From Neobacillus sp. PS3-34 (GTDB taxonomy: Bacteria; Bacillota; Bacilli; Bacillales; Cytobacillaceae): DNA of 64,000 bases. Shown here piece after piece: positions 1-64,000 of this stretch; the first letter of the stretch is position 1, and each line of letters begins with the position of its first letter. The stretch is from the NCBI RefSeq assembly GCF_030915465.1, contig NZ_CP133267.1:3771001-3835000 (forward strand), read 5' to 3'. A program made the translations under genes and the position numbers. Under the pieces are notes generated by a model. The model was not told the origin of the DNA. It saw only the letters and a list, made by a program, of their open reading frames with translations, and searched no databases.

Positions 1-1
1 T

Positions 2-535
2 TGCCGCCATTTACATGAAGAAGGCGCCCAGTTAATCGTTACTGACATTAACAAAGAAGCGGTACAGCGCGCTGTTGAAGAGTTTGGTGCGAAGGCAGTA
101 GAACCAAATGAAATCTACGGCGTTGACTGTGATATTTATGCTCCGTGTGCCCTTGGAGCTGTCATTAATGATGATACTATTTCACAAATCAAGGCTAAGG
201 TTATTGCAGGTGCTGCAAATAACCAGTTAAAAGATACCCAGCATGGTGACATCATTCACGAAATGGGAATCGTATATGCACCGGATTATGTAATCAATGC
301 CGGCGGCGTTATCAATGTTGCGGACGAACTTTACGGCTATAATCGTGATCGAGCAATGAAGAAGGTTGAACAAGTATATGCAAACATTGAAAAAGTAATC
401 GAAATAGCTAAACGTGATGGTATTCCAACATATATGGCAGCTGATCGTATGGTTGAAGAAAGAATTGAAAGAATGCGGAATTCCCGTGGCCAATTTTTAC
501 AGAATGGTCACCATATTCTAAGCAGAAGAAAATAA
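2..535 (+). CDS. bcd: Leucine (branched-chain amino acid) dehydrogenase, C-terminal part
   Basis: Only the last ~177 residues are in the window; the 5' end is cut by the window edge. The reading frame is open from base 2 and ends at TAA 533-535. Leucine dehydrogenase catalyses NAD-dependent oxidative deamination of Leu, Ile and Val to branched 2-oxo acids, the substrates of the BKD complex encoded downstream. Visible family features are the Rossmann segment reading [17 protein letters not shown], the DIYAPCALG segment, and GAANNQL followed by [19 protein letters not shown], the typical C-terminal half of the Glu/Leu/Phe dehydrogenase family. It is the first visible gene of a same-strand series with buk, lpdV and bkdAA-AB-B, as in B. 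subtilis (yqiT). Confidence 0.95.
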
Positions 536-560
536 GAGGAGCACAGCTTCTTATTTAAGA

Positions 561-582
561 GCGCTGAATTTCGGTTCAGCGC
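561..582 (+). other. Intercistronic hairpin between bcd and buk
   Basis: A perfect 8-bp inverted repeat (GCGCTGAA, 6-nt loop, TTCAGCGC) lies between the bcd stop and the buk ribosome binding site. It is not followed by a T tract, so it looks like an mRNA processing or stability hairpin rather than a terminator. Confidence 0.5.
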
Positions 583-629
583 CCTTTGCCATTAAACTGG
601 CAGCAAATTTTCCTTCGGGAGGTTTTACC

Positions 630-1718
630 TTGCAAGAAAAAGAATATCGGATTCTCGTCATCAACCCAGGCTCAACTTCAACCAAGATCGGAGTCTTCGA
701 TAATGATATCTCCATATTAGAAAGAACGATTCGCCATGAATCTGAAATAATAGGAACTTTTGATAATATTATTGACCAGTATGAATTTAGAAAAAACGTG
801 ATTCTGGAAACACTTGATAGCGAAGGAATCAATATTTCCAAGCTAAGCGCGGTCTGCGGACGCGGAGGGCTCCTTCGTCCAATCGAAGGCGGAACCTATT
901 CAGTCAACGAAGCGATGCTCGCGGACCTGCGAGCGGGATTTGCAGGGCAGCATGCTTCCAATCTGGGCGGAATCATAGCTTACGAAATCGCATGCGGGCT
1001 GAATATTCCATCCTTTATCGTAGATCCGGTCGTCGTTGACGAACTTGATCCGATTGCCCGTATATCCGGTTTTTCACTAATAGAAAGAAAAAGCATTTTT
1101 CATGCGCTTAACCAAAAAGCAGTCGCAAGAAGGGTTGCGAAAGAGTTAGGTGCGAAATATAGCGATTTGAATTTAATCGTCACTCATATGGGTGGGGGGA
1201 TTACGGTAGGTGTCCATAAAAAGGGCAGAGTCGTTGAAGTAAACAACGGTCTGCACGGAGATGGTCCCTTCAGTCCCGAACGAGCTGGAACCGTGCCTGT
1301 TGGCGATTTAGTCTCATTATGCTATTCAGGTGAATTTTACCGTGAAGAGATAATGAAAAAGCTGGTCGGACAGGGTGGACTGGTCGGCTACCTTGGAACT
1401 AATGATGCTGTTAAAGTGGAAAAGATGATTGAAAATGGGGACAAACAGGCAAAACTGGTTTATGAAGCAATGGCTTACCAGGTGGCAAAGGAAATAGGAG
1501 CTGCAAGCACCGTATTAGCCGGCAAAGTCGATGCTATCATATTAACGGGCGGTCTTGCGTATGGAAAAGAATATGTAAAAGGAATTTCTGACCGGATTAA
1601 CTGGATTGCTGATGTCATCATTCATCCGGGTGAAAATGAGCTTCAAGCATTGGCTGAAGGAGCCCTTCGCGTTATGAAAGGCGAGGAAGAGGCCGAAAGA
1701 TTATCCAGGTACAATTAA
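630..1718 (+). CDS. buk: Butyrate kinase / branched-chain fatty acid kinase
   Basis: 362 residues, the usual length of the acetokinase-family butyrate kinase. It converts butyryl- or branched acyl-phosphate plus ADP to the acid and ATP, completing substrate-level phosphorylation from branched-chain acyl-CoAs. The N-terminal [12 protein letters not shown] is the phosphate-1 motif of the ASKHA fold. [22 protein letters not shown] and the C-terminal ILTGGLAY segment are also family hallmarks. The start is TTG at 630, preceded by GGGAGG at 617-622. Its position between bcd and lpdV matches the bkd operon of Bacillus. Confidence 0.95.
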
Positions 1719-1755
1719 AACAGCATCTATTTAAGATGATGAGGAGGAGTCTAAA

Positions 1756-3177
1756 TTGGCTCAAGAATATGATTTAGTCATTCTAGGCGGTGGAACGGGA
1801 GGCTATGTGGCTGCAATTCGTGCCTCACAGCTCGGCCTGAAAACAGCGATTGTCGAAAAAGGAAAGCTGGGCGGAACATGCCTGCATAAAGGTTGTATTC
1901 CAAGTAAAGCACTTCTTAGGAGTGCAGAGGTATTTGCCACTGCCCAAAAAAGTGAAGAATTCGGTGTCATGACAAGTGGTGTCACTGTTAATTTTGGAAA
2001 AGTCCAGGAAAGAAAAAATAAAATCGTCGATCAGCTTCATAAGGGTGTTCAACACTTAATGAAGCAGGGGAAAATCGATGTGTTTGAAGGAACTGGCAGG
2101 ATTTTAGGGCGATTTATCTTTTCACCTATGCCGGGCACCATTTCGGTTGAGATGAATAATGGCGATGAAAACGAAATGCTAATTCCTAAGAATGTCATCG
2201 TTGCGACTGGTTCAAGGCCTCGTACTTTGCCAGGCCTTGAAATTGACGGTGATAAAGTACTTACTTCCGATGAAGCGCTAGCGATGGAATCTCTTCCATC
2301 CTCCATCATTATTGTCGGCGGAGGGGTAATTGGAATAGAATGGGCCTCCATGCTGTCCGATTTCGGAGTAGATGTAACCGTAATTGAATATGCAGACCGC
2401 ATTATTCCAACTGAAGATGCCGAGATTTCAAAGGAAATGCAGCGCTTGATGAAGAAAAAAGGGATCAAGATTGTAACGGGTGCAAAGGTTCTTCCGGAAA
2501 CATTGACCAAAGGTGAAGCTGTAACAATTTCAGCTGAGGTAAAAGGAGCAGCAAAGGAATTCAGTGCTGAAAAAATCCTTGTTTCCGTTGGACGCCAGGC
2601 AAATGTAGAAGGTATTGGCCTTGATAATACAGAAATACAAGTTGAAAGAGGTTTTATCCTTACAAACGAGTTTTTCCAGACGAAAGAGTCACATATTTAT
2701 GCGATTGGCGACGTTATTGGCGGGCTGCAGCTTGCGCATGTTGCTTCCCACGAAGGAATCACAGCTGTTGAGCATATTGCAGGTCAAAACCCATCTCCTA
2801 TGGACTATAAGCTAGTTTCCAAGTGCATCTACAGCAGCCCTGAGGTTGCGAACGTTGGATACACAGAAGACGAAGCGAAAGAAAAAGGTTTTAAAGTGAA
2901 GACAGGCAAGTTTTCATTCCGGGCAATTGGAAAGGCACTTGTATTTGGCGAATCAGATGGCTTCGTTAAAATAATTGCCGATGAAGAAACCGATGATATT
3001 CTAGGGGTGCATATGATCGGTCCGCACGTGACAGATATGATTTCGGAAGCAGGCCTTGCAATGGTTTTAGATGCAACACCTTGGGAAGTGTCACACACCA
3101 TCCATCCTCATCCGACTTTATCCGAGGCAATTGGTGAAGCTGCATTGGCTGTTTACGGAAAGGCAATTCATTCTTAA
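1756..3177 (+). CDS. lpdV: Dihydrolipoamide dehydrogenase, E3 of the branched-chain keto acid dehydrogenase
   Basis: 473 residues. This FAD flavoprotein reoxidises the lipoyl groups of the E2 subunit with NAD+. Visible features are the FAD-binding GGGTGGYVAAIRAS near residue 12, the redox-active disulfide in GGTCLHKGCIPSK, the NAD-binding VGGGVIGIEW around residue 190, AIGDVIGG, and the C-terminal HPHPTLSE containing the catalytic His-Glu pair. The start is TTG at 1756 behind a strong GAGGAGGAG at 1740-1748. It lies 37 bp after buk and 32 bp before bkdAA. Confidence 0.97.
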   Translation: MAQEYDLVILGGGTGGYVAAIRASQLGLKTAIVEKGKLGGTCLHKGCIPSKALLRSAEVFATAQKSEEFGVMTSGVTVNFGKVQERKNKIVDQLHKGVQHLMKQGKIDVFEGTGRILGRFIFSPMPGTISVEMNNGDENEMLIPKNVIVATGSRPRTLPGLEIDGDKVLTSDEALAMESLPSSIIIVGGGVIGIEWASMLSDFGVDVTVIEYADRIIPTEDAEISKEMQRLMKKKGIKIVTGAKVLPETLTKGEAVTISAEVKGAAKEFSAEKILVSVGRQANVEGIGLDNTEIQVERGFILTNEFFQTKESHIYAIGDVIGGLQLAHVASHEGITAVEHIAGQNPSPMDYKLVSKCIYSSPEVANVGYTEDEAKEKGFKVKTGKFSFRAIGKALVFGESDGFVKIIADEETDDILGVHMIGPHVTDMISEAGLAMVLDATPWEVSHTIHPHPTLSEAIGEAALAVYGKAIHS

Positions 3178-3209
3178 TAAGTTTTTCGAACAAATGGGAG
3201 GTTTAATGA

Positions 3210-4203
3210 ATGGCAGAAAATCGTCATCTAGCACTTGGTTTAAGTGATGATAAAGTATTGGAAATGTATGAAATGATGCTTATGGCCCGCCGCATTGATG
3301 AGCGTATGTGGCTGTTGAATCGTGCGGGTAAAATACCGTTCGTTATCTCGTGCCAGGGGCAGGAGGCAGCCCAAATTGGAGCGGCGTTCGCCCTCGACAC
3401 TGAAAAGGACTATGTCCTTCCTTACTACCGCGATATGGGTGTAGTGTTAACATTTGGGATGACACCTAAGGAATTAATGCTTTCAGGTTTTGCAAAGGCA
3501 GGGGATCCTAACTCAGGCAGCAGCCAAATGCCAGGACACTTTGGCCAAAGAAAAACAGGATAGTAACTGGCTCTTCACCTGTTACTACACAGGTACCACA
3601 TGCTGTCGGAATTGCGTTAGCAGGCAAAATGGAGGGAAAAGACCTCGTCACGTTCGTAACTTTCGGGGAAGGCTCGTCCAACCAGGGAGATTTCCATGAA
3701 GGTGCAAACTTTGCTGGTGTCCATAAGCTTCCTGTTATTTTTATGTGTGAAAACAATAAGTATGCCATCTCTGTTCCAATTGAAAAGCAATTGGCATGTG
3801 AGAACGTTTCCGACCGCGCTATCGGCTATGGTATGCCGGGTTATACAGTAGACGGAAATGACCCTCTTGAAGTTTACAAGGTAGTGAAGGAGGCTGCAGA
3901 CCGCGGCCGCCGAGGCGAAGGCCAACATTGGTTGAAACGGTTTCTTATCGTTTGACACCACACTCTTCAGATGATGATGATCGCAGCTATCGTGCACCAG
4001 ATGAAGTGGCAGAGGCGAAAACGAAGGATCCAATCATTACATTCGGTGCATATCTAAAAGAATCGGGCGTAATGAATGATGAATTGGAAAAAGAAATCAA
4101 CGACCGTGTCATGAAAATTGTAAATGAAGCGACCGACTACGCTGAAAACGCACCATATGCTGCTCCGGAAGATGCGTTGAAGTATGTGTATGCGGACAAG
4201 TAA
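3210..4203 (+). CDS. bkdAA: Branched-chain 2-oxoacid dehydrogenase E1 alpha subunit, two apparent frameshifts
   Basis: With BkdAB this forms the thiamine-diphosphate E1 that decarboxylates branched 2-oxo acids. The ATG at 3210 follows GGGAGG. The protein is broken twice by apparent one-base losses. One is near 3546-3550, where adding one A restores the conserved GQKKNRIVTGS. The other is at 3920-3923, where one C restores GEGPTLVETVSYR. Restored length is about 331 residues, equal to the normal family length. The ThDP motif runs from GEGSSNQGDFHEG to CENN, and the SYRLTPHSSDDD C-terminal segment is intact. Both breaks lie beside GGCC, so they are more likely sequence errors than a real pseudogene. 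Confidence 0.93.
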
Positions 4204-4215
4204 GGGGGAAGAAAA

Positions 4216-5198
4216 ATGGCAGTAATTTCTTATATAGATGCAGTAACAATGGCGATTCGTGAGGAAATGGAAAGAGATCCTAAAGTATTTGTACTCGGCG
4301 AAGACGTAGGTAAAAAAGGCGGAGTTTTTAAAGCAACTCAAGGTTTATACGAACAATTCGGGGAAGATCGTGTAATCGATGCACCATTGGCTGAATCTGC
4401 AATCGCGGGTGTAGGTATTGGTGCAGCGATGTATGGCATGCGACCGATCGCTGAAATGCAATTTGCAGATTTTATCATGCCTGCAGTCAACCAGATTATT
4501 TCTGAGGCAGCAAGAATTCGTTATCGTTCAAATAACGACTGGAGCTGCCCAATGGTTATCCGTGCTCCTTACGGAGGCGGAGTCCATGGTGCTTTGTATC
4601 ACTCCCAGTCGGTTGAAAAAGTTTTTGCTGGCCAGCCAGGCATAAAAATTGTCATGCCGTCTACTCCATATGACGTTAAGGGACTGTTAAAAGCAGCCAT
4701 CCGTGACGAAGATCCGGTACTGTTCTTCGAGCACAAGCGTGCCTACCGACTAATCAAGGGCGAGGTTCCAACTGATGATTATGTCCTTCCAATCGGAAAA
4801 GCAGATGTAAAGCGAGAAGGAGAAGACATCACGGTCATTACCTACGGCCTATGTGTCCACTTTGCCCTGCAGGCTGCCGAAAAGCTGGCAAAGGACGGTA
4901 TCTCTGCTCACATTTTAGATTTAAGAACTATTTATCCGCTTGATAAGGAAGCGATTATCCAGTCAGCTTCTAAAACAGGTAAAGTATTGCTGGTTACTGA
5001 AGACAATAAAGAAGGAAGCATCATGAGTGAAGTTTCCGCCATCATTGCTGAAAATTGCCTGTATGACCTTGATGCACCAATAATGCGTCTTGCCTGCCGG
5101 ATATTCCAGCAATGCCATATGCTCCAACAATGGAAAAATTCTTTATGGTAAATCCGGATAAAGTTGAAAAAGCAATGAGAGAACTTGCAGAATTTTAA
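4216..5198 (+). CDS. bkdAB: Branched-chain 2-oxoacid dehydrogenase E1 beta subunit, one apparent frameshift
   Basis: Transketolase-like pyrimidine and C-terminal domains of the E1 beta chain, starting with MAVISYIDAVTMAIREEM at ATG 4216, 12 bp after bkdAA. VLGEDVGKKGGVF and APYGGGVHGALYHSQS are strong family matches. The open frame stops early at 5151. A one-base loss near 5095 breaks the conserved RLAGPDIPAMPYAPTMEKF, which continues in the next frame to TAA 5196-5198. The restored 327-residue length is normal. The family's conserved Gly-Pro there would be encoded by a GGCCC-containing sequence, whereas the window shows TGCCGG. Confidence 0.94.
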
Positions 5199-5234
5199 AA
5201 ATCATTAACCGGAATCCAAAAGGAGGTTATTCCA

Positions 5235-6554
5235 TTGGCAATTGAACAAATTAAAATGCCCCAGCTTGGAGAAAGCGTAACAGAAGGAACAATCAGTAAA
5301 TGGCTTGTTTCTGTGGGAGATAAGGTAAATAAATATGATCCGCTTGCAGAAGTCATGACGGATAAAGTAAATGCGGAGGTGCCATCTTCATTTGAAGGGG
5401 TGATCAAGGAATTGGTCGCTGCCGAGGGAGATACGCTTGCGGTAGGAGAAATTATCCTTACGATTGAAGTAGGCGGAAGCAATATGGACGAAGCTCAGGA
5501 GAAAGAAAACTTCCATACAGAGGATAAGAAAGAAGCTGACGTTGCAGGAGGAGAGATTTTTGCAGCAGATCAGGGAAATAAAGCCCGCTATTCACCAGCT
5601 GTTTTAAAAATTTCTCAGGAGAACGGAATTGACCTGAACCAGGTGAAAGGTACTGGTGCTGGCGGCCGCATTACCAGAAAAGATTTGCTGAAGTTAATCG
5701 AATCAGGAGATATTCCGAAGGCGGGAATACGGCCATCTGCTTCCCCTCAGGCTGCAGTCCAGCAGCAAGATGCAAGTGCAGCCGTGCCTGTGGCTCCAGC
5801 TGCTCCGGCTGCTAAACCTGCAGCTGCTCCAGTTAATGTTCCAGTCGTGCCGGGAGATATCGAAATTCCTGTCAGTGGCGTGCGTAAAGCAATTGCTGCA
5901 AACATGCTTCGCAGCAAGCACGAGGCACCACATGCCTGGACAATGATGGAAGTTGATGTAACAAATCTTGTGGAATACCGTAACAGCATCAAGGATGATT
6001 TCAAAAAGAAAGAAGGCTTTAATCTGACTTTCTTCGCATTCTTCGTCAAGGCGGTTGCGCAGGCGTTGAAAGAATACCCGCAAATCAATTCCATGTGGGC
6101 GGGTGATAAAATCATTCAAAAGAAAGAAATTAATCTTAACATCGCGGTAGCGACAGAAGATGCATTATTTGTTCCAGTCATCCGCAATGCGGATGAAAAA
6201 ACAATTAAAGGCATCGCCCGTGAAATCACGGAGCTTGCAGGCAAGGTGCGAAAAGGGCAGTTAAAGTCCGAGGATATGCAGGGCGGAACCTTCACTGTCA
6301 ATAACACTGGTTCATTCGGTTCGGTACAATCGATGGGAATCATCAATTATCCGCAGGCAGCCATTCTGCAGGTGGAATCCATCGTGAAACGTCCAGTTGT
6401 CGTAAACAACGGCATGATCGCGGTTCGCGATATGGTGAATTTATGTATGTCACTTGACCACCGCGTTTTAGATGGTCTTGTATGCGGCAGATTCCTGCAG
6501 CGTGTGAAAGAGATTCTAGAAAATACTTCAAAGTCTACAACTTCAGTTTACTAA
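5235..6554 (+). CDS. bkdB: Branched-chain dihydrolipoyl transacylase (E2)
   Basis: 439 residues, TTG start at 5235 behind AAAAGGAGG. It transfers branched acyl groups from the lipoyl arm to CoA. Domains in order: N-terminal lipoyl domain (about 1-78) with the lipoylated Lys in MTDKVNAEVPS; peripheral subunit-binding domain (about 118-155) with YSPAVLKISQENGIDL and GTGAGGRITRKDLL; an Ala/Pro linker (about 168-200); and the acetyltransferase core ending with the catalytic SLDHRVLDG. The gene is intact and is followed by a strong terminator, so it is the last gene of the bkd operon. Confidence 0.97.
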   Translation: MAIEQIKMPQLGESVTEGTISKWLVSVGDKVNKYDPLAEVMTDKVNAEVPSSFEGVIKELVAAEGDTLAVGEIILTIEVGGSNMDEAQEKENFHTEDKKEADVAGGEIFAADQGNKARYSPAVLKISQENGIDLNQVKGTGAGGRITRKDLLKLIESGDIPKAGIRPSASPQAAVQQQDASAAVPVAPAAPAAKPAAAPVNVPVVPGDIEIPVSGVRKAIAANMLRSKHEAPHAWTMMEVDVTNLVEYRNSIKDDFKKKEGFNLTFFAFFVKAVAQALKEYPQINSMWAGDKIIQKKEINLNIAVATEDALFVPVIRNADEKTIKGIAREITELAGKVRKGQLKSEDMQGGTFTVNNTGSFGSVQSMGIINYPQAAILQVESIVKRPVVVNNGMIAVRDMVNLCMSLDHRVLDGLVCGRFLQRVKEILENTSKSTTSVY

Positions 6555-6561
6555 TAATAGC

Positions 6562-6596
6562 AACAGCCACAGCTTCGATGCTGTGGCTGTTTTTTG
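6562..6596 (+). terminator. Rho-independent terminator of the bkd operon
   Basis: A 12-bp stem AACAGCCACAGC / GCTGTGGCTGTT with a 6-nt loop is followed by a T run. It lies 8 bp after the bkdB stop and separates the bkd genes from mutA. Confidence 0.92.
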
Positions 6597-6719
6597 TTTA
6601 GGTAATCGATCGAGTAGGGGCTTGGTGTATAGACTGTAGGTAATGCCAGAAATAACGATTTGACCACTTTTCCAACCATTTTTTCCTGCTAATGAAGACG
6701 ATCTTCTAACCTCTTTAAA

Positions 6720-6748
6720 TTGCGAGATTGTTAGCTCTGTACTAAAAT
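6720..6748 (+). promoter_or_regulatory. Likely sigma-A promoter of the mutAB operon
   Basis: TTGCGA at 6720-6725 and TAAAAT at 6743-6748 are separated by exactly 17 bp. They lie about 84 bp upstream of the mutA start and after the bkd terminator. Confidence 0.6.
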
Positions 6749-6790
6749 AGAAGAGAGTGAAAATAATTTTGAATTTTACTACAATTATGT

Positions 6791-6807
6791 TTTCCGCCTT
6801 GCGGAAA
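6791..6807. promoter_or_regulatory. 17-bp palindrome in the mutA 5' leader, candidate operator
   Basis: TTTCCGC-CTT-GCGGAAA is a perfect 7-bp inverted repeat between the proposed transcription start and the mutA ribosome binding site. It could be a repressor site or a leader hairpin. No T run follows, so it is not a terminator. Confidence 0.4.
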
Positions 6808-6831
6808 GCTGTCTTCACGGGAGGCAGAGAA

Positions 6832-8720
6832 ATGAACTTAAAAGAGATGATCGATCAATCCTTTCCAGTTCAGACGGATGAGGATTGGAAAAGAGAGGCG
6901 GAAAGAACTCTTAAGGGTAAACCGATAGAGACACTGGAAAGCCTTACATATGAAAACATAATTTTGAAACCGCTTTATTCTGAAATTAATCCCGATTCCA
7001 TTCCTGATTATCCTGCAGGATCGGACTATAGGCGAGGCATACATTCTGCCCCTGCGAAATGGAAGGTGGCCAAAGAATCCCTGCTGAAACAGTAGAGGAA
7101 TTAAGGGACAGCCTTCTAATGTCACTTGAAAGAGGCCAAACGGCTCTTTCTTTTGAACTGAAGCCTGATTTTTTTGAGCAAAAAAACGAACTTGCAGAAT
7201 CTTTAAAAGAGTTCTATGCCCACTATCCTTTTGCAGTTAATGCAAAAGAACTTCAGGCGGTATTTCTTTCTGAACTCGCAATCCAGGCGAAAGCAGTAGG
7301 AAGAGCAGATCAAGTAACAGGCTATATTGGTTATGACCCCCTTTCTGTAATGGCGGAAAATGGTTGTCTGCCTGTGGATCCAGCTCAATTTTTCAGTGAT
7401 TGGAAGAAGGACCTTACGTTCGTACATGAAAATTTATCTTTCCTTCGTACCATATTAATAAATACATCATCCTATCATAATGGCGGAGCGAACGCGGTGC
7501 AGGAATTGGCCATCGCACTTGCAGAAGGTGCATTTTATTTGCAGGAGCTGCAGGAAAATGATTTGGAACTTGATGTGATATTATCAAAAATGATTTTTCA
7601 ATTCTCAATAGGTGCAAATTTCTTTATGGAAATTGCCAAACTACGTGCTGCTCGTCTGTTATGGGACAAAATTACAAAGGCATACGGAGCTGCCAGTGAA
7701 TTGAGAGGAATGCATATTTCAGCAGAAACCTCTGCTTTTACGAAAACGGTGTACGATCCTCACGTCAATATCCTTCGTGCAGGGAATGAAGCCTTTGCGG
7801 CTGCACTCGGTGGTGTTCAATACCTGCATGTTAGACCATTTGATGAACTATCAGGTGCTACACCTTTTTCGGAAAGAGTCGCGAGAAATACTCAGTTAAT
7901 TTTGCAGGAAGAAACTCACCTGCAGGCAGTAACTGATCCTGCCGGTGGTTCCTTGTATATTGAGGAACTGACAAAGGAGCTTGCGAAAAAGGCATGGGAA
8001 CTTTTTCTTCAAATTGATTTACAAGGTGGAATGCTTGAGGTTCTAAAATCCGGCTGGTTGCAGAAAGAAATTTCGACTGTTGCTGAAAAAAGGAAGCAGG
8101 ACATTTTCACAAGAAAGCAAAGCATCATTGGCACTAACGTTTATGCTAATTCTGAAAAAGAATCCAATATGAAATTCTTCATAAAAAATAAAGGTGATGC
8201 AGTCATAAAAAATAGTTTCCCTGGCGGCCATGTGAACATTCAGCCAATTAAACTGGAACGGCTAGCAGAACCTTTTGAGGAACTCAGAAAAAAGGCTGAG
8301 CAGATCTCTAAGCAAAAAGGAGTAAATCCGTGCCTTGGCTTAATTTGCCTTGGAGAATTAAAACAGCATAAGCCAAGGCTCGATTTCATTACTGGCTTTG
8401 TATCGGCAGGAGGGATAGAAGCGCTGAAAAGTGAGCCAATCCATTCCCTCGACTCAGCAAGGAAATTTGTTTCCGGCAGCGCTGCCTCGCAATTTTGTTT
8501 ATGTGGACAAAATGAACAGTATGAGGAATCCGGACTGGAAATTTTGAAGGTACTTAAGACAGAATTTCCAAACTTTCATTTTTATCTTGCGGGACTGCCG
8601 GAAAAACAAGAACAGGCGAAATGGACAGCAGAGGGGATTAAGCAGTTTATTCACATAAAAAGCAACTGCTACGATATTCTTTCTTCCATGCTGGCAGAGA
8701 TGGAGGCGGATTCACAGTGA
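6832..8720 (+). CDS. mutA: Methylmalonyl-CoA mutase small subunit, one apparent frameshift
   Basis: Non-catalytic partner of MutB in the B12-dependent rearrangement of methylmalonyl-CoA to succinyl-CoA. The ATG at 6832 is preceded by GGGAGG; an upstream ATG at 6757 in the same frame has no such site. The frame breaks at GGCC 7068-7071. One extra C reads [15 protein letters not shown], as in the family, and joins the N-terminal part to the downstream frame that runs to TGA 8718-8720. Restored length is about 629 residues. The barrel region (for example [20 protein letters not shown] and [21 protein letters not shown]) is well conserved. The C-terminal flavodoxin-like domain lacks the DxHxxG cobalamin motif, as expected for the small subunit. 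Confidence 0.94.
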
Positions 8721-10912
8721 AAAAAGCGAAACCCGATTTTCAAAAGATGCCACTTTTTGATGAGAATGATTTTTTAACACATGATGAATGGAAGCAAGTG
8801 GTACAAAAAGAGGTAAGCGCCTCTCTTGATGACCTTCTTTTTGAGACGAATGAAAACATTACATTAAAGCCTTTATATACAAAGGAAGACATCCAGGGGC
8901 TAGAGCACTTGGATGCTAAACCAGGGCTTCCTCCTTTTACAAGAGGTCCTTATTCGACTATGTATGTTAACAGGCCCTGGACGGTCAGGCAGTATGCTGG
9001 CTTTTCTACAGCGGAGGAAAGCAATGCCTTTTATCGCCGCAACCTGGCAATGGGTCAAAAGGCCTGTCGGTAGCATTCGACCTGGCAACGCATCGCGGCT
9101 ACGATTCGGACCATCCAAGAGTGGTAGGAGACGTCGGTAAAGCGGGAGTTGCGATTGATTCCATTCTCGATATGAAGACCCTCTTTGACGGAATTCCGTT
9201 GGATCAGATGTCGGTGTCCATGACGATGAATGGTGCAGTTCTACCTATTCTTGCATTTTTTATCGTAACTGCTGAAGAACAGGGAGTAAGCCAGGATAAG
9301 CTTTCTGGTACTATCCAAAATGATATTTTGAAAGAATACATGGTTCGCAATACTTATATTTATCCGCCGGAAATGTCGATGAAAATTATTGCTGATATTT
9401 TTGAGTATACATCCAAATATATGCCTAAATTTAATAGCATCAGCATTTCCGGATACCATATGCAGGAGGCTGGAGCACCTGCTGATATCGAGTTGGCTTA
9501 TACGCTCGCAGACGGGCTCGAGTATGTCAGGACTGGACTGACAGCCGGAATTGAGATTGATTCCTTTGCACCGAGGCTTTCGTTTTTCTGGGCAATCGGG
9601 ATGAATTACTTTATGGAAATTGCCAAAATGAGAGCGGCACGATTTATTTGGGCAAAAATGATGAAATCCTTTAATCCGAAAACGACGAAATCAATGGCAC
9701 TCCGAACCCATTCGCAAACGTCTGGCTGGAGCCTGACGGAACAGGATCCTTTTAATAATGTTACGAGAACTTTAATTGAAGCTCATGCCGCTGCGATGGG
9801 ACATACCCAATCACTTCATACGAATGCCCTTGATGAGGCGATAGCACTTCCTACTGATTTTTCTGCAAGGATTGCCCGAAATACACAGCTTTTCCTACAG
9901 GATGAAACGGGAATCACCAAGGTGATTGATCCGTGGGCTGGTTCCTATTATGTTGAAACGCTTACGAATGAACTGATTCAAAAAGCATGGAAGCATATTG
10001 AGGAAATCGAAAATCTCGGCGGAATGGCTAAAGCGATAGAAACAGGACTGCCGAAAATGAGAATCGAGGAAGCCGCAGCCAGAAGGCAGGCGCAAATTGA
10101 TTCAGGCAACGAAACGATCATCGGTGTGAATCGTTACCGCCTTGAAAAAGAAGAGCCAATCGACATACTGGATATCGATAACACAGCTGTTCGCCTGAAG
10201 CAAATTGAAAAGTTAAACAAGTTGAAGAAGAGTCGTGATGAACAAAGAGTAAACGAAGCGCTGGATGCCTTACCAGTGCAGCTGAACAAGGTGATCGTAA
10301 CCTCCTTGAGCTCGCCGTGCAGGCAGCAAGGGAAAGAGCAACACTTGGAGAAATCTCTTTTGCAATAGAAAAAGTCGCCGAACGGCATAAAGCGGTGATC
10401 CGCTCTATCAGCGGTGTTTACAGCTCATCATTCTCCAATGAAGAAGAAATTTTAGAAGTAAAAAGAATGGCAGATGAATTTTTAGAGAATGAAGGAAGAA
10501 GGCCACGCATCATGATTGCCAAAATGGGACAAGATGGACACGACCGGGGTGCAAAGGTCATTTCGACGGCCTTTGCGGATGTTGGCTTCGATGTTGATAT
10601 CGGTCCGTTGTTCCAGACACCTGAGGAAACGGCGATGCAGGCAGTGGAAAACGATGTCCATGTCATTGGGTTCAGTTCGCTCGCGGCTGGCCATAAAACA
10701 CTTCTCCCGCAGTTAGTGGAGGAGCTGAAAAAACTGGCCGTGAGGATATCCTGGTCGTAATTGGCGGTGTTATTCCGGCTCAGGATTATCAATTCCTAAT
10801 CGAGCATGGTGCGGCAGCGATTTTTGGACCAGGGACTGTTATTCCGGTCGCTGCCCAAAAGGTTATTAAAGAGATATATAAACAACTTGGTTATGAGGAA
10901 GTGGCACAATAA
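8717..10912 (+). CDS. mutB: Methylmalonyl-CoA mutase large catalytic subunit, three apparent frameshifts
   Basis: GTG start at 8717 overlaps the mutA stop by 4 bp, so the two are translationally coupled. The N-terminal TIM barrel includes [27 protein letters not shown] residues and the C-terminal B12 domain has the cobalamin-binding [13 protein letters not shown] (DxHxxG). Three one-base losses interrupt it. At GGCC 9061-9064, adding a G gives [20 protein letters not shown]. One lies near 10274 in the barrel-to-B12 linker. At GGCC 10736-10739, adding a G gives [17 protein letters not shown]. The restored protein is about 732 residues, the normal size. The coding signal is uninterrupted apart from frame, so I regard it as a functional gene with sequence errors. 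Confidence 0.94.
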
Positions 10913-12048
10913 ATGGGCGGAGGCAGGAAGCCGGAATGGAGCGATCCAAACCGGCCTGACGATTTCTCAAGCACCGTTCGTAAGGGACTGCAGCAAGAAG
11001 GGCTGGACCAGTCAATCCAAAAAGGCCTTCATTTTCAAAAAAAGCGTGTGCAGCGCCCCTCTGTAACGGAGCTTTTTGAAGGTGTATTAAAAAGGGACCG
11101 CAGTTTTCTCGCCCGCGCCATTACTCTCGCAGAGAGCAACTTAGTGAATCATTTTAGCGAAGCACAGGCACTGCTGCAAAAACTCCTGCCTTACACTGGC
11201 CGTTCAATCCGGATTGGAATTACAGGGGTTCCCGGTGCTGGTAAAAGCACATTTATTGAATCGTTTGGAATGCATCTTTGCAGTCTTGGCCTTCGTGTTG
11301 CTGTTTTAGCGATTGATCCTAGTTCAAGCATTAGCGGGGGAAGCATACTCGGGGATAAAACGAGAATGGAGCAGCTTTCCAAAAATCCGTTTGCTTTCAT
11401 TCGTCCCTCTGCGTCTGGCGGCAAGCTTGGCGGTGTGCATAGAAAAACAAGGGAAGCTATGCTGATTTGTGAAGCAGCAGGCTTCGATGTGATTTTAATA
11501 GAAACAGTCGGTGTGGCGAAAGCGAAACTGTTATTCGTGATATGGTGGATTTTTTCATGCTCCTTGTCCTGACAGGGGCAGGAGATGAATTGCAGGGAAT
11601 GAAGAAAGGCATTATGGAATTGGCAGATGCGATTATTGTCCATAAAGCTGATGGAGACAATAAGGCATTTGCAGAGCAAACCAAAATGGAATACAACCGT
11701 ATTCTCCACTTTCTTCACCCCGCAACCAAAGGATGGACATCGAAAGCATATACATGTTCGTCACTAGAGAATAATGGCATCATCGAGATTTGGGAGCTTA
11801 TTAAAAAGTTCGAAAAGACCGGTAAGGAATCGGGTGTATTTGAGGAAAGAAGGAAGAGGCAGTCAAGGGATTGGATTCATTCAATGATTATTGATCAGCT
11901 TCAATACAGCTTTTTTCATCATCCTGATGTAAAAAATATACTGCCGAAGCTTGAGAATGAAGTCATCGCAGGTGAAAAAACGGCAGCTTCCGCAGTGGAA
12001 ACTCTATTCAAGGCATTTTTAGAAAACCAAAAACAAAAAAACGGATAG
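10913..12048 (+). CDS. meaB: MeaB/ArgK-type GTPase chaperone of methylmalonyl-CoA mutase, one apparent frameshift
   Basis: The ATG at 10913 is within 1 bp of the mutB stop. MeaB uses GTP to protect and load cobalamin into the mutase. Visible features are the P-loop GVPGAGKST near residue 105, [35 protein letters not shown] and LIETVGV. At about 11518 one base is lost. The conserved ETVGVGQSET would be encoded with GGGCCAAAG where the window shows GGCGAAAG. The frame continues through [20 protein letters not shown] to TAG 12046-12048, giving about 378 residues. It is the third gene of the mutase operon. Confidence 0.93.
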
Positions 12049-12066
12049 TATCTCTTGATACTATCC
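12043..12066. other. Perfect 10-bp inverted repeat overlapping the meaB stop
   Basis: GGATAGTATC / GATACTATCC with a 4-nt loop includes the meaB TAG. The T run expected for a plus-strand terminator is missing; on the minus strand the stem is followed by a T-rich stretch. It may be an mRNA 3' stabilising hairpin. Confidence 0.5.
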
Positions 12067-12236
12067 TCATTAGGGAGTTTAGGGGTATGGATCTAGCTGT
12101 AGTTATATCTTTCCCGCTTTCATCATTATTAAACTTTTTTTTGAAAAATATATCACTATGTTTGTAATCGGTTCTTTTCTATTGGTATGATATAAATACA
12201 TTCCAATATTGACCCAGTTCAAAGGAGAGAAATGTA

Positions 12237-12674
12237 ATGAATATGGATTTTAATTTTTTTATGAATGATGTTGTCCGCCAGGCACGCCAGGAGATTGTGA
12301 CAGCTGGATATACAGAGTTAACAACCCCTGAGGAAGTAGAAGATGCTTTTTCACAAAAAGGGACGACTCTGGTAATGGTTAATTCGGTTTGCGGCTGCGC
12401 AGGGGGTATTGCCCGTCCAGCAGCGGCACATGCGCTCCATTATGATAAGCGTCCTGATCATGTTGTGACTGTTTTTGCAGGTCAGGATAAAGAAGCAACC
12501 GAAAAAGCTAGAAGTTTTTTCACAGGTTATCCGCCATCTTCTCCTTCATTTGCATTATTGAAGGATGGTAAATTATGCACGATGGTTGAAAGACATCAAA
12601 TCGAAGGCCATGATCCAATGTCTGTTGTATTAACTTTGCAAAATGCATTCGAAGAATATTGCGAAGAACTTTAA
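12237..12674 (+). CDS. brxB: Bacilliredoxin BrxB (YqiW family)
   Basis: 145 residues, ATG 12237 behind AAAGGAGAG. It is a thioredoxin-like DUF1094 protein that removes bacillithiol from S-bacillithiolated proteins. The active-site CGC sits in [24 protein letters not shown] and [15 protein letters not shown] are diagnostic. The start [19 protein letters not shown] matches YqiW (BrxB) rather than YphP (BrxA). It has its own terminator. In B. subtilis yqiW also lies near the bkd genes. Confidence 0.95.
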
Positions 12675-12687
12675 TTATTGGAATAGG

Positions 12688-12720
12688 AAAGGCCGATCCT
12701 TAAGGGATTGGCCTTTTTTT
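12688..12720 (+). terminator. Terminator after brxB
   Basis: The stem AAAGGCCGATCC / GGGATTGGCCTTT is followed by seven Ts. Confidence 0.9.
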
Positions 12721-12775
12721 GCGTTAGTAAAATAGCTTTTTATTATAATAGTAAAACTAATTTTTAAAAAGATAT

Positions 12776-12803
12776 TTGCATAAATATTAAAATGTGTTAA
12801 AAT
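12776..12803 (+). promoter_or_regulatory. Likely sigma-A promoter of artPQR
   Basis: TTGCAT at 12776-12781 and TAAAAT at 12798-12803 are separated by 16 bp, about 120 bp upstream of artP. The first ARG-box-like site lies just after the -10. Confidence 0.55.
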
Positions 12804-12812
12804 CCATTACAG

Positions 12813-12826
12813 TGAATAATTATTAA
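12813..12826. promoter_or_regulatory. ARG box (ArgR/AhrC operator) 1
   Basis: TGAATAATTATTAA differs at one position from the ARG-box core TGAATWWWWATTCA. It overlaps the expected transcription start of artP, so it is placed to repress arginine uptake when arginine is plentiful. The match was made by eye. Confidence 0.6.
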
Positions 12827-12847
12827 ATCAATGTTATTACTTGAAAA

Positions 12848-12861
12848 TTAATATGCATTCA
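12848..12861. promoter_or_regulatory. ARG-box-like site 2
   Basis: TTAATATGCATTCA matches 11 of 14 positions of the ARG-box core and lies 35 bp after box 1, about three helical turns. Paired sites are usual for ArgR hexamers. Confidence 0.4.
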
Positions 12862-12923
12862 AGATAAAATACATTTTATTAAAAATAATATTAATTTTCA
12901 GTAAAATTATAGGAGGAAAACAA

Positions 12924-13709
12924 ATGAAAAAGGGAATAATTTTATTTTTGACAACAGTCCTGCTTGTCGGGCTATTAGCAGCATGCGGCACAGCGGATAA
13001 AAAGGAAACAACAGGAAGCAAGGATAAAAAAGTCCTCATCATGGGTACTTCAGCTGACTACAAGCCATTTGAATATATTGAAACTGGCAAAAGCGATGAG
13101 ATTAAGGGATTTGATGTAGACCTAGCTAAAGCCATTGCTGGAAAGCTGGGCTATAAAGTAGAAGTCAAGGACATTGATTTCAGCGGACTGATTCAGTCAT
13201 TAAAGTCTAAACAGGTTGATTTTGTATTGGCTGGTATGACACCTACTGAAAAAAGAAAGAAAAACGTAGATTTCAGCGACATTTATTATTCTGCCCACGA
13301 CATGGTAGTCACAAAGAAAGACAGCGGGCTCAATAAGATTGAGGACCTTAAAGGAAAGACTGTAGGCGTTCAGCTTGGTTCCATTCAGGAAGGAAAAGCG
13401 AAGGATATTAATAAGACCGTTTCAATTAATATTGAAAACCGTAACCGTATCCCGGATTTAATCCAGGAACTTAAAGCGGGACGCTTTGATGCTGCCGTGA
13501 TTGAGGATATTGTTGCCAAAGGTTATTTGAAAAAGGAAACAGACCTAACAGGTTTCACTATTGCAGACAACCCGGATGAAACAGGTTCTGCGATCGCCTT
13601 CCCTAAAGGAAGCGATCTGACTGAGAAATTTAATAAAGAGCTGAAAAAAATGAAAGATAACGGTGAACTAAATAAGCTGGTTGTTAAATGGTTCGGCGGG
13701 GAACAATAA
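12924..13709 (+). CDS. artP: Arginine-binding lipoprotein of an ABC transporter
   Basis: 261 residues, ATG 12924 behind AGGAGG. The N-terminus is a lipoprotein signal peptide with lipobox LLAAC (Cys about residue 21). The mature part is a polar amino acid binding protein (SBP_bac_3) with GTSADYKPFEYIE, GFDVDLAKAIAGKLGY and DFVLAGMTPTEKRKK, which form the ligand-binding cleft. It is followed by permease and ATPase genes and preceded by ARG boxes, and sits next to brxB as B. subtilis yqiX does. Arginine is therefore the best-supported substrate, though other basic amino acids are possible. Confidence 0.88.
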   Translation: MKKGIILFLTTVLLVGLLAACGTADKKETTGSKDKKVLIMGTSADYKPFEYIETGKSDEIKGFDVDLAKAIAGKLGYKVEVKDIDFSGLIQSLKSKQVDFVLAGMTPTEKRKKNVDFSDIYYSAHDMVVTKKDSGLNKIEDLKGKTVGVQLGSIQEGKAKDINKTVSINIENRNRIPDLIQELKAGRFDAAVIEDIVAKGYLKKETDLTGFTIADNPDETGSAIAFPKGSDLTEKFNKELKKMKDNGELNKLVVKWFGGEQ

Positions 13710-13726
13710 AATTTGCCGATAATTAG

Positions 13727-13760
13727 ACGTTCAGGGGGCTCTGCCCTTCTGAACGTTTTA
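13727..13760 (+). terminator. Hairpin between artP and artQ (attenuating or processing)
   Basis: ACGTTCAG / CTGAACGT with a 14-nt loop is followed by a short T run. It probably lets more artP than artQR mRNA accumulate, as is common for binding-protein genes. Confidence 0.65.
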
Positions 13761-13800
13761 CGTTTTTAAAGTTATTGGCTGTACTTAAAAATAGAGGGGA

Positions 13801-14472
13801 ATGAAATTTGGAATGAATCTTGATTTTGCACAATTTATACCCTCGATACCGTATATTTTAAGGGGTATCAAGGTTACGCTTCAAATAGTGCTTCTTGCAG
13901 GGCTTTTAGGCTTCGCATTAGGAATTGTTTTATCTTTTTTCAAAATAAGCTCTATTAAGTTTTTAGGATGGATTGCAGACGCCTATACATCTGTTTTTCG
14001 AGGAACACCATTAGTACTGCAATTAATGCTGATTTATTATGGATCTCCGCAGGTTGTTGGATATCAAATTGAACCATATACTGCTGCGATTCTCTCCTTT
14101 GCACTTAATTCGGGTGCTTATATTTCCGAGATTATCCGTGCGGGAATCCTGGCTGTCGATAAAGGACAGAAAGAAGCAGCGATGGCTCTTGGAGTTCCTT
14201 ACGGGAAAATGATGTGGGATATTATCCTTCCGCAGGCTTTGAAAAATATCCTTCCTGCATTAATGAATGAATTTATTTCATTAACAAAGGAATCGGCCAT
14301 TGTAACGACCATTGGCGTTACGGACGTAATGCGCCGTTCCTATCAAGCAGGTGCAGACAACTTTTCCTTCTTTGAACCATTAATTATTGCCGGTGCGATT
14401 TATTATGTAATGGTAATGGTACTAACATTGCTGGGCAAAGCGTTAGAAAGGAGAATGAGACGCAGTGATTAA
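13801..14472 (+). CDS. artQ: Arginine ABC transporter permease
   Basis: About 220 residues of the His/Glu/Gln/Arg permease family with several hydrophobic spans. It contains the EAA-type coupling loop near QKEAAMALGVPYGKMMWDII and LPQALKNILPALMNEFI. ATG 13801 abuts the AGAGGGGA ribosome site. The in-frame ATG at 13813 gives better spacing and may be the true start. Its last 8 bp overlap the ATPase gene. Confidence 0.9.
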   Translation: MKFGMNLDFAQFIPSIPYILRGIKVTLQIVLLAGLLGFALGIVLSFFKISSIKFLGWIADAYTSVFRGTPLVLQLMLIYYGSPQVVGYQIEPYTAAILSFALNSGAYISEIIRAGILAVDKGQKEAAMALGVPYGKMMWDIILPQALKNILPALMNEFISLTKESAIVTTIGVTDVMRRSYQAGADNFSFFEPLIIAGAIYYVMVMVLTLLGKALERRMRRSD

Positions 14473-15185
14473 GGTGGATGATTTGCATAAAAATTTTGGC
14501 AAGCTTGAGGTATTAAAGGGGATTACCACCACGATTGAAGAAGGAGAGGTAGTGGCAATAATTGGTCCTTCCGGCTCTGGGAAATCGACATTTCTGCGTT
14601 GCATGAACCTTCTCGAAACACCGACAAGCGGCCATGTATGGATTGGCAAAGAAGAAGTAACGAATAAGCAAACAAATATTTTGAAGGTACGCCAGAATGT
14701 TGGTATGGTATTTCAGCACTTTTATCTTTTTCCTCATAAAACGGTTTTAGAAAATTTGACCTATGCTCCGATAAAAGTTAAAGGCTTATCGAAACAGGAG
14801 GCCAAAAAATCGGACTTTCACTGCTAGAGAAAGTGGGTTTATCAGATAAAGCGTCGGAATATCCGACAAGATTATCTGGCGGACAAAAACAGCGAGTGGC
14901 GATAGCTAGGGCCTGGCTATGGAGCCGAACGTAATGCTTTTTGATGAGCCGACTTCAGCGCTTGACCCTGAAATGGTCAAAGAGGTACTGGATGTTATGA
15001 AGTCGCTGGCACATACTGGAATGACGATGGCAATCGTAACCCATGAAATGGGATTTGCACGTGAGGTTGCTGATAGAGTACTCTTCCTTGATGGTGGAAT
15101 TCTTGTAGAAGATGCCCCGCCAGAGGAGTTCTTTTTAAACCCCCAGAGCAAACGGGCTCAGGATTTCTTGCAAAAAATGCTTTAA
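14465..15185 (+). CDS. artR: Arginine ABC transporter ATPase, two apparent frameshifts
   Basis: GTG start at 14465 overlaps artQ and is preceded by AAGGAG. Walker A is GPSGSGKST, the Q-loop region is [10 protein letters not shown], the signature is [15 protein letters not shown], and Walker B is [14 protein letters not shown], followed by the H-loop THEMGFA. Two one-base losses split it. One is in the A run after GGCC 14800-14803, where an extra A gives [14 protein letters not shown]. The other is at GGCC 14910-14913, where an extra C gives ARALAMEPNV. Restored length is about 240 residues, normal for the family. Confidence 0.92.
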
Positions 15186-15202
15186 AAAGTATATGATTTA
15201 TG

Positions 15203-15235
15203 AGAAAGGTGATCCATGGGTCATCTTTTTCTTTT
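15203..15235 (+). terminator. Terminator of artPQR
   Basis: Imperfect stem around GAAAGGTGATCC / GGGTCATCTTTTTC followed by Ts, 18 bp after the ATPase stop. Confidence 0.75.
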
Positions 15236-15349
15236 GCATTAATTTAGTAACATGGCTCTTATACACATAGAAAAACGGGAAGTATAAAAATAGAATGCCA
15301 GCAATAAGCAAAAAGTTTGCTTGTGCTTAGAACAATGGGAGAGCGATTT

Positions 15350-16333
15350 ATGAAGTTTAGAATTGGATACCGTACGATAAAAACTTCTGCCGGGGCAGCC
15401 ATCTCCATTATCATTGCCCAGCAGCTTGGATTACATAATTTTGTATCAGCAGGGATTTTAACCATCCTTTGTATTCAAGTGACAAAAATGCGGTCTTTAA
15501 GGACTGCGTGGGACCGTTTTTTAGCATGCGTTATGGCCATGCCTTTTTCAGCATTATTTTTTGAAGGGATAGCCTATCATCCCATTATGATTGGAGTTTT
15601 GCTGCTGTTTTTCATCCCGACGATTGTAATGCTCAAAGCAAAGGATGGTGTCGTAACAAGCAGCGTCATTATCCTGCATATTTATTCAGCGGGAAAGGTA
15701 ACATCAGGTCTTCTGCTGAATGAACTGGGCGTCATCATCACAGGCATTGGAGTTGCCCTAGTGATGAATCTGTATATGCCGAGTGCTGAGAAGAAGCTTG
15801 ACCTGTATAGATGCAGGATTGAGGAAAACTTTAGAAAAATCTTTTGTGAGTTGGTCTGCTATTTGAGAAGGAATGAAAGTGATTGGGATGGAAGAGAAAT
15901 CACCGAAACGGCAAAATGGATCGATGAAGCAAAAATCCTTGCCTTTCGTGATGTTGAAAATCATTTTTTAAGAAGTGAAAATATCTACTATCAATACTTC
16001 AAAATGAGAGAGAAGCAATTTGAAATTATTGAACGCGTTTTACCCCTTGTCACCTCATTGACGACTTCCGTTAAACAGGGAAAAATGATAGCGGATTTTC
16101 TTGAAGAACTCTCAGAAAACATACATCCGGGGAATACTGCTCTTTTCTATATTGAAAAACTAATGAGGATGAAAGTCGAATTTGAAGAAATGGAGCTTCC
16201 GAAAACGAGGGAAGAATTTGAAATAAGAGCGGCATTGTTTCAATTGATTAACGAAATAAAACAATATCTTATCCTAAAAAGCTCATTTAAAGGGATTAAA
16301 CAAACAGGAATTTTGGCTAAAACAGAGGCATAG
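15350..16333 (+). CDS. yqjA: Aromatic acid exporter family membrane protein (YqjA-like)
   Basis: 327 residues from ATG 15350, which has GGGAGAG at ideal spacing; an upstream ATG at 15317 in frame lacks one. The N-terminal half holds about four hydrophobic spans (GAAISIIIAQQLGL, FSALFFEGIAYHPIMIG, VLLLFFIPTIVML, LGVIITGIGVALVMNLYM). The cytoplasmic C-terminal half is helical and charged. This is the ArAE_1/DUF939 architecture of Bacillus YqjA. Substrate unknown. It lies between artPQR and the yqjC-D pair, matching B. subtilis order. Confidence 0.85.
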   Translation: MKFRIGYRTIKTSAGAAISIIIAQQLGLHNFVSAGILTILCIQVTKMRSLRTAWDRFLACVMAMPFSALFFEGIAYHPIMIGVLLLFFIPTIVMLKAKDGVVTSSVIILHIYSAGKVTSGLLLNELGVIITGIGVALVMNLYMPSAEKKLDLYRCRIEENFRKIFCELVCYLRRNESDWDGREITETAKWIDEAKILAFRDVENHFLRSENIYYQYFKMREKQFEIIERVLPLVTSLTTSVKQGKMIADFLEELSENIHPGNTALFYIEKLMRMKVEFEEMELPKTREEFEIRAALFQLINEIKQYLILKSSFKGIKQTGILAKTEA

Positions 16334-16437
16334 ATAAATGGAATACCATAGATAGAATTAATTTTTTCTTAAAAGCTTCGGGTATGAATGAAGGGGAGGA
16401 AATAGAAGCAAACTATGGAAAAAAGCAGGTGGTTGGA

Positions 16438-16949
16438 ATGCTGAAGATTTTCTCGCCGCTCCTTATTTCGTTTTTTCTTTCTCCCCTTCTGCCGCTGGCG
16501 CAAACCCGGTGCCAGGCGATCCGTTTGTTATCGTGAATAAAAGGACAAATGAATTGGCTTTAATTCAGGATAACAGGGTCCAGACAATAGTAAGTGTTGC
16601 AACGGGAAAAACAATAGAATTAACCCCTGAGGGAATCTTTACCATTACCGTAAAGGCTAAAAATCCCTATTTCAGAAAGAAAAACATTCCTGGCGGTGAC
16701 CCGAAAAATCCGCTTGGAGCCAGATGGATTGGGTTTGATGCCAACGGAACAGATGGAAGGACGTATGGCATACATGGGACCAATCAGCCTGCTTCAATTG
16801 GAAAATACGTTTCACAAGGCTGTATCAGAACACAAAACGAGGTCATTTCTTCCTTGTATCCTCTGATACCCATCGGAACGAAGGTGCTAGTAACCTCTTC
16901 CCGAAAAAGTTTCGATGAACTCGGAAAACAAAATAATGCTATCAAATAA
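16438..16949 (+). CDS. Secreted L,D-transpeptidase (YkuD domain), apparent frameshift in the signal peptide
   Basis: The intact frame from 16509 encodes a YkuD domain that cross-links or anchors peptidoglycan. It shows FVIVNKRTNELALIQDNRV at the start, GTDGRTYGIHGTNQP and the catalytic SQGCIRTQNE with the active-site Cys. Upstream, ATG 16438 opens a hydrophobic stretch (IFSPLLISFFLSPLLPL) typical of a signal peptide. It joins the domain if one base is added near 16498, where GGCGC is probably GGCCGC (LAANPVPGDP). Restored length is about 170 residues. The exact start is uncertain, with another ATG at 16415. Confidence 0.82.
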
Positions 16950-16950
16950 A

Positions 16951-16990
16951 AAAGGGACTGTCCGTAACGGAGAGTCCCTTGAGTTATTAT
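16951..16990 (+). terminator. Bidirectional terminator between ldt and prli42
   Basis: AAGGGACT at 16952-16959 pairs with AGTCCCTT at 16973-16980 between two convergent genes, with A and T tracts on the flanks. Confidence 0.75.
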
Positions 16991-16991
16991 T

Positions 16992-17087
16992 TTAAAAGAA
17001 GCTTGCAATCCCCAGCAGGAGGGTTGAAGCAAGCATGGCAAATATCATTAAATAAACGACAATTTTTCTTGATTTCCGATTGGACAT
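16992..17087 (-). CDS. prli42: Stressosome-associated miniprotein Prli42
   Basis: A 31-residue ORF with a basic N-terminus (MSNRKSRK) and one transmembrane helix (IVVYLMIFAMLASTLLLGIA). Length, charge pattern and sequence style match Prli42, the membrane miniprotein that tethers the RsbR stressosome in Listeria and is widespread in Bacilli. The ATG at 17087 lies 9 nt after GAGGAGG; an ATG two codons upstream is too close. The gene is transcribed towards the terminator it shares with the L,D-transpeptidase gene. Confidence 0.78.
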   Translation of the reverse strand: MSNRKSRKIVVYLMIFAMLASTLLLGIASFF

Positions 17088-17258
17088 ATTCATTCTCCTC
17101 CTCAATGCAGGCCGTAAATAGGATACAAGTCTATTTTAACTTTTCTCTGCCAATTGAACAATGCCCTTACCAGAATATTTTAGGAAGGATTTATGACATT
17201 TTTAACGAATAATAAAATTGTCGAATACTTTTTAAATTTTGAAAATGGAGGGCAAAAA

Positions 17259-17681
17259 ATGATAAAAAAAGTCGATCATATTGGAATTGCTGTCGCTTCT
17301 CTGGAAAAAGCCCTTCCTTTCTATACGGAAGTGTTAAAACTTTCTTTATTGGGGATAGAAGTAGTGGAGAGCGAGGGAGTGAAAGTGGCTTTTCTTCAGG
17401 CAGGTGAGACGAAGCTTGAATTGCTTGAGCCTACAAATGAAGAGAGCCCAATCGCAAAGTTTATTGAAAAGAGGGGCGAGGGCATCCATCATGTCGCTCT
17501 CGGGGTCGATTCGATCCAGGAGAGAATAGATGAAATTAAAGAGAAGGGAATCCGGATGATTCAGGATCAGCCAAAAACTGGTGCAGGCGGAGCCTTGGTC
17601 GCTTTCATGCATCCAAAATCAACAGGTGGAGTTTTATACGAGCTTTGTGAAAAGAAAGGGATGGAAGAACAGCATGGTTGA
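17259..17681 (+). CDS. mce: Methylmalonyl-CoA epimerase (YqjC family)
   Basis: 140 residues, glyoxalase/VOC fold. It interconverts (S)- and (R)-methylmalonyl-CoA and thereby links propionyl-CoA carboxylase to MutAB. Start MIKKVDHIGIAVASLEKAL at ATG 17259 behind TGGAGGG; metal-ligand positions include His in VDHIGIA, Glu in LELLEP, His in GIHHVALGV and Glu near LYELCE. It overlaps the downstream carboxyltransferase by 8 bp. Together with mutAB-meaB in the same window this defines a propionate-to-succinyl-CoA route. Confidence 0.93.
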   Translation: MIKKVDHIGIAVASLEKALPFYTEVLKLSLLGIEVVESEGVKVAFLQAGETKLELLEPTNEESPIAKFIEKRGEGIHHVALGVDSIQERIDEIKEKGIRMIQDQPKTGAGGALVAFMHPKSTGGVLYELCEKKGMEEQHG

Positions 17682-19224
17682 TATTTATGAAAAAATAAAT
17701 GAATTATATGACAGGCGCCGCGAAGTAGAAATGGGCGGCGGTGATGAGAGAATAGAAAAGCAGCATCAAAAAGGGAAGCTGACAGCACGGGAAAGAATTG
17801 AACTTTTGGTCGATAAAGGCTCCTTTGTCGAATTGAATCCTTTTATTGAGCATAGAACTAGCGATTTCGGACTTGAAGACCAGAAAGGTCCAGGAGACGG
17901 GGTTGTAACTGGTTACGGTAAAGTTAACGGCCTGCCCATTTATCTGTTTTCACAGGATTTCACCGTTTTTGGGGGAGCACTCGGAGAAATGCACGCTAAA
18001 AAGATTGCCAATGTAATGGATTTGGCCGCTAAAAATGGCGCTCCTTTTGTTGGCTTGAATGATTCAGGCGGTGCGAGAATCCAGGAAGGTGTCGTTTCTC
18101 TTGATGGCTATGGACATATTTTTTATAGAAATTCCATATACTCAGGTGTCATTCCACAAATATCGGTAATCATGGGTCCTTGTGCAGGTGGAGCAGTTTA
18201 TTCTCCAGCGATTACTGACTTCGTTTTTATGGTCGAAAAAACAAGCCAAATGTTTATTACGGGACCCAAGGTCATCGAAACGGTCACGGGCGAAAAAATA
18301 AGCTCAGAAGATTTGGGTGGAGCAAGAGTGCATAATGCTATCAGTGGGAATGCCCATTTCAGCAGTGAAACTGAAGAAGAGGCATTGCAAAATGTCCGAA
18401 AGCTTCTAAGCTATCTTCCTCAAAACAATGAAGAAAAACCCGTAAGGATGGAAGTGGAAGACGGAGAGGATTATCGCCCTGATTTGACAGAGGTTATTCC
18501 GTTTGATGCTATCCGCCCATATGACGTCCGCAAGGTAATTGAGCAGGTGGCAGATGAAAATTCCTTTATGGAAATACATAAGGAGTTTGCAAAAAATATT
18601 GTCGTCGGGTTTGCAAGAATTAAGGGTGAAACAGTCGGACTAGTGTGCAACCAGCCTAAATTCATGGCAGGTGGCTTGGACATCGATTCATCCGATAAGG
18701 CTGCCCGCTTTATCCGATTCTGTGATTCTTTCAATATTCCGCTGATTACCTTTGAAGATGTAACTGGATTTTTCCCAGGTATTAAACAGGAGCATGGGGG
18801 AATCATCCGCCATGGTGCTAAAATATTATTTGCCTATTCAGAGGCGACTGTGCCAAAATTGACAGTCATACTAAGGAAGGCTTATGGCGGGGCATATGTA
18901 GCTCTCAACAGCAAATCAATTGGAGCAGACCTTGTTTTTGCCTGGCCGAATGCGGAAATTGCCGTAATGGGTCCACAGGGAGCAGCCAATATTATTTTTG
19001 CCAGGGAAATCGCGAACAGTGATAATCCGGAAGCCGTCAGAGAGCAAAAAATTGAGGAATACCGGGAGAAATTTGCCAACCCTTATGTTGCTGCAAGCAG
19101 GGGAATGGTGGATGATGTAATCGATCCAAGGGAGACAAGGATAAAGATTATTCAGGCTTTAGAAATGCTTAGAAATAAAAAGGAATCACGTCCATATAAA
19201 AAACACTCCAATATGCCATTATAA
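17674..19224 (+). CDS. yqjD: Acyl-CoA (propionyl-CoA) carboxylase beta subunit (YqjD family)
   Basis: 516 residues from ATG 17674. It is a carboxyltransferase of the propionyl/methylcrotonyl-CoA carboxylase class, with both crotonase-like halves: LNDSGGARIQEGV and MGPCAGGAVYSPA in the first, and QPKFMAGGLDIDSSDKAARF, GAKILFAYSEAT and ALNSKSIGADLVFAWPNAEIAVMGPQGA in the second. Coupling to mce argues for propionyl-CoA. No biotin carboxylase/BCCP alpha chain is encoded in this window, so the partner must lie elsewhere. Confidence 0.93.
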   Translation: MVDIYEKINELYDRRREVEMGGGDERIEKQHQKGKLTARERIELLVDKGSFVELNPFIEHRTSDFGLEDQKGPGDGVVTGYGKVNGLPIYLFSQDFTVFGGALGEMHAKKIANVMDLAAKNGAPFVGLNDSGGARIQEGVVSLDGYGHIFYRNSIYSGVIPQISVIMGPCAGGAVYSPAITDFVFMVEKTSQMFITGPKVIETVTGEKISSEDLGGARVHNAISGNAHFSSETEEEALQNVRKLLSYLPQNNEEKPVRMEVEDGEDYRPDLTEVIPFDAIRPYDVRKVIEQVADENSFMEIHKEFAKNIVVGFARIKGETVGLVCNQPKFMAGGLDIDSSDKAARFIRFCDSFNIPLITFEDVTGFFPGIKQEHGGIIRHGAKILFAYSEATVPKLTVILRKAYGGAYVALNSKSIGADLVFAWPNAEIAVMGPQGAANIIFAREIANSDNPEAVREQKIEEYREKFANPYVAASRGMVDDVIDPRETRIKIIQALEMLRNKKESRPYKKHSNMPL

Positions 19225-19339
19225 TCAAGTGAGTTATTAAAATCCGTTAGTTTGCCAACCTTTCATTTGATGATGATGAATGGAAAAGGTATACTGATAA
19301 AGCGAATATATTGTACATAGTAACGGAGGGGTAAAAGGT

Positions 19340-20461
19340 ATGATTAATCAAGAACGCCTTTTAAATGAGTTTTTAGAGCTTGTGCAAATTGATTCAGAAA
19401 CGAAATTCGAAACTGAAATTGCAAAGGTTTTAAAGCAGAAATTCACAGATTTAGGATTGGATGTTTTTGAAGATGATACAACTGCGGTGACAGGCCACGG
19501 TGCCGGTAACCTGGTTTGTACGCTTGAGGGAACAAAGGAAGGCGTAGACACGATCTATTTCACTTCCCATATGGATACGGTTGTTCCTGCCCGGGGAGTT
19601 AAGCCTTCAATTAAGGACGGCTATGTAGTAACAGACGGAACCACCATTCTTGGAGCGGATGACAAAACAGGTTTAGCTGTTATGCTTGAAACGATCCGTG
19701 TGCTGAAAGAGCAAAACATTCCTCACGGTACCATCCAGTTTGTGATTACCGTTGGTGAAGAATCAGGTCTTGTCGGTGCCAAAGCGCTTGACCGTAACCT
19801 GATGAAGGCAAAATACGGCTATGCGCTTGATAGCGACGGCCTTGTAGGAAATATTGTTGTAGCTGCGCCAACACAGGCAAAAGTCACAACTGTCATTTAC
19901 GGAAAAACAGCCCATGCTGGAGTGGCTCCAGAAAAAGGCGTTTCTGCGATTACGATTGCTGCCAAGGCAATTGCAAAAATGCCTCTTGGCCGCATTGACG
20001 AAGAAACAACTGCAAATATCGGCCGTTTTGAAGGCGGACAGCAGACTAATATCGTTTGTGACCGAGTGGATATTTTAGCTGAAGCACGTTCACTTGTCCC
20101 TGAAAAAATGGAAGCACAAGTGGCTAAAATGAAGGAAGCATTCGAAACAACAGCTGAACAAATGGGCGGCAGAGCGGAAGTGAACGTCCACGTAATGTAT
20201 CCAGGCTTTAAATTTGGAGAAGGCGACCATGTCGTTGAAGTTGCACGCAAGGCAGCTGCAAAAATCGGCCGCAGCTGTGAATTGCAGCAAAGCGGCGGCG
20301 GAAGCGATGCCAACGTCATTGCCGGCTTCGACATCCCGACCGTTAACCTTGCAGTTGGTTACGAAGAGATTCATACCACTAACGAACGCATGCCGATCGA
20401 AGAGCTTAATAAGTTAGGCGAAATGGTACTTGCCATTATCGAAGAAGTAGCAAACCAATAA
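19340..20461 (+). CDS. yqjE: M20 family tripeptidase-like metallopeptidase (YqjE)
   Basis: 373 residues, ATG 19340 behind GGAGGGG. A PepT-like dizinc aminopeptidase with metal-ligand motifs HMDTVVP, LGADDKTG (bridging Asp), GEESG (general base Glu and ligand), YALDSDG, and the C-terminal TVNLAVGYEEIHTTNE (ligand His). The lid dimerisation domain is in the middle (about 180-290). Synteny (mce-yqjD-yqjE) is as in B. subtilis. Confidence 0.93.
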   Translation: MINQERLLNEFLELVQIDSETKFETEIAKVLKQKFTDLGLDVFEDDTTAVTGHGAGNLVCTLEGTKEGVDTIYFTSHMDTVVPARGVKPSIKDGYVVTDGTTILGADDKTGLAVMLETIRVLKEQNIPHGTIQFVITVGEESGLVGAKALDRNLMKAKYGYALDSDGLVGNIVVAAPTQAKVTTVIYGKTAHAGVAPEKGVSAITIAAKAIAKMPLGRIDEETTANIGRFEGGQQTNIVCDRVDILAEARSLVPEKMEAQVAKMKEAFETTAEQMGGRAEVNVHVMYPGFKFGEGDHVVEVARKAAAKIGRSCELQQSGGGSDANVIAGFDIPTVNLAVGYEEIHTTNERMPIEELNKLGEMVLAIIEEVANQ

Positions 20462-20472
20462 TGTTTGGAACG

Positions 20473-20502
20473 AGGAGAGCCCTCTCGGCTTCTCCTTTTT
20501 TT
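20473..20502 (+). terminator. Terminator after yqjE
   Basis: AGGAGAGCC / GGCTTCTCCT stem with a short loop and a run of Ts. Confidence 0.88.
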
Positions 20503-20616
20503 GCTTATTTTACTTATATTCACAATATTAATGCTTCTTCTGTTTAACAAGTCATGCTATATTAATTGTATTACATATATAACTTAGCGCGCTGCATTTA
20601 TGGAAGGAGAAACCGC

Positions 20617-21084
20617 ATGATTGATACAACCAAAGCCGTTGTTTTTCAAATTGCAAATGAAGAATATGCGATACCTATTGAGAACGTGATTTCGATAGAA
20701 AGAATGGAAAATGTAACCCCCATTCCTCATTTGCCCTCGTATGTTAAAGGAATTGTAGAAGTCCGGGGAGAATTGATTCCTGTCATTGACATGGAAAATA
20801 TTCTTTATAACCGTGAACTTGCTGTGAATGATGCCTCCAGGCTAATTGTATTGCAGTCTGCAGAAATATCGTTTGGAACACTGGTGGCGGATGCAAAGGA
20901 AATTATTGATTTACCACCTGATAAACTAAAACAGGTAGGATTTCTTACCTACGCGAAAACATCATACATTACAGGTGTAGCCAACCTTGACCACCGATTG
21001 ATAACCGTTTTAGATCCAGCCATTCTTGTTGAATCTCTTGAAGGTGTAGAAGATATAAAGGATTATATGAAAAGCCGTAATTAA
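20617..21084 (+). CDS. CheW-like chemotaxis coupling protein
   Basis: 155 residues, single CheW domain, ATG 20617 behind GGAAGGAG. Family features are VVFQIANEEYAIPIENVISIERM, the PHLPSYVKGIVEVRGELIPVIDM core and GVANLDHRLITVLDP. CheW couples chemoreceptors to CheA. No other chemotaxis gene is nearby, so it is an orphan here and may serve a receptor encoded elsewhere. It is monocistronic. Confidence 0.88.
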   Translation: MIDTTKAVVFQIANEEYAIPIENVISIERMENVTPIPHLPSYVKGIVEVRGELIPVIDMENILYNRELAVNDASRLIVLQSAEISFGTLVADAKEIIDLPPDKLKQVGFLTYAKTSYITGVANLDHRLITVLDPAILVESLEGVEDIKDYMKSRN

Positions 21085-21103
21085 GGCGGTTTTTTGCACC
21101 CTT

Positions 21104-21130
21104 TAAAAACTGCCAAAGGCGGTTTTTTGC
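21104..21130 (+). terminator. Terminator after the CheW-like gene
   Basis: AAAACTGCC-AAA-GGCGGTTTT followed by Ts. A second GGCGGTTTTTT stretch just upstream (21084-21096) may form an alternative stem. Confidence 0.75.
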
Positions 21131-21187
21131 TTTTGAAAAGAGAGCTAAAGGCTTTTTTAGTTAGATATATGGCAAAGGAGGACGTTA

Positions 21188-22024
21188 ATGAATACAAAAT
21201 TAATAATGGTTGAAGGATTGCCCGGCTCCGGGAAGACCACCACAGCTCAACTAATAAATGAAATAGCTGCGAAAAAGGATATTGAAACGGAAATATATTT
21301 GGAAGGCAATCTAGACCACCCAGCAGATTATGATGGGGTCGCTTATTTTTCAAGAGATGAGTTTACCGCCTTATTAGCTCTAGGCGATAAAAATACCAAT
21401 CTATTAATGGAAACTGCTATTATGTCAGACAGCAGTTACTTTGTTCCTTATAAAAAAATGGGTGCGGAGCTTCCGGATGATTTATTAAGTTCTATTAATA
21501 AACACGATATTTATGAATTGCCTCTTGAACTGCATATTGAGTTAATAACAGCCAAATGGGAAGCTTTTGCTAAGACTGCTATCAAAAGCAATAAAACCTA
21601 TATTTTTGAATGCTGCTTTATTCAAAACCCTGTTACGATGGGAATGGTGAAATGCGGGGCACCAAAGGAAAAGGTTATTGCTTATGTCAGGTCATTATTA
21701 GAAATAATCAAAAGCCTAAATCCGGTGTTGGTTTATGTTGAGCAGAATGATATTGAGCATTCCTTTAAAAAGGCTATAAAGGAAAGGCCAAAGGAATGGT
21801 CGGTTGGGTTTATGCAATATTATAATGAGCAGGGGTACGGTAAGGAACATAATGTTACCGGTTTGGAAGGTACTCTCGAAGTATTAAAAGCGCGGAATGA
21901 ATTGGAAAAACATATATTTGAAGAGTTAGAAATGGAAAAAGTTAAGGTCAATAACTCCCAATTTGATAATGAAAAATATAAAAAAGAATTAACCGACACA
22001 TTAAATAAACTCCTTGTAGGTTAA
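21188..22024 (+). CDS. P-loop NTPase of unknown function
   Basis: 278 residues, ATG 21188 behind AAAGGAGG. The N-terminus MVEGLPGSGKTTTAQLIN is a Walker A of the nucleotide/sugar kinase type. YIFECCFIQNPVTM could hold the catalytic-core region of a thymidylate-kinase-like fold, and the C-terminal third is charged and helical. I recognise no specific family, so it may be a small-molecule kinase or resistance-type phosphotransferase. A 230-bp repeat element begins 8 bp after its stop. Confidence 0.7.
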   Translation: MNTKLIMVEGLPGSGKTTTAQLINEIAAKKDIETEIYLEGNLDHPADYDGVAYFSRDEFTALLALGDKNTNLLMETAIMSDSSYFVPYKKMGAELPDDLLSSINKHDIYELPLELHIELITAKWEAFAKTAIKSNKTYIFECCFIQNPVTMGMVKCGAPKEKVIAYVRSLLEIIKSLNPVLVYVEQNDIEHSFKKAIKERPKEWSVGFMQYYNEQGYGKEHNVTGLEGTLEVLKARNELEKHIFEELEMEKVKVNNSQFDNEKYKKELTDTLNKLLVG

Positions 22025-22269
22025 TATTTAAAGGCTGTTTTCGTATACTTTGTTGCTATATAAGAAGTAGTTGATTTTCACTCCAGGATGCTCGCTTTCC
22101 GCGGGGCGGGCGGTGAGCCTCCTCGGCGCAAAGCGCCTGTGGGGTCTCACCTGTCCCGCTGCTCCCGCAGGAGTCTCGCACCTTCCGTTCCAATCAACTT
22201 CTTTTTCAACGATTGCTTATATTAACCTATTTACAAAACAACAATCTTTTAGAAAACAGCCTATTTAAA
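22025..22269. mobile_element. MITE-like 230-bp element, copy 1, with 8-bp target duplication
   Basis: The element is 22033-22261. Its ends are perfect 10-bp terminal inverted repeats GGCTGTTTTC / GAAAACAGCC. It is flanked by the direct repeat TATTTAAA (22025-22032 and 22262-22269). The interior is GC-rich and self-complementary (for example GGTGAG...CTCACC and GGCGC-AAA-GCGCC), so it folds as a long hairpin. It has no plausible ORF. A near-identical copy lies at 48488-48717 in the same orientation. Confidence 0.85.
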
Positions 22270-22305
22270 AAGGGATACAATTAAATTACGATTGTATCCC
22301 TTTTT
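22267..22305. terminator. Bidirectional terminator
   Basis: A 15-bp stem (AAAAAGGGATACAAT / ATTGTATCCCTTTTT) between convergent genes, ending just before the aldo/keto reductase stop codon. Confidence 0.92.
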
Positions 22306-22306
22306 A

Positions 22307-23272
22307 TTATTCGGCTGCCTTGGCCACTGTTTGGAGTAATTCTTCAGGCCATTTCCAATCACTGATTTCAGCCGCATCTGTAACATGATGAACTTTGCTC
22401 GCACCGATTATAGCTGACGTAACTGCTGGTTGGTTCAATACCCAGGAGAGGGAAAGCTGGGGTAAGCTCACATTGTTTTGTTCGGCAATTCTCCGGAATT
22501 GTTCGACCATTTTAAAATTATGATTTGAAAAGTATTTTTTAAGCAGTCTTTCTCCATATGCTGCCCTGCTTTCTGGTGGGACATCATTTGCATCTTTGTA
22601 TTTTCCTGAAAGCATACCTCTAGCCAGAGGGCTGTACACCATAACCCCTACGCCCTCTGAGGAGCAAAACGGCAGCAATTCCTGTTCAATTTCGCGCGAT
22701 AAGAGGTTATATTGCGGCTGAACAGAAACAAATTTTTCAAGGTTCATTTTTTCGCTAATCGCATGGGATTTCATGATTTGCCATGCGGTATAATTTGAGC
22801 AGCCAATATATCGCACCTTTCCCTGGCGCACTAGGTCATTCAATGTTCGTAAGGTTTCCTCAAGCGGTGTGTGAGGATCATATATATGTACCTGATATAA
22901 ATCAATATAATCGGTTTTCAGGCGCCGTAGCGAGTTATCAATCTCCCGCATAATATGTGTTCGCGAAAGTCCTGACTCATTTTTGCTATTGCCTATTCGG
23001 ATTCCTACTTTTGTGGCTAGTACGACTTTATCTCTTCGCCCTTTAAGGGCTCTGCCCAGAATCTCTTCCGACTCCCCTGTACCGTATTGAATCTCCTCAT
23101 CCTGGCCTTTTCCATAATAATTGGCTGTATCGACAAAATTAATTCCCTTTTCAATAGCGGTATTCAATATTTCTGTAGAAGCATCTTTATCTATCCATCT
23201 GCCAAAAGCCATTGTCCCCAGGTAGAGTGAAGAAACTTCGAGACCAGTCATGCCTAATTTTTTATAATGCAT
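22307..23272 (-). CDS. Aldo/keto reductase
   Basis: 321 residues from ATG 23272 (RBS AGAGGTGAA); an upstream start at 23338 has no ribosome site. NADPH-dependent (alpha/beta)8 oxidoreductase with catalytic tetrad Asp and Tyr in VDTANYYGKG, Lys in VLATKVG and His in YQVHIYDP. NADP contacts are in the C-terminal VTSAIIGASKVHH. It resembles the YqkF/Kv-beta-like subgroup. Physiological substrate unknown. Confidence 0.9.
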   Translation of the reverse strand: MHYKKLGMTGLEVSSLYLGTMAFGRWIDKDASTEILNTAIEKGINFVDTANYYGKGQDEEIQYGTGESEEILGRALKGRRDKVVLATKVGIRIGNSKNESGLSRTHIMREIDNSLRRLKTDYIDLYQVHIYDPHTPLEETLRTLNDLVRQGKVRYIGCSNYTAWQIMKSHAISEKMNLEKFVSVQPQYNLLSREIEQELLPFCSSEGVGVMVYSPLARGMLSGKYKDANDVPPESRAAYGERLLKKYFSNHNFKMVEQFRRIAEQNNVSLPQLSLSWVLNQPAVTSAIIGASKVHHVTDAAEISDWKWPEELLQTVAKAAE

Positions 23273-23433
23273 CCAATTCACCTCTAAACATATTTTTCCT
23301 ATTGTAATAATTGTGCAGGTTTTATCTTTGGTAATCAAGAAACATGCCTTAAAACGGACACTTCAGAATCCTTTATCCTTCATTAAATTTTTGCTATGAT
23401 AAAAATAGATTCAAGCTGAGGAAGTGCCTTTTT

Positions 23434-24726
23434 ATGAAAGAAATGTATCCGAAAAAGGGTAGAGTCATTTTGCATGTGGATATGAACAGTTTTTATGCTT
23501 CAGTGGAGATGGCGTATGACCCGGAGCTGAAGGGGAAGCCTCTTGCAATCGCAGGCAATGTTGAAGAGCGCAGGGGAATCATTGTGACATGCAGCTATGA
23601 AGCAAGAAGGTTTGGAGTAAAGACAACAATGCCGCTTTGGGAAGCAAGAAGACTTTGCCCAAATCTAATTGTGAAAAAACCGAATTTTGAACGTTATAGG
23701 GCTGCTTCGCTTGGAATGTTCGAGATTTTAAGACAATACTCGGAATTAGTTGAGCCTGTCTCGATTGATGAAGGATATATGGATATCACCGACAGTTATG
23801 AATTTGGGAGCCCACCTGAAATAGCTAAATCCATTCAGATAAGGATATTGGAGCAGCTTGATTTACCCTGTAGCATCGGGATCGCTCCAAATAAGTTTTT
23901 AGCCAAAATGGCATCAGATATGAAAAAGCCCCTAGGTATAACAATCCTGAGGAAAAGAGATATACCTGGCATTTTATGGCCGCTCGAAACAAGTGAAATG
24001 CATGGTGTAGGATCCAAGACAGCTGAAAAATTGAAAACAATCGAGATTTATACAATCGGTGATCTGGCAAAAGGGAATGACGTCCAATTAAAGACGCTCC
24101 TCGGAATTAACGGTGCCCGTTTAAAGGACAGGGCGAACGGAATTGACACAAGACTGGTAGACCCGGAATCAGTTTCTGATTTTAAAAGTATTGGCAATTC
24201 CACCACACTGCCGAGGGATTTTACGAATCAAAAGGATTTGTTTAAGGTTTTAGATGGTTTGGCAGAAAAAGTTTCAGTTCGTTTAAAACGCAAAAAGGTT
24301 GTCGCCTCAAGCCTGGGGATTACAATACGATATAAAGACAGAAAAACAATAACAAGAAGCAAAAAATTAGCCAACACGGTAAGCCAGCAGCAGGAAATTT
24401 CCGATCTGGCCAAGCAGATGTTCCTCAAAAATTGGAATGGTGATCCGGTTCGTCTTCTGGGAATAACTGGTACAGATTTAGTTGATAACGACCATGTGGT
24501 AAAGCAGCTCGATTTATTTTCGTACGAGAATGAGGCGAAAAAGGAACCTTTATATAAAACACTTTCGTTACTCCGGGAAAAATACGGGAAGAATATTATC
24601 GAAAATGCGGGTGTGCACCAGACAGATACTTCTAATAACGTAGGAACGGAAACAAGCTTCAATAAGGATTTCCTTCGTTCCTTTCCCAACGTATCTTCTG
24701 ACAAGGACCAAAAAAATGATTCTTAA
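23434..24726 (+). CDS. polY1: Y-family DNA polymerase IV (PolY1/YqjH)
   Basis: 430 residues, ATG 23434 behind GAGGAAG. Translesion polymerase with palm motifs HVDMNSFYASVEMA (catalytic Asp), the SYEARRFGV fingers, and VEPVSIDEGYMDIT (catalytic Asp-Glu). It has a helix-hairpin-helix thumb (HGVGSKTAEKL), a little-finger domain, and a C-terminal beta-clamp-binding peptide QLDLF. I see no LexA box upstream, unlike polY2 at 57.5 kb. Confidence 0.95.
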   Translation: MKEMYPKKGRVILHVDMNSFYASVEMAYDPELKGKPLAIAGNVEERRGIIVTCSYEARRFGVKTTMPLWEARRLCPNLIVKKPNFERYRAASLGMFEILRQYSELVEPVSIDEGYMDITDSYEFGSPPEIAKSIQIRILEQLDLPCSIGIAPNKFLAKMASDMKKPLGITILRKRDIPGILWPLETSEMHGVGSKTAEKLKTIEIYTIGDLAKGNDVQLKTLLGINGARLKDRANGIDTRLVDPESVSDFKSIGNSTTLPRDFTNQKDLFKVLDGLAEKVSVRLKRKKVVASSLGITIRYKDRKTITRSKKLANTVSQQQEISDLAKQMFLKNWNGDPVRLLGITGTDLVDNDHVVKQLDLFSYENEAKKEPLYKTLSLLREKYGKNIIENAGVHQTDTSNNVGTETSFNKDFLRSFPNVSSDKDQKNDS

Positions 24727-24757
24727 TGCATAAAAAATGAAGTCCGACAAAATGCAG

Positions 24758-24796
24758 AAAGCGTGTAGTTCCTTTGAGGAATTACACGCTTTTTTT
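24758..24796. terminator. Terminator after polY1
   Basis: AAAGCGTGTAGTTCC / GGAATTACACGCTTT stem followed by Ts. It also serves the convergent membrane protein gene. Confidence 0.9.
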
Positions 24797-24811
24797 CAAT
24801 CGTCTAATCAT

Positions 24812-25140
24812 TTAGCTGGGGGGAATAATCCTGGAAAGAAGGAGGATGAAAAATATCAGGCCAATGGACATGAATAGGATTGAGGCATTAAATACAGGCC
24901 TCTATTGAATTTTAGCGGCTGATATTTTTGGAGTAAACCAGTTTCGGCGCTTGTGTGGGTATCAATATATCTTGTAATTGCACCACCGCTGCTTGAGTAC
25001 CAAAAAGCAGTTAAAGAAAATATTAGTCCAGCAAAAAACATGATTTCAATAAATCGAATCGAAAGCTTAACAGAAACAAAATATGTCAATAATGATTCAA
25101 TAAGGAGGGTAAAAATAAAAACAAACAGCTTCTTCTTCAA
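24812..25140 (-). CDS. Small integral membrane protein, one apparent frameshift
   Basis: TTG start at 25140, 9 nt after AAAGGAG. The N-terminal part (KKKLFVFIFTLLIESLL and IMFFAGLIFSLTAFW) is hydrophobic and continues to about residue 85. A one-base loss next to GGCC 24897-24900 then shifts frame. The restored C-terminus (NASILFMSIGLIFFILLLSRIIPPS) is a further membrane span ending at TAA 24812-24814, about 109 residues in total. The topology resembles DUF3899 proteins, but the family assignment is weak. Confidence 0.6.
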
Positions 25141-25325
25141 ACAGACCAACTCCTTTTCTTTATTTTACCATGTATATCCAAGTATATATCTTTTCTGTAA
25201 GGGCATCCTACATATTTCCATTCTTTTATCAAAAATGAATGATTTATCTATAATACTTAATCCAATCTTTAATTCTGAAAAGAAAAGCCAATGCTAAGAA
25301 TGGAGATTTTTTAGGGGATGAAAAA

Positions 25326-26033
25326 TTGGAAACGTTCTACCATGCAATAGTGATTTTTATAGCAGGCTATTTGTATTTAAGGATAACTGGAAAAAAGGCT
25401 GTAGCCCAGATGCATACCTTTGATTTGCTGTACATTCTTATCCTTACTAATATCATCAGTACGCCCCTAGAGGCTAATAAGATGGGAAAAGCCTTAATCT
25501 ATGCAGGGATTATCGTAATTTTATATAAAATTTTTGTCCGTTTATCTTTAAATAATAAATTAAGATGGATTTTATATGAAAGCCCAACAGTATTAATACA
25601 TAATGGAGATATTGATCGGAAAGGCCTGAAAAAAGTGCGGATGCCCATGAATGAATTATTATCACAGTTAAGAGTACAAGGGTATACGGATACTCAAAAT
25701 ATAGCAATAGCGTTGATGGAAGGCTCAGGTAGTATTAGTGTTATCCCGAAATCAGATTACCGGCCAGTACAGCCTACAGATTTAAACCTAAAGGTAAAAA
25801 AAGAATATGTTCCTATTCCGCTGATTATGGACGGTCAAATACTCGACCATAATTTAAAATATCTCCAACTTGATCGAGGCTGGCTTTTGAACGAGGTCGA
25901 TAAAATGGGTAAAACAGTAGAAAAAATTATGTTAGCAACTTTTTTAGAAAATAGAAAGTTATATATAGATGATAATGAAATTAAAGAACATAATGTTAAT
26001 CCTTATTTTTATAAACCAGGGGCGGACAATTAA
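25326..26033 (+). CDS. DUF421 (YetF/YrbG-like) membrane protein
   Basis: 235 residues, TTG start at 25326 behind AGGGGATG. Two or three N-terminal transmembrane helices (FYHAIVIFIAGYLYLRI, TFDLLYILILTNIIS, ALIYAGIIVILYKIF) precede a soluble DUF421 domain with SPTVLIHNGDIDRKGLKK, MNELLSQLRVQGY and AIALMEGSGSISVIPK. YetF-family proteins occur in spore and membrane contexts; the molecular function is unknown. Confidence 0.85.
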   Translation: METFYHAIVIFIAGYLYLRITGKKAVAQMHTFDLLYILILTNIISTPLEANKMGKALIYAGIIVILYKIFVRLSLNNKLRWILYESPTVLIHNGDIDRKGLKKVRMPMNELLSQLRVQGYTDTQNIAIALMEGSGSISVIPKSDYRPVQPTDLNLKVKKEYVPIPLIMDGQILDHNLKYLQLDRGWLLNEVDKMGKTVEKIMLATFLENRKLYIDDNEIKEHNVNPYFYKPGADN

Positions 26034-26177
26034 TAAGGCTCTTTTCGTAATTTTTGTTACTAGTTGCAACCTAGTAAAAAGAAGTCTCCAAAATCGACAC
26101 ATTACATTAAATAAGCTAAAATTAAGTTAATATCCTGAAATATATAGGTGTTTGATTTGTGTGGCGAGGGGATAAAC

Positions 26178-27020
26178 ATGCATAGAAATAACGAATTACA
26201 TCAATTTTTATTAGATAAAACTTGGCAGTTAACTGAAGATTGGTATAAAAATTTAGATAAAAGAGATCCTTCTGGGGTGTATGCTTCTGAAGATCCTATG
26301 GTTATCAATAGTGTAAAACAACAAAATTATGAGTTCCATAAGAAATTTTGTGAAGTATTTATAAAAGAGGAATCCAGTTTTTTTAATGATTTCGAAAAGT
26401 GGATCGTAATGGTGGCACAGGATGAACAACATTTAGGAACTCCTGTACAATTTATTATTAGAGAATTCTTTAGAACTCAAGACCAGTATCTGGATTTGAT
26501 TGATCAATTCATTGAAGAACATAAAGATGAATATTCTAAAAGTGAGGAAAACTCCTGGTGTAGGATAACGATTAAAACCTTTAGTAAAATCATAGCCTGG
26601 TTTACCGAGGAACATAATAATCACTCTCAAAAAAGGCTTCAAGCCCAACAAGAATTAATTATGGAATTAAGCTCTCCTGTTATTTCTTTAAATACTGATG
26701 TAGCGCTGCTGCCTCTGGTTGGTGATATTGATACAGCTCGAGCTAAGTTTATTCTGGAGAATACACTGGAGCAGTGTGCCAGATTAAGAGTTAGTCAGCT
26801 GTTCCTAGACCTATCAGGTGTGGTTTTAATCGACACAATGGTAGCCCATCAGCTTTTTCAACTAATTAATGCGTTAAACTTAATTGGAGTAAAAACCACT
26901 CTTTCCGGACTAAGACCTGAAATTGCTCGAACTGCAGTTCAACTTGGACTATCGTTTGAAAAAGTAACAATTAAGTCCACACTTTCAAGTGCAATCAAAT
27001 CGTCTAAATTATCAATGTAA
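26178..27020 (+). CDS. RsbR paralogue, stressosome STAS-domain protein
   Basis: 280 residues from ATG 26178 (RBS GAGGGGAT). The N-terminal non-haem globin-like RsbR_N domain (about 1-150) precedes a STAS domain (about 165-275). The STAS domain carries DLSGVVLIDTMVAHQLFQLI, where the conserved Thr is the usual RsbT phosphorylation position, and TTLSGLRPEIARTAVQLGL. RsbR paralogues form the stressosome that controls RsbT and sigma-B. It stands alone here without rsbS/T. The same window encodes a Prli42 miniprotein 9 kb upstream. Confidence 0.9.
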   Translation: MHRNNELHQFLLDKTWQLTEDWYKNLDKRDPSGVYASEDPMVINSVKQQNYEFHKKFCEVFIKEESSFFNDFEKWIVMVAQDEQHLGTPVQFIIREFFRTQDQYLDLIDQFIEEHKDEYSKSEENSWCRITIKTFSKIIAWFTEEHNNHSQKRLQAQQELIMELSSPVISLNTDVALLPLVGDIDTARAKFILENTLEQCARLRVSQLFLDLSGVVLIDTMVAHQLFQLINALNLIGVKTTLSGLRPEIARTAVQLGLSFEKVTIKSTLSSAIKSSKLSM

Positions 27021-27094
27021 ATTAGTTATATACATTACTTTGGTAATTACTTAAATAAAGACTGCATAACTAATACTTTAATACATTAAAAATA

Positions 27095-27128
27095 AGAGAT
27101 GAGTTGCTTCGGCAACTCATCTTTTATT
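27095..27128. terminator. Terminator after the RsbR paralogue
   Basis: An 11-bp stem AGATGAGTTGC / GCAACTCATCT with a 4-nt TTCG loop and a T-rich tail. The remaining 27130-27320 gap holds no convincing gene. Confidence 0.92.
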
Positions 27129-27329
27129 TTGTAAGGCGATACAAAATTTTTAAACATGAATCTAAAATACTGATTAAAGCCAATGAATATCGAGATGCCC
27201 TTATTTTTCCATATAATATATAATTGTTCATAAGGAGTGATAATAAACCCGACAATAGGGGGAGTATTGGTTATTGGTGCAATTGTATTGTACTTAATCT
27301 TCAACTAATAAGGAGACTAAAATGGGGGA

Positions 27330-28316
27330 ATGGATTTGAAAGCAATCGTTGTTACTGAGTTTGGGCAGCCAGAGGTAATGAAGTACATAGATATGGATAT
27401 TCCCGTTCCCAATCCGGGGCAAGTATTAATTAAAGTGGAAAAAAGCAGTGTTAATTATGCGGATGTTAAATCGAGGTACGGCAATAAGGGTGGTGGAAAA
27501 TTTCCTTTTATACCCGGCCTGGACATGGCTGGAGTAATTGTCGAAATAGGTGCAAAGGTTGACGATTTCCAAGTTGGGCAAAGAGTAATCGCATTTCCAG
27601 CACAAGGTTCATATGCGGAATATGTTGTAGCGGATGCTATCCTTACGTATGGAATTCCTGATAATGTCTCTTTCGATATGGCGGCTGCTTGTCCAACTGT
27701 TTCTTTCCTTTCCTATAAATTGCTTGCCGATATTGCAAGAATTGAACAAGGGGAAACAGTCCTCATCCATTCGGCAGCTGGCGGTGTAGGATCTACCGCT
27801 ATTAAATTTGCTAAGCTTTTAGGTGCAGGTAAAATCATTGGCACTGTTGGAGATGAAACTAAAGCTTCAGTTGCTTTAAACGCCGGTGCAGACCATATCG
27901 TTTGTTATAAAAAAGAAGATTTCGCGGAAAAAGTAAATGAACTTACGGGTGGTAAAGGGGTAAATATTGTCTTAGATTCAATTGCTGGAACAGTAACGGA
28001 AAAAAGTTTAAGTTGTTTAGCTCAATATCGCCGTCTGGTTCAATTTGGAAACTCCAGCGGAAAACCGGGAACCTTTAAAACAAGTGACCTTCATTCAAGC
28101 TGCCGGTCAGTGCTTGGGTATAGTTTAGGAACTACCAGAAAGAATACGCCTGAGTCCTTAAAACATACGGCAAAGCAAGTATTAGACTATATTAGTGAAG
28201 GCAAATTAACTATTCAGATAGGCCATCGCTTTCCTTTACGAGAGGCGGTGTCAGCTCATAAATTAATCGAAAGCAGGCTAAGCACTGGGAAAATATTATT
28301 AGACATAACTGAGTAA
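27330..28316 (+). CDS. Zinc-independent quinone oxidoreductase (MDR family)
   Basis: 328 residues. NADPH:quinone reductase-type medium-chain dehydrogenase/reductase with the catalytic-domain YADVKSRYG and FIPGLDMAGVIVEIG segments and the cofactor motif HSAAGGVGSTAIKFAKLLGA. Zinc ligands of alcohol dehydrogenases are absent. The start is uncertain. ATG 27330 follows a G-rich stretch, while the good AAGGAG at 27310 would serve the ATG at 27322 only if one more G were present in the G5 run. Confidence 0.88.
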   Translation: MDLKAIVVTEFGQPEVMKYIDMDIPVPNPGQVLIKVEKSSVNYADVKSRYGNKGGGKFPFIPGLDMAGVIVEIGAKVDDFQVGQRVIAFPAQGSYAEYVVADAILTYGIPDNVSFDMAAACPTVSFLSYKLLADIARIEQGETVLIHSAAGGVGSTAIKFAKLLGAGKIIGTVGDETKASVALNAGADHIVCYKKEDFAEKVNELTGGKGVNIVLDSIAGTVTEKSLSCLAQYRRLVQFGNSSGKPGTFKTSDLHSSCRSVLGYSLGTTRKNTPESLKHTAKQVLDYISEGKLTIQIGHRFPLREAVSAHKLIESRLSTGKILLDITE

Positions 28317-28393
28317 CTGTTTATTCAGGAGATAACAGGGAGTTTCAAGGATAAAGAAGGCAGGAAAATTAAAGAAGAAATTAGTACATAACT

Positions 28394-28418
28394 AAAAGAC
28401 CGGTTTCCGGTCTTTTTT
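28394..28418. terminator. Terminator after the quinone oxidoreductase
   Basis: AAAAGACCGG-TTT-CCGGTCTTTTTT. Confidence 0.92.
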
Positions 28419-28448
28419 CTATAGTAGGTGTTAATCAAGGCTTATAAA

Positions 28449-28830
28449 TTAACACGAAATCACCTGGCCGATTAAAGCCACCCCAATAGCTGCAGCGATT
28501 AAAACAAGGTTATACTCGAATCCTCCATTTGTAAGCCAATAACCATTCTTACCATGAACCGTGAAAATAGCATCTAACATAATAATGACAATTAAGATAG
28601 CACCAAACCATGTAAGAACACCTGAAGCAAATAGAAGGCTTCCAACTAATTCAAACAATCCTGCTAAAATCGCCCACGTTTTTCCTCCGGTCTTTATTCC
28701 AATCGTTCCTAACCATTCTCCGAAATTTGCTGGCTGGTCCTCCAAACCAGCCAAATAATTTTTGGGTGCCATGTCCTATAAATGTAAGTCCAATAACTAA
28801 ACGAATAATCAACAGTCCAAGACTAGCCAT
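28449..28830 (-). CDS. DoxX family membrane protein, frameshifted
   Basis: ATG 28830 opens [27 protein letters not shown], the typical DoxX N-terminus. The rest ([27 protein letters not shown] and following spans) is in another frame to 28449. The break is near 28725, between GGPASK and FGEW; the family expects GPxxKGFGxWL, so two bases appear missing there. Restored length is about 127 residues with four transmembrane helices. DoxX proteins are linked to redox and thiol stress; function here is unknown. Confidence 0.8.
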
Positions 28831-29005
28831 CTTTATCCTTCTTTCAAAGATTTTATTAATTTATTCCCCATTTACACTATGTCCCAATTATTATCATTTG
28901 ATAAATAAGTAAAAAAGAAATTTGTATTTTAAAAATAAGAAGGAATTCATTTTACCCATAAAGAAAATAATCAGAAAGATGTCAATTGCAAAAGGGGTTT
29001 TTAAA

Positions 29006-29515
29006 GTGTTAAATCAAGTGAGAATTAAAGAAATTAAATCAGTTGAAGAACATATTGAAAAGCTTTCAGAGCTTTTAGTTAAGGTAGTAGAGGATGGTGC
29101 GTCAATTGGTTTTTTGCCGCCCTTAAATCCTTCTGATGCAAAAAAATATTGGGAAAATTTATTAACTCCTGAGGTTATTTTATTTATAGCTGAAATAAAC
29201 AATGAAATTGTCGGAAGCGTTCAGCTGCATCTATGCACTAAGCAAAATGGAATGCATAGAAGTGAAATAGGAAAATTAATGGCTGACCCTTTGATTAGGC
29301 GTAAAGGAATTGGCCGTTCATTAATGGAACAAGCAGAAAATAGAGCAAGAGAGGAAGGCAGAACACTGCTGGTTCTTGATACAAGAGAAGGCGACCCTTC
29401 AAATTATCTTTATAGTTCAATGGGTTTTGTTGAATCGGGAAGAATTCCGGATTACGCCAAATCAGCAAATGGAGAACTGAATGCAACCGTTTTTTATCAT
29501 AAAATTTTAACATAA
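29006..29515 (+). CDS. GNAT family N-acetyltransferase
   Basis: 169 residues from GTG 29006, which has AAAGGGG at good spacing; the frame is open upstream to 28922 but lacks a ribosome site. The acetyl-CoA-binding motif A is GKLMADPLIRRKGIGRSLMEQ (split RRKGIG). NYLYSSMGFVESGRIP is the usual motif B. It resembles acetyltransferases acting on small amines or antibiotics, but the substrate cannot be read from the sequence. Confidence 0.85.
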   Translation: MLNQVRIKEIKSVEEHIEKLSELLVKVVEDGASIGFLPPLNPSDAKKYWENLLTPEVILFIAEINNEIVGSVQLHLCTKQNGMHRSEIGKLMADPLIRRKGIGRSLMEQAENRAREEGRTLLVLDTREGDPSNYLYSSMGFVESGRIPDYAKSANGELNATVFYHKILT

Positions 29516-29520
29516 ATTTT

Positions 29521-29559
29521 AAAATTACCCCTTCTGCTCAGTGCAAAAGGGGTAATTTT
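29521..29559. terminator. Bidirectional terminator
   Basis: A 13-bp stem AAAATTACCCCTT / AAGGGGTAATTTT between convergent genes. Confidence 0.93.
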
Positions 29560-29561
29560 AT

Positions 29562-30182
29562 CTATGCTTTAAATCCTTCTATTAAAATAACCCGTGCTGG
29601 TGAGGCATCCGTTCCCTGAAGCTTCAGGGGTGCGGCTGCCATGAAGTATTCGCCGGGGTCCACGTCTTTTAAGCGAAGTCCTTCCATGATGATGATATCC
29701 CGGGACATAAGGGCACGGTGGGTTGGATGGCCTTCTTGGGCACGTTCAATGCCAAGTCCATCAACACCGACTCCGTTTATTCCGATTTCCACTAAATATG
29801 CTGCGGCATCCTCAGCCACATAAATAAATTCGAAATTAAATTCTTCATCAAAAGAGTTTTTAGTTTTTAATAAAATAAAATCATTTTTTTGAATTTGCAG
29901 TCCCTCTAAATGGGCTTTGGTAATTTTCCCTGCAGCTTCTGTTAAATCAAATACCTTAGCAGGGCGTACAAGCTGTTCTAGTGGTATCGTTTCAAACGTT
30001 TTGCCTTCATTCATCATGTGGAGCGGGGCATCAATATGCGTACCTGTATGAACATCCAGGCACAGTCTTGATTCGGTTACATGTCCATTTGTAACTGTCT
30101 CTAATTTTGGCTGTTTTTCCGGTATGTTTTTATATACAGGCATTCCTTCAAAGATAGGAGCTGTAACATCATAAATTTTCAT
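29562..30182 (-). CDS. Cyclase family protein (kynurenine formamidase-like metal hydrolase)
   Basis: 206 residues, ATG 30182 behind GAGG. The Cyclase/KynB fold shows the metal-binding HTGTHIDAPLHM (HxGTHxDxPxH) near residue 45 and GVDGLGIERAQEG further on. No kynurenine genes are nearby, so the substrate is open. It is 18 bp downstream of zwf on the same strand and may be cotranscribed with it. Confidence 0.87.
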   Translation of the reverse strand: MKIYDVTAPIFEGMPVYKNIPEKQPKLETVTNGHVTESRLCLDVHTGTHIDAPLHMMNEGKTFETIPLEQLVRPAKVFDLTEAAGKITKAHLEGLQIQKNDFILLKTKNSFDEEFNFEFIYVAEDAAAYLVEIGINGVGVDGLGIERAQEGHPTHRALMSRDIIIMEGLRLKDVDPGEYFMAAAPLKLQGTDASPARVILIEGFKA

Positions 30183-30200
30183 TTAATTGCCTCATTTCCG

Positions 30201-31703
30201 TTAGCATTTTTCAACTTCTAGGTCAGTAATCGGCCACCAGAAGAAGCCGTCTTTCTCAAGCAATTCATCTGCTGCTTTCGGACCTTTCGTACCTGCTTCA
30301 TAGTTAGGGAAACTTTCCTCTTTCGTCTTTTCCCATACTTCTGAGATCTTATCAACAAAGCTCCATGAAAGGGCAACTTCATCCCAGTGGGTAAAATTCG
30401 TCGCATCTCCACGCATGCAGTCGTATAAAAGCTTTTCATACGCTTCTGGAGTGTTCATGCCATTTATACCAGTATTGGCATAGCTCAATTTAACCTCTGT
30501 TGCATCAAGATGCTGGCCTGCCTTCTTAGCGTTTAAATGCAAAGTAATTCCTTCGTCAGGCTGGATATGAATGACAAGCAGATTTGGATTAAGCTCTTTG
30601 TCTGTCTGGTAATAAAGATTCATCGGAATATCTTTAAATTGAATGACGATTTTTGTGGATTTCGTTGTCATTCTTTTTCCGGTACGGATGTAGAAAGGAA
30701 CACCCGCCCAACGGAAGTTATCAAACATCAGCTTTCCAGCCACATACGTTTCTGTGTTGGATTCGGGATTAACCATGTTTTCTTCACGGTATGCAGGGAC
30801 TTCTTCATCATTCATATTTCCCTTGCCATACTGGCCGCGAACAAAATAGTCCTTGATTTGTTCACCTTCAGGCATGCGCATGGCACGAATCACTTTAACC
30901 TTTTCCGAGCGAATTTCGTCGGTGGTCAAACGGATTGGAGGTTCCATCGCGAGCAATGCGACCATTTGCATCATATGATTTTGAACCATATCTCTTAATG
31001 CTCCGCTTGTTTCGTAATAGCGGCCGCGCTCTTCCACCCCGAGGGTTTCGCTTGACGTAATTTGGATGTTAGAAATATATCGATTGTTCCATAATGGTTC
31101 AAAAATAGCATTTGCAAAACGGATCACTTCAATATTTCGAACCATTTCTTTTCCTAGATAATGGTCAATCCGATAAACCTCATCCTCAGAGAAAGCAGAT
31201 CTAATTTGTTCATTTAATTCTTTGGCAGATTCCAAATCATGTCCGAAAGGCTTTTCGATGACAAGGCGTTTAAATCCTTGCACGTCTGTTAAACCGTCCG
31301 ACTTTAAATGGAGGGCAATTGTACCGAAGAATTCAGGTGCCATTGCCAGATAGAAAATCCGGTTGCCGCCCAGATTGTATTGATCATCAAGCTTTTCAGC
31401 CATCGTTTTTAAAGTAACATATGAACTGGAATCAGTGACATCGTGAGAATGATAATAAAAATGCGAAACAAACTCATCGATATTTTCGTCCCTGCCCAAT
31501 GCTGTCAGGACAGAATCCTTTACCGAATTCTGAAATTCATCATTTGAAAGCGGCCTTCTGGCGACACCTATGACTGCGAACTGATCAGACAGCTTTCCTT
31601 TTTCAAACAGCCGGTAAAGTGAAGGAAACAACTTCCGATTGGCTAAATCCCCAGTTGCCCCAAAGATCATAATTAATGAAGTCGGGTTTCCATTTTGATT
31701 CAC
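30201..31703 (-). CDS. zwf: Glucose-6-phosphate 1-dehydrogenase
   Basis: 500 residues from GTG 31703 (RBS AAAGAGGT); the frame is open further upstream, but that part shows no similarity. NADP-binding IFGATGDLANRKLFPSLY, substrate-site RIDHYLGKEMV (catalytic His-Asp) and EKPFGHDL are diagnostic. It carries out the first step of the oxidative pentose phosphate pathway. In B. subtilis zwf (yqjJ) is likewise divergent from rnz. Confidence 0.96.
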   Translation of the reverse strand: MNQNGNPTSLIMIFGATGDLANRKLFPSLYRLFEKGKLSDQFAVIGVARRPLSNDEFQNSVKDSVLTALGRDENIDEFVSHFYYHSHDVTDSSSYVTLKTMAEKLDDQYNLGGNRIFYLAMAPEFFGTIALHLKSDGLTDVQGFKRLVIEKPFGHDLESAKELNEQIRSAFSEDEVYRIDHYLGKEMVRNIEVIRFANAIFEPLWNNRYISNIQITSSETLGVEERGRYYETSGALRDMVQNHMMQMVALLAMEPPIRLTTDEIRSEKVKVIRAMRMPEGEQIKDYFVRGQYGKGNMNDEEVPAYREENMVNPESNTETYVAGKLMFDNFRWAGVPFYIRTGKRMTTKSTKIVIQFKDIPMNLYYQTDKELNPNLLVIHIQPDEGITLHLNAKKAGQHLDATEVKLSYANTGINGMNTPEAYEKLLYDCMRGDATNFTHWDEVALSWSFVDKISEVWEKTKEESFPNYEAGTKGPKAADELLEKDGFFWWPITDLEVEKC

Positions 31704-31867
31704 GTATAAAGACCTCTTTTCAAAATAAATTCTCAATATGTAGCGGAAAAATATTTTATGCCTGTACAAATATAAAATTTTATCGGTTTCCTTTAGATTT
31801 CGCAAATAATACGCAATAAATGTAGAACTTTGTAAAAATGACGATTCAGAAACAACCCCAAGGTTGT

Positions 31868-31880
31868 GGTATAGTATACC
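31868..31880. promoter_or_regulatory. 13-bp palindrome between zwf and rnz
   Basis: GGTATAGTATACC is a perfect palindrome in the divergent zwf-rnz intergenic region and may overlap an rnz promoter -10 (TATAGT). Candidate operator only. Confidence 0.3.
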
Positions 31881-31950
31881 TAACAGTTTGGAAACGGCAG
31901 TTGCTGCCAATACAGCAGCGGATTTTGTTTGGAACGGAGTGGAATGATTA

Positions 31951-32871
31951 GTGGATATTTTTTTTCTTGGAACAGGGGCGGGGGTACCAGCAAAGCTTCG
32001 AAATGTTACATCAATTGCCCTGAAATTACTGGAGGAGCGCGGCTCCATCTGGCTTTTCGACTGTGGTGAAGCGACACAGCACCAGATCCTACACACTTCA
32101 ATCAAGCCGCGAAGAATTGAAAAAATATTTGTTACCCATCTTCATGGGGACCATATCTACGGGTTGCCTGGCCTGTTGTCAAGCCGCTCCTTCCAGGGAG
32201 GAGAAACGGAAGTAACAGTATATGGCGTAAGGGAATTGAGCAATTTATTAACATAAGCTTAAGCGTCAGTCAGACATATTTGAAATATCCTTTAAAAATT
32301 ATTGAGATAGATGAAGGAATCGTTTTTGAAGATGAGCAATTTATTGTTGAGGCAGGACTGCTTGAGCATGGTGTTACATCCTTTGGATATCGCGTTGTTG
32401 AAAAGGACCAGCCTGGAACTCTGCTGGCGGATAAGCTTGAAGCGGCAGGCGTAAAACCTGGTGGATTTATAAAAAAATAAAAAACGGGGAAACGGTCGAA
32501 CTTGATAATGGGCAAATCGTAGATCCCGTGGATTTTGTTGGCCCGATCTAAAGGGACGGATTATTGCCATCCTTGGGGATACAAGGATTTGTGGCAATGC
32601 CCTAGAACTGGCTCGTAATGCTGACCTATTGATACACGAGGCAACTTTTTCAAAGGAAGAAGGAAAGCTTGCTTTCGATTATTTTCACAGTACAACTGCC
32701 CAGGCAGCCGAGACAGCGCTTAAAGCAAATGCGAAAATGCTTTGTCTTACCCATATCAGCTCCAGATACGACCGGCAGTTTGCATTCGAACTTTTACGTG
32801 AAGCTAGAGAACTATTTCCCAATACAGACATGGCTGAGGATTTCAAGGAAATTCATCTGCCAGCGAAATGA
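31951..32871 (+). CDS. rnz: Ribonuclease Z, three apparent frameshifts
   Basis: tRNA 3'-processing metallo-beta-lactamase nuclease. GTG 31951 opens [21 protein letters not shown] with the zinc motif THLHGDH near residue 63. The chain is broken by one-base changes near 32226 (YGPKGIEQF expected), 32466-32475 ([13 protein letters not shown] expected) and at GGCC 32540-32543 (VDFVGPDLKGR restored). Downstream ILGDTR, HEATF and LTHISSRY supply the remaining metal ligands. The restored length is 307 residues, exactly normal, and all three sites are or should be GGCC. It is probably functional in vivo because the gene is normally essential or important. Confidence 0.92.
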
Positions 32872-32897
32872 TATTTCTTTACAGGGAGAAGTGAAAA

Positions 32898-33446
32898 ATG
32901 AAAACAGTCTATCTGGTAAGGCACGCTAAGGCAGAGGGGCAGCCTGCTCATGCACCTTTAACCGAAAAGGGAATTGAACAAGCACAAGCACTAGTGGGAT
33001 TTTTCGAAAATAAACAGGTTGACCGTATATATTCCAGTCCTTTTAAACGTGCTGTCGAAACGATCGGGCCAACTGCCTGGAACAAGGGAATGGAAGTAAT
33101 AGAAGACAGCCGCCTTGGCGAGCGCGTTTTGAGCGGTATGGATCTTGAAAATTGGCAGGAGAAGCTAAAGCAAAGCTTTGATGATTTCGACCTCGTTTTT
33201 GAAGGAGGGGAATCGCATGCTGACGGTATAAAGCGGGCTGCTTCGATACTTGAAGAAGTTCTGCAATCAGATGACCAAAATATTATCCTAGTCAGCCATG
33301 GGAACTTAACCGTTCTTTTACTGCACTATTTTAATGATAGCTTTGGTTTCGAGCAATTAATGGAAATGACGAATCCAGATGTTTATGAAGTGGTCGTGAC
33401 CGCTGAAAAGTCTGTTTTAAACCGTATCTGGGATGACCGGGTTTGA
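32898..33446 (+). CDS. Histidine phosphatase family protein
   Basis: 182 residues, ATG 32898 behind AGGGAGAAG, 26 bp after rnz. The phosphoglycerate-mutase-like fold has the catalytic RHAKAEG (phosphorylated His near residue 9), SSPFKRAVET, GGESHADG and the second catalytic His in LVSHGN. It is likely a small-molecule or broad phosphatase (PhoE/SixA-like); substrate unknown. Confidence 0.87.
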   Translation: MKTVYLVRHAKAEGQPAHAPLTEKGIEQAQALVGFFENKQVDRIYSSPFKRAVETIGPTAWNKGMEVIEDSRLGERVLSGMDLENWQEKLKQSFDDFDLVFEGGESHADGIKRAASILEEVLQSDDQNIILVSHGNLTVLLLHYFNDSFGFEQLMEMTNPDVYEVVVTAEKSVLNRIWDDRV

Positions 33447-33559
33447 ATCGAATGCAGGCTCTTAAGCGATAGGATGCATTTTCTGCAATATAAGGATTAA
33501 CTTCCTGATAAATGGGGAATAGGTTATGTGCAGCCTGTTTTACATAATTAGGAGGGAAT

Positions 33560-33853
33560 GTGTTGGAGTCGTTTATTCTACTAGGTGTTTATTTCTTGCT
33601 TATGGGCTCAATCGTTCTATTATTCAGCGGATTAGTCAGTTTCTTTTTACCTAAGATTCATTTCCTGGCTGTTGCCGGAATCAGCGGATTGTTAGGCGTA
33701 ATTTTTAGCTATTTCTATGGTTATAATCGCTTACTACTTTTTGCCGTAATTTTTAATGTGGTGCTATCACTAATTGCAATCGGCTTAGCCAAATACGGGC
33801 GCTATTTGAAACATAAAGCAGAGTGTGAAATGGCGGCTGATGAATTAATTTAA
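33560..33853 (+). CDS. Small membrane protein of unknown function
   Basis: 97 residues with a GTG (33560) or TTG (33563) start after AGGAGGGAA. There are three hydrophobic segments (FILLGVYFLLMGSIVLLFSGLVSFFL, LAVAGISGLLGVIFSYFYGY, LLLFAVIFNVVLSLIAIGLA) and a charged tail. I do not recognise a family. A weak terminator follows at 33877-33905. Confidence 0.65.
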   Translation: MLESFILLGVYFLLMGSIVLLFSGLVSFFLPKIHFLAVAGISGLLGVIFSYFYGYNRLLLFAVIFNVVLSLIAIGLAKYGRYLKHKAECEMAADELI

Positions 33854-33876
33854 AAGTACATATTTAGTTAACGGCC

Positions 33877-33905
33877 TAATTCTGTATTGGATTAGGTTTT
33901 TTCTT
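33877..33905 (+). terminator. Terminator after the small membrane protein
   Basis: CCTAAT / ATTAGG stem with a 13-nt loop followed by TTTTTTC. Confidence 0.65.
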
Positions 33906-34030
33906 TTGCTTGAGAAAGAGGTTTGTTATTGGATTGACAAATTTTTGTTTAACAAATAGAGTAAACGAGTGTTAGAATCGCCATACCCGATACCTGTTTT
34001 CTAATGTTTTTATTTAAAGGAGCCTCCATC

Positions 34031-35041
34031 GTGAATCAGTCAATGAACAACCTTAAGAATATAAATTCCATACTCCCTAAATGGACTCCAGGCGTCCTGA
34101 TTAGCATGGCAATTGCCTGTATAGCCCAATATCTTGGCGATATGTTTCCGATTATCGGCGGAATCCTTATTGCTATTTTAATAGGTATTGTGATAAAGAA
34201 TTCAATTGGTGTTTTTCCTGCCGCTGAGCCAGGACTCAATCTTACAATAAAAAAATTATTGAAGTTGTCTGTTATCCTTCTAGGGGCAAGCCTGAATATT
34301 GCTCAAATCCTTGTGATCGGCAAACAGTCGTTTGCGGTGATCATAGTATCTGTTTTGCTTGGCATTGTGCTGACAACTTGGTTTGGGAGGCAGTTAAAAT
34401 TAGATAAACGTCTGTGCTTGATGATTGGTGTGGGAACGAGTATATGCGGAGCAACAGCCATTTCTTGTATCAAAGGTGTTCTCGATGCCAAGGATGATGA
34501 AACAGCCTACGCGATTACAACGATTGTTCTTTTTAATTTGATTGCTTTTTTTGTCTATCCTGTTGTGGGTCATTTCTTTCATTTTCAGTCAACAGCATTC
34601 GGTATCTGGGCTGGCACTGCCGTACATGATACATCCTCTGCTGTAGCAGTTGGTTATGTTTATAGTGATAAGGCCGGTCAGATTGCAACGACCGTCAAGC
34701 TGGCAAGAACACTTTTTTTGCTCCCGGTCATCATGATCCTCCCCTTTCTGATGAAGACGAAGGGAAGTACGAAAGACTCACTTAAAAAAGCCTTTCCATG
34801 GTTTGTTGTCTGGTTTGTGCTTTTCAGTATTCTTAACTCCTTGGGAATCATTCCGCATAGACTGATAGTCATGTTTACTAGTCTTGCAAAATTCATCATT
34901 ATTATGGTTATGGCAGCCGTCGGTCTCCAGGTCAATATAAAGCAATTTGCAAAGCTCGGAATCAAGCCGCTCCTGACTGGAATGTTTGCATCTGTTCTGG
35001 TTTCAATTGCCAGTTTGGTGATTATTAAGCTGATGTTTTAA
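34031..35041 (+). CDS. YeiH/YdhF family putative sulfate exporter-like membrane protein
   Basis: 336 residues from GTG 34031, placed 8 nt after AAGGAG; the frame extends to 34004 without a ribosome site. About ten transmembrane segments. The family signature is seen in LLKLSVILLGASLNI, MIGVGTSICGATAISC, and WAGTAVHDTSSAVAVGYVY. UPF0324/Cons_hypoth698 proteins are called sulfate exporters by annotation, but transport is poorly proven. Monocistronic. Confidence 0.87.
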   Translation: MNQSMNNLKNINSILPKWTPGVLISMAIACIAQYLGDMFPIIGGILIAILIGIVIKNSIGVFPAAEPGLNLTIKKLLKLSVILLGASLNIAQILVIGKQSFAVIIVSVLLGIVLTTWFGRQLKLDKRLCLMIGVGTSICGATAISCIKGVLDAKDDETAYAITTIVLFNLIAFFVYPVVGHFFHFQSTAFGIWAGTAVHDTSSAVAVGYVYSDKAGQIATTVKLARTLFLLPVIMILPFLMKTKGSTKDSLKKAFPWFVVWFVLFSILNSLGIIPHRLIVMFTSLAKFIIIMVMAAVGLQVNIKQFAKLGIKPLLTGMFASVLVSIASLVIIKLMF

Positions 35042-35095
35042 ATTATATAAAAATCGCATCTGCCAAAAAGGAGAGTGATGCGAAATAATGGCATA

Positions 35096-35141
35096 AAAAA
35101 AGGAAAGGGCAGTCCTGAAAGAAGGGACACCTTTCCTTTTT
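35096..35141. terminator. Bidirectional terminator between yeiH-like gene and tupA
   Basis: AAAAAAGGAAAGG pairs with CCTTTCCTTTTT across a 21-nt loop containing a smaller stem. Confidence 0.8.
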
Positions 35142-35143
35142 CT

Positions 35144-36212
35144 CTATTTACGTTTTGATGCGTTTGGCACGAATAAAGGTTTACCGTATTTTGTTTTCCC
35201 AAACTTTCCAATCAGTTTTTGTCCTTCGCTGCTGACAAGGTAGTCAATAAAGGCTTTGCTGGAGTTTGGTTTTTTCGTGCCTTTAACCCTCATGATTCCA
35301 TATGGATTGAGAAGTTCAGTTTGGCCGGACATCAATTTTCCCAGTGAAGTTTTATTTGTCAAAAAGGTAGCTTCATCAGAAAGCGTATATCCTCCCAATT
35401 CATCTGCCATTCTTAACGTATCTCCCATGCCCTGGCCAGCCTTTTTATACCATGACTGTCCATCAGGATTAATGTTAACATTTTTCCAAAGGCTAATTTC
35501 TTTTTTGTTTGTACCTGAATCGTCGCCTCTTGAAATAAAGATGGATTTTGTTTTATCAATTTTACCTAAAGCTTCGGCAATTGTTTTTGAGTTTTCTATT
35601 TTAGCAGGATCATTTTTGGCGCGACCAATAAAAATTGATTATACATTAAATTGTAAGCCATTTCCCCATGCCCGTCCTTTACGAACTTATCCTCGCTTTT
35701 TCTGTCGTGAACAAGCAGCACATCCGCATCACCCTGTTCACCCATTTTAATTGCTTGTCCAGTTCCGACTGCCACTACCTTAACATCAACATCATACTTT
35801 GCTTCAAATACAGGTATAATGACGTCTAACAGGCGGAGTCCTGTGTGCTTGTAGTTGTTGCAAGGATAAATGAGCTTTCGAGCTTCGGTTTAGAAGCTAC
35901 TGAAGATCCATTCTTCGTATATTTAGCGTATACATATCCATATGCATTGCTCCACTTTATTTTGTACCATGTACTGCTTTTGGACGTGCCGATAACTTCT
36001 AATACTTTACCTTTTTTTGCGGTTCCCATTTTGCCATAATTTGTTCCCGGACCCTTATGCACATCAATATTTTTCGTTGACGTGACCTTCTTTAGGACCT
36101 TTACAGATGCTATTGGTTTAGTGGCCGATGAAGCAGCAAAGGAGGGTACAACAATTGAAAATACTAGAAAAAATGCTGTGATAATTGATAATAATAAAGA
36201 ACTCTTTTTCAT
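35144..36212 (-). CDS. tupA: SH3b-tungstate-binding protein fusion (TupA-like), two apparent frameshifts
   Basis: ATG 36212 opens a Sec signal peptide ending VVPSFAAS (signal peptidase I type, no lipobox). A bacterial SH3 domain follows (about residues 35-105: STKNIDVHKGPGTNYGKMG, KGKVLEVIG, WYKIKWSNAYGYVYAKY). A TupA domain starting ILATTTSTQDSGLLD comes next, and GTGQAIKMGEQGDADVLLVHD, SRGDDSGTN and YTLSDEATF are typical. Breaks are near 35840 (SG of TQDSGLL, expected TCCGGCCTG) and near 35632 (VAPKNDP). Restored length is about 356 residues. Binding proteins of this class capture tungstate or molybdate. The SH3b part probably holds it in the wall instead of a lipid anchor. Divergent from tupB-tupC. 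Confidence 0.85.
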
Positions 36213-36295
36213 GATTATCCCCCTGGAAAATTTGAAATTAATCGTAATTTAACAATAATGGATAATTTTACATTTGTAAACGCATTCTTGTTCAT

Positions 36296-36325
36296 TTTTG
36301 TTTAGTTTTGTTAAGTTTTGTTGAG
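36296..36325. repeat. Three tandem 10-bp repeats in the tupA-tupB divergent promoter region
   Basis: TTTTGTTTAG, TTTTGTTAAG and TTTTGTTGAG follow one another without a gap, differing only at position 8. One repeat per helical turn on the same face is typical of a cooperative regulator site. They lie upstream of the tupB promoter. Confidence 0.7.
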
Positions 36326-36339
36326 TGGTGATATTTTCC

Positions 36340-36368
36340 TTGTCAGTTATAGTAAAAGAATATACGAT
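36340..36368 (+). promoter_or_regulatory. Likely sigma-A promoter of tupBC
   Basis: TTGTCA (36340-36345), 17-bp spacer, TACGAT (36363-36368), 34 bp before the tupB ATG. Confidence 0.6.
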
Positions 36369-36401
36369 AACTTTATAGTAGATTTGTTGGGGGAAAAAGG
36401 A

Positions 36402-37091
36402 ATGAAAGAGTGGCTATCACTTTTTACAGAAAATGCAATTCTTGAAATTATCAAACTCTCATTGCAAGTATCATTGACTGCAGTATTGATTGGAGGAATT
36501 CTAGGAATTCTGGCAGGGACAATACTGGGTATTTATCAATTTAAAGGAAAAAAAATGATCCTAACTGTGGTGTATACTTTTATGGGTGTGCCTCCAGTTC
36601 TTATCGGAGTCATTGTTTATCTTTTTTTATCAAGGCAAGGGATCTTGGGATCCGCGGCACTATTATTCACACCGACAGCGATGATCATCGCCCAAACCAT
36701 TCTTGTTACTCCAATTGTAACAGGACTTACATACTCTGCAATTTCTTCGAATGAAAGAAAATATTCCTCTTCTGCCCTTACCCTGGGAGCAAACACTTTT
36801 CAATTATGGAAGGTTTTATTGCGTGAATCGAACCGTGGTATCATAACCGCTTTGTTATCCGCTTTTGGCCGGGCAATCTCAGAAGTAGGTGCCGTCATGC
36901 TAGTTGGCGGAAATATTGAAGGCAGTACCAGGGTGATGACCACAGCGATAATCCTTGAAACCCGCCAAGGCAATTTTAATATTGCACTTGCTTTGGGAGG
37001 AGTATTGCTCGTGATCAGCTTTTTAATTAATTTTTTTGTGCTCTGGCGTTTTATGTTTAAAACAGCTCCGTTTCAGGAGGTAATACAATAA
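36402..37091 (+). CDS. tupB: Tungstate ABC transporter permease
   Basis: 229 residues from ATG 36402, placed after GGGGGAAAAAGGA. Five or six transmembrane helices. The ATPase-coupling loop region reads SSALTLGANTFQLWKVLLRES, and EVGAVMLVGGNIEGSTRVMTTAIILET is highly typical of TupB/WtpB-like permeases. The stop codon overlaps the ATG of the ATPase by one base. Confidence 0.9.
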   Translation: MKEWLSLFTENAILEIIKLSLQVSLTAVLIGGILGILAGTILGIYQFKGKKMILTVVYTFMGVPPVLIGVIVYLFLSRQGILGSAALLFTPTAMIIAQTILVTPIVTGLTYSAISSNERKYSSSALTLGANTFQLWKVLLRESNRGIITALLSAFGRAISEVGAVMLVGGNIEGSTRVMTTAIILETRQGNFNIALALGGVLLVISFLINFFVLWRFMFKTAPFQEVIQ

Positions 37092-37808
37092 TGAATGATG
37101 CGGTTAATCTTCAGTGGCTTACAGTGAAAACGGCCACAAGAAATCTGCTTGAAATCGATGGACTGCAAATAATGAAGGGTAAAAGGTACGTTATAATCGG
37201 CGAAGTAGGCCAGAAAAAGTACTTTATTAAAGTGTATAGCCACACTCCAGCCATATAGCTCTGGTGAAGTTTGCATTTTTAATGAAAAAATGGAGAAGAA
37301 AAATAAGCGATATCTAAGAAATAAAATGGTATATGTCGCACAGCATGAAGTTATGTTCCGTGGCACTGTCGAAGATAATGTTGGCTTAGGGCTTAAATTC
37401 CGCAAGTATTCAAAAAATAAACGGCAATTAAAAATTGGAGAAGTATTAACACTTTTAGGCCTAGAAGGCTATGAAAAAAGGAATGTGGAATCTCTGTCAG
37501 GTGGGGAAATTCAAAGGGTAGCATTGGCACGTGCACTCGTTTTTGAGCCAGAGCTTCTTCTATTGGATGAGCCTACTGCAAATCTGGATCCATTAAATGT
37601 TCAATTGATGGAACGGGCCATAACTCAATATTGTGAGGAAAAGGGAGGAACCCTTATGATGGCAACCCATAATATTAATCAGGCTAAAAGGATTGGTCAG
37701 CACGTCATTTTTATCGCAAAAGGAAAAGTAGTGGAGTTCGGGCATGTTCCCTACCATTTGGAGAATCCGGAAACGGAAGAGCTGTTTGATTTTCTTGAAT
37801 GGGCTTAA
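37091..37808 (+). CDS. tupC: Tungstate ABC transporter ATPase, apparent frameshifts at Walker A
   Basis: ATG 37091 behind CAGGAGG. The N-terminal frame reads to GKRYVIIGE and is then broken around GGCC 37208-37211, where two bases are missing. Restoring them gives a GxxxxGKST Walker A followed by LLKCIATLQPYSSGEV. The rest is intact: Q-loop AQHEVMF, signature SLSGGEIQRVALARAL, Walker B LLLLDEPTANLDP and H-loop ATHNINQ. Restored length is about 239 residues. If the break were real, the transporter would be dead. Confidence 0.88.
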
Positions 37809-37860
37809 AATGGTGACAGGCACCTTCCAGTTTACTGGAAGGTGCCTGTCGCCATTTTTA
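37808..37860. terminator. Bidirectional terminator built from the GTGACAGGCACC repeat
   Basis: A long stem in which GGTGACAGGCACCTTCCAG pairs with CTGGAAGGTGCCTGTC across a TTTA loop, with a T-rich tail. It contains the GTGACAGGCACC motif that recurs at 40.85, 40.88 and 42.82 kb. Confidence 0.88.
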
Positions 37861-39672
37861 TTCATATGATTGTTCTAACTCATCAATCAGCGAGCCGACA
37901 TAAGACACCGCTTTACGGATTGGATCAGGTTTTGACATATCCACTCCGGCATGCTTTAACAATTCAAGTGGCTTCATTGTTCCGCCTGCGCGAAGAACAT
38001 CTAGCCATCTTTTAACGACTGGCTGGCCTTTCCTCTTGAATCATTTGGGCAACAGTGGTGGATGCTGTTAATCCAGCAGAGTAAGTATACGGATATAATC
38101 CCATGTAATAGTGAGGCTGGCGCATCCAGGTCAAGCTTGCTCCTTCATCAATTTCAACAGTATCTCCCCAGAATTCTGAAAGGACTGAGCCTGTTACTTC
38201 TGTCAGCGTTTTGGCTGTAAGGGCTTTGCCTTCCTCGGCAAGAGCATAAACCCTGCGCTGATATTCTCCTTCAAGCAAATGGGTTACAAAATTATGATAG
38301 TATGTTCCCAATAGCTGAAGAATGACCCATCGTCGCATTTGCTTATCTTCGGTGCTTCCAAGCAAATGCTGTCCCAGTAAAAGCTCATTCATCGTAGATG
38401 GAGCTTCCACAAAATACGTTGATGGGCGGGTATTCATGATTCTTTGGTTTTTATTTGCAAGGAAGAAGTGTCCTGCGTGGCCAAATTCATGTGCAAGTGT
38501 AAAAGCACCCCTCATATTATTCTGCCAAGTAATAAGGATGTAAGGGTGTGAGCCATATGGGCTTGAACAGAATGCACCTGTTCCTTTCCCTACATTATCA
38601 GCAAGGTCAACCCATCTCTCCTTAAAACCTCTTTCCATGATTTCACTGTACTCAGGGCCCATAACCTTAAGTGATTCCAGGATTACCTTACTGGCTTCTT
38701 CGTAAGTAATTTCAGGATTGAATTCTGGATCCAAAGGTGCTTTCAAATCGCAGAACATCATTTTATCAAGGCCAGAACTTTTTTCTTTAATTGTGCAAAG
38801 CGGCGCAGATGGGGTGCAAGTTCCTTATAAATGATATCAAGCTGATTATTATACATTTCGAGCGTTACCTGCTGCGGTTCTAATAGCATATGCGTTACCG
38901 ATTCGTATTTACGCAGGCGTGAGAGGGATACCTGTTTGGTAACCTCGGTTGAATAGGTCGCAGCAAAGGTATTTTTGTATTGGCTTAAGGTGTTCACAAA
39001 AGAGCTATAAGCTTTTCTGCGGACATCTGTATCGGAAGAAAATTCGTAACGGCTTTCAAATAAGGCGAAGGATACTGGCAGTTCGTTTCCTCCTGCATCT
39101 TTAATGGAATCAAACTGCATATCTGCTAATTTGCCCATTTCATATGTTTTATATGGTGCGTTGTGGACTTCGCCTAGTGCTGCCAAGGCTTCTTCTGTTT
39201 CTGGGGAAAGCTTATGTTTTTTAGTTTCCAGCAGCTGAAGTAAATTTTTTTGGAAAGGCTGAAGTTCTTCTTCTTCCTGTATGTAATGTTCAACTGTTCC
39301 TTCCGGTAGAGCCAGAATTTCAGAATCGATAAAGGATAAAGCGGCGCTAAGTTTTGTCCTTAATGAAGAGAATTTTGCGGAATTTGCCTGGTTAACTGCA
39401 TCAGTTCCATCTGCAGATTGCTTTAAGCTGGCATACGTCCATGCTTTTATTAGTTTCATAGAGAGCTGCTCCTGGGCACTTAGGCATTCCAGTAAAGCTT
39501 TAGAACCGCTATGTAAATTTCCTTTGAATTTTTCAAATTGGCTTGTTTCCTTCTCAATAAGATTTAATTCTGCTTCCCATGTGTCGTCAGAAACAAATAA
39601 ATCATCAAGATTCCATGTTAATTCCTCAGCAACTTCAGAGCGGGTAAGCCTTTTTTCAATTGTTTTTTCCAT
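37858..39672 (-). CDS. pepF: Oligoendopeptidase F (M3 family), two apparent frameshifts
   Basis: ATG 39672 opens the N-terminal lobe (EELTWNLDDLFVSDDTW). The zinc protease motif HEFGH lies in AFTLAHEFGHAGHFF, with the third ligand region in TMNELLL. Breaks occur at GGCC 38770-38773 (KKVLGLDKMMFCDL restored by one G) and at GGCC 38025-38028, where one A appears inserted (EEGQPVVKRWLDVLRAGGT restored). The C-terminus then runs through DPIRKAVSYVGSLIDELEQ to TAA 37858-37860. The restored size, about 604 residues, is normal. A cytoplasmic peptidase degrading oligopeptides. Confidence 0.92.
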
Positions 39673-39868
39673 TCAAATTCCCCTCCTGCAATATTTCGTA
39701 ATGCTAAGTATTATTTTATATTATTAGAAAATTATGTCAATGGAGAAATGGTTAGAATACTTAATATTTTTATGCTGGTAAGCGTATTTTAAAAAAAATC
39801 CTTTTGTGAAATCTTTTTTCTTAATATAATTAATTATCAGTCTTATAAAAATGAAGGGTGGCCTGCAA

Positions 39869-40810
39869 GTGATAAGAGTAGGAATAATTGGGCTTGGCGC
39901 CATTGGACAGCGTTTAATAAAGGATTTTAATAACCATCCTGAGGTAAACATTGTTTCAATATGTGACCAAATTGAAGAAAGAATTATTGAGACAGCAAAG
40001 CAGCTTAATGATATTTTGACTTTTACTGATTACACTAAAATGCTGGAGGACACAGAATTAGATCTTGTTTATGTTGCGGTACCTCCGAAATACCATCACC
40101 AGGTGGTCTCCGATGTAATGGAAAAAGGCTTGAATGTGTTGTGTGAAAAGCCTCTGGCAAATTCAACGGAAGAAGCTGAGAGCTTATTTCTACAGGCAAA
40201 AAATAAAGGAATTATTAATGCCATGAACTTTCCGTTGAACTATAGTTCTGGAAGTAATACGTTTGCAGCTCTTATTAATGATGGGTACATAGGGAAGGTA
40301 AGAAGGCTGGAGCTGAAAATGCGCTTCCCGCAATGGCCGCGTTCATGGCAGCAAAATGAGTGGGTAGCAAGCAGAGAGCAGGGAGGCTATGTACTAGAGG
40401 TCGGCGTACATTTCATCCAGCAAATACAAAAAATTTTCGGTCCAATCCATGTCTTAAATCGTATAATACAATTTCCGGAGGATCCAAAGGCTTGCGAAAG
40501 GGCTATTCTTGCCCAACTAGAAACGGAAGATGGGACACCTTTACTAATTGACGGACTAAGCCATATTGCAGGTGAAGAAGAAATAGCTTTCACAGCCTAC
40601 GGCTCAGAAGGAACACTGTCACTGCTTAATTGGTCAGCTCTTGAAGGTGGGAAAATAGGTGAAGAGATTGTAAGTATTGAGGCAGACGCTACGCTGGGTG
40701 ATACGCTCATTGGCCAACTGGTGAAAGCTATCAAGGGTGAAGAAGCGAATATTATCGATTTCTCTCAGGGATATGAAGCACAGGTAGTTCTTGAACAGTT
40801 AAGGAAATAA
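39869..40810 (+). CDS. Gfo/Idh/MocA family oxidoreductase
   Basis: About 313 residues; GTG 39869 follows AGGGTGG at good spacing, better than ATG 39851. NAD(P)-binding IRVGIIGLGAIGQRL, then VYVAVPPKYHH and the LCEKPLANS motif whose Lys acts in catalysis. The C-terminal alpha/beta domain includes the EVGVHFIQQI segment. Substrate unknown (sugar or inositol-type polyol). Monocistronic, with a terminator at 40813-40852. Confidence 0.88.
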   Translation: MIRVGIIGLGAIGQRLIKDFNNHPEVNIVSICDQIEERIIETAKQLNDILTFTDYTKMLEDTELDLVYVAVPPKYHHQVVSDVMEKGLNVLCEKPLANSTEEAESLFLQAKNKGIINAMNFPLNYSSGSNTFAALINDGYIGKVRRLELKMRFPQWPRSWQQNEWVASREQGGYVLEVGVHFIQQIQKIFGPIHVLNRIIQFPEDPKACERAILAQLETEDGTPLLIDGLSHIAGEEEIAFTAYGSEGTLSLLNWSALEGGKIGEEIVSIEADATLGDTLIGQLVKAIKGEEANIIDFSQGYEAQVVLEQLRK

Positions 40811-40812
40811 GT

Positions 40813-40852
40813 AAATGGGGCATATTCATTTTGAATGTGCCCCATTTTTTTT
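40813..40852 (+). terminator. Terminator after the Gfo/Idh gene
   Basis: AAATGGGGCATATTCA / TGAATGTGCCCCATTT followed by Ts. Confidence 0.9.
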
Positions 40853-40853
40853 A

Positions 40854-40894
40854 GTGACAGGCACCTTCCATATTTTTGGGAGGTGACAGGCACC
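40854..40894. repeat. Pair of direct GTGACAGGCACC repeats
   Basis: Exact 12-mers at 40854-40865 and 40883-40894 with TTCCATATTTTTGGGAG between them. The same 12-mer occurs inverted-paired at 37813 and, with one change, at 42821. Confidence 0.8.
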
Positions 40895-40973
40895 ATGAAT
40901 ATTTTGGAAGAATCATTCTTGCTTTACGAGGTAAAATGTTTTACTCTTTAAAGTAAAGAGGGGGAATTCTTTT

Positions 40974-42023
40974 ATGGATGATTTAAAATTAAATGTTTCG
41001 CTATTACGACGTCGTGTTCCAAACTTAACAACTGCAGCTCGAAGTGTGGGGCTTCGTTCTGCCACGGTATCAAATTTATGTACGGGAAAGATTCCAATAG
41101 GCCGTGCTGAAGTGAAGACACTAGTTGCCCTGGCGGATTTGGCAGAATGTAAAGTGGATGAATTATTAATAAGAAGCAATAATGCCGAAATGTTGGAGAC
41201 CGGTATAAAAGTAATTGATTTTTTTGCCCCGATTGCAATAGGTTCAACAGTTGGCTTTGTGGCTCGGCCTGGTATGGGACAGTTGGTCGTTTTAGCTGAA
41301 ATTTTTCACAGGATGAAAGACACCAATTATACTAGGATATTTCTAAAACCAGAGAATGCTGGGGTTGGAATCCAGGATGTGGAAATGGAATGTGATATTA
41401 TTTGCAAAAGCATGAAGGAAGTTCATGATCATTTATGGAGTCTCGGTCGGGAGAAGTATGTTTTGTTTGCTGCTGACCGTTCTACAGTTTTGTCGGGTGA
41501 AATATTTACCCTTCAGGATGAATTGCAAAGTGCTGGTCTTATGCCTGTCACAATCTTTTTAGTGGATCCAAGAGGGGAATCCGTTGATGAAGATGAACCT
41601 TATGGACCTCTTGATACACTATGGCAATTTGATGCAGAGTTAGTGGCACGAAAGATGTATCCCGCGATTAATCCAAATTATTCTGCTTCAACGTTACTTG
41701 AAGCCTCACACTTGGAATCTGAGCACTTTGCTGTCCAGCAAAAAGCCAGGAAAATGATGCGTAGATATCGAGAGCTGCGTCATTTAGTTGATGCATTTGG
41801 CCTTGATCATTTTTCTCAATCAGATATTCTAGCATTTGAGAGAGGAAAGAGGCTCGAAGCATATCTAACACAAGCATTCTATATTGCAGAGCCAGTTACT
41901 AAGTTGCCTGGCACTACCGTTTCCCTGAATGAAACGATTGCAGATGTTCAGTGTATTCTTGATGGTTCGACCGATGGCATGGATGCCGGGCACTTATTAT
42001 ATATTGGCACGTTAGAGGGGTGA
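40974..42023 (+). CDS. HTH domain fused to a degenerate F1-ATPase beta-subunit-like domain
   Basis: 349 residues, ATG 40974 behind AGAGGGGGAA. Residues 1-68 form a helix-turn-helix of XRE type (LTTAARSVGLRSATVSNLCTG, then LVALADLAECKVDELL). Residues 75-349 resemble the nucleotide-binding and C-terminal domains of AtpD. ETGIKVIDFFAPIAIGS matches ETGIKVxDLLAP. KMYPAINPNYSAS matches the YPAVDPLxS region. HFAVQQKARKMMRRYRELRHLVDAFGLD matches the C-terminal domain, and the end is FYIAEPVT...VSLNETIADVQCILDG. The P-loop reads ARPGMGQLVVL, so the GKT is lost, and the Walker B region (TIFLVDPRGES) is also changed. It is probably a non-catalytic sensor or regulator. The hydrolase gene follows after 9 bp. 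Confidence 0.8.
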   Translation: MDDLKLNVSLLRRRVPNLTTAARSVGLRSATVSNLCTGKIPIGRAEVKTLVALADLAECKVDELLIRSNNAEMLETGIKVIDFFAPIAIGSTVGFVARPGMGQLVVLAEIFHRMKDTNYTRIFLKPENAGVGIQDVEMECDIICKSMKEVHDHLWSLGREKYVLFAADRSTVLSGEIFTLQDELQSAGLMPVTIFLVDPRGESVDEDEPYGPLDTLWQFDAELVARKMYPAINPNYSASTLLEASHLESEHFAVQQKARKMMRRYRELRHLVDAFGLDHFSQSDILAFERGKRLEAYLTQAFYIAEPVTKLPGTTVSLNETIADVQCILDGSTDGMDAGHLLYIGTLEG

Positions 42024-42032
42024 ATAGGGGAT

Positions 42033-42824
42033 ATGGAATCAGTTAAAGGATATTTGTCTTTGCCAACTGTAGATTTTTATTATGAAGTGGCAGGTGAGGG
42101 AGAGCCACTATTGCTCATTCACGGCATTGATTCTGATTGCAGAATGTGGGATCCCCAGTTTTTCAATTTTGCCCGTTATTTTAAAACTATTCGTTTTGAT
42201 TTGAGGGGCTTCGGAAAGACGGCGATGCCGGCTGAGGAATTTCAGATTTTGGATGACGTTCAGCAGCTTTTAACAGGACTCGGCATCGAAAATGCTCATA
42301 TTATTGGATATTCATATGGCGGAACGATCGCACCTGCATTCGCCTTAAAGTATCCTGAAAGTGTAAAAAGCTTAACACTGGCTGGTGCGGGAATGATTGG
42401 GCATACCTGGTCAGAAGAGGTTTCAAGGTATTTTGTTCAATTCCAGGAATCTATTAAAAATAACGACTTTAACGAAATGATGCGGCTTTTATGCTGGAAG
42501 AGTATATACGGTCCAAAGCGTAAACCGGAAGGTCTTGAGGAAATATGCGGATTGTTAAAAGAAATGTTTTTGCCCGTTGTGAAAAGAGGGCATGAGGGGA
42601 AGCCGCTTTCTCCTGGTGATTCGAGGGGCAGGCTTTCCTCCGTCAAAGTCCCAACCCTTATCCTTGTTGGAGAATTGGATTTTGAGGATTACCATCAAAT
42701 TGCTGACTTTTATCACCAAAATATTCCTAACAGTATGAAAAAAATAATTCCAAATGCAGCACATTTCATGAACATCGAAAACCCAAAGCTGTTTAACGAG
42801 GAAGTCCTCAAATTTTTGAAGTGA
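42033..42824 (+). CDS. Alpha/beta hydrolase
   Basis: 263 residues, directly downstream of the HTH/F1-beta gene and likely cotranscribed. Oxyanion region LLLIHGIDSDCRMWDP, nucleophile elbow GYSYGG (Ser near residue 93), acid LVGELDFED and catalytic His in NAAHFMNIENP. No lid insertion that would reveal a substrate. It resembles the 3-oxoadipate enol-lactonase/YqjL-type branch. The stop codon overlaps a GTGACAGGCACT repeat. Confidence 0.87.
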   Translation: MESVKGYLSLPTVDFYYEVAGEGEPLLLIHGIDSDCRMWDPQFFNFARYFKTIRFDLRGFGKTAMPAEEFQILDDVQQLLTGLGIENAHIIGYSYGGTIAPAFALKYPESVKSLTLAGAGMIGHTWSEEVSRYFVQFQESIKNNDFNEMMRLLCWKSIYGPKRKPEGLEEICGLLKEMFLPVVKRGHEGKPLSPGDSRGRLSSVKVPTLILVGELDFEDYHQIADFYHQNIPNSMKKIIPNAAHFMNIENPKLFNEEVLKFLK

Positions 42825-42870
42825 CAGGCACTATCCAGATTATTTCCGAAATATATCCTCTTTCTATTAG

Positions 42871-42903
42871 AAAACGCATCGGCCCTTTAACCAATGCGTT
42901 TTT
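42871..42903. terminator. Bidirectional terminator
   Basis: AAAACGCAT / ATGCGTTTTT between the convergent hydrolase and lipoprotein genes. Confidence 0.8.
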
Positions 42904-42905
42904 AA

Positions 42906-43730
42906 TTATTCTATTCTCTTATAAATTGAATTTCCTTTTAAGACCTGAAGAATATCCTGTGCTAGCTTTGTCATCACTTTCCCGTCCTTGCTTTGGTCAC
43001 AATCTCTCCATTCATAGTGTCTGGTTGCTCCATTTATCCACACATTCAGCTCATAGGGCTCATTTGATTCCTTCTCACACTTCGTGGAAAGTTTTTTTTC
43101 TTCAAGGTAATTGGCAAACACCATGAGTTTATATATTTTATTGATTTCTTCCTTTGAAAATTGAAAATCACTTACCTCTGTGTTATCACCATTTGATCGC
43201 TTAATAATTAGCTTCAGTTCCCTTGTATTAATTTCAGTCTCGTTGCCTTCTCCATATTTCAATTGAAAAGCAAAAAGGTCTTCTTTATCAACATCGTAAG
43301 CAATTTTCAGCAGTTCGCCTATTTCCTTGTTTGGGCAGCCCTCTAAAAAATACTGTGTCTGGACATTCGTTTCTTCTTTTTTAATGCTAGTACAGTCATA
43401 TGTTTTCACTTCTCCCTGTCCAAATTTGTCCTCGGTCGTATCTAATGTAAGGGAAAGCTTGCTTCCGTCATAATCCAAGGTATGGAAAATTGGGTCTCCT
43501 TCTATGGTATAACGGACGAGACGGACCTTATCTTTCATCTTTTGATTTACATTTTTTACGAACGAATCCAATCTCTCGATATTTTCCAGCCTTCCATTTG
43601 CTTCAACGATATCCTTATTGGATATTTTGGGAGCAGTGCCGTCCCCGTCCCCATTTGTTGATTTCTTTGTCCCACAGCTGATGAGAAATAGAGAACATAT
43701 TAGTAACACAGCTAACCTTTTCGCCTTCAT
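42906..43730 (-). CDS. DUF4362-like lipoprotein
   Basis: 274 residues from ATG 43730, behind AGGGGGGTAA; longer in-frame starts lack a ribosome site. The N-terminus MKAKRLAVLLICSLFLISCG is a lipoprotein signal with lipobox LISC. After a low-complexity linker (NGDGDGTAP) comes a domain beginning KDIVEANGRLENIERLDSFVKNV, with the typical DUF4362 pattern, and a VRLVRYTIEGDPIFHTLDYDG core. Cys pairs in the C-terminal half may form disulfides. Function unknown. Confidence 0.75.
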   Translation of the reverse strand: MKAKRLAVLLICSLFLISCGTKKSTNGDGDGTAPKISNKDIVEANGRLENIERLDSFVKNVNQKMKDKVRLVRYTIEGDPIFHTLDYDGSKLSLTLDTTEDKFGQGEVKTYDCTSIKKEETNVQTQYFLEGCPNKEIGELLKIAYDVDKEDLFAFQLKYGEGNETEINTRELKLIIKRSNGDNTEVSDFQFSKEEINKIYKLMVFANYLEEKKLSTKCEKESNEPYELNVWINGATRHYEWRDCDQSKDGKVMTKLAQDILQVLKGNSIYKRIE

Positions 43731-43858
43731 CCAAGTTACCCCCCTTTGCAAAATTAGACGGGAAATCTGTAATAAGGTTTCAGAAGGAGGGTAATTAAGA
43801 CTGCATTGGAGCACGATTTGTAAAAATGATTTGAAGATGGGATTAGATATCTCTGACA

Positions 43859-43893
43859 CAAAAAACTCCAGGATTTTCATTACCTGGAGTTTA
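43859..43893 (-). terminator. Terminator after the second Gfo/Idh gene
   Basis: AAACTCCAGG / CCTGGAGTTT; on the minus strand the stem is followed by a T run. Confidence 0.88.
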
Positions 43894-43898
43894 CGATA

Positions 43899-44974
43899 TT
43901 ATTCCACTTTTATTTTTCTGCCTTCCCGTGCTGAAAGACGGACAGCATCCAGAACCTTTTGGGTGGTATGCCCATTTTCAAAATCAGCTAGATAAGGGTG
44001 CTTATTTCCAGATACAAGTGTTTCATAAAGAGCATCCAACGCCCTATGGAATCCATTATAGTATCGAGCTGCAATCGCCGGCATTTCTGCAGGCGCATGA
44101 CTTTCCGTTACCAATTCAACTTTTTCAAGCTGAGTATCGCCAGTAGAGAGGAGGACTTGATTGTCATCTAGCATAACAAGCGTTCCATCTGTTCCGAATA
44201 TCTCCAAACACCATGTGTTCGGGGCTTTTCGCGCAGCCGTTAAAAGTTCCATTGTTACCGTCGTTCCATTTTCCAGTGATCCAATTATCTGGAAAGCGTC
44301 ATCAGCAGTACGATGCTCAGAAATACCATCCGCATCAGTTTGGACAGGAACATGAATCGGAAGATTGGCCATTACCTCTTTGAATTTGCTGCCCATCCAC
44401 CACTGAAGTGAATCCGTCATATGGGAACCAATGGCGCCAAGCATGCCCCCGCCTTTTTCTTCCTGGCCAGCCAGCCGCGAGGTTTTGAAATAAGGGAAGT
44501 ATAGTTTGCAAATGAGCATAAATAGCGTACATGCAGAATCTCTCCGAGTCTTCCGCTCTCTATTATTTCCTTTACCTTAGTACGGGCGGGAAGGAAACGG
44601 AATTCGTGATTGATAAGGCCGAGCTTCCCAGCCTTGTTTTTTTCTGTAATCATTTCCTCCGTTTCGGCACTATCTAAAGCCATTGGTTTTTCACACACAA
44701 CATGAATGCCTTTTTTATAAGCGGCAGCCACCATATCCTTATGTAAATGAACAGCGGAAGCAACAACGACAAGATCCAGCTCTTCCTGTTCAAGCATGAG
44801 CTGCCAGTCTGTGTATACATTTTCTACTCCGCTTGTAACCTTGGCATCCTGGACATTTCCTCTTGAAACACTGGAAATTGCTACAACCTCGAAACCATCA
44901 TGGAAGTTCATCATTGGAGCATGCACCTTAGCTCCGAATCCAGTACCAATAATCCCAACCTTAAACTTTTTCAT
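43899..44974 (-). CDS. Gfo/Idh/MocA family oxidoreductase, one apparent frameshift
   Basis: ATG 44974 (or 44977) behind GGAGG. NAD-binding FKVGIIGTGFGAKVHAPM, VVVASAVHLHKDM and VCEKPMALDS are family motifs. The frame breaks at GGCC 44465-44468. One extra C reads GWLAQEEKGGGMLGAIGSHMTDSLQWW and joins the C-terminal domain ending VLDAVRLSAREGRKIKVE. Restored length is about 358 residues. Substrate unknown; not in an operon with the first Gfo/Idh gene. Confidence 0.88.
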
Positions 44975-45044
44975 CATTCAGCCTCCACTCTAGTTTTATA
45001 TTTTTATATTAAAGGTAAAAAGGCTAGATTGTAAATTTTTAAAG

Positions 45045-45077
45045 AAAAAACTGGAAGGTGTCACCTTCCAGTTTTTT
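45045..45077. terminator. Perfect palindromic terminator after the permease
   Basis: A 16-bp stem AAAAAACTGGAAGGTG / CACCTTCCAGTTTTTT around a single central T; it includes the permease stop codon and works in both directions. Confidence 0.9.
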
Positions 45078-46409
45078 GATTTTTCTTTATGATCATTGAT
45101 AGCACAATTAGGATTAAAACTGTTACAAGGCATACGCTCGAACCTATTATATTATCTGTGTTTAACATAAAAGATACAAAGATAAACAGCAGGGAGGCGA
45201 TGGCGATAATATTTGTGTATGGGAACCATTTTAATGGGAACGAAGGCTTGGACTTGTACTGTGGACGGAGTTTCAATTGTGCAGCACATATACCGATCCA
45301 GATTAACATAACAGTAAACCCGGGAATGGTCATAAGATAGCCAATTACCTGATCCGGAGTAATATACGCCAGGAACACACCAAGCAGTATGCAAATACTC
45401 GTAATAATTATTCCATTTAACGGGATCCCATTTCTGGTTGTTTTCAATAGACCTTTAGGTGCTTCACCACTTTGAGCCATAGAGAACAGGGTTCTTGAAG
45501 TGGCGTAAATACCTGAGTTTGCAGCCGACAGTACCGCTGTTAAAAGAACGAAGTTCATTACATGGGCAGCGCCTGGCAGTCCTGATAAACTGAAAACCTG
45601 AACGAAGGGACTATTTTCAGCTGAAACTTTGTTCCAAGGTATTAACCCGCAAATAATAAGCATAGGGAAGACGTAAAAAATAATAACCCTCCATACGGCA
45701 CCCTTAATAATACTTGGCAATACTTTCTCTGAATCTTTGACTTCAGTAACTGCTACCCCGATTAATTCAGCACCGCCGTATGAAAACATGACAACTAATA
45801 AGGCACTTAATGTCCCTCCGAAGCCGTGTGGGAAGAACCCGCCATGCGCTGTATAATTAGAGAAGGGATCATGAATAGAGCTTGGAATAACATTAAACAA
45901 AATTAATGCCCCAAGAAGGATAAAAGCAATTAACGCAATAATTTTAATTCCGGCAAACCAAAACTCCATTTCACCATAATATTTGACCTGAAACAGATTA
46001 ATTCCGATTATGACAACTCCACATAGAAAACTTAAAAGCCACAAAGGTGCTGATGGAAGCCAGAACTGTAAAAAGCTTCCTGCAGCCAGTAATTCTACTA
46101 TAGTTACAAGAATCCAGTTAATCCAATAGAGCCAACCAACGATAAAGGAAATCCTAAATCCAAACGCTTTATGGACAAGGTTTTGGACGTTTAAATTTGG
46201 AAATACGATGGCCATTTCCCCTAAAGCAGCCATTACTATAAATAACAGCAATCCTCCTATTAAATATGAAATCACTACACTCCGCCGGCAACATTAAGCG
46301 TATCTGCGCTGCCTTTAAATATTCCCGTACCAATCATGCCTGCTAATGCAATGAATTGCACATGCCTTGGCAATAATCCTTTTTTTAATTGCTGATGGTT
46401 ATTTTCCAT
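45061..46409 (-). CDS. APC-superfamily amino acid permease, one apparent frameshift
   Basis: ATG 46409 begins MENNHQQLKKGLLPRHVQFIALAGMIGTGIFKGSADTLNVAG, the conserved first helix of the amino acid/polyamine permeases. A one-base loss near 46280 (GCCGGCGGAG, probably GGCC-containing) shifts frame; ISYLIGGLLLFIVMAALGEMA then continues for 404 residues to TGA 45061-45063. Total about 449 residues and 12 transmembrane helices, with SYGGAELIGVAVTEVKD and AANSGIYATSRTLFSMAQ typical. A T-box leader upstream shows control by an uncharged tRNA, so a single amino acid is the likely substrate. Confidence 0.9.
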
Positions 46410-46435
46410 GCTGCTCAAACCTTTCTTGTTAAAAA

Positions 46436-46690
46436 ATAAAAAAAAAATCCCCACTGGAAAACCAGCAGGGACGAATTAATTTTCGCGATACCACCCTAAT
46501 TGCAGACAATAGATGCCTGCCACTTCATTCAAATAACGGCTTTTGGCCGTCTTTTTCATCATAATAAATGAAAAAGATGCTCCAGGAGTGTAATTCATTT
46601 ATGTTTTTGTACTGATTTCCACCAACCATCAGCTCTCTATTATCAAAAGGCATAAACTACTGTATTCCTATCAATGCTTTTACATTATTC
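46436..46690 (-). promoter_or_regulatory. T-box riboswitch upstream of the permease
   Basis: On the minus strand the T-box sequence AGGGTGGTATCGCG (46484-46497) precedes a terminator stem CCCTGCTGG / CCAGTGGGG with a T run (about 46440-46475). Stem I features are an AGTA bulge, the GAGAGCTGATGGTTGGTGG distal part and the GAATTAC specifier-loop segment. The specifier is ambiguous. Stem pairing by analogy with the proC T-box gives TTA (Leu), while the usual purine after the specifier favours TAC (Tyr) or ATT (Ile). Confidence 0.9.
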
Positions 46691-46958
46691 AGTTTAATTT
46701 TACACTTAGACGCTTTTAAGCAATAAAGTATTTTATATTAATATATCATATTTTAGTAGAATGTCAAACAGAGATATTAACTAAGTTTCTATATCTGTTC
46801 GATAAAAAGTTAAAATAATTTAAGCATGTTATCATTTTCCTTTCCATCATTTTAAAGGAGTTCCCACGTATTCTATCGAATTATCTTTCCTAGCCGGGAG
46901 CTGGGTTGTAGAAAGACCTCTTCAAAAAATCCACCTTTAGAGAATTGGAAGTGGCATA

Positions 46959-47393
46959 TTGGAATTTGTAAACTTTAATTGTAAACCTGAAAATGGCGTA
47001 ATGAAGAACATCCTTCAGCTTCATCAAACTATTTTTAACGATTCGGAAACACTACTAAATCGATTGGAAAACAAAAAAAATTTGCTGATTACATTGGCAT
47101 TGGAAAATGAAAAGGTTGTTGGTTATAAAATTGGTTATGAGCTTGATCACGACAAATTTTACAGCTGGCTCGGTGGTGTTGATGCAAGCCACAGAAAACA
47201 CGGAATTGCATCAAGCCTGATGAAACTGCAACATGAATTTTTAAAGCAGAATAGTTACAAAGTCGTTCAAACTAAAACGAAAAACAAGTGGAAAAACATG
47301 CTCATTTTAAATCTTAAGCATGGCTTTGATGTGATTGGTACATATACGGACGAAAAAGGGGAGCCAAAAATCATTCTGGAAAAAAAGCTTTGA
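46959..47393 (+). CDS. GNAT family N-acetyltransferase
   Basis: 144 residues, TTG start at 46959 behind GGAAGTGG. Motif A reads LGGVDASHRKHGIASSLMKLQHEF (RKHGIA in the Q/RxxGxG/A position). A later segment (LNLKHGFDVIGTY) matches the typical NxGF motif. Substrate unknown. Stretch 46700-46958 upstream shows no gene or clear signal. Confidence 0.83.
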   Translation: MEFVNFNCKPENGVMKNILQLHQTIFNDSETLLNRLENKKNLLITLALENEKVVGYKIGYELDHDKFYSWLGGVDASHRKHGIASSLMKLQHEFLKQNSYKVVQTKTKNKWKNMLILNLKHGFDVIGTYTDEKGEPKIILEKKL

Positions 47394-47425
47394 TTTTTTG
47401 AAATTAAGGGAGTGGAACTAAATAA

Positions 47426-47991
47426 ATGAAATATAAAATGTTGATTGTTCTTCTCTGTTGCGGTCTTATTTACGTTTCGGTTTTGCAGTATAAAATCCAT
47501 CAATACAGTGATAACGAAGCCATATCAAACGCGGATTATCTAATTGTTCTTGGAGCTCGGGTGAAAGGAACGAATCCATCGCTTGCGTTAAAGTACAGGA
47601 TTAATGCAGCTGCCCATTATATGAAGAACAATAACCAGACCATCGCGATTGCTTCTGGTGGCCAGGGGGCTGGCGAAGACATTTCGGAAGCGGAAGCAAT
47701 CAAGAAGGCCTTATGAAAAAAGGGATAGATGAGTCGAGAATTATTTTAGAGGATAAATCGACCAGTACAGTTGAAAATCTCACTTTTTCTAAAAAATTAA
47801 TTCCTGCCAAGGCGAAAACCGGAGTGATTGTCACAAATGATTTTCATATGTACAGAGCAAGCAGTATGGCCAGGGATCAGGGACTGAAATTATCCCCTCT
47901 GCCAGCAAAGACACCTCTCATCGCCATTCCAAAATCCTATGGACGAGAATATCTAGCGATTTCAAAATATTATTTGTTGAAGATTTTTTGA
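47426..47991 (+). CDS. YdcF/SanA-like DUF218 membrane-anchored protein, one apparent frameshift
   Basis: ATG 47426. One N-terminal transmembrane helix (MLIVLLCCGLIYVSVLQY) and a DUF218 domain: ADYLIVLGARVKGTNPSLALKYRI, IAIASGGQGAGEDISEAEAI and, after the break, ILEDKSTSTVENLTFSKKL and VIVTNDFHMYRA. The break at GGCC 47707-47710 is mended by one C (KKALMKKGIDESRI). Restored length is about 188 residues. DUF218 proteins act in envelope biogenesis or barrier function; exact role unknown. Confidence 0.85.
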
Positions 47992-48005
47992 TAAGGAGCT
48001 TTGGA

Positions 48006-48473
48006 ATGAATACAAAAGAAGGTGTGAAGGGTCTCCAACTGGCCAATATAACAAAGGAATTTGAAAAGGAAGCCAGGGAGCTCATTCTTGATGGATTTAA
48101 GGAACGGTTTGGCTTTATCGATTGTTCCTTAAATCCTGATTTAAAAAATATCATCGGGACATATAGCAAACCAGGCTGTCTTTTTCTGGTTGGTTTAATA
48201 GAGAACATAGTAGTCTGTACTGGTGCTTTTACGTTGGAGGCTGAGGATACTGGCAGAATTGTCAGGATGTCTGTAAATAGAGAATACAGAAGGCTGGGCA
48301 TTGCACGGAAAATGATAAATGAACTGGAGTCGCAAGCAAAACATCTAGGTTATAAAAAGCTCGTGCTGGAAACGAATCATGAATGGACGAGTGCTGTGCA
48401 ATTTTACAAAAAGAATGGGTACAGTGAGGAACGGAAAGAACTTTCATGCATTCACTTTTTGAAATTACTCTAA
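48006..48473 (+). CDS. GNAT family N-acetyltransferase
   Basis: 155 residues from ATG 48006, 8 nt after AAGGAG; 14 bp after the DUF218 gene and probably cotranscribed. Motif A VRMSVNREYRRLGIARKMINE and motif B LVLETNHEWTSAVQFYKKNGY are clear. A MITE copy begins 14 bp after its stop. Confidence 0.87.
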   Translation: MNTKEGVKGLQLANITKEFEKEARELILDGFKERFGFIDCSLNPDLKNIIGTYSKPGCLFLVGLIENIVVCTGAFTLEAEDTGRIVRMSVNREYRRLGIARKMINELESQAKHLGYKKLVLETNHEWTSAVQFYKKNGYSEERKELSCIHFLKLL

Positions 48474-48479
48474 CAGACT

Positions 48480-48725
48480 AATTAAAAGGCTGTTTTCGTA
48501 TACTTTGTTGCTATATAAGGAGTAGTTGATTTCCACTCCAGGATGCTCGCTTTCCGCGAGGCGGGCGGTGAGCCTCCTCGGCGCACAGCGCCTGTGGGGT
48601 CTCACCTGTCCCGCTGCTCCTGCAGTAGTCTCGCACCTTCCGCTCCAATCAACTTCTTTTTCAACGATTTGCTTTTAACAACCTATTTGCAAAACAACAA
48701 TCTTTTAGAAAACAGCCAATTAAAA
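48480..48725. mobile_element. MITE-like 230-bp element, copy 2, with 8-bp target duplication
   Basis: The element is 48488-48717, nearly identical to 22033-22261, with the same 10-bp terminal inverted repeats GGCTGTTTTC / GAAAACAGCC. It is flanked by AATTAAAA at 48480-48487 and 48718-48725. Same orientation as copy 1 and again just after a stop codon. Confidence 0.85.
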
Positions 48726-48726
48726 A

Positions 48727-48758
48727 AAGGAAGGCTCCGTCAATCGGAGTCTTCCTTC
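48727..48758. terminator. Bidirectional terminator
   Basis: AAGGAAGGCTCCG / CGGAGTCTTCCTT between the GNAT gene (with MITE) and convergent namA. Confidence 0.8.
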
Positions 48759-48767
48759 TGTATGAAA

Positions 48768-49797
48768 TTAATACATCCAGCCACGGCCATACTGCTTTGG
48801 CCCTTCGATTTCATAGCGCAGCTCTTTTGCAGCTGTGCGAGGCCAATAAGGATCACGCAGGAAGGCGCGCGCTAAAAAGATGAGGTCTGCACGGTCATTT
48901 TGCAATATTTCCTCTGCCTGCAGGCCGGTAGTGATCAGTCCGACAGCGCCGGTCGCAATGTCCGCCCCGTGCTTAATCGTTTCGGAAAATGGCACCTGAT
49001 AACCAGGATAAGCATGGATTTCGGCTGGCGCAACAGCTCCTGAGCTCACGTCAATCAAATCAACGCCCTGTTCCTTCATCCATTTGGCCATAACTGCATA
49101 ATCTTCGGCCTTTCATGCCTTCTTCGTGATAATCATAGGCTGAAACCCTGACAAACAGAGGACCGTTCCAGACTGTATTTACAGCTTCAATCACTTCGCG
49201 TAGGAAACGGTAGCGGTTTTCTGCTGAACCGCCATATCCATCCGTTCTTTTATTGGAAAGAGGGGATAGGAATTCATTTATCAGGTATCCGTGCGCCCCA
49301 TGCAGCTCGATGACCTCGAAGCCTGCTTTCTTTGCTCTTTCTGCTCCCAATCTAAAAGCTTCAACTGTTTCTTTGATATCTTCCGTTGACATTTCCTTTG
49401 GTGTTTTTGATTTTTCATCAAACGCGATAGCAGAAGGGGCGAGGATTTCGCCTTCCAGAACAGCTTTTCTGCCGGCGTGGGCCAGTTGGATTCCTGTTAC
49501 GGCTCCATGTTCTTTCATTAAATCAGTTAATTCTTTTAATCTCGCTATATGATCATCGCTCCAGATGCCGAGATCCTGCGGTGAGATTCGTCCTTGCGGT
49601 GTGACAGCTGTTGCTTCCGTAATAATTAATCCGGCCTGTCCTACTGCTCTGGATGTGTAATGGGTACGATGCCAATTTGTTACCATTCCGTCTTCTTTAA
49701 AGCAAGAATACATGCACATGGGTGCCATGACAATGCGATTTTTCAAGGTGACTCCTTTTACGGTATACGGGGTGAATAGTTTTACTGTTTTCGGCAT
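48768..49797 (-). CDS. namA: NADPH dehydrogenase, old yellow enzyme family (YqjM/NamA), one apparent frameshift
   Basis: ATG 49797 opens [25 protein letters not shown], the FMN site with the redox-tuning Cys typical of Yqj[33 protein letters not shown] and the substrate-binding [21 protein letters not shown] follow. The frame breaks at GGCC 49107-49110, where one G seems inserted ([29 protein letters not shown] restored). Restored length is about 342 residues. It reduces electrophilic enones and nitro compounds. Confidence 0.93.
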
Positions 49798-49870
49798 TAA
49801 AAAAGCCTCCCTCTATTTCGTTATACTAAATATCTACAGTATAGCAAATGCATTTTCTAATTGAAAAAAA

Positions 49871-51018
49871 TCAGTCTGCCCTATTCATTTTCCTTAATTC
49901 ACTTAGCTTATACTTCGTTCCTCTCCATACGATCCCGCCCCGTTTAAAAGTAAGGAAACTGGCCTTTATGATTGAATAAATAAATATCAGCCCGGTAAGC
50001 GGAAAGACAAGGAACATAAAGGGAGAGAAGCGTGTCATTTTCTTTATGATCATCCAGTATAAAAGGCCAATGGCAAGAATGTTCGCGAAGCTGAGCAGAG
50101 AGATGTTCCGGTCGGGCATAAAGATGGTGAAAAAGGGAAGAACATGTGACACGAAAGTTCCCACAACGGCAAAGATAACCATGCTGATCCGGTAGTTGAG
50201 CCCTGCAAATGTATTTTTTTCAAGTCCAATCAGTGCTTCCTTTAGGCTGTCGTACCACTCTACTTCTATCAGTTCAAGCGCTGTGGCAATTCGCTGCCGG
50301 TAGCCCGCTCTTTTCAATTTCATTCCAAGCTGAAGGTCATCATCCGGACGCATTTTAATTTTTTTATGTGTTCCCATTTCTTCATATGCTTGTTTTGTGA
50401 CAAGATTAAATGCACCTATTCCAGTGCCATTTTTGGAATGAGGGTCGTTAGCGGTCCATCGCCGCTTAAAGTAGGAGAATCCGAATAAAAAGAAGCCGAC
50501 AAACGATTTCAGCCAGAATTCGTTCCCGCTTAAATTGGGAGCAGCGGTTAAATGGTCAAGCTGAAGCCTTTTAAAATAGCTTAAGGCTTTAGCAAAGGCT
50601 CTTTTTGATAAATGACATCCGCATCAGTAAATAGCAGCCACTCACCTGAGGCCGCCTTTGCTCCTGAAAAAAGAGCGTGGTTCTTTCCAAGCCACCCTTC
50701 AGGCAGCTCTTTAATATGAACGACCCTGATACGCGGATCATCTTTTTTCAGTTCCTCCATGATTTCACAAGTCCGGTCAGTGGAACGGTCGTTAATGAGC
50801 AGCCACTCAACATTCCGGTAACTCTGCCTGAGCTGGCTGTTGATGCTAGCACTTATCTGCTTTTCTTCGTTACGGGCGGCGACAATTACAGACAGCAGCG
50901 GTCCGTTTTCCAGTCCGTCTTCTTGTTCAAGACAGTCAAGTTTTCGAAGTCCTATCGCAGCATCAATGATAAAAACGAGCCAGATCAGGAGGCTTATTGA
51001 TAATAAAATGACCAGCAT
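49871..51018 (-). CDS. Membrane glycosyltransferase family 2, one apparent frameshift
   Basis: An N-terminal transmembrane helix (LVILLSISLLIWLVFIIDAAIGL) precedes a GT2 domain: LLSVIVAARNEEKQISASI, INDRSTDRT, LPEGWLGKNHAL, and DxD in LLFTDADV. A break near 50590 (TTGCTAAAGCC, probably TTGGCCAAAGCC) shifts frame. The continuation holds KMRPDDDLQLGMKLKRAGY and three C-terminal transmembrane spans. Restored length is about 382 residues. It resembles HpnB/CrtQ-type glycosyltransferases that act on isoprenoid or lipid acceptors; acceptor unknown. Confidence 0.85.
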
Positions 51019-51096
51019 GATTGTGAATCTCCCGTCTCATTCAATTATATTTGTCTTCTTTTCTATTGTAATAATAGCAGCGACGGAAATTCAAAT

Positions 51097-51941
51097 TCAG
51101 GATGGCTGTTTTTTTGAATCAAACTCTGTGCTTAACATCTTTCCAAGCTTTTGGGACTGGGCAGTAGCCTCCTTGATGCAATCAACGATTGCTGCCTGGA
51201 CCTGATGGTTCTCAAGTATTCGGATTCCCGCCTCGGTCGTGCCACCTGGACTGGTTACTTCATAGCGCAGCTGCCGTGACGGCTTTTCAGATTTTGTCAG
51301 CATCTCTGCGGCGCCAAGCAGGGTTTGGACGATCAGCTCCTTCGCCAGCTGTTTTTCCAGGCCTATTTCCAATGCGCTATTTTCCATTGCTTCCACAAGG
51401 TAATAGATATAAGCTGGGCCGCTCCCAGACAGTCCAGTAACTGCATCAAGCTGTTCCTCCTCCACAAAAGCCGCAAGACCGACAGTTTCAAAAAGCTTCT
51501 TTGCCATCTCCGCCTGTTCCAAAGTGACTTGATCATTCATTGCCAGACCTGTAGCTGATTTTCCAATTGCAGCAGAAGTGTTCGGCATGGCCCGCACTGC
51601 TGCGAGCTGTTTACCAGCGAGCGTTTCAATGGTATGGACAGAGATGCCGCTAGGACAGAAATAATTAAAGCTTTTTCGGTTAAAAAAGGGCTGATTCTTT
51701 TTATCCCTGACAAAGCGTCCTTGGGTTTCATCGCCAAAACTATCACATCAGCATCCTTAAAAAGCGCTTCTAAATCATAGGTAATACTAACGCCGTATTC
51801 GAGGTGCAGACGATCGAGCTTTTTTCTGTCACTTCTATTTGTGACCCAAATATTCTGTTTTTCTAGCAAGCCGTTGGAAGTGATTCCTGAAATCAGGGCT
51901 TCAGCCATTGAGCCTGCACCAACCACTACTAATTTTTTCAT
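51097..51941 (-). CDS. proC: Pyrroline-5-carboxylate reductase, one apparent frameshift
   Basis: ATG 51941 (RBS AGGGGGAA) opens KKLVVVGAGSMAEALISGI, the NADPH site. A one-base loss near 51650 (CTAGCGGCATC) breaks the expected LAGISVHTIETLAGKQLAAVRAMPNTSAAIGKSATG, which continues in the second frame. LSGSGPAYIYYLVEAM and TSPGGTTEAGIRIL are the catalytic C-terminal motifs. Restored length is about 281 residues. This is the final step of proline synthesis; the gene corresponds to B. subtilis proI and is controlled by a proline T-box. Confidence 0.93.
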
Positions 51942-51964
51942 TGGAATTCCCCCTTTAAATGAAT

Positions 51965-52205
51965 ACAAAAAGGCCCCTCATCCGCAAAGGACGAAAGGCC
52001 ATTCTTCCGTGGTACCACCTTCATTTGCCTTTTTTAATTAAAAAAGGCTCACTCAAGTCCAATAACGCTGGATTCGCGGTTAGGTTTGCCTAACAGCTCA
52101 TAAGGTAGGTTCAATGTTCTATTGGGCGGTGAAGCCTTTCAGCCGCTGAGCTTCACTCTCTTTCGCCTTATCCCATTTACTGGCCCTATTCATTGCTTTT
52201 CTGTT
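51965..52205 (-). promoter_or_regulatory. Proline T-box riboswitch upstream of proC
   Basis: The T-box AAGGTGGTACCACGG is at 52007-52021 (minus strand), followed by terminator arms GGCCTTTCGTCC / GGATGAGGGGCC and Ts (51966-52000). In stem I the specifier loop reads GAA-CCT-A, closed by ATAGGG / CCTTAT. CCT is a proline codon, in agreement with the gene. The rest of the gap up to 52457 (about 250 bases) is AT-rich leader or promoter sequence. Confidence 0.93.
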
Positions 52206-52457
52206 TAAAGTTTGTAAATTCGCCGGTACTTTATTATTTTTTCAAAAGTTTTAATTGTGATTATGCAAGAATCTCAGCTTGTCTGTCAAGCGGCTTTTTC
52301 CAGAAATTTTAAAAAAAGTATTAATAAATTATGTGAAAATAATGACAATGGTTCCGAAAATCGATACACTTAATTTTATAATTATAACTGTATAGTGTTA
52401 GGGGAAAAACCCATTTTCTGTTTTGTATATAAATATAGTATTTAAGGAGTATGTGAA

Positions 52458-53420
52458 ATGACGGAATGGATAAACGGAATTGCAAAAATCAGCCTGCCAA
52501 CTCCTTTTGCGGTTGGTGATGTGAATGTATATGTGATTAAGGGGGAGCGCCTTACGCTTGTAGATGCAGGGCCAAAAACAGAGGGAGCATGGAAAGTGTT
52601 GAAGGAGGAACTGTCTTCTTTGCAGTTGACTCCCGGCGATATTGATCAAATCATCCTTACTCACCACCATCCTGACCATGCCGGGCTGCTTGACTTCTTC
52701 CCAGATGGGCTTAAGGTTTATGGCCATTGGTTAAATGAACGCTGGATTAAGCCTTCCGATGCTTTTTTTGAGGAATATGAAGCTTTCCATCGCCAGCTAT
52801 TTGCGGATTTTGGCCTGCCTGAGGAATTCAGCCCTTTTATTAATCAAATTAGAAAAACTTTAAAGTACTCCTGTGACAGGTCGCTTAGCGGTGAACTGGC
52901 AGAGGGAGATTCACTGCCTGGATTGGAAGGTTGGAGAGTGATTGAAACACCCGGCCATGCACAGAGCCATATTGCCCTTTTTCGAGAAAGTGACGGTACC
53001 TTAATCGGGGGAGACCATATTTTAGCTCATATCTCACCTAATCCGCTGCTTGAGCCGCCAGTACCAGGAGAAACAGAAAGGCCGAAACCGCAGCTTCAAT
53101 ATAACGATTCTTTGAGGAAGCTTCTTGGTTTTCCGATCAGGCTGGTTTATACAGGGCATGGCGGTGAGGTCACTGAGCTGCCTGAGCTGATTGAAAAAAG
53201 ACTGAAACGCCAGCATGAACGGGCGATGAAGGTTAAGGGCTGGCTTGAAGCGGAAGAACTGACGGTGTTTGAAATATGCCGCCGCTTATTTCCATCTGTC
53301 TATCAGCGTGAATTGGGCCTGACTCTATCCGAGACTGTTGCCCAGCTTGACTATTTAGCCTCGATAGGGGAGATTGTTAGTATTGAGGGCAGCTTGCCTG
53401 TTCTTTTTAAAGCCAGATGA
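52458..53420 (+). CDS. yqjP: MBL-fold metallohydrolase (YqjP family)
   Basis: 320 residues, ATG 52458 behind AAGGAG. Zinc motif THHHPDHAG, further ligands in ETPGHAQSHIAL and GGDHIL, and YTGHGGE. The C-terminal winged-helix-like segment (about 255-320) is that of LACTB2-like hydrolases. Physiological substrate unknown. It lies 9 bp before yqjQ as in B. subtilis. Confidence 0.92.
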   Translation: MTEWINGIAKISLPTPFAVGDVNVYVIKGERLTLVDAGPKTEGAWKVLKEELSSLQLTPGDIDQIILTHHHPDHAGLLDFFPDGLKVYGHWLNERWIKPSDAFFEEYEAFHRQLFADFGLPEEFSPFINQIRKTLKYSCDRSLSGELAEGDSLPGLEGWRVIETPGHAQSHIALFRESDGTLIGGDHILAHISPNPLLEPPVPGETERPKPQLQYNDSLRKLLGFPIRLVYTGHGGEVTELPELIEKRLKRQHERAMKVKGWLEAEELTVFEICRRLFPSVYQRELGLTLSETVAQLDYLASIGEIVSIEGSLPVLFKAR

Positions 53421-53429
53421 GGTGATACG

Positions 53430-54224
53430 GTGTCTGAACGATTAAAGGATAAAAATATAATCATAACCGGGGCATCCGGAGGAATCGGAGCTGAAATTGC
53501 CAGGCTGTGCGCGCAGAGGGGGGCAAATTTGTCCCTTCTCGCAAGAAACATTGGCAAGCTACAGCTTTTAAAAGAAGAACTTGAACAACGTCACAGCGTC
53601 AGTATTTATGTTTATCAGTTAGATGTTTCACAAACCGAGCGGGTCCATGAGGTTTTCACCAGGATTAAGGAAGACATGGGGGAAATCCATATTCTCGTGA
53701 ATAATGCCGGATTCGGCATTTTTCGTGAAGCGCATGAAGTAACAATTGATGAAATCAAAGGTATGTTTAACGTCAATGTCGTGGGCTTGATGGCCTGCAC
53801 GGGCATGGTTTTGCAGGAAATGCGTACCCGTCGTTATGGGCATATTATTAACATCGCTTCCCAGGCCGGTAAAATTGCGACCCCGAAATCAAGTGTCTAT
53901 TCTGCGACAAAGCATGCTGTGCTCGGCTATACGAACAGCCTACGGATGGAGCTTGCCGATTCCAATGTTTTGGTTACGGCTGTCAATCCTGGCCCGATTG
54001 CAACTAACTTTTTTGAAATTGCTGATGAAAAGGGTACATACGTTAAAAACGTCCAAAAGTTCATGCTTCAGCCTGAATATGTTGCCGGGAAAGTGGTCGA
54101 TGCCATGCTGACCCCGACGAGGGAAATCAATCTGCCGGGCTGGATGAACATGGGTAGTGTTGTCTATGCTTTATTTCCGCGGTTATTCGAGCGTATTGGA
54201 AAGCGAGCTTTTGATAAAAAATAA
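53430..54224 (+). CDS. yqjQ: Short-chain dehydrogenase (YqjQ family)
   Basis: 264 residues, GTG start 53430 with GAGGTGA. Cofactor motif ITGASGGIGAEIARL, NNAGFG, catalytic Ser in INIASQAGK and YSATKHA (YxxxK). Cotranscribed with yqjP. Substrate unknown. Confidence 0.93.
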   Translation: MSERLKDKNIIITGASGGIGAEIARLCAQRGANLSLLARNIGKLQLLKEELEQRHSVSIYVYQLDVSQTERVHEVFTRIKEDMGEIHILVNNAGFGIFREAHEVTIDEIKGMFNVNVVGLMACTGMVLQEMRTRRYGHIINIASQAGKIATPKSSVYSATKHAVLGYTNSLRMELADSNVLVTAVNPGPIATNFFEIADEKGTYVKNVQKFMLQPEYVAGKVVDAMLTPTREINLPGWMNMGSVVYALFPRLFERIGKRAFDKK

Positions 54225-54227
54225 TCA

Positions 54228-54263
54228 TAAAAAGCTCTATTATTACTTTTGATAGGGCTTTTT
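54228..54263 (+). terminator. Terminator after yqjQ
   Basis: AAAAAGCTCTAT / ATAGGGCTTTTT stem with an 11-nt loop. Confidence 0.8.
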
Positions 54264-54291
54264 ACATTGATTAAGCATTGGGGTGGTTTTG

Positions 54292-54900
54292 GTGAGTAAA
54301 TACCTCCATGAAAAGGCACTAACATTTTTAATGAAGTCTTTTCCATTTTCGGAGAGAGATCTTCACTTTAGGAATTCTATTGAGGAAGTGGATTATCTCT
54401 TTTTAACAAAAGAAGAAGCTGAGATTTTAACGAATATTTATTTTGAATTAAAAGACTTATATTTAAGAAAGTTAATCCTTAAGAATTTATCTCGCTGTAA
54501 AGAAATTCAACTAGAAGAATTCTTTTTAAAGGCCTATAAAAAGGAACGCTACTTGGATATTAGACTGACTGCAATCCGCGGGTATGCAAGATTTGCTTCA
54601 CATAAAGAAGTAGAAAAGGTCATGCAGAATTTCATGAAGATTCTTATTAAAAGACAGGAAAATACCCCTAATAATTATCAGGAATATGCATTCTTGCTTT
54701 CCCCTGCCGGGCTTCCATATTTAATAAAAAAGTATGGATACGATTGCTTTCAAATTGTTTATGAGCAAGCTAAAGTTCAATATGATGCTATGGAAGAACA
54801 GTATAAAAACCGCTTAACCTATGACGAAGAAGGCAATGCAATTACTATAACTAAAGGCATGAGAAATGCAATAAAAAAAGAAGACAGAAATAAGTTATGA
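54292..54900 (+). CDS. Unknown helical protein, HEAT-repeat-like
   Basis: 202 residues, GTG 54292 after GGGGTGG. Highly charged and alpha-helical. The middle (LYLRKLILKNLSRC, FLKAYKKERYLDIRLTAIRGYARFASHKEVEKVM) has the spacing of HEAT/Arm helices. The C-terminus is basic. I recognise no family. It opens the AT-rich cassette that lies between yqjQ and yqzH, immediately upstream of the receptor gene, but it has its own start signals and a 185-bp gap follows. Confidence 0.65.
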   Translation: MSKYLHEKALTFLMKSFPFSERDLHFRNSIEEVDYLFLTKEEAEILTNIYFELKDLYLRKLILKNLSRCKEIQLEEFFLKAYKKERYLDIRLTAIRGYARFASHKEVEKVMQNFMKILIKRQENTPNNYQEYAFLLSPAGLPYLIKKYGYDCFQIVYEQAKVQYDAMEEQYKNRLTYDEEGNAITITKGMRNAIKKEDRNKL

Positions 54901-54996
54901 ACTTGGTAGAGGGCATACTCGCTAGTTGTTCTAATTGAATACTGTAACCTCATTTTATTTTATAAGTTGGGAAAAAAATATTCTGCTTCTGCAACA

Positions 54997-55025
54997 TTGC
55001 AATTTATAAATGGTATATTTATATT
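54997..55025 (+). promoter_or_regulatory. Likely promoter of the receptor-propeptide operon
   Basis: TTGCAA (54997-55002), 17-bp spacer, TATATT (55020-55025), about 60 bp before the receptor ATG. The -35 is embedded in an imperfect repeat TGCAACATTGCA. Confidence 0.5.
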
Positions 55026-55085
55026 AAATACATAAAAGATTAAATTTTTAAAAAACTTATATATTTAACAAAGGAGCAAAGACAA

Positions 55086-55982
55086 ATGAGTGATACATAC
55101 GTAAATATCGGAGAAATCCTTCATTCATTGAGAGTTTATAAGGGCTTGGAGATAAACGAACTTGCCGATAACATTTGTTCCGTTGAGGAACTTGCTTTAA
55201 TTGAAAAAAATAAACAAGATCCAACTATTGACCAGCTTTTTAGATTCGCTGAAAAGTTAAATGTTAAATTAGGGGATTTTTTTGATTTGGCTTCAGCAGG
55301 TTCGGTTAATTATGTGTCTGCAGTCAGCGATCTGATTAAAAAATACAAAAGAGAACGAAATTATTATGCCATCAATGAAATTGTCCAAAGAGAGAAGGAA
55401 AATCCTTTATTTAATTTTCCTTCCAGCAGACAATTCCTGCTCTGGCATGAAGCGATATGTTTGTACTATTTATCTGAATCAGAACAAAGAGATAAAGAGT
55501 ACTCAATCCAGATGCTTAACGAAGCAATTAATATTACAAATCCTTTAGGAAAAGGCCTGACCGAACGGGAAATTGAAATTAAAATGGCTGTAGCATTGAT
55601 TGAAAAAGACGCTCAAAACTTTGAAACTGCCATTACGATTTTAAAAGAAATTTTAGAAGATATGGACACGCTTCCTGGATTAACGGATTCCCATGTCCGG
55701 CTTCGGGCTTTGTTTGGTTTATCGCAGTCACTTTCAAGAATTGGTAAATATGAAGAATCGTTGGTTTATAGTGAAAAAGGGATAGAGCAATGCATTAACG
55801 ATGAAGTATTATATCTGCTTGGTGAGTTTTTATACCAGGCTGGTTTGAATTATGAAAACGTTGGTGACTTAATCATGGGTCGGGAGTATTTCACGAAATC
55901 ACTTCAAGTCTTTGATCTACAAAAAAATGAAATTTTAGGAAATATAGTAAAAGCTGATTTGGAAAATCTATCAAAACTATGA
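55086..55982 (+). CDS. PlcR-like (RRNPP) quorum-sensing receptor/regulator
   Basis: 298 residues, ATG 55086 behind AAAGGAG. Residues 8-66 form an XRE-type helix-turn-helix (GEILHSLRVYKGLEINELAD, then EELALIEKNKQDPTIDQLFRFAEKLNVKLGDFF). Residues 75-298 are helical pairs of TPR type (LIKKYKRERNYYAINEIVQ, FLLWHEAICLYYL, ALFGLSQSLSRIGKYEESLVYSEKGI, GEFLYQAGLNYENVGDLIMGREYF). Size and layout match PlcR. Receptors of this class bind a re-imported short peptide in the TPR concave face, which changes DNA binding. The secreted repeat peptide gene follows after 45 bp with no terminator between, which strongly supports a receptor-signal pair. Confidence 0.88.
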   Translation: MSDTYVNIGEILHSLRVYKGLEINELADNICSVEELALIEKNKQDPTIDQLFRFAEKLNVKLGDFFDLASAGSVNYVSAVSDLIKKYKRERNYYAINEIVQREKENPLFNFPSSRQFLLWHEAICLYYLSESEQRDKEYSIQMLNEAINITNPLGKGLTEREIEIKMAVALIEKDAQNFETAITILKEILEDMDTLPGLTDSHVRLRALFGLSQSLSRIGKYEESLVYSEKGIEQCINDEVLYLLGEFLYQAGLNYENVGDLIMGREYFTKSLQVFDLQKNEILGNIVKADLENLSKL

Positions 55983-56027
55983 TAATATTAACATAATAAA
56001 AATCTTTCTAAAAAGGAGATATGAAGA

Positions 56028-56519
56028 ATGAAAAAAACTCTACTTGTATCTGCTCTTGCAATTGGTGTCTTGGGAGCAGCTAGTTCTTTCGGAGTGAAGG
56101 ATGTTAAACTAGCTGAAATGCCAACGCAACACAGTGTGAATCCGGGAGTTCAGCTTGCTGAAATGCCAACGCAACACAGTGTAAATCCGGGAGTTCAGCT
56201 TGCTGAAATGCCAACGCAACATAGTGTAAATCCGGGAGTTCAGCTTGCTGAAATGCCAACGCAACACAGTTTGAATCCGGGAGTTCAGCTTGCTGAAATG
56301 CCAACACAACACAGTGTAAATCCGGGAGTTCAGCTTGCCGAAATGCCAACACAACACAGTGTAAATCCGGGAGTTCAGCTTGCCGAAATGCCAACGCAAC
56401 ACAGTGTAGATCCGGGAGTTCAGCTTGCCGAAATGCCAACGCAACACAGTGTAGATCCGGGAGTTCAGCTTGCTGAAATGCCAACCCAGCACAGTATTAC
56501 ACCTGATTTATTAGCATAA
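56028..56519 (+). CDS. Secreted precursor with nine tandem copies of a putative signal peptide
   Basis: 163 residues, ATG 56028 behind AAAAGGAGAT. Residues 1-22 are a Sec signal peptide (KKTLLVSALAIGVLGAASS). From residue 28 a 15-residue unit LAEMPTQHSVNPGVQ repeats eight times and is followed by a ninth, shorter copy ending SITPDLLA. LAEMPTQHS is invariant in all nine copies, while the spacer varies (V to L in copy 4, N to D in copies 7 and 8, V-N to I-T in copy 9). Organisation and context suggest export followed by proteolysis to many identical short signals for the upstream receptor. Alternatively it could be a repeat-rich secreted or surface protein, but nothing else supports that. Confidence 0.85.
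   Translation: MKKTLLVSALAIGVLGAASSFGVKDVKLAEMPTQHSVNPGVQLAEMPTQHSVNPGVQLAEMPTQHSVNPGVQLAEMPTQHSLNPGVQLAEMPTQHSVNPGVQLAEMPTQHSVNPGVQLAEMPTQHSVDPGVQLAEMPTQHSVDPGVQLAEMPTQHSITPDLLA
56109..56468 (+). repeat. 45-bp tandem repeat array, eight full units plus a partial ninth
   Basis: Eight in-frame 45-bp units, differing by only a few bases (GCT/GCC, ACG/ACA, GTG/GTA, AAT/GAT), encode the repeat peptide; a partial ninth unit runs to 56516. The near identity suggests recent expansion or ongoing homogenisation. Confidence 0.95.
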
Positions 56520-56528
56520 AGAAAAGGG

Positions 56529-56562
56529 ACGCTGTATCTATAAAATGGATTCAGCGTTTTTT
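56529..56562 (+). terminator. Terminator after the repeat precursor gene
   Basis: ACGCTG / CAGCGT stem (extended by ATC / GAT) followed by TTTTTT; it ends the receptor-precursor operon. Confidence 0.8.
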
Positions 56563-56686
56563 AAAACACCCCTTTATGCCCATCTTATTGCGTGATAAGA
56601 ATGAGCCATATTTACCTAGAAAAATTTGTAAAAAAGGATTATTCTTTAATTTGTAATAGTACGGATTAGCGGAAGGGGTATACAGG

Positions 56687-57076
56687 TTGGCGAATATCCA
56701 TGAGAAATATTGTCCGAATTGTTTGAATTTAATTTTTAATAAAAAAGATTTTCAAGAAAAAATTGCTTCATTAAAGAATACACTCTTGTCTAATAGAGAA
56801 GATTTTTTACCTAGTGTAGAAGAATTTTTACTTTTACAGAATGCCCCGCTTGATTTGATCATGGGAGTTCGCAAGACAATATTGGACGAATTAAACAGGA
56901 AGACAATAAATAGTGTTGATGTAATGAAAAAAACGACTCAGGCAATTCATTTTAAAAAATGTTGTTTTTCATGCGGTTATTTGGTTGCGGAACATGAAGT
57001 TAGTACCCTCCATAAAAAGAAATTTTTTGGACTGGGGCTTGGAAGGTTTCTTAGATTCGGAAAAGCGAATTACTAA
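56687..57076 (+). CDS. Small zinc-ribbon-like protein of unknown function
   Basis: 129 residues, TTG start 56687 after GGAAGGGG. Two Cys pairs, YCPNCLN near residue 10 and CCFSCGY near residue 95, could make one zinc site bracketing a helical middle. The C-terminus is basic. No family recognised. It has its own terminator at 57094-57127. An inverted repeat TCTTAT-N6-ATAAGA at 56583-56600 lies upstream and could be a regulator site, so this gene is a possible target of the quorum-sensing pair. Confidence 0.6.
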   Translation: MANIHEKYCPNCLNLIFNKKDFQEKIASLKNTLLSNREDFLPSVEEFLLLQNAPLDLIMGVRKTILDELNRKTINSVDVMKKTTQAIHFKKCCFSCGYLVAEHEVSTLHKKKFFGLGLGRFLRFGKANY

Positions 57077-57093
57077 TAGATTGTCGGCTTATC

Positions 57094-57127
57094 AAAAAAG
57101 CATCGTGTAAAAATCGATGCTTTTTTT
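57094..57127. terminator. Bidirectional terminator
   Basis: AAAAAAGCATCG / CGATGCTTTTTTT between the zinc-ribbon gene and yqzH. Confidence 0.9.
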
Positions 57128-57145
57128 GTGTTTTTAGAAAAACTC

Positions 57146-57340
57146 TCATCCCGTTATAAATTCATAAACGGAATCATTAATGATTTCATGTAACTCCGCT
57201 TCAGGCTGCTGTTCTTTTATTAACACAATCCGTTCATATAGCTCCTCGTAGTCGTCCTTGCTTAACGGCAGGTTTTCACTCTTCGCGTAATATTGTTTAA
57301 AGCAATTTTGGATCATTTTAAAAATAAATTTTTTATCCAT
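57146..57340 (-). CDS. yqzH: YqzH-like small protein
   Basis: 64 residues from ATG 57340 (RBS GAGGTG); the longer reading to 57391 lacks a ribosome site. Acidic and helical (MDKKFIFKMIQNCFKQYY, LSKDDYEELYERI, LHEIINDSVYEFITG). It resembles YqzH, which lies beside polY2 (yqjW) in B. subtilis. Function unknown. Divergent from polY2. Confidence 0.65.
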   Translation of the reverse strand: MDKKFIFKMIQNCFKQYYAKSENLPLSKDDYEELYERIVLIKEQQPEAELHEIINDSVYEFITG

Positions 57341-57440
57341 TATTTGCACCTCAAAAATGATTATACCGCTTTTTTGTCGAGCATCCACCATGGAAAAGAA
57401 TCCTTAATCATGAAAACTGTCGTAAAATTTCCATTGAAAC

Positions 57441-57454
57441 CGAACGCATATTCG
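57441..57454. promoter_or_regulatory. LexA (SOS) box 1 upstream of polY2
   Basis: CGAACGCATATTCG matches CGAAC-N4-GTTCG except for one base. Confidence 0.7.
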
Positions 57455-57479
57455 CTTAACATGATGGGTAGAATGATAT

Positions 57480-57493
57480 AGAACGGATGTTCG
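57480..57493. promoter_or_regulatory. LexA (SOS) box 2 upstream of polY2
   Basis: AGAACGGATGTTCG matches the Bacillus LexA box except for the first base; 39 bp from box 1 and 50 bp from the polY2 ATG. Confidence 0.75.
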
Positions 57494-57542
57494 GTGAAAT
57501 AACACAGTCATTTACTTGAAATTCATCTTCGGAGGCAGAATT

Positions 57543-58802
57543 ATGGTTGATTACAGCAAAGTGCCGAAAAATAAAATTTTATGCGTGGATATGAAAAGCT
57601 TTTACGCAAGCTGTTCCGCTGTCATGAATGGCCTTGATCCATTAAATTGCTATCTGGCCGTTGTCGGCAACAAGGAACGGTCGGGGAGCGTCGTTTTAGC
57701 CGCCTCTCCCCGGCTGAAAAAAGAGTTTGGGATTAAAACGGGTTCCCGCATGTTTGAAATTCCCAATGATCCTAGGATCGAAATCGTTGAACCGAAAATG
57801 GCAACGTATTTGCGCATCTCCACTGAAATTTCTCGCGTTTTTAACCGTTATGCCCCAAAGGAGGCCGTCCACACGTACAGCGTGGACGAAAGCTTTATAA
57901 AGGTCGATGGTTCCCTGCATCTATGGGGAGATGCCTGGACCATTGCCAGAAAAATAAAGGATGACATCGAACGGGAATTTCAGCTGCCCTGCGCAATCGG
58001 AATTGGTCCCAACATGCTGATGTCAAAACTATGCCTTGATTTAGAAGCCAAAAAACACGGAATTGCCGAATGGACATATGAGGATGTCCCGGAGAAGCTT
58101 TGGAGCGTTTCTCCGCTCAGGGAAATGTGGGGAATTGGCAGGCGGGTAGAAAAGACGCTAAATGGAATGGGCATTTTCACTGTCGGCCAGCTTGCGAGAT
58201 ACGATTTGGAAAAATTGGAGAAAAAATTCGGCATTATGGGCAATCAGCTTTATTACCATGCATGGGGAGTTGACCTTTCCGAAATGGGCGCCCCAATTAT
58301 TGAAGGGCAGATCAGCTTTGGAAAAAGCCAGATATTGCTCAGAGATTATAAAGAGGTACATGAAATCAAACATGTGATTCTGGAAATGTGCGAAGAGGTA
58401 GCAAGAAGGACACGGGCGCACCGAAAGGCAGGGCGGACAATCAGCCTTGGCATCGGCTACAGTCAGGATGAATTCGGCGGGGGGTTTCACAGGTCGAGGA
58501 CGATTGCTCAACCGACCAATGTGACAATGGACCTTTACCGCGTATGCCTTGAATTGTTTCATGAGCATTATGCAGGGAAAACGGTCCGGCAAATTTCCTT
58601 GTCGCTTGGCAATATTGTTGATGATGGTGAAATTCAGCTAAGCCTGTTCGATCCCGGGGCAGTAAAAAGACGTGAGCTTGGCTATGTGGTGGACAGCATT
58701 CGGAATAAGTTTGGATCGGGTGCCCTGCTGCGCGCTGTTTCCTATACTTCTGCAGGAACCGCAAAGCACCGGGCAAAGCTCGTCGGCGGACATAAAATGT
58801 AA
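57543..58802 (+). CDS. polY2: Y-family DNA polymerase PolY2 (YqjW/UvrX-like)
   Basis: 419 residues from ATG 57543 (RBS GGAGGC). Catalytic CVDMKSFYASCSAV, SPRLKKEFGIKTGSRM, and YSVDESFIKVDGS (Asp-Glu) motifs, thumb HhH GIGRRVEKTL, little finger to the end, and a clamp-binding-like QLSLF near residue 370. Longer and divergent from PolY1, as in the UvrX group. Two LexA boxes upstream indicate SOS induction. Confidence 0.95.
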   Translation: MVDYSKVPKNKILCVDMKSFYASCSAVMNGLDPLNCYLAVVGNKERSGSVVLAASPRLKKEFGIKTGSRMFEIPNDPRIEIVEPKMATYLRISTEISRVFNRYAPKEAVHTYSVDESFIKVDGSLHLWGDAWTIARKIKDDIEREFQLPCAIGIGPNMLMSKLCLDLEAKKHGIAEWTYEDVPEKLWSVSPLREMWGIGRRVEKTLNGMGIFTVGQLARYDLEKLEKKFGIMGNQLYYHAWGVDLSEMGAPIIEGQISFGKSQILLRDYKEVHEIKHVILEMCEEVARRTRAHRKAGRTISLGIGYSQDEFGGGFHRSRTIAQPTNVTMDLYRVCLELFHEHYAGKTVRQISLSLGNIVDDGEIQLSLFDPGAVKRRELGYVVDSIRNKFGSGALLRAVSYTSAGTAKHRAKLVGGHKM

Positions 58803-58823
58803 CAGAGAAATGAGGGGAAAGCG

Positions 58824-59168
58824 ATGATTCGTGACCGCGGTAGAATCAAATGGACGTCCATGATGCTTCCCGAGCATGTGAAAATGCTCAGGGATTGGGT
58901 GAAGGAGGACGTGTACGAACAGGAAAAAGAAGTAGATGAACAGCAGCTTGAACTGATGAACGATATTTTATCTGAAGCGATGGAATTCAATCAGTCTGTT
59001 ACAATTACCCATTACCGGAACAGAAATTACGAGCTGGTGCTCGGTATAATTCATTACTGGGACGAATTGGAACAGAAGCTCCACATTGTCGACAAGTTCG
59101 AAGAAATCCATCGCATCCAGCTGAAATACATTGCCGATGTCCGGCTTTCCGGTGATGACCAGGTATAG
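58824..59168 (+). CDS. yqjX: YolD-like protein (YqjX)
   Basis: 114 residues, ATG 58824 with GAGGGGAAA. RDRGRIKWTSMMLPEHVKML is the YolD-domain signature. The partner of UvrX/PolY2-type polymerases, 21 bp downstream and therefore in the SOS operon; may act as an accessory factor. Confidence 0.93.
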   Translation: MIRDRGRIKWTSMMLPEHVKMLRDWVKEDVYEQEKEVDEQQLELMNDILSEAMEFNQSVTITHYRNRNYELVLGIIHYWDELEQKLHIVDKFEEIHRIQLKYIADVRLSGDDQV

Positions 59169-59197
59169 AAGCATCAGTTCCCATTGGAAATAAAAGA

Positions 59198-59218
59198 GCG
59201 ATTTCTCGGAGAAATCGC
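59198..59218. terminator. Hairpin between yqjX and the CDGSH gene
   Basis: GCGATTTCTC / GAGAAATCGC, nearly perfect palindrome between convergent genes; flanking T tracts are weak. Confidence 0.55.
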
Positions 59219-59226
59219 CCATCCCA

Positions 59227-59436
59227 TTATTCTTCGTTCTTTTGAACACGTACTTCGGATTTGAAAACCCCTTTATGTGACGCATCACAAAACGGCATGT
59301 TTTTAGAAAGGCCGCAGCGGCAAAGGGAAAAAGCTGGTTTCGTTTCAATTACATTTCCTTCTCCATCGAGCAATTCAATATCGCCAGTCACACGAAGCGA
59401 GCCGTTATCATTCACCTTAATTTGAACTTTTGACAT
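59227..59436 (-). CDS. CDGSH iron-sulfur domain protein
   Basis: 69 residues from ATG 59436, placed after AAGGGGTG. The 2Fe-2S motif is LCRCGLSKNMPFCDASHKG (C-x-C-x2-S...PFCDxSH), the single-domain bacterial CDGSH type. It probably handles electrons or iron-sulfur clusters; no partner evident. Confidence 0.9.
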   Translation of the reverse strand: MSKVQIKVNDNGSLRVTGDIELLDGEGNVIETKPAFSLCRCGLSKNMPFCDASHKGVFKSEVRVQKNEE

Positions 59437-59562
59437 GCAGGACACCCCTTATATAATGATTGTATACTCTAATGATGTTAAATGCAGCTGGCTGAAAAAG
59501 CAAACAGAAAGAAATAATCTGTCCCCTATGTTAAAATGATTTTATGAAATGGTAGGGGGAAA

Positions 59563-59898
59563 ATGATGGAAATTAACATAACAGAAACTGCCTTGCAAAA
59601 AATAATTGAAAGAACAAGCGAGAGCAGAGGTTATTTAAAGCTGAAATACGATACGGATGGCTGCGGCTGTGCGGTCAATGGGGTAGCAGTCCTTTCCATG
59701 GAGCAGGATTTGGATGAGGGTGAGATTGCAATTAAGACCAATGGGATACCGATTTATATACAAAAATCAAAAGCCGTTTTCTTCGATGACAAAATGACCA
59801 TCGATTTTTCGAAAGCAGTGAACTGCTTCCAACTGAAAAGTACAAGTGAAATACTAAACGGGCGCATGAGCCTGGTAATACAGAAAAAAACAGACTGA
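59563..59898 (+). CDS. yqkB: HesB/IscA-like protein (YqkB family)
   Basis: 111 residues; ATG 59563 or 59566 behind GGGGGAAA. ITETALQKIIERTS and YDTDGCGCAVNGVA give the HesB-like core. Cys are clustered as CGC rather than the canonical IscA spacing, as in YqkB. Role in iron-sulfur or redox chemistry is likely but unproven. A mobile element has split its terminator directly after the stop codon. Confidence 0.88.
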   Translation: MMEINITETALQKIIERTSESRGYLKLKYDTDGCGCAVNGVAVLSMEQDLDEGEIAIKTNGIPIYIQKSKAVFFDDKMTIDFSKAVNCFQLKSTSEILNGRMSLVIQKKTD

Positions 59899-59989
59899 TC
59901 CAGGCGGCAACGGGTTTACTTGTAAGGTACAAAACGGTAAATCGCAGACCAAATCAAATAGCAAATCACATAAACTTCACAGTCAAATA

Positions 59990-60024
59990 GGCTTAGAGAT
60001 GCAAATATCTCTAAGTCTTTTTTT
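59990..60024 (+). terminator. Terminator carried inside the 617-bp element
   Basis: GGCTTAGAGAT / ATCTCTAAGTC followed by seven Ts; it probably now terminates yqkB transcripts. Confidence 0.85.
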
Positions 60025-60095
60025 GAATTTTCTTTTTTTACTAAAGCACCCGTAAGTTGTACAAGTTCATTAGACGCTAAAGCGAGTTTGATAAA

Positions 60096-60280
60096 TAAGC
60101 GGAGAAATTTCGCTTACTTAGGAAATAGCACTGAAAATAGCTTAAATAGACGGAAAGATTCCGACTATTGACTCAAAAAACGTGAAAATGGTTAATTTTG
60201 CTTTGCTTAATCGGAAAACCTCCGCTTATATACCCCGAACCGAGCTCTATTCTGCAGTCTAACCGAAAAATCTCCGCTTA
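60096..60280. repeat. Four spaced 21-bp palindromic units
   Basis: Units at 60096-60116, 60147-60167, 60208-60228 and 60260-60280 share the pattern TA-G/A/T/C-CGGA...TCCG-TTA (for example TAAGCGGAG then TTCGCTTA). Starts are spaced 51, 61 and 52 bp. The phrase AAATAGCACTG also recurs near units 2 and 4, suggesting duplication of a larger unit. Confidence 0.75.
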
Positions 60281-60564
60281 TTTTAAATAGCACTGGTTAC
60301 TCAATTAAGGATAAGACTTCTTACTAAATCACAAATAATTCACACACCCTCCAATAATTATTTCATACCCTGTGATTTACTATCTGAATTAAGACAAAAT
60401 AAAGCAATTAAAATTTGCTAAAATGTTGATAAATCAATAAAAAACGGACTGTGAATTATATCGTGAATTCAAGTGCGTTTTCATATGTGTTTTACAATGT
60501 TTGCACCTCTAAAGTAAACCCGTTATCCAGGCGGACAGTCTGTTTTTTTGTTAGAGAATTATAA

Positions 60565-61498
60565 TTAACCTGGTATAGCTGTATTTTTAGTATCAGGTAA
60601 GCTGACATAGGTATTTAAAAATTCATCGATGGCTTTTTCGTAATCATCGGAATTTTCTCTAAGTGACTGGGCGTGTGCCCCGTTGATGGCCATATAAAGC
60701 ATTTTCGGCCTTTTTTCGTTCGAATAATTCCTCCGTCATAGATGGAAGGATAAAGTCATCCTTTTGACTGTGAATAAACAGGATCGGGTGCTGGATGTTT
60801 TCTATGACCGAAATGGGTGACACTTCCGCAATGGAATATTTGTCCCGAAACTTTAAAAATAAGTCAGCTAATGGCAAAAGCGGTACTGGCACCTTTAATT
60901 CCTCTTTCAGACGGTAAGTGAGCTGTTCCTTAAAATCAGAAAATGGGCAATCAGCAATATAAAAATCGGCTCCATCCTCAAGCATGCCGGCGTAGAGCAG
61001 CAGGGTTGCCGCCCCCATTGACTCACCATGGATGCCGACGTGGAGGTCCGGGCCCTTTTCTTTCTTGAGCCAATCGAGTACTTCTTTTAAATCGAACTTT
61101 TCATAATGGCCGTAGCTCGTCGTTTTGCCGCCTGATTCGCCGTGCCGCCGATGGTCATAAATAAGTGCGTTGAAGCCTCTTTTTAGAAAAAGATTCATAT
61201 ATTTGATGGAGTTGACTTTATTCTCGGTTACACCATGGGCGATGATGATGTACCGGTTAGTATGATGCGGCTCGAATAGCTGGGCTTTTATCGTGTATCC
61301 GAACGGTGAAGGAATGGATACTTCCTTCTTGGGAAGGGCATCGAGTTCCTCGGGATTAACCCAGCCCGATTCTGTCTCCCGGTTATAAATAAATTGATCA
61401 TCTTTCCTCTTCATATACATAATCCGGTTTGTAAAATAAACACCGATGGCAGATAAAAAAAACAGAGACGAAAAAAGAACCTTAAATGCTTTTTTCAC
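60565..61498 (-). CDS. yqkD: Alpha/beta hydrolase (YqkD family), one apparent frameshift
   Basis: ATG 61498. An N-terminal transmembrane anchor (AFKVLFSSLFFLSAIGVYFT) and a serine hydrolase domain with YIIIAHGVTENK, nucleophile elbow GIHGESMGAAT, ILFIHSQKDDFI (acid). The ORF stops at 60659, but at GGCC 60688-60691 removal of one G restores ALYAINGAHAQSLRENSDDY, which supplies the catalytic His and ends at TAA 60565-60567. Restored length is about 310 residues, normal for YqkD. Substrate unknown. Confidence 0.9.
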
Positions 61499-61595
61499 AA
61501 ATAGTCCCCCTATAAGCTGAAAATATGGAGCTGCCCGAAAGAATAGCAGCTATAGCCTTCTTCTAATTTTACCATTTGGCTGGAAGCAAGACACG

Positions 61596-61622
61596 CAAAA
61601 AGCCGCATCAATCTGCGGCTGT
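61596..61622 (-). terminator. Terminator after the small Gln-rich gene
   Basis: AGCCGC / GCGGCT stem; on the minus strand followed by TTTTTGCG. Confidence 0.7.
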
Positions 61623-61647
61623 GTTAATCCCTTAAATAAGAGTGTAA

Positions 61648-61788
61648 TTATTGCTCAGAATTTTGCCGTTTTGTTGGGTGCACGGCTTTTTCAATCTCCT
61701 CGGCAGCAATCATCCGCTTACCAGTTCCTCCTGTTTCAGCGGAAGTCTTTCCTTTTTGGTTATATCCTTTATCGCGGTTTTGGCTCAT
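61648..61788 (-). CDS. Small hydrophilic protein of unknown function
   Basis: 46 residues, MSQNRDKGYNQKGKTSAETG at the N-terminus, then GGTGKRMIAAEEIEKAVHP. ATG 61788 is 8 nt after AAGGGAG; a second ATG two codons upstream is possible. Rich in Lys, Gln, Gly and Thr, so disordered or small spore-protein-like. No family recognised; supported by the ribosome site and its own terminator. Confidence 0.55.
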   Translation of the reverse strand: MSQNRDKGYNQKGKTSAETGGTGKRMIAAEEIEKAVHPTKRQNSEQ

Positions 61789-61859
61789 CGTCATGTCTCC
61801 CTTCGAAAATGTCTTCATCTATAAGATGGATAAATGGGAGGCTGCTTATTCGCGCAAAG

Positions 61860-62764
61860 CTAGACGGTTTGAGCATTAAGGCGATAAAAAGTGCTGTCAA
61901 TCGGCCTTGACAGGTGTGGACGCACGATGTCTATAGCCTCAACTAGCTTATCCAGATTAACTCCTGTTACAATTCCCATCCGCTCAAGCATATAAACGAC
62001 ATCTTCTGTCGCGGCGTTCCCGGCAGCACCCGGTGCGAAAGGGCATCCGCCAAGCCCTCCAGCTGAAGTATCGAATCGGTCGATTCCAGCCTGAAGAGAT
62101 GCGAAAATATTGGAAAGAGCAAGCTTCCTTGTGTCATGAAAGTGCGCGGTCAAAAGAATGGCCGGGAAAGCAGCCTTTAGCTGGGAAAATAGCGAAAATG
62201 CTTCTGTTGGAGTTGCCATGCCAATTGTATCAGCTACACTTAATTCATCTACGCCAGCATCAACAAACTCTCCGCACAGCCTCTTTGTATCCGTTGGGTC
62301 AATTTTTCCCTCGTAGGGGCAGTAAAAGGCAGTAGAGATACACGCACGCACAAAATACCCCTTTGCCTTCAGTTCATGTATAAGCGGCTTTAATTCAGCC
62401 ATAGCTTCTTCAGTCGTTTTGTTGATATTTTTCCGGTTAAAGCTGTTGCTGACACCAACAAAAACGGCAACCGCATTGCATTCAGTCATATATACTCGCT
62501 CAATCCCTTTTTGGTTAGGGGCAAGGACAAAGTTCCGAGTGGATGGGTCAAGGCAATCGGATACAATCTCTGCGGCGTCGCCCATTTGCGGCACCCATTT
62601 TGGCGAAACGAATGACGTCAGTTCGAATTCTTTCATTCCTGCTGCCCTTAATCCTGAGATAAATTGTTTTTTTATTTCAGTTGGGATGAAGGCTTTTTCA
62701 TTTTGAAGGCCGTCACGGGGCCAACCTCAATAATCGTTACTTTTTCAGGCAATTGAAGCGTCAT
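61860..62764 (-). CDS. mvaB: Hydroxymethylglutaryl-CoA lyase, one apparent frameshift
   Basis: ATG 62764 behind GAGGAGGGAG reads LQLPEKVTIIEVGP and then breaks in the C run at GGCC 62719-62722. One C restores VGPRDGLQNEKAFIPTEIKKQ and joins the frame MKEFELTSFVSPKWVPQM. DTIGMATPTEAF, HFHDTRKLALSN (metal His) and GGLGGCPFAPGAAGN (catalytic Cys loop) are diagnostic. Restored length is about 301 residues. It splits HMG-CoA into acetoacetate and acetyl-CoA at the end of leucine breakdown, complementing the bkd genes at the other end of the window. Confidence 0.94.
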
Positions 62765-62910
62765 GTTCTCCCTCCTCTTTTCATAATTTTATTTTAGGGG
62801 CATTAAATTCCAAAAAGCAAGAATTATAGAAATTTTGACAAAATAAAAGGAATTTTGTGTTTTCACTAGAAATAGTTAAAGGTGAAGAATGGTTGGAAAG
62901 GAAGATGCAA

Positions 62911-64000
62911 ATGAGACAGACAGAAGTGGTAATCGTTAGTGCAGCTCGCACAGCGATTGGTAATTTTAATGGGAGTTTAAAGGATGTTTCCGCAACTGAA
63001 TTGGGAGCAACAGCAATAAAAGCGGTACTGGAGCAGGCAGGAGTAAAGCCGGAGCTTGTTGATGAGGTCATTATGGGGAATGTTCTTCAGGCAGGGCTAG
63101 GTCAGAATCCGGCAAGGCAGGCTTCTTTAAAAGCGGGAATTCCTGAAAGCGTTTCCGCAATGACAATTAATAAAGTATGCGGATCGGGATTGAAAGCTGT
63201 GCATCTTGCCGCCCAGGCCATTATCGCGGGAGATGCGGAAATTGTCGTAGCAGGCGGAATGGAAAATATGAGCCTGGCGCCTTATTTATTAAAAAGTGCC
63301 CGCGATGGCTTTAAAATGGGTGACCAAAAGCTGGTGGACAGCATGATTTCAGACGGATTATGGTGTGCCTTTAATGATTATCATATGGGAGTTACAGCTG
63401 AAAACTTGTGCACCCAGTATGGATTAACAAGAGAAGAACAGGACGAATTTTCCGCATCGAGCCAGGAAAAGGCAAGCAGGGCAATCGAAAAAGGCCGATT
63501 TAAGGATGAAATAGTACCTGTTATCATTCCTCAGCGAAAAGGGGATCCAGTTGTATTTGATACAGATGAATACCCGAAGAAAGGTACAACGGCGGGCAAA
63601 TTGGCAGGTTTGCGTCCGGCCTTTAAAAAAGATGGCAGCGTGACGGCAGGAAACGCTTCCGGAATTAATGACGGGGCAGCAGCAGTTGTCGTGATGAGCA
63701 GACAGAAAGCGGATGAGCTTGGAATCACACCGCTCGTAACAATAAAAGGAAATGCCAGTGCTGGTGTTGACCCAAGCATCATGGGGATTGGACCTGTAAC
63801 AGCCGTTAAGAAGGTGCTTGAAAAAACAGCTCTTAGCCTGGACGAAATCGATTTGATTGAAGCGAATGAAGCGTTTGCGGCACAGTCGCTGGCAGTCGAT
63901 CGGGAGCTCCAGTTTAATAAAGATATTTTAAATGTAAACGGCGGCGCGATTGCACTTGGCCATCCAATCGGTGCGAGCGGAGCAAGAATTCTCGTAACAC
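62911..64000 (+). CDS. Acetyl-CoA C-acyltransferase (thiolase), 5' part
   Basis: Partial gene cut by the window end. ATG 62911 lies 7 nt after AAAGGAA (another ATG at 62905 is closer). [17 protein letters not shown], active-site Cys in [28 protein letters not shown], and [17 protein letters not shown] with the catalytic His are clear. Degradative or biosynthetic thiolase; divergence from HMG-CoA lyase fits acetoacetyl-CoA cleavage. The 146-bp divergent intergenic region has a TTGACA at 62834 but no clear -10 at 17 bp. Confidence 0.95.

What the first reader, a model, noticed from the sequence alone, without database searches (positions are those of the whole stretch)
55086..56519. RRNPP receptor paired with a nine-copy tandem-repeat signal precursor
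A PlcR-like HTH-TPR regulator is followed after 45 bp, without a terminator, by a Sec-secreted protein that is little more than nine tandem copies of a 15-residue unit. Known RRNPP signals (PapR, NprX, most Phr and AimP) come from precursors with one or at most a few copies. A nine-copy precursor would work like yeast alpha-factor, raising signal yield per translation and changing the dose response. The invariant LAEMPTQHS core and the variable spacer are what would be expected if the core is the mature signal. I know the family rules, but I cannot exclude that a similar multi-copy system is already published.
Basis: partly seen in the sequence, partly recalled or inferred. Interest (0 to 1): 0.95.

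Follow-up and report, generated by a model that had tools for sequence, protein, structure and literature searches.

The report
Nine-copy bacterial pheromone precursor gene
Beside a gene for a predicted peptide-sensing regulator, this bacterium carries a gene for a likely secreted protein that repeats one probable signal peptide nine times, and its relatives carry arrays of 2 to 16 copies, so copy number would set how much signal each precursor yields.

Summary
A PlcR-like HTH-TPR regulator (55086-55982) is followed after 45 bp by a 163-aa precursor (56028-56519) with nine 15-residue units. Comparative evidence makes this a likely RRNPPA quorum-sensing pair. All 78 distinct relatives scoring at least 335 bits have a motif-bearing precursor downstream (77 by script, one by eye); a near-identical criterion finds 77 of 78 there, 1 of 78 on the opposite strand, 0 upstream, 0 of 780 shuffles. 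The core, (A)EMPTQH here and x[LIMYF]Px[QE]H in most relatives, lies in register with PapR7 (ADLPFEF); single-copy relatives end exactly at that His. Among copies within 59 arrays the core has pN/pS 0.023 against 0.50 in flanks, so each copy appears to be kept by selection. Copy number runs from 1 to 16 in 81 complete precursors. Not supported: that multi-copy precursors are new. Up to six and up to eight copies are in print, and two-copy Phr precursors have been shown to be processed. New, as far as my searches show, are a clade in which multi-copy is the rule, and arrays above eight copies. Peptide release, binding, output and targets are untested; two AlphaFold fusions gave no docking.

The parts
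55086..55982 (+). PlcR-like receptor/regulator, 298 aa: N-terminal HTH, TPR-type C-terminal domain
55983..56027 (+). 45-bp gap with a ribosome-binding-site-like AAGGAG and no terminator found; receptor and precursor are probably one transcript
   Evidence: sequence; terminator scan; co-transcription itself untested
56028..56519 (+). predicted signal precursor, 163 aa
   Evidence: ORF; same gene order in 78 of 78 related receptors
56028..56093 (+). predicted Sec signal peptide (MKK, then a hydrophobic stretch); cleavage site not determined
   Evidence: sequence and a hydropathy filter; no SignalP available
56112..56492 (+). nine-copy array, 45-bp period. AEMPTQH core at 56112-56132, 56157-56177, 56202-56222, 56247-56267, 56292-56312, 56337-56357, 56382-56402, 56427-56447, 56472-56492
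   Evidence: core EMPTQH: 36 synonymous and 0 non-synonymous differences over the 36 copy pairs, spacer: 27 and 19
56529..56562 (+). intrinsic-terminator-like hairpin and T-run that would end the two-gene unit
   Evidence: fold -17.5 kcal/mol for 56517-56575, z -4.1, 0 of 200 shuffles as good; missed by the simple scan
56687..57076 (+). 129-aa protein with two Cys pairs (CPxC ... CCFSCG), a conserved neighbour and candidate target gene; function unknown
   Evidence: homologues downstream of the pair in three relatives (L007, L013/L107, L108) and beside it, on the other strand, in L114; in 193 genomes of the family, strong hits only in the window's genome and one other, both linked, and two weak hits not near the pair

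Best explanation
The two genes are a likely quorum-sensing pair: a PlcR-like regulator and, 45 bp downstream, a predicted secreted precursor that carries nine copies of one probable PapR-type signal peptide, AEMPTQH. Inferred steps: the precursor would be exported by Sec, cut on both sides of each copy by extracellular proteases, and the freed peptide (heptapeptide, possibly with the following Ser) would re-enter through an oligopeptide permease and bind the TPR groove of the receptor, changing its DNA binding. One translation would then yield up to nine signals. Shown here: gene order, clade-wide linkage, register with PapR7, and a pattern of selection that keeps the core of each copy while the spacers drift. 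Untested: export, cleavage, binding, output and target genes.
For: (1) Linkage: all 78 distinct receptors with at least 335 bits, which are all such places, have a motif precursor downstream on the same strand: 77 by script (gap -7 to 158 bp), the 78th (L118, single-copy ...RLPNQH-stop, MKK start about 300 bp downstream) read by eye. Near-identical criterion in 700 bp: 77 of 78 downstream same strand (the miss has undetermined bases), 1 of 78 downstream opposite strand, 0 of 78 upstream on either strand, 0 of 780 shuffles. (2) Register: PapR7 is ADLPFEF, PapRa7 CSIPYEY, PapR pherotypes LPFE[FY], VP[FY]E[FY], MPFEF, LPFEH; here xEMPTQH, xDLPSQH, xGIPSEH and so on. In 45 of 81 systems with complete precursors the last copy ends at His-stop. 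In other orders, 8 of 12 new loci have a single-copy precursor ending LPFQH or LPYQH, a bridge to PapR; two lie downstream on the same strand, six upstream and divergent. (3) Selection: 59 arrays, 347 copies, core pN/pS 0.023, flanks 0.50. (4) Fold: PlcR is first by sequence profile and structure. (5) Receptor residues at the published PapR contacts differ with the signal: PlcR Q237 and K89 equivalents are charged (E/D; R) in 69 of 70 receptors with non-Glu position 6 and are N/S and W in 15 of 15 with Glu; the K197 equivalent, which meets the PapR C-terminus, is Lys in 42 of 45 His-stop systems and 2 of 36 with a tail, the best of 260 columns. (6) Ten oligopeptide-binding-protein (SBP_bac_5) matches in the genome.
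Against: No experiment. The residue co-variation rests on 1 to 5 changes on the tree, and the sign tests are not significant (median p 0.5 for the K197 column, 1 for the other two). Two AlphaFold runs of natural read-through fusions left the precursor below or near pLDDT 50, so no docking is shown. Neither a PlcR box upstream of the receptor (0 of 24 loci) nor a clear excess of boxes in the genome (9 against 7 control matches) was found, so the regulon is unknown. Of 56 distinct weaker receptors looked at, only 8 have such a precursor downstream (one more, L127, has a candidate on the opposite strand), so the pairing is a rule for this clade, not for all RNPP_C proteins. Internal copies need a C-terminal cut that PapR does not need.
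Confidence: 0.85

Rival explanations
1. Only one copy (the first or the last) is the real signal, and the array is neutral slippage of a repeat-prone gene.
For: Copy number differs between close relatives (for example 16 against 6 in L057 and L058, 12 against 6 in L005 and L029), as slippage would give. A few copies are altered (14 of 347 depart from the majority core).
Against: Cores of copies inside one array differ by synonymous changes (pS 0.53) but hardly by amino acid (pN 0.012), while flanks next to them change (pN 0.21). Neutral copies would lose the core as fast as the spacer. The 71-receptor clade is multi-copy throughout as far as its precursors can be read.
Confidence: 0.07
2. The mature signal of this lineage carries residues beyond His (for example AEMPTQHS), and the receptor is tuned to that longer form.
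For: In 33 tail-type arrays the residue after His is Ser in 157 of 193 internal copies with pN 0.061, between core and outer flank. Receptors of tail-type systems have mostly lost the lysine that meets the PapR C-terminus (2 of 36 keep it).
Against: His-stop relatives share the same core; Ser is replaced by Gly, Ala, Val, Ile or Thr in 36 of the 193 copies; few independent events.
Confidence: 0.3
3. The repeat protein is a secreted metal-binding (His-bearing) or structural protein that the neighbouring regulator controls, not a signal.
For: Each unit has one His; regulators are often next to their targets (general knowledge).
Against: Single-copy forms keep just one C-terminal PapR-like heptapeptide, which could hardly act as a multivalent metal binder; the core is as in PapR and PapRa; Glu/Gln changes in the core go with changes at published PapR contacts in the receptor, though on few events.
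Confidence: 0.04
4. The copies are read as two or more different messages (variant peptides), not as more of one message.
For: Published for some Phr precursors (PMC5199041, PMC11343458); some arrays here hold a variant core.
Against: In the window all nine cores are identical, and 333 of 347 copies carry the majority core of their array.
Confidence: 0.04

Closest known systems
PlcR/PapR of the Bacillus cereus group (and PlcRa/PapRa)
   Same: HTH plus TPR receptor fold; signal register x-x-[LIMV]-P-x-[EQ]-[FYH]; adjacent secreted-type precursor. PapRa7 lies inside its precursor rather than at its end (PMC3519770), as the internal copies do here.
   Different: One heptapeptide per PapR precursor (45 aa in PMC3519770) against nine per 163 aa; papRa lies upstream of plcRa; no PlcR box upstream; contact residues K87, K89, K197, Q237 read R, R, R, E in the window.
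Tandemly duplicated RRNPPA propeptides (Phr105, Phr3T; PLoS Biol 2024, PMC11343458; survey in mBio 2022, PMC9765709)
   Same: Several pheromones in one precursor; internal copies need two cuts. The two Phr105 copies are identical and separated by LKLA, much as copies here are preceded by ...VQLA or ...VELA.
   Different: The two studied systems are phage Rap systems with two pheromones each; reported maxima are six (PMC9765709) and eight (cited in PMC11343458). Here 10 of 81 complete precursors have 9 to 16 and the receptor is PlcR-like.
NprR/NprX with repeated propeptides (PMC9765709, Table 3: 17 of 17 large ones)
   Same: DNA-binding RRNPPA receptor with repeated propeptide.
   Different: Different receptor subfamily and a different signal (NprX, recalled: SKPDIVG).
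Yeast alpha-factor precursor (recalled)
   Same: One secreted polyprotein releases many identical pheromones.
   Different: Kex2/Ste13 processing and a surface GPCR (recalled); no sign of relation by descent was looked for.

Membership tests
RRNPPA receptor-propeptide pair | Receptor of 250-500 aa with peptide-binding TPR domain (and HTH in transcriptional members) | tested here: met
   298 aa, RNPP_C over its cut-off, HTH_3 over its cut-off; PlcR first by structure
RRNPPA receptor-propeptide pair | Directly adjacent propeptide gene | tested here: met
   45 bp downstream, same strand; 78 of 78 relatives
RRNPPA receptor-propeptide pair | Propeptide secreted by Sec | tested here: inconclusive
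   MKK plus hydrophobic stretch by sequence and hydropathy; no SignalP or experiment
RRNPPA receptor-propeptide pair | Small propeptide (10-100 aa in RRNPP_detector strict mode) | tested here: not met
   163 aa; the filter is given in PMC10075063. It is a search setting, not a biological rule; 50 to 120 aa is stated in PMC11343458
RRNPPA receptor-propeptide pair | Peptide binds the receptor and changes its activity | not testable with these tools
   needs biochemistry; fusion folds gave no confident docking
PlcR/PapR proper | PapR-type heptapeptide at the end of a one-copy precursor | tested here: not met
   nine copies, the last followed by SITPDLLA; met in the single-copy relatives
PlcR/PapR proper | PlcR box (TATGNAN4TNCATA) control | tested here: not met
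   0 of 24 receptor upstream regions, the window's among them; 9 boxes in the genome against 7 for the control pattern
PlcR/PapR proper | PapR contacts K87, K89, K197, Q237, Y275 | tested here: inconclusive
   window has R89, R91, R205, E247, about L284 by profile alignment: similar in kind for three, changed for two
Tandemly duplicated propeptides | Two or more copies of the pheromone, cores conserved above spacers | tested here: met
   nine copies; core against flank pN/pS 0.023 against 0.50
Tandemly duplicated propeptides | Internal copies matured by extracellular proteases | not testable with these tools
   shown for Phr105 in PMC11343458 section 10; not for this system

The most novel reading that the evidence does not exclude
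A clade of PlcR-like systems has turned the PapR one-signal precursor into pheromone polyproteins whose copy number (2 to 16) is an evolvable gain dial for quorum sensing: slippage changes signal yield per translation quickly, selection holds every copy's core, and the receptor pocket changes with the signal, including the residue that reads the peptide's C-terminus when the last copy no longer ends the protein.
Probability: 0.45. Interest if true: 0.75.

Novelty: new variant of a known kind. Interest (0 to 1): 0.6.

Why it matters
If true, it gives a natural series of 1 to 16 copies of closely related signals in one receptor lineage, so the question of what multi-copy pheromone precursors are for (dose, timing, protease gating) can be tested by comparing relatives or swapping arrays. 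It also shows that a size filter of 10-100 aa, as in a published survey tool, would miss the strongest cases: precursors of 29 of the 85 distinct receptors here are longer than 100 aa. The single-copy LPFQH/LPYQH forms place the B. cereus signal PapR within a wider peptide family.

Tried and rejected
Considered and rejected: chance repeat (TRF score 677, nine identical cores); antisense ORFs over the array (126/127 aa, artefacts of the repeat); neutral array (pN/pS); metal-binding repeat; control by a PlcR box. Weak library hits to the repeat (DUF6783, IS66 TnpA) have no stretch that passes on its own. Among the weak hits, L009 was read as another repetitive protein; L010 and L011 were not examined.

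Led nowhere: protein search with the precursor gave 20 candidates and none at E 1e-3, perhaps because that search works by short exact words. Docking by natural fusion in AlphaFold. Upstream regions of the receptors gave no motif shared across the clade (by eye and a simple inverted-repeat scan of the window only). No receptor relative in phage records or viral contigs; 8 plasmid records, all below 60% identity; of the two of these that I opened, one has a two-copy precursor, the other no listed small gene next to the receptor. The pocket co-variation is reported as suggestive only: 1 to 5 changes on the tree. In one search the K197 column was first looked up one residue off; the scan in the same call and one search give the right column.

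Literature seen: PMC9765709 (passages, section 7), PMC11343458 (abstract, section 10, passages), PMC10075063, PMC5199041, PMC3519770, PMC5007282, PMC6568020, PMC12700828 (passages only). Searches. No listed paper that I opened describes this clade, and no paper of the library holds any of six core strings. Subscription journals and supplements were not seen, so prior mention there cannot be excluded.

Full report
What is there. The window carries a 298-aa HTH-TPR regulator (55086-55982) and, 45 bp downstream on the same strand, a 163-aa protein (56028-56519) made of a signal-peptide-like start and nine 45-bp units. Every unit holds LAEMPTQHS; the rest of the unit varies slightly. A hairpin with a T-run follows the stop codon (56529-56562, z -4.1), and nothing terminator-like was found in the 45-bp gap, so a two-gene transcript is probable but untested. 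The receptor is the only RNPP_C protein found in the genome.

The family. The receptor profile was run on 193 genomes of the window's family (99 with E at most 1e-30), 397 of its order (49 with E at most 1e-75) and 398 of its class (15 with E at most 1e-75). I fetched every place scoring at least 335 bits, plus part of the weaker ones. These give 78 distinct receptors at 335 bits or more. All have a small secreted-type precursor downstream with the motif x[LIYFMV]PxxH: 77 by script, with gaps of -7 to 158 bp, the last (L118) single-copy, about 300 bp downstream and read by eye. Among 56 distinct weaker receptors looked at, 8 have one, and L127 has a candidate on the opposite strand. A near-identical criterion applied within 700 bp found 77 of 78 on the downstream same strand (the miss has undetermined bases), 1 of 78 on the downstream opposite strand, 0 of 78 upstream on either strand and 0 of 780 shuffles.

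Copy number. In 81 complete precursors the counts are 1 (13 precursors), 2 (9), 3 (11), 4 (15), 5 (6), 6 (10), 7 (5), 8 (2), 9 (3), 10 (4), 11 (1), 12 (1), 16 (1); copies with an altered core are not counted. On the receptor tree with PlcR as outgroup, 71 rows form a clade with 100/100 support in which all are multi-copy (one of these is cut by undetermined bases); of the 14 rows outside, 13 are single-copy and one has two. PlcR sits on a very long branch there and some outer rows are long too, so the order outside that clade is unsure. Copy number changes among close relatives (12 and 6 in L005 and L029; 16 and 6 in L057 and L058).

The signal. PapR7 is ADLPFEF and PapRa7 CSIPYEY (PMC3519770); the four PapR pherotypes end LPFE[FY], VP[FY]E[FY], MPFEF and LPFEH (PMC5007282). 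The family core aligns without gaps: A-E-M-P-T-Q-H in the window, A-D-L-P-S-Q-H, A-G-I-P-S-E-H, A-D-Y-P-S-Q-H elsewhere. In 45 of 81 systems the last copy ends at His followed by the stop, as PapR does at its own end. In other orders of the class, 8 of 12 newly fetched loci have a single-copy precursor ending LPFQH or LPYQH, between PapR and this family in sequence; two of these lie downstream on the same strand and six upstream and divergent, so gene order is not fixed outside the clade. I therefore predict AEMPTQH as the signal. In systems like the window's, where a tail follows every copy, Ser after His is common (157 of 193 internal copies) and fairly constrained (pN 0.061), so AEMPTQHS cannot be excluded.

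Each copy is kept. Comparing the copies inside each of 59 arrays (347 copies), the six core codons show pS 0.529 and pN 0.012 (ratio 0.023), the neighbouring codons pS 0.416 and pN 0.208 (ratio 0.50). Copies were recognised by at least 4 of 6 identities to the majority core, which favours the core somewhat; 14 of 347 depart from it. Per array (an earlier, more restrictive count), the core had the lower pN in 38 of 50 arrays with comparable spacers and the higher in 4. In the window itself the core has 36 synonymous and no non-synonymous differences over 36 copy pairs, the spacer 27 and 19. Recent duplication alone would not give this contrast.

Receptor and signal change together, but few times. 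Published PlcR contacts of the PapR glutamate are K89, Q237 and Y275 (PMC6568020), and K197 meets the PapR C-terminus (PMC5007282). By profile alignment these are R91, E247, about L284 and R205 of the window's receptor. The 237 position is E or D in 69 of 70 receptors whose signal has no Glu at position 6, and N or S in 15 of 15 with Glu; the 89 position is R in 69 of 70 and W in 15 of 15. The 197 position is K in 42 of 45 His-stop systems and in 2 of 36 tail systems, the strongest of 260 columns (phi 0.88). The tree shows only one change for the first two columns and five for the third; independent-pair tests are not significant, and in the one system that went back from Glu to Gln (L076) the receptor residues did not follow. 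I treat this as suggestive.

What was not shown. Two AlphaFold jobs on natural read-through chains (receptor plus precursor) gave good receptors and low-confidence precursors: no docking evidence either way. No operator was found. A 129-aa protein with two Cys pairs lies downstream of the pair in the window and in L007, L013/L107 and L108, and beside the pair in L114; in 193 genomes of the family only two, the window's own and one relative's, have a strong hit, both linked, so it is a candidate target.

How new. Multi-copy precursors are published: six copies at most in AimR, NprR, PlcR and Rap systems, 3 of 15 large PlcR propeptides repeated (PMC9765709), up to eight copies cited in PMC11343458, where both copies of Phr105 were shown to be matured, the internal one with WprA. 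New, as far as nine searches of an open-access library show, are a clade with multi-copy as the rule, arrays of 9 to 16 copies (10 of 81), and the measurement that selection holds the copies' cores. A conservation plot for two Phr families, with pheromones more conserved than the regions between, is in print (PMC11343458), so the last point extends a known trend.

Noticed in passing
56687-57076 (+): 129-aa protein of unknown family with CPxC ... CCFSCG, conserved next to the pair in several relatives.
   Followed up: partly
54283-54900 (+): 205-aa protein without Pfam match above cut-off directly upstream of the receptor; no homologue in the fetched loci of relatives, which reach only some 0.4 to 4 kb upstream.
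   Followed up: no
L146:2489-3563 (Cytobacillus oceanisediminis plasmid NZ_CP062791.1): Plasmid-borne pair with a two-copy precursor (AGYPTQH ... LGYPTQH-stop) annotated as hypothetical protein; shows the system can sit on plasmids.
   Followed up: partly
L149-L153, L155, L157, L159 (other orders of the class): Single-copy precursors ending LPFQH or LPYQH, a bridge between PapR (LPFEF, LPFEH) and this family; six of eight are upstream of and divergent from the receptor.
   Followed up: partly
L057:408-1776: Array of 16 GLPTQH cores, about half of them joined to the next without any spacer (...GLPTQHGLPTQHG...), which would limit the mature peptide to about six or seven residues there.
   Followed up: no
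G019, G093, G097 (L044-L046): A second, more distant receptor gene lies divergently next to the GIPSEH pair in several genomes; a possible paralogue sharing the same signal.
   Followed up: no
36288-36326: Short 10/20-bp tandem repeat (TTGTTCAGTT), score 50-57.
   Followed up: no
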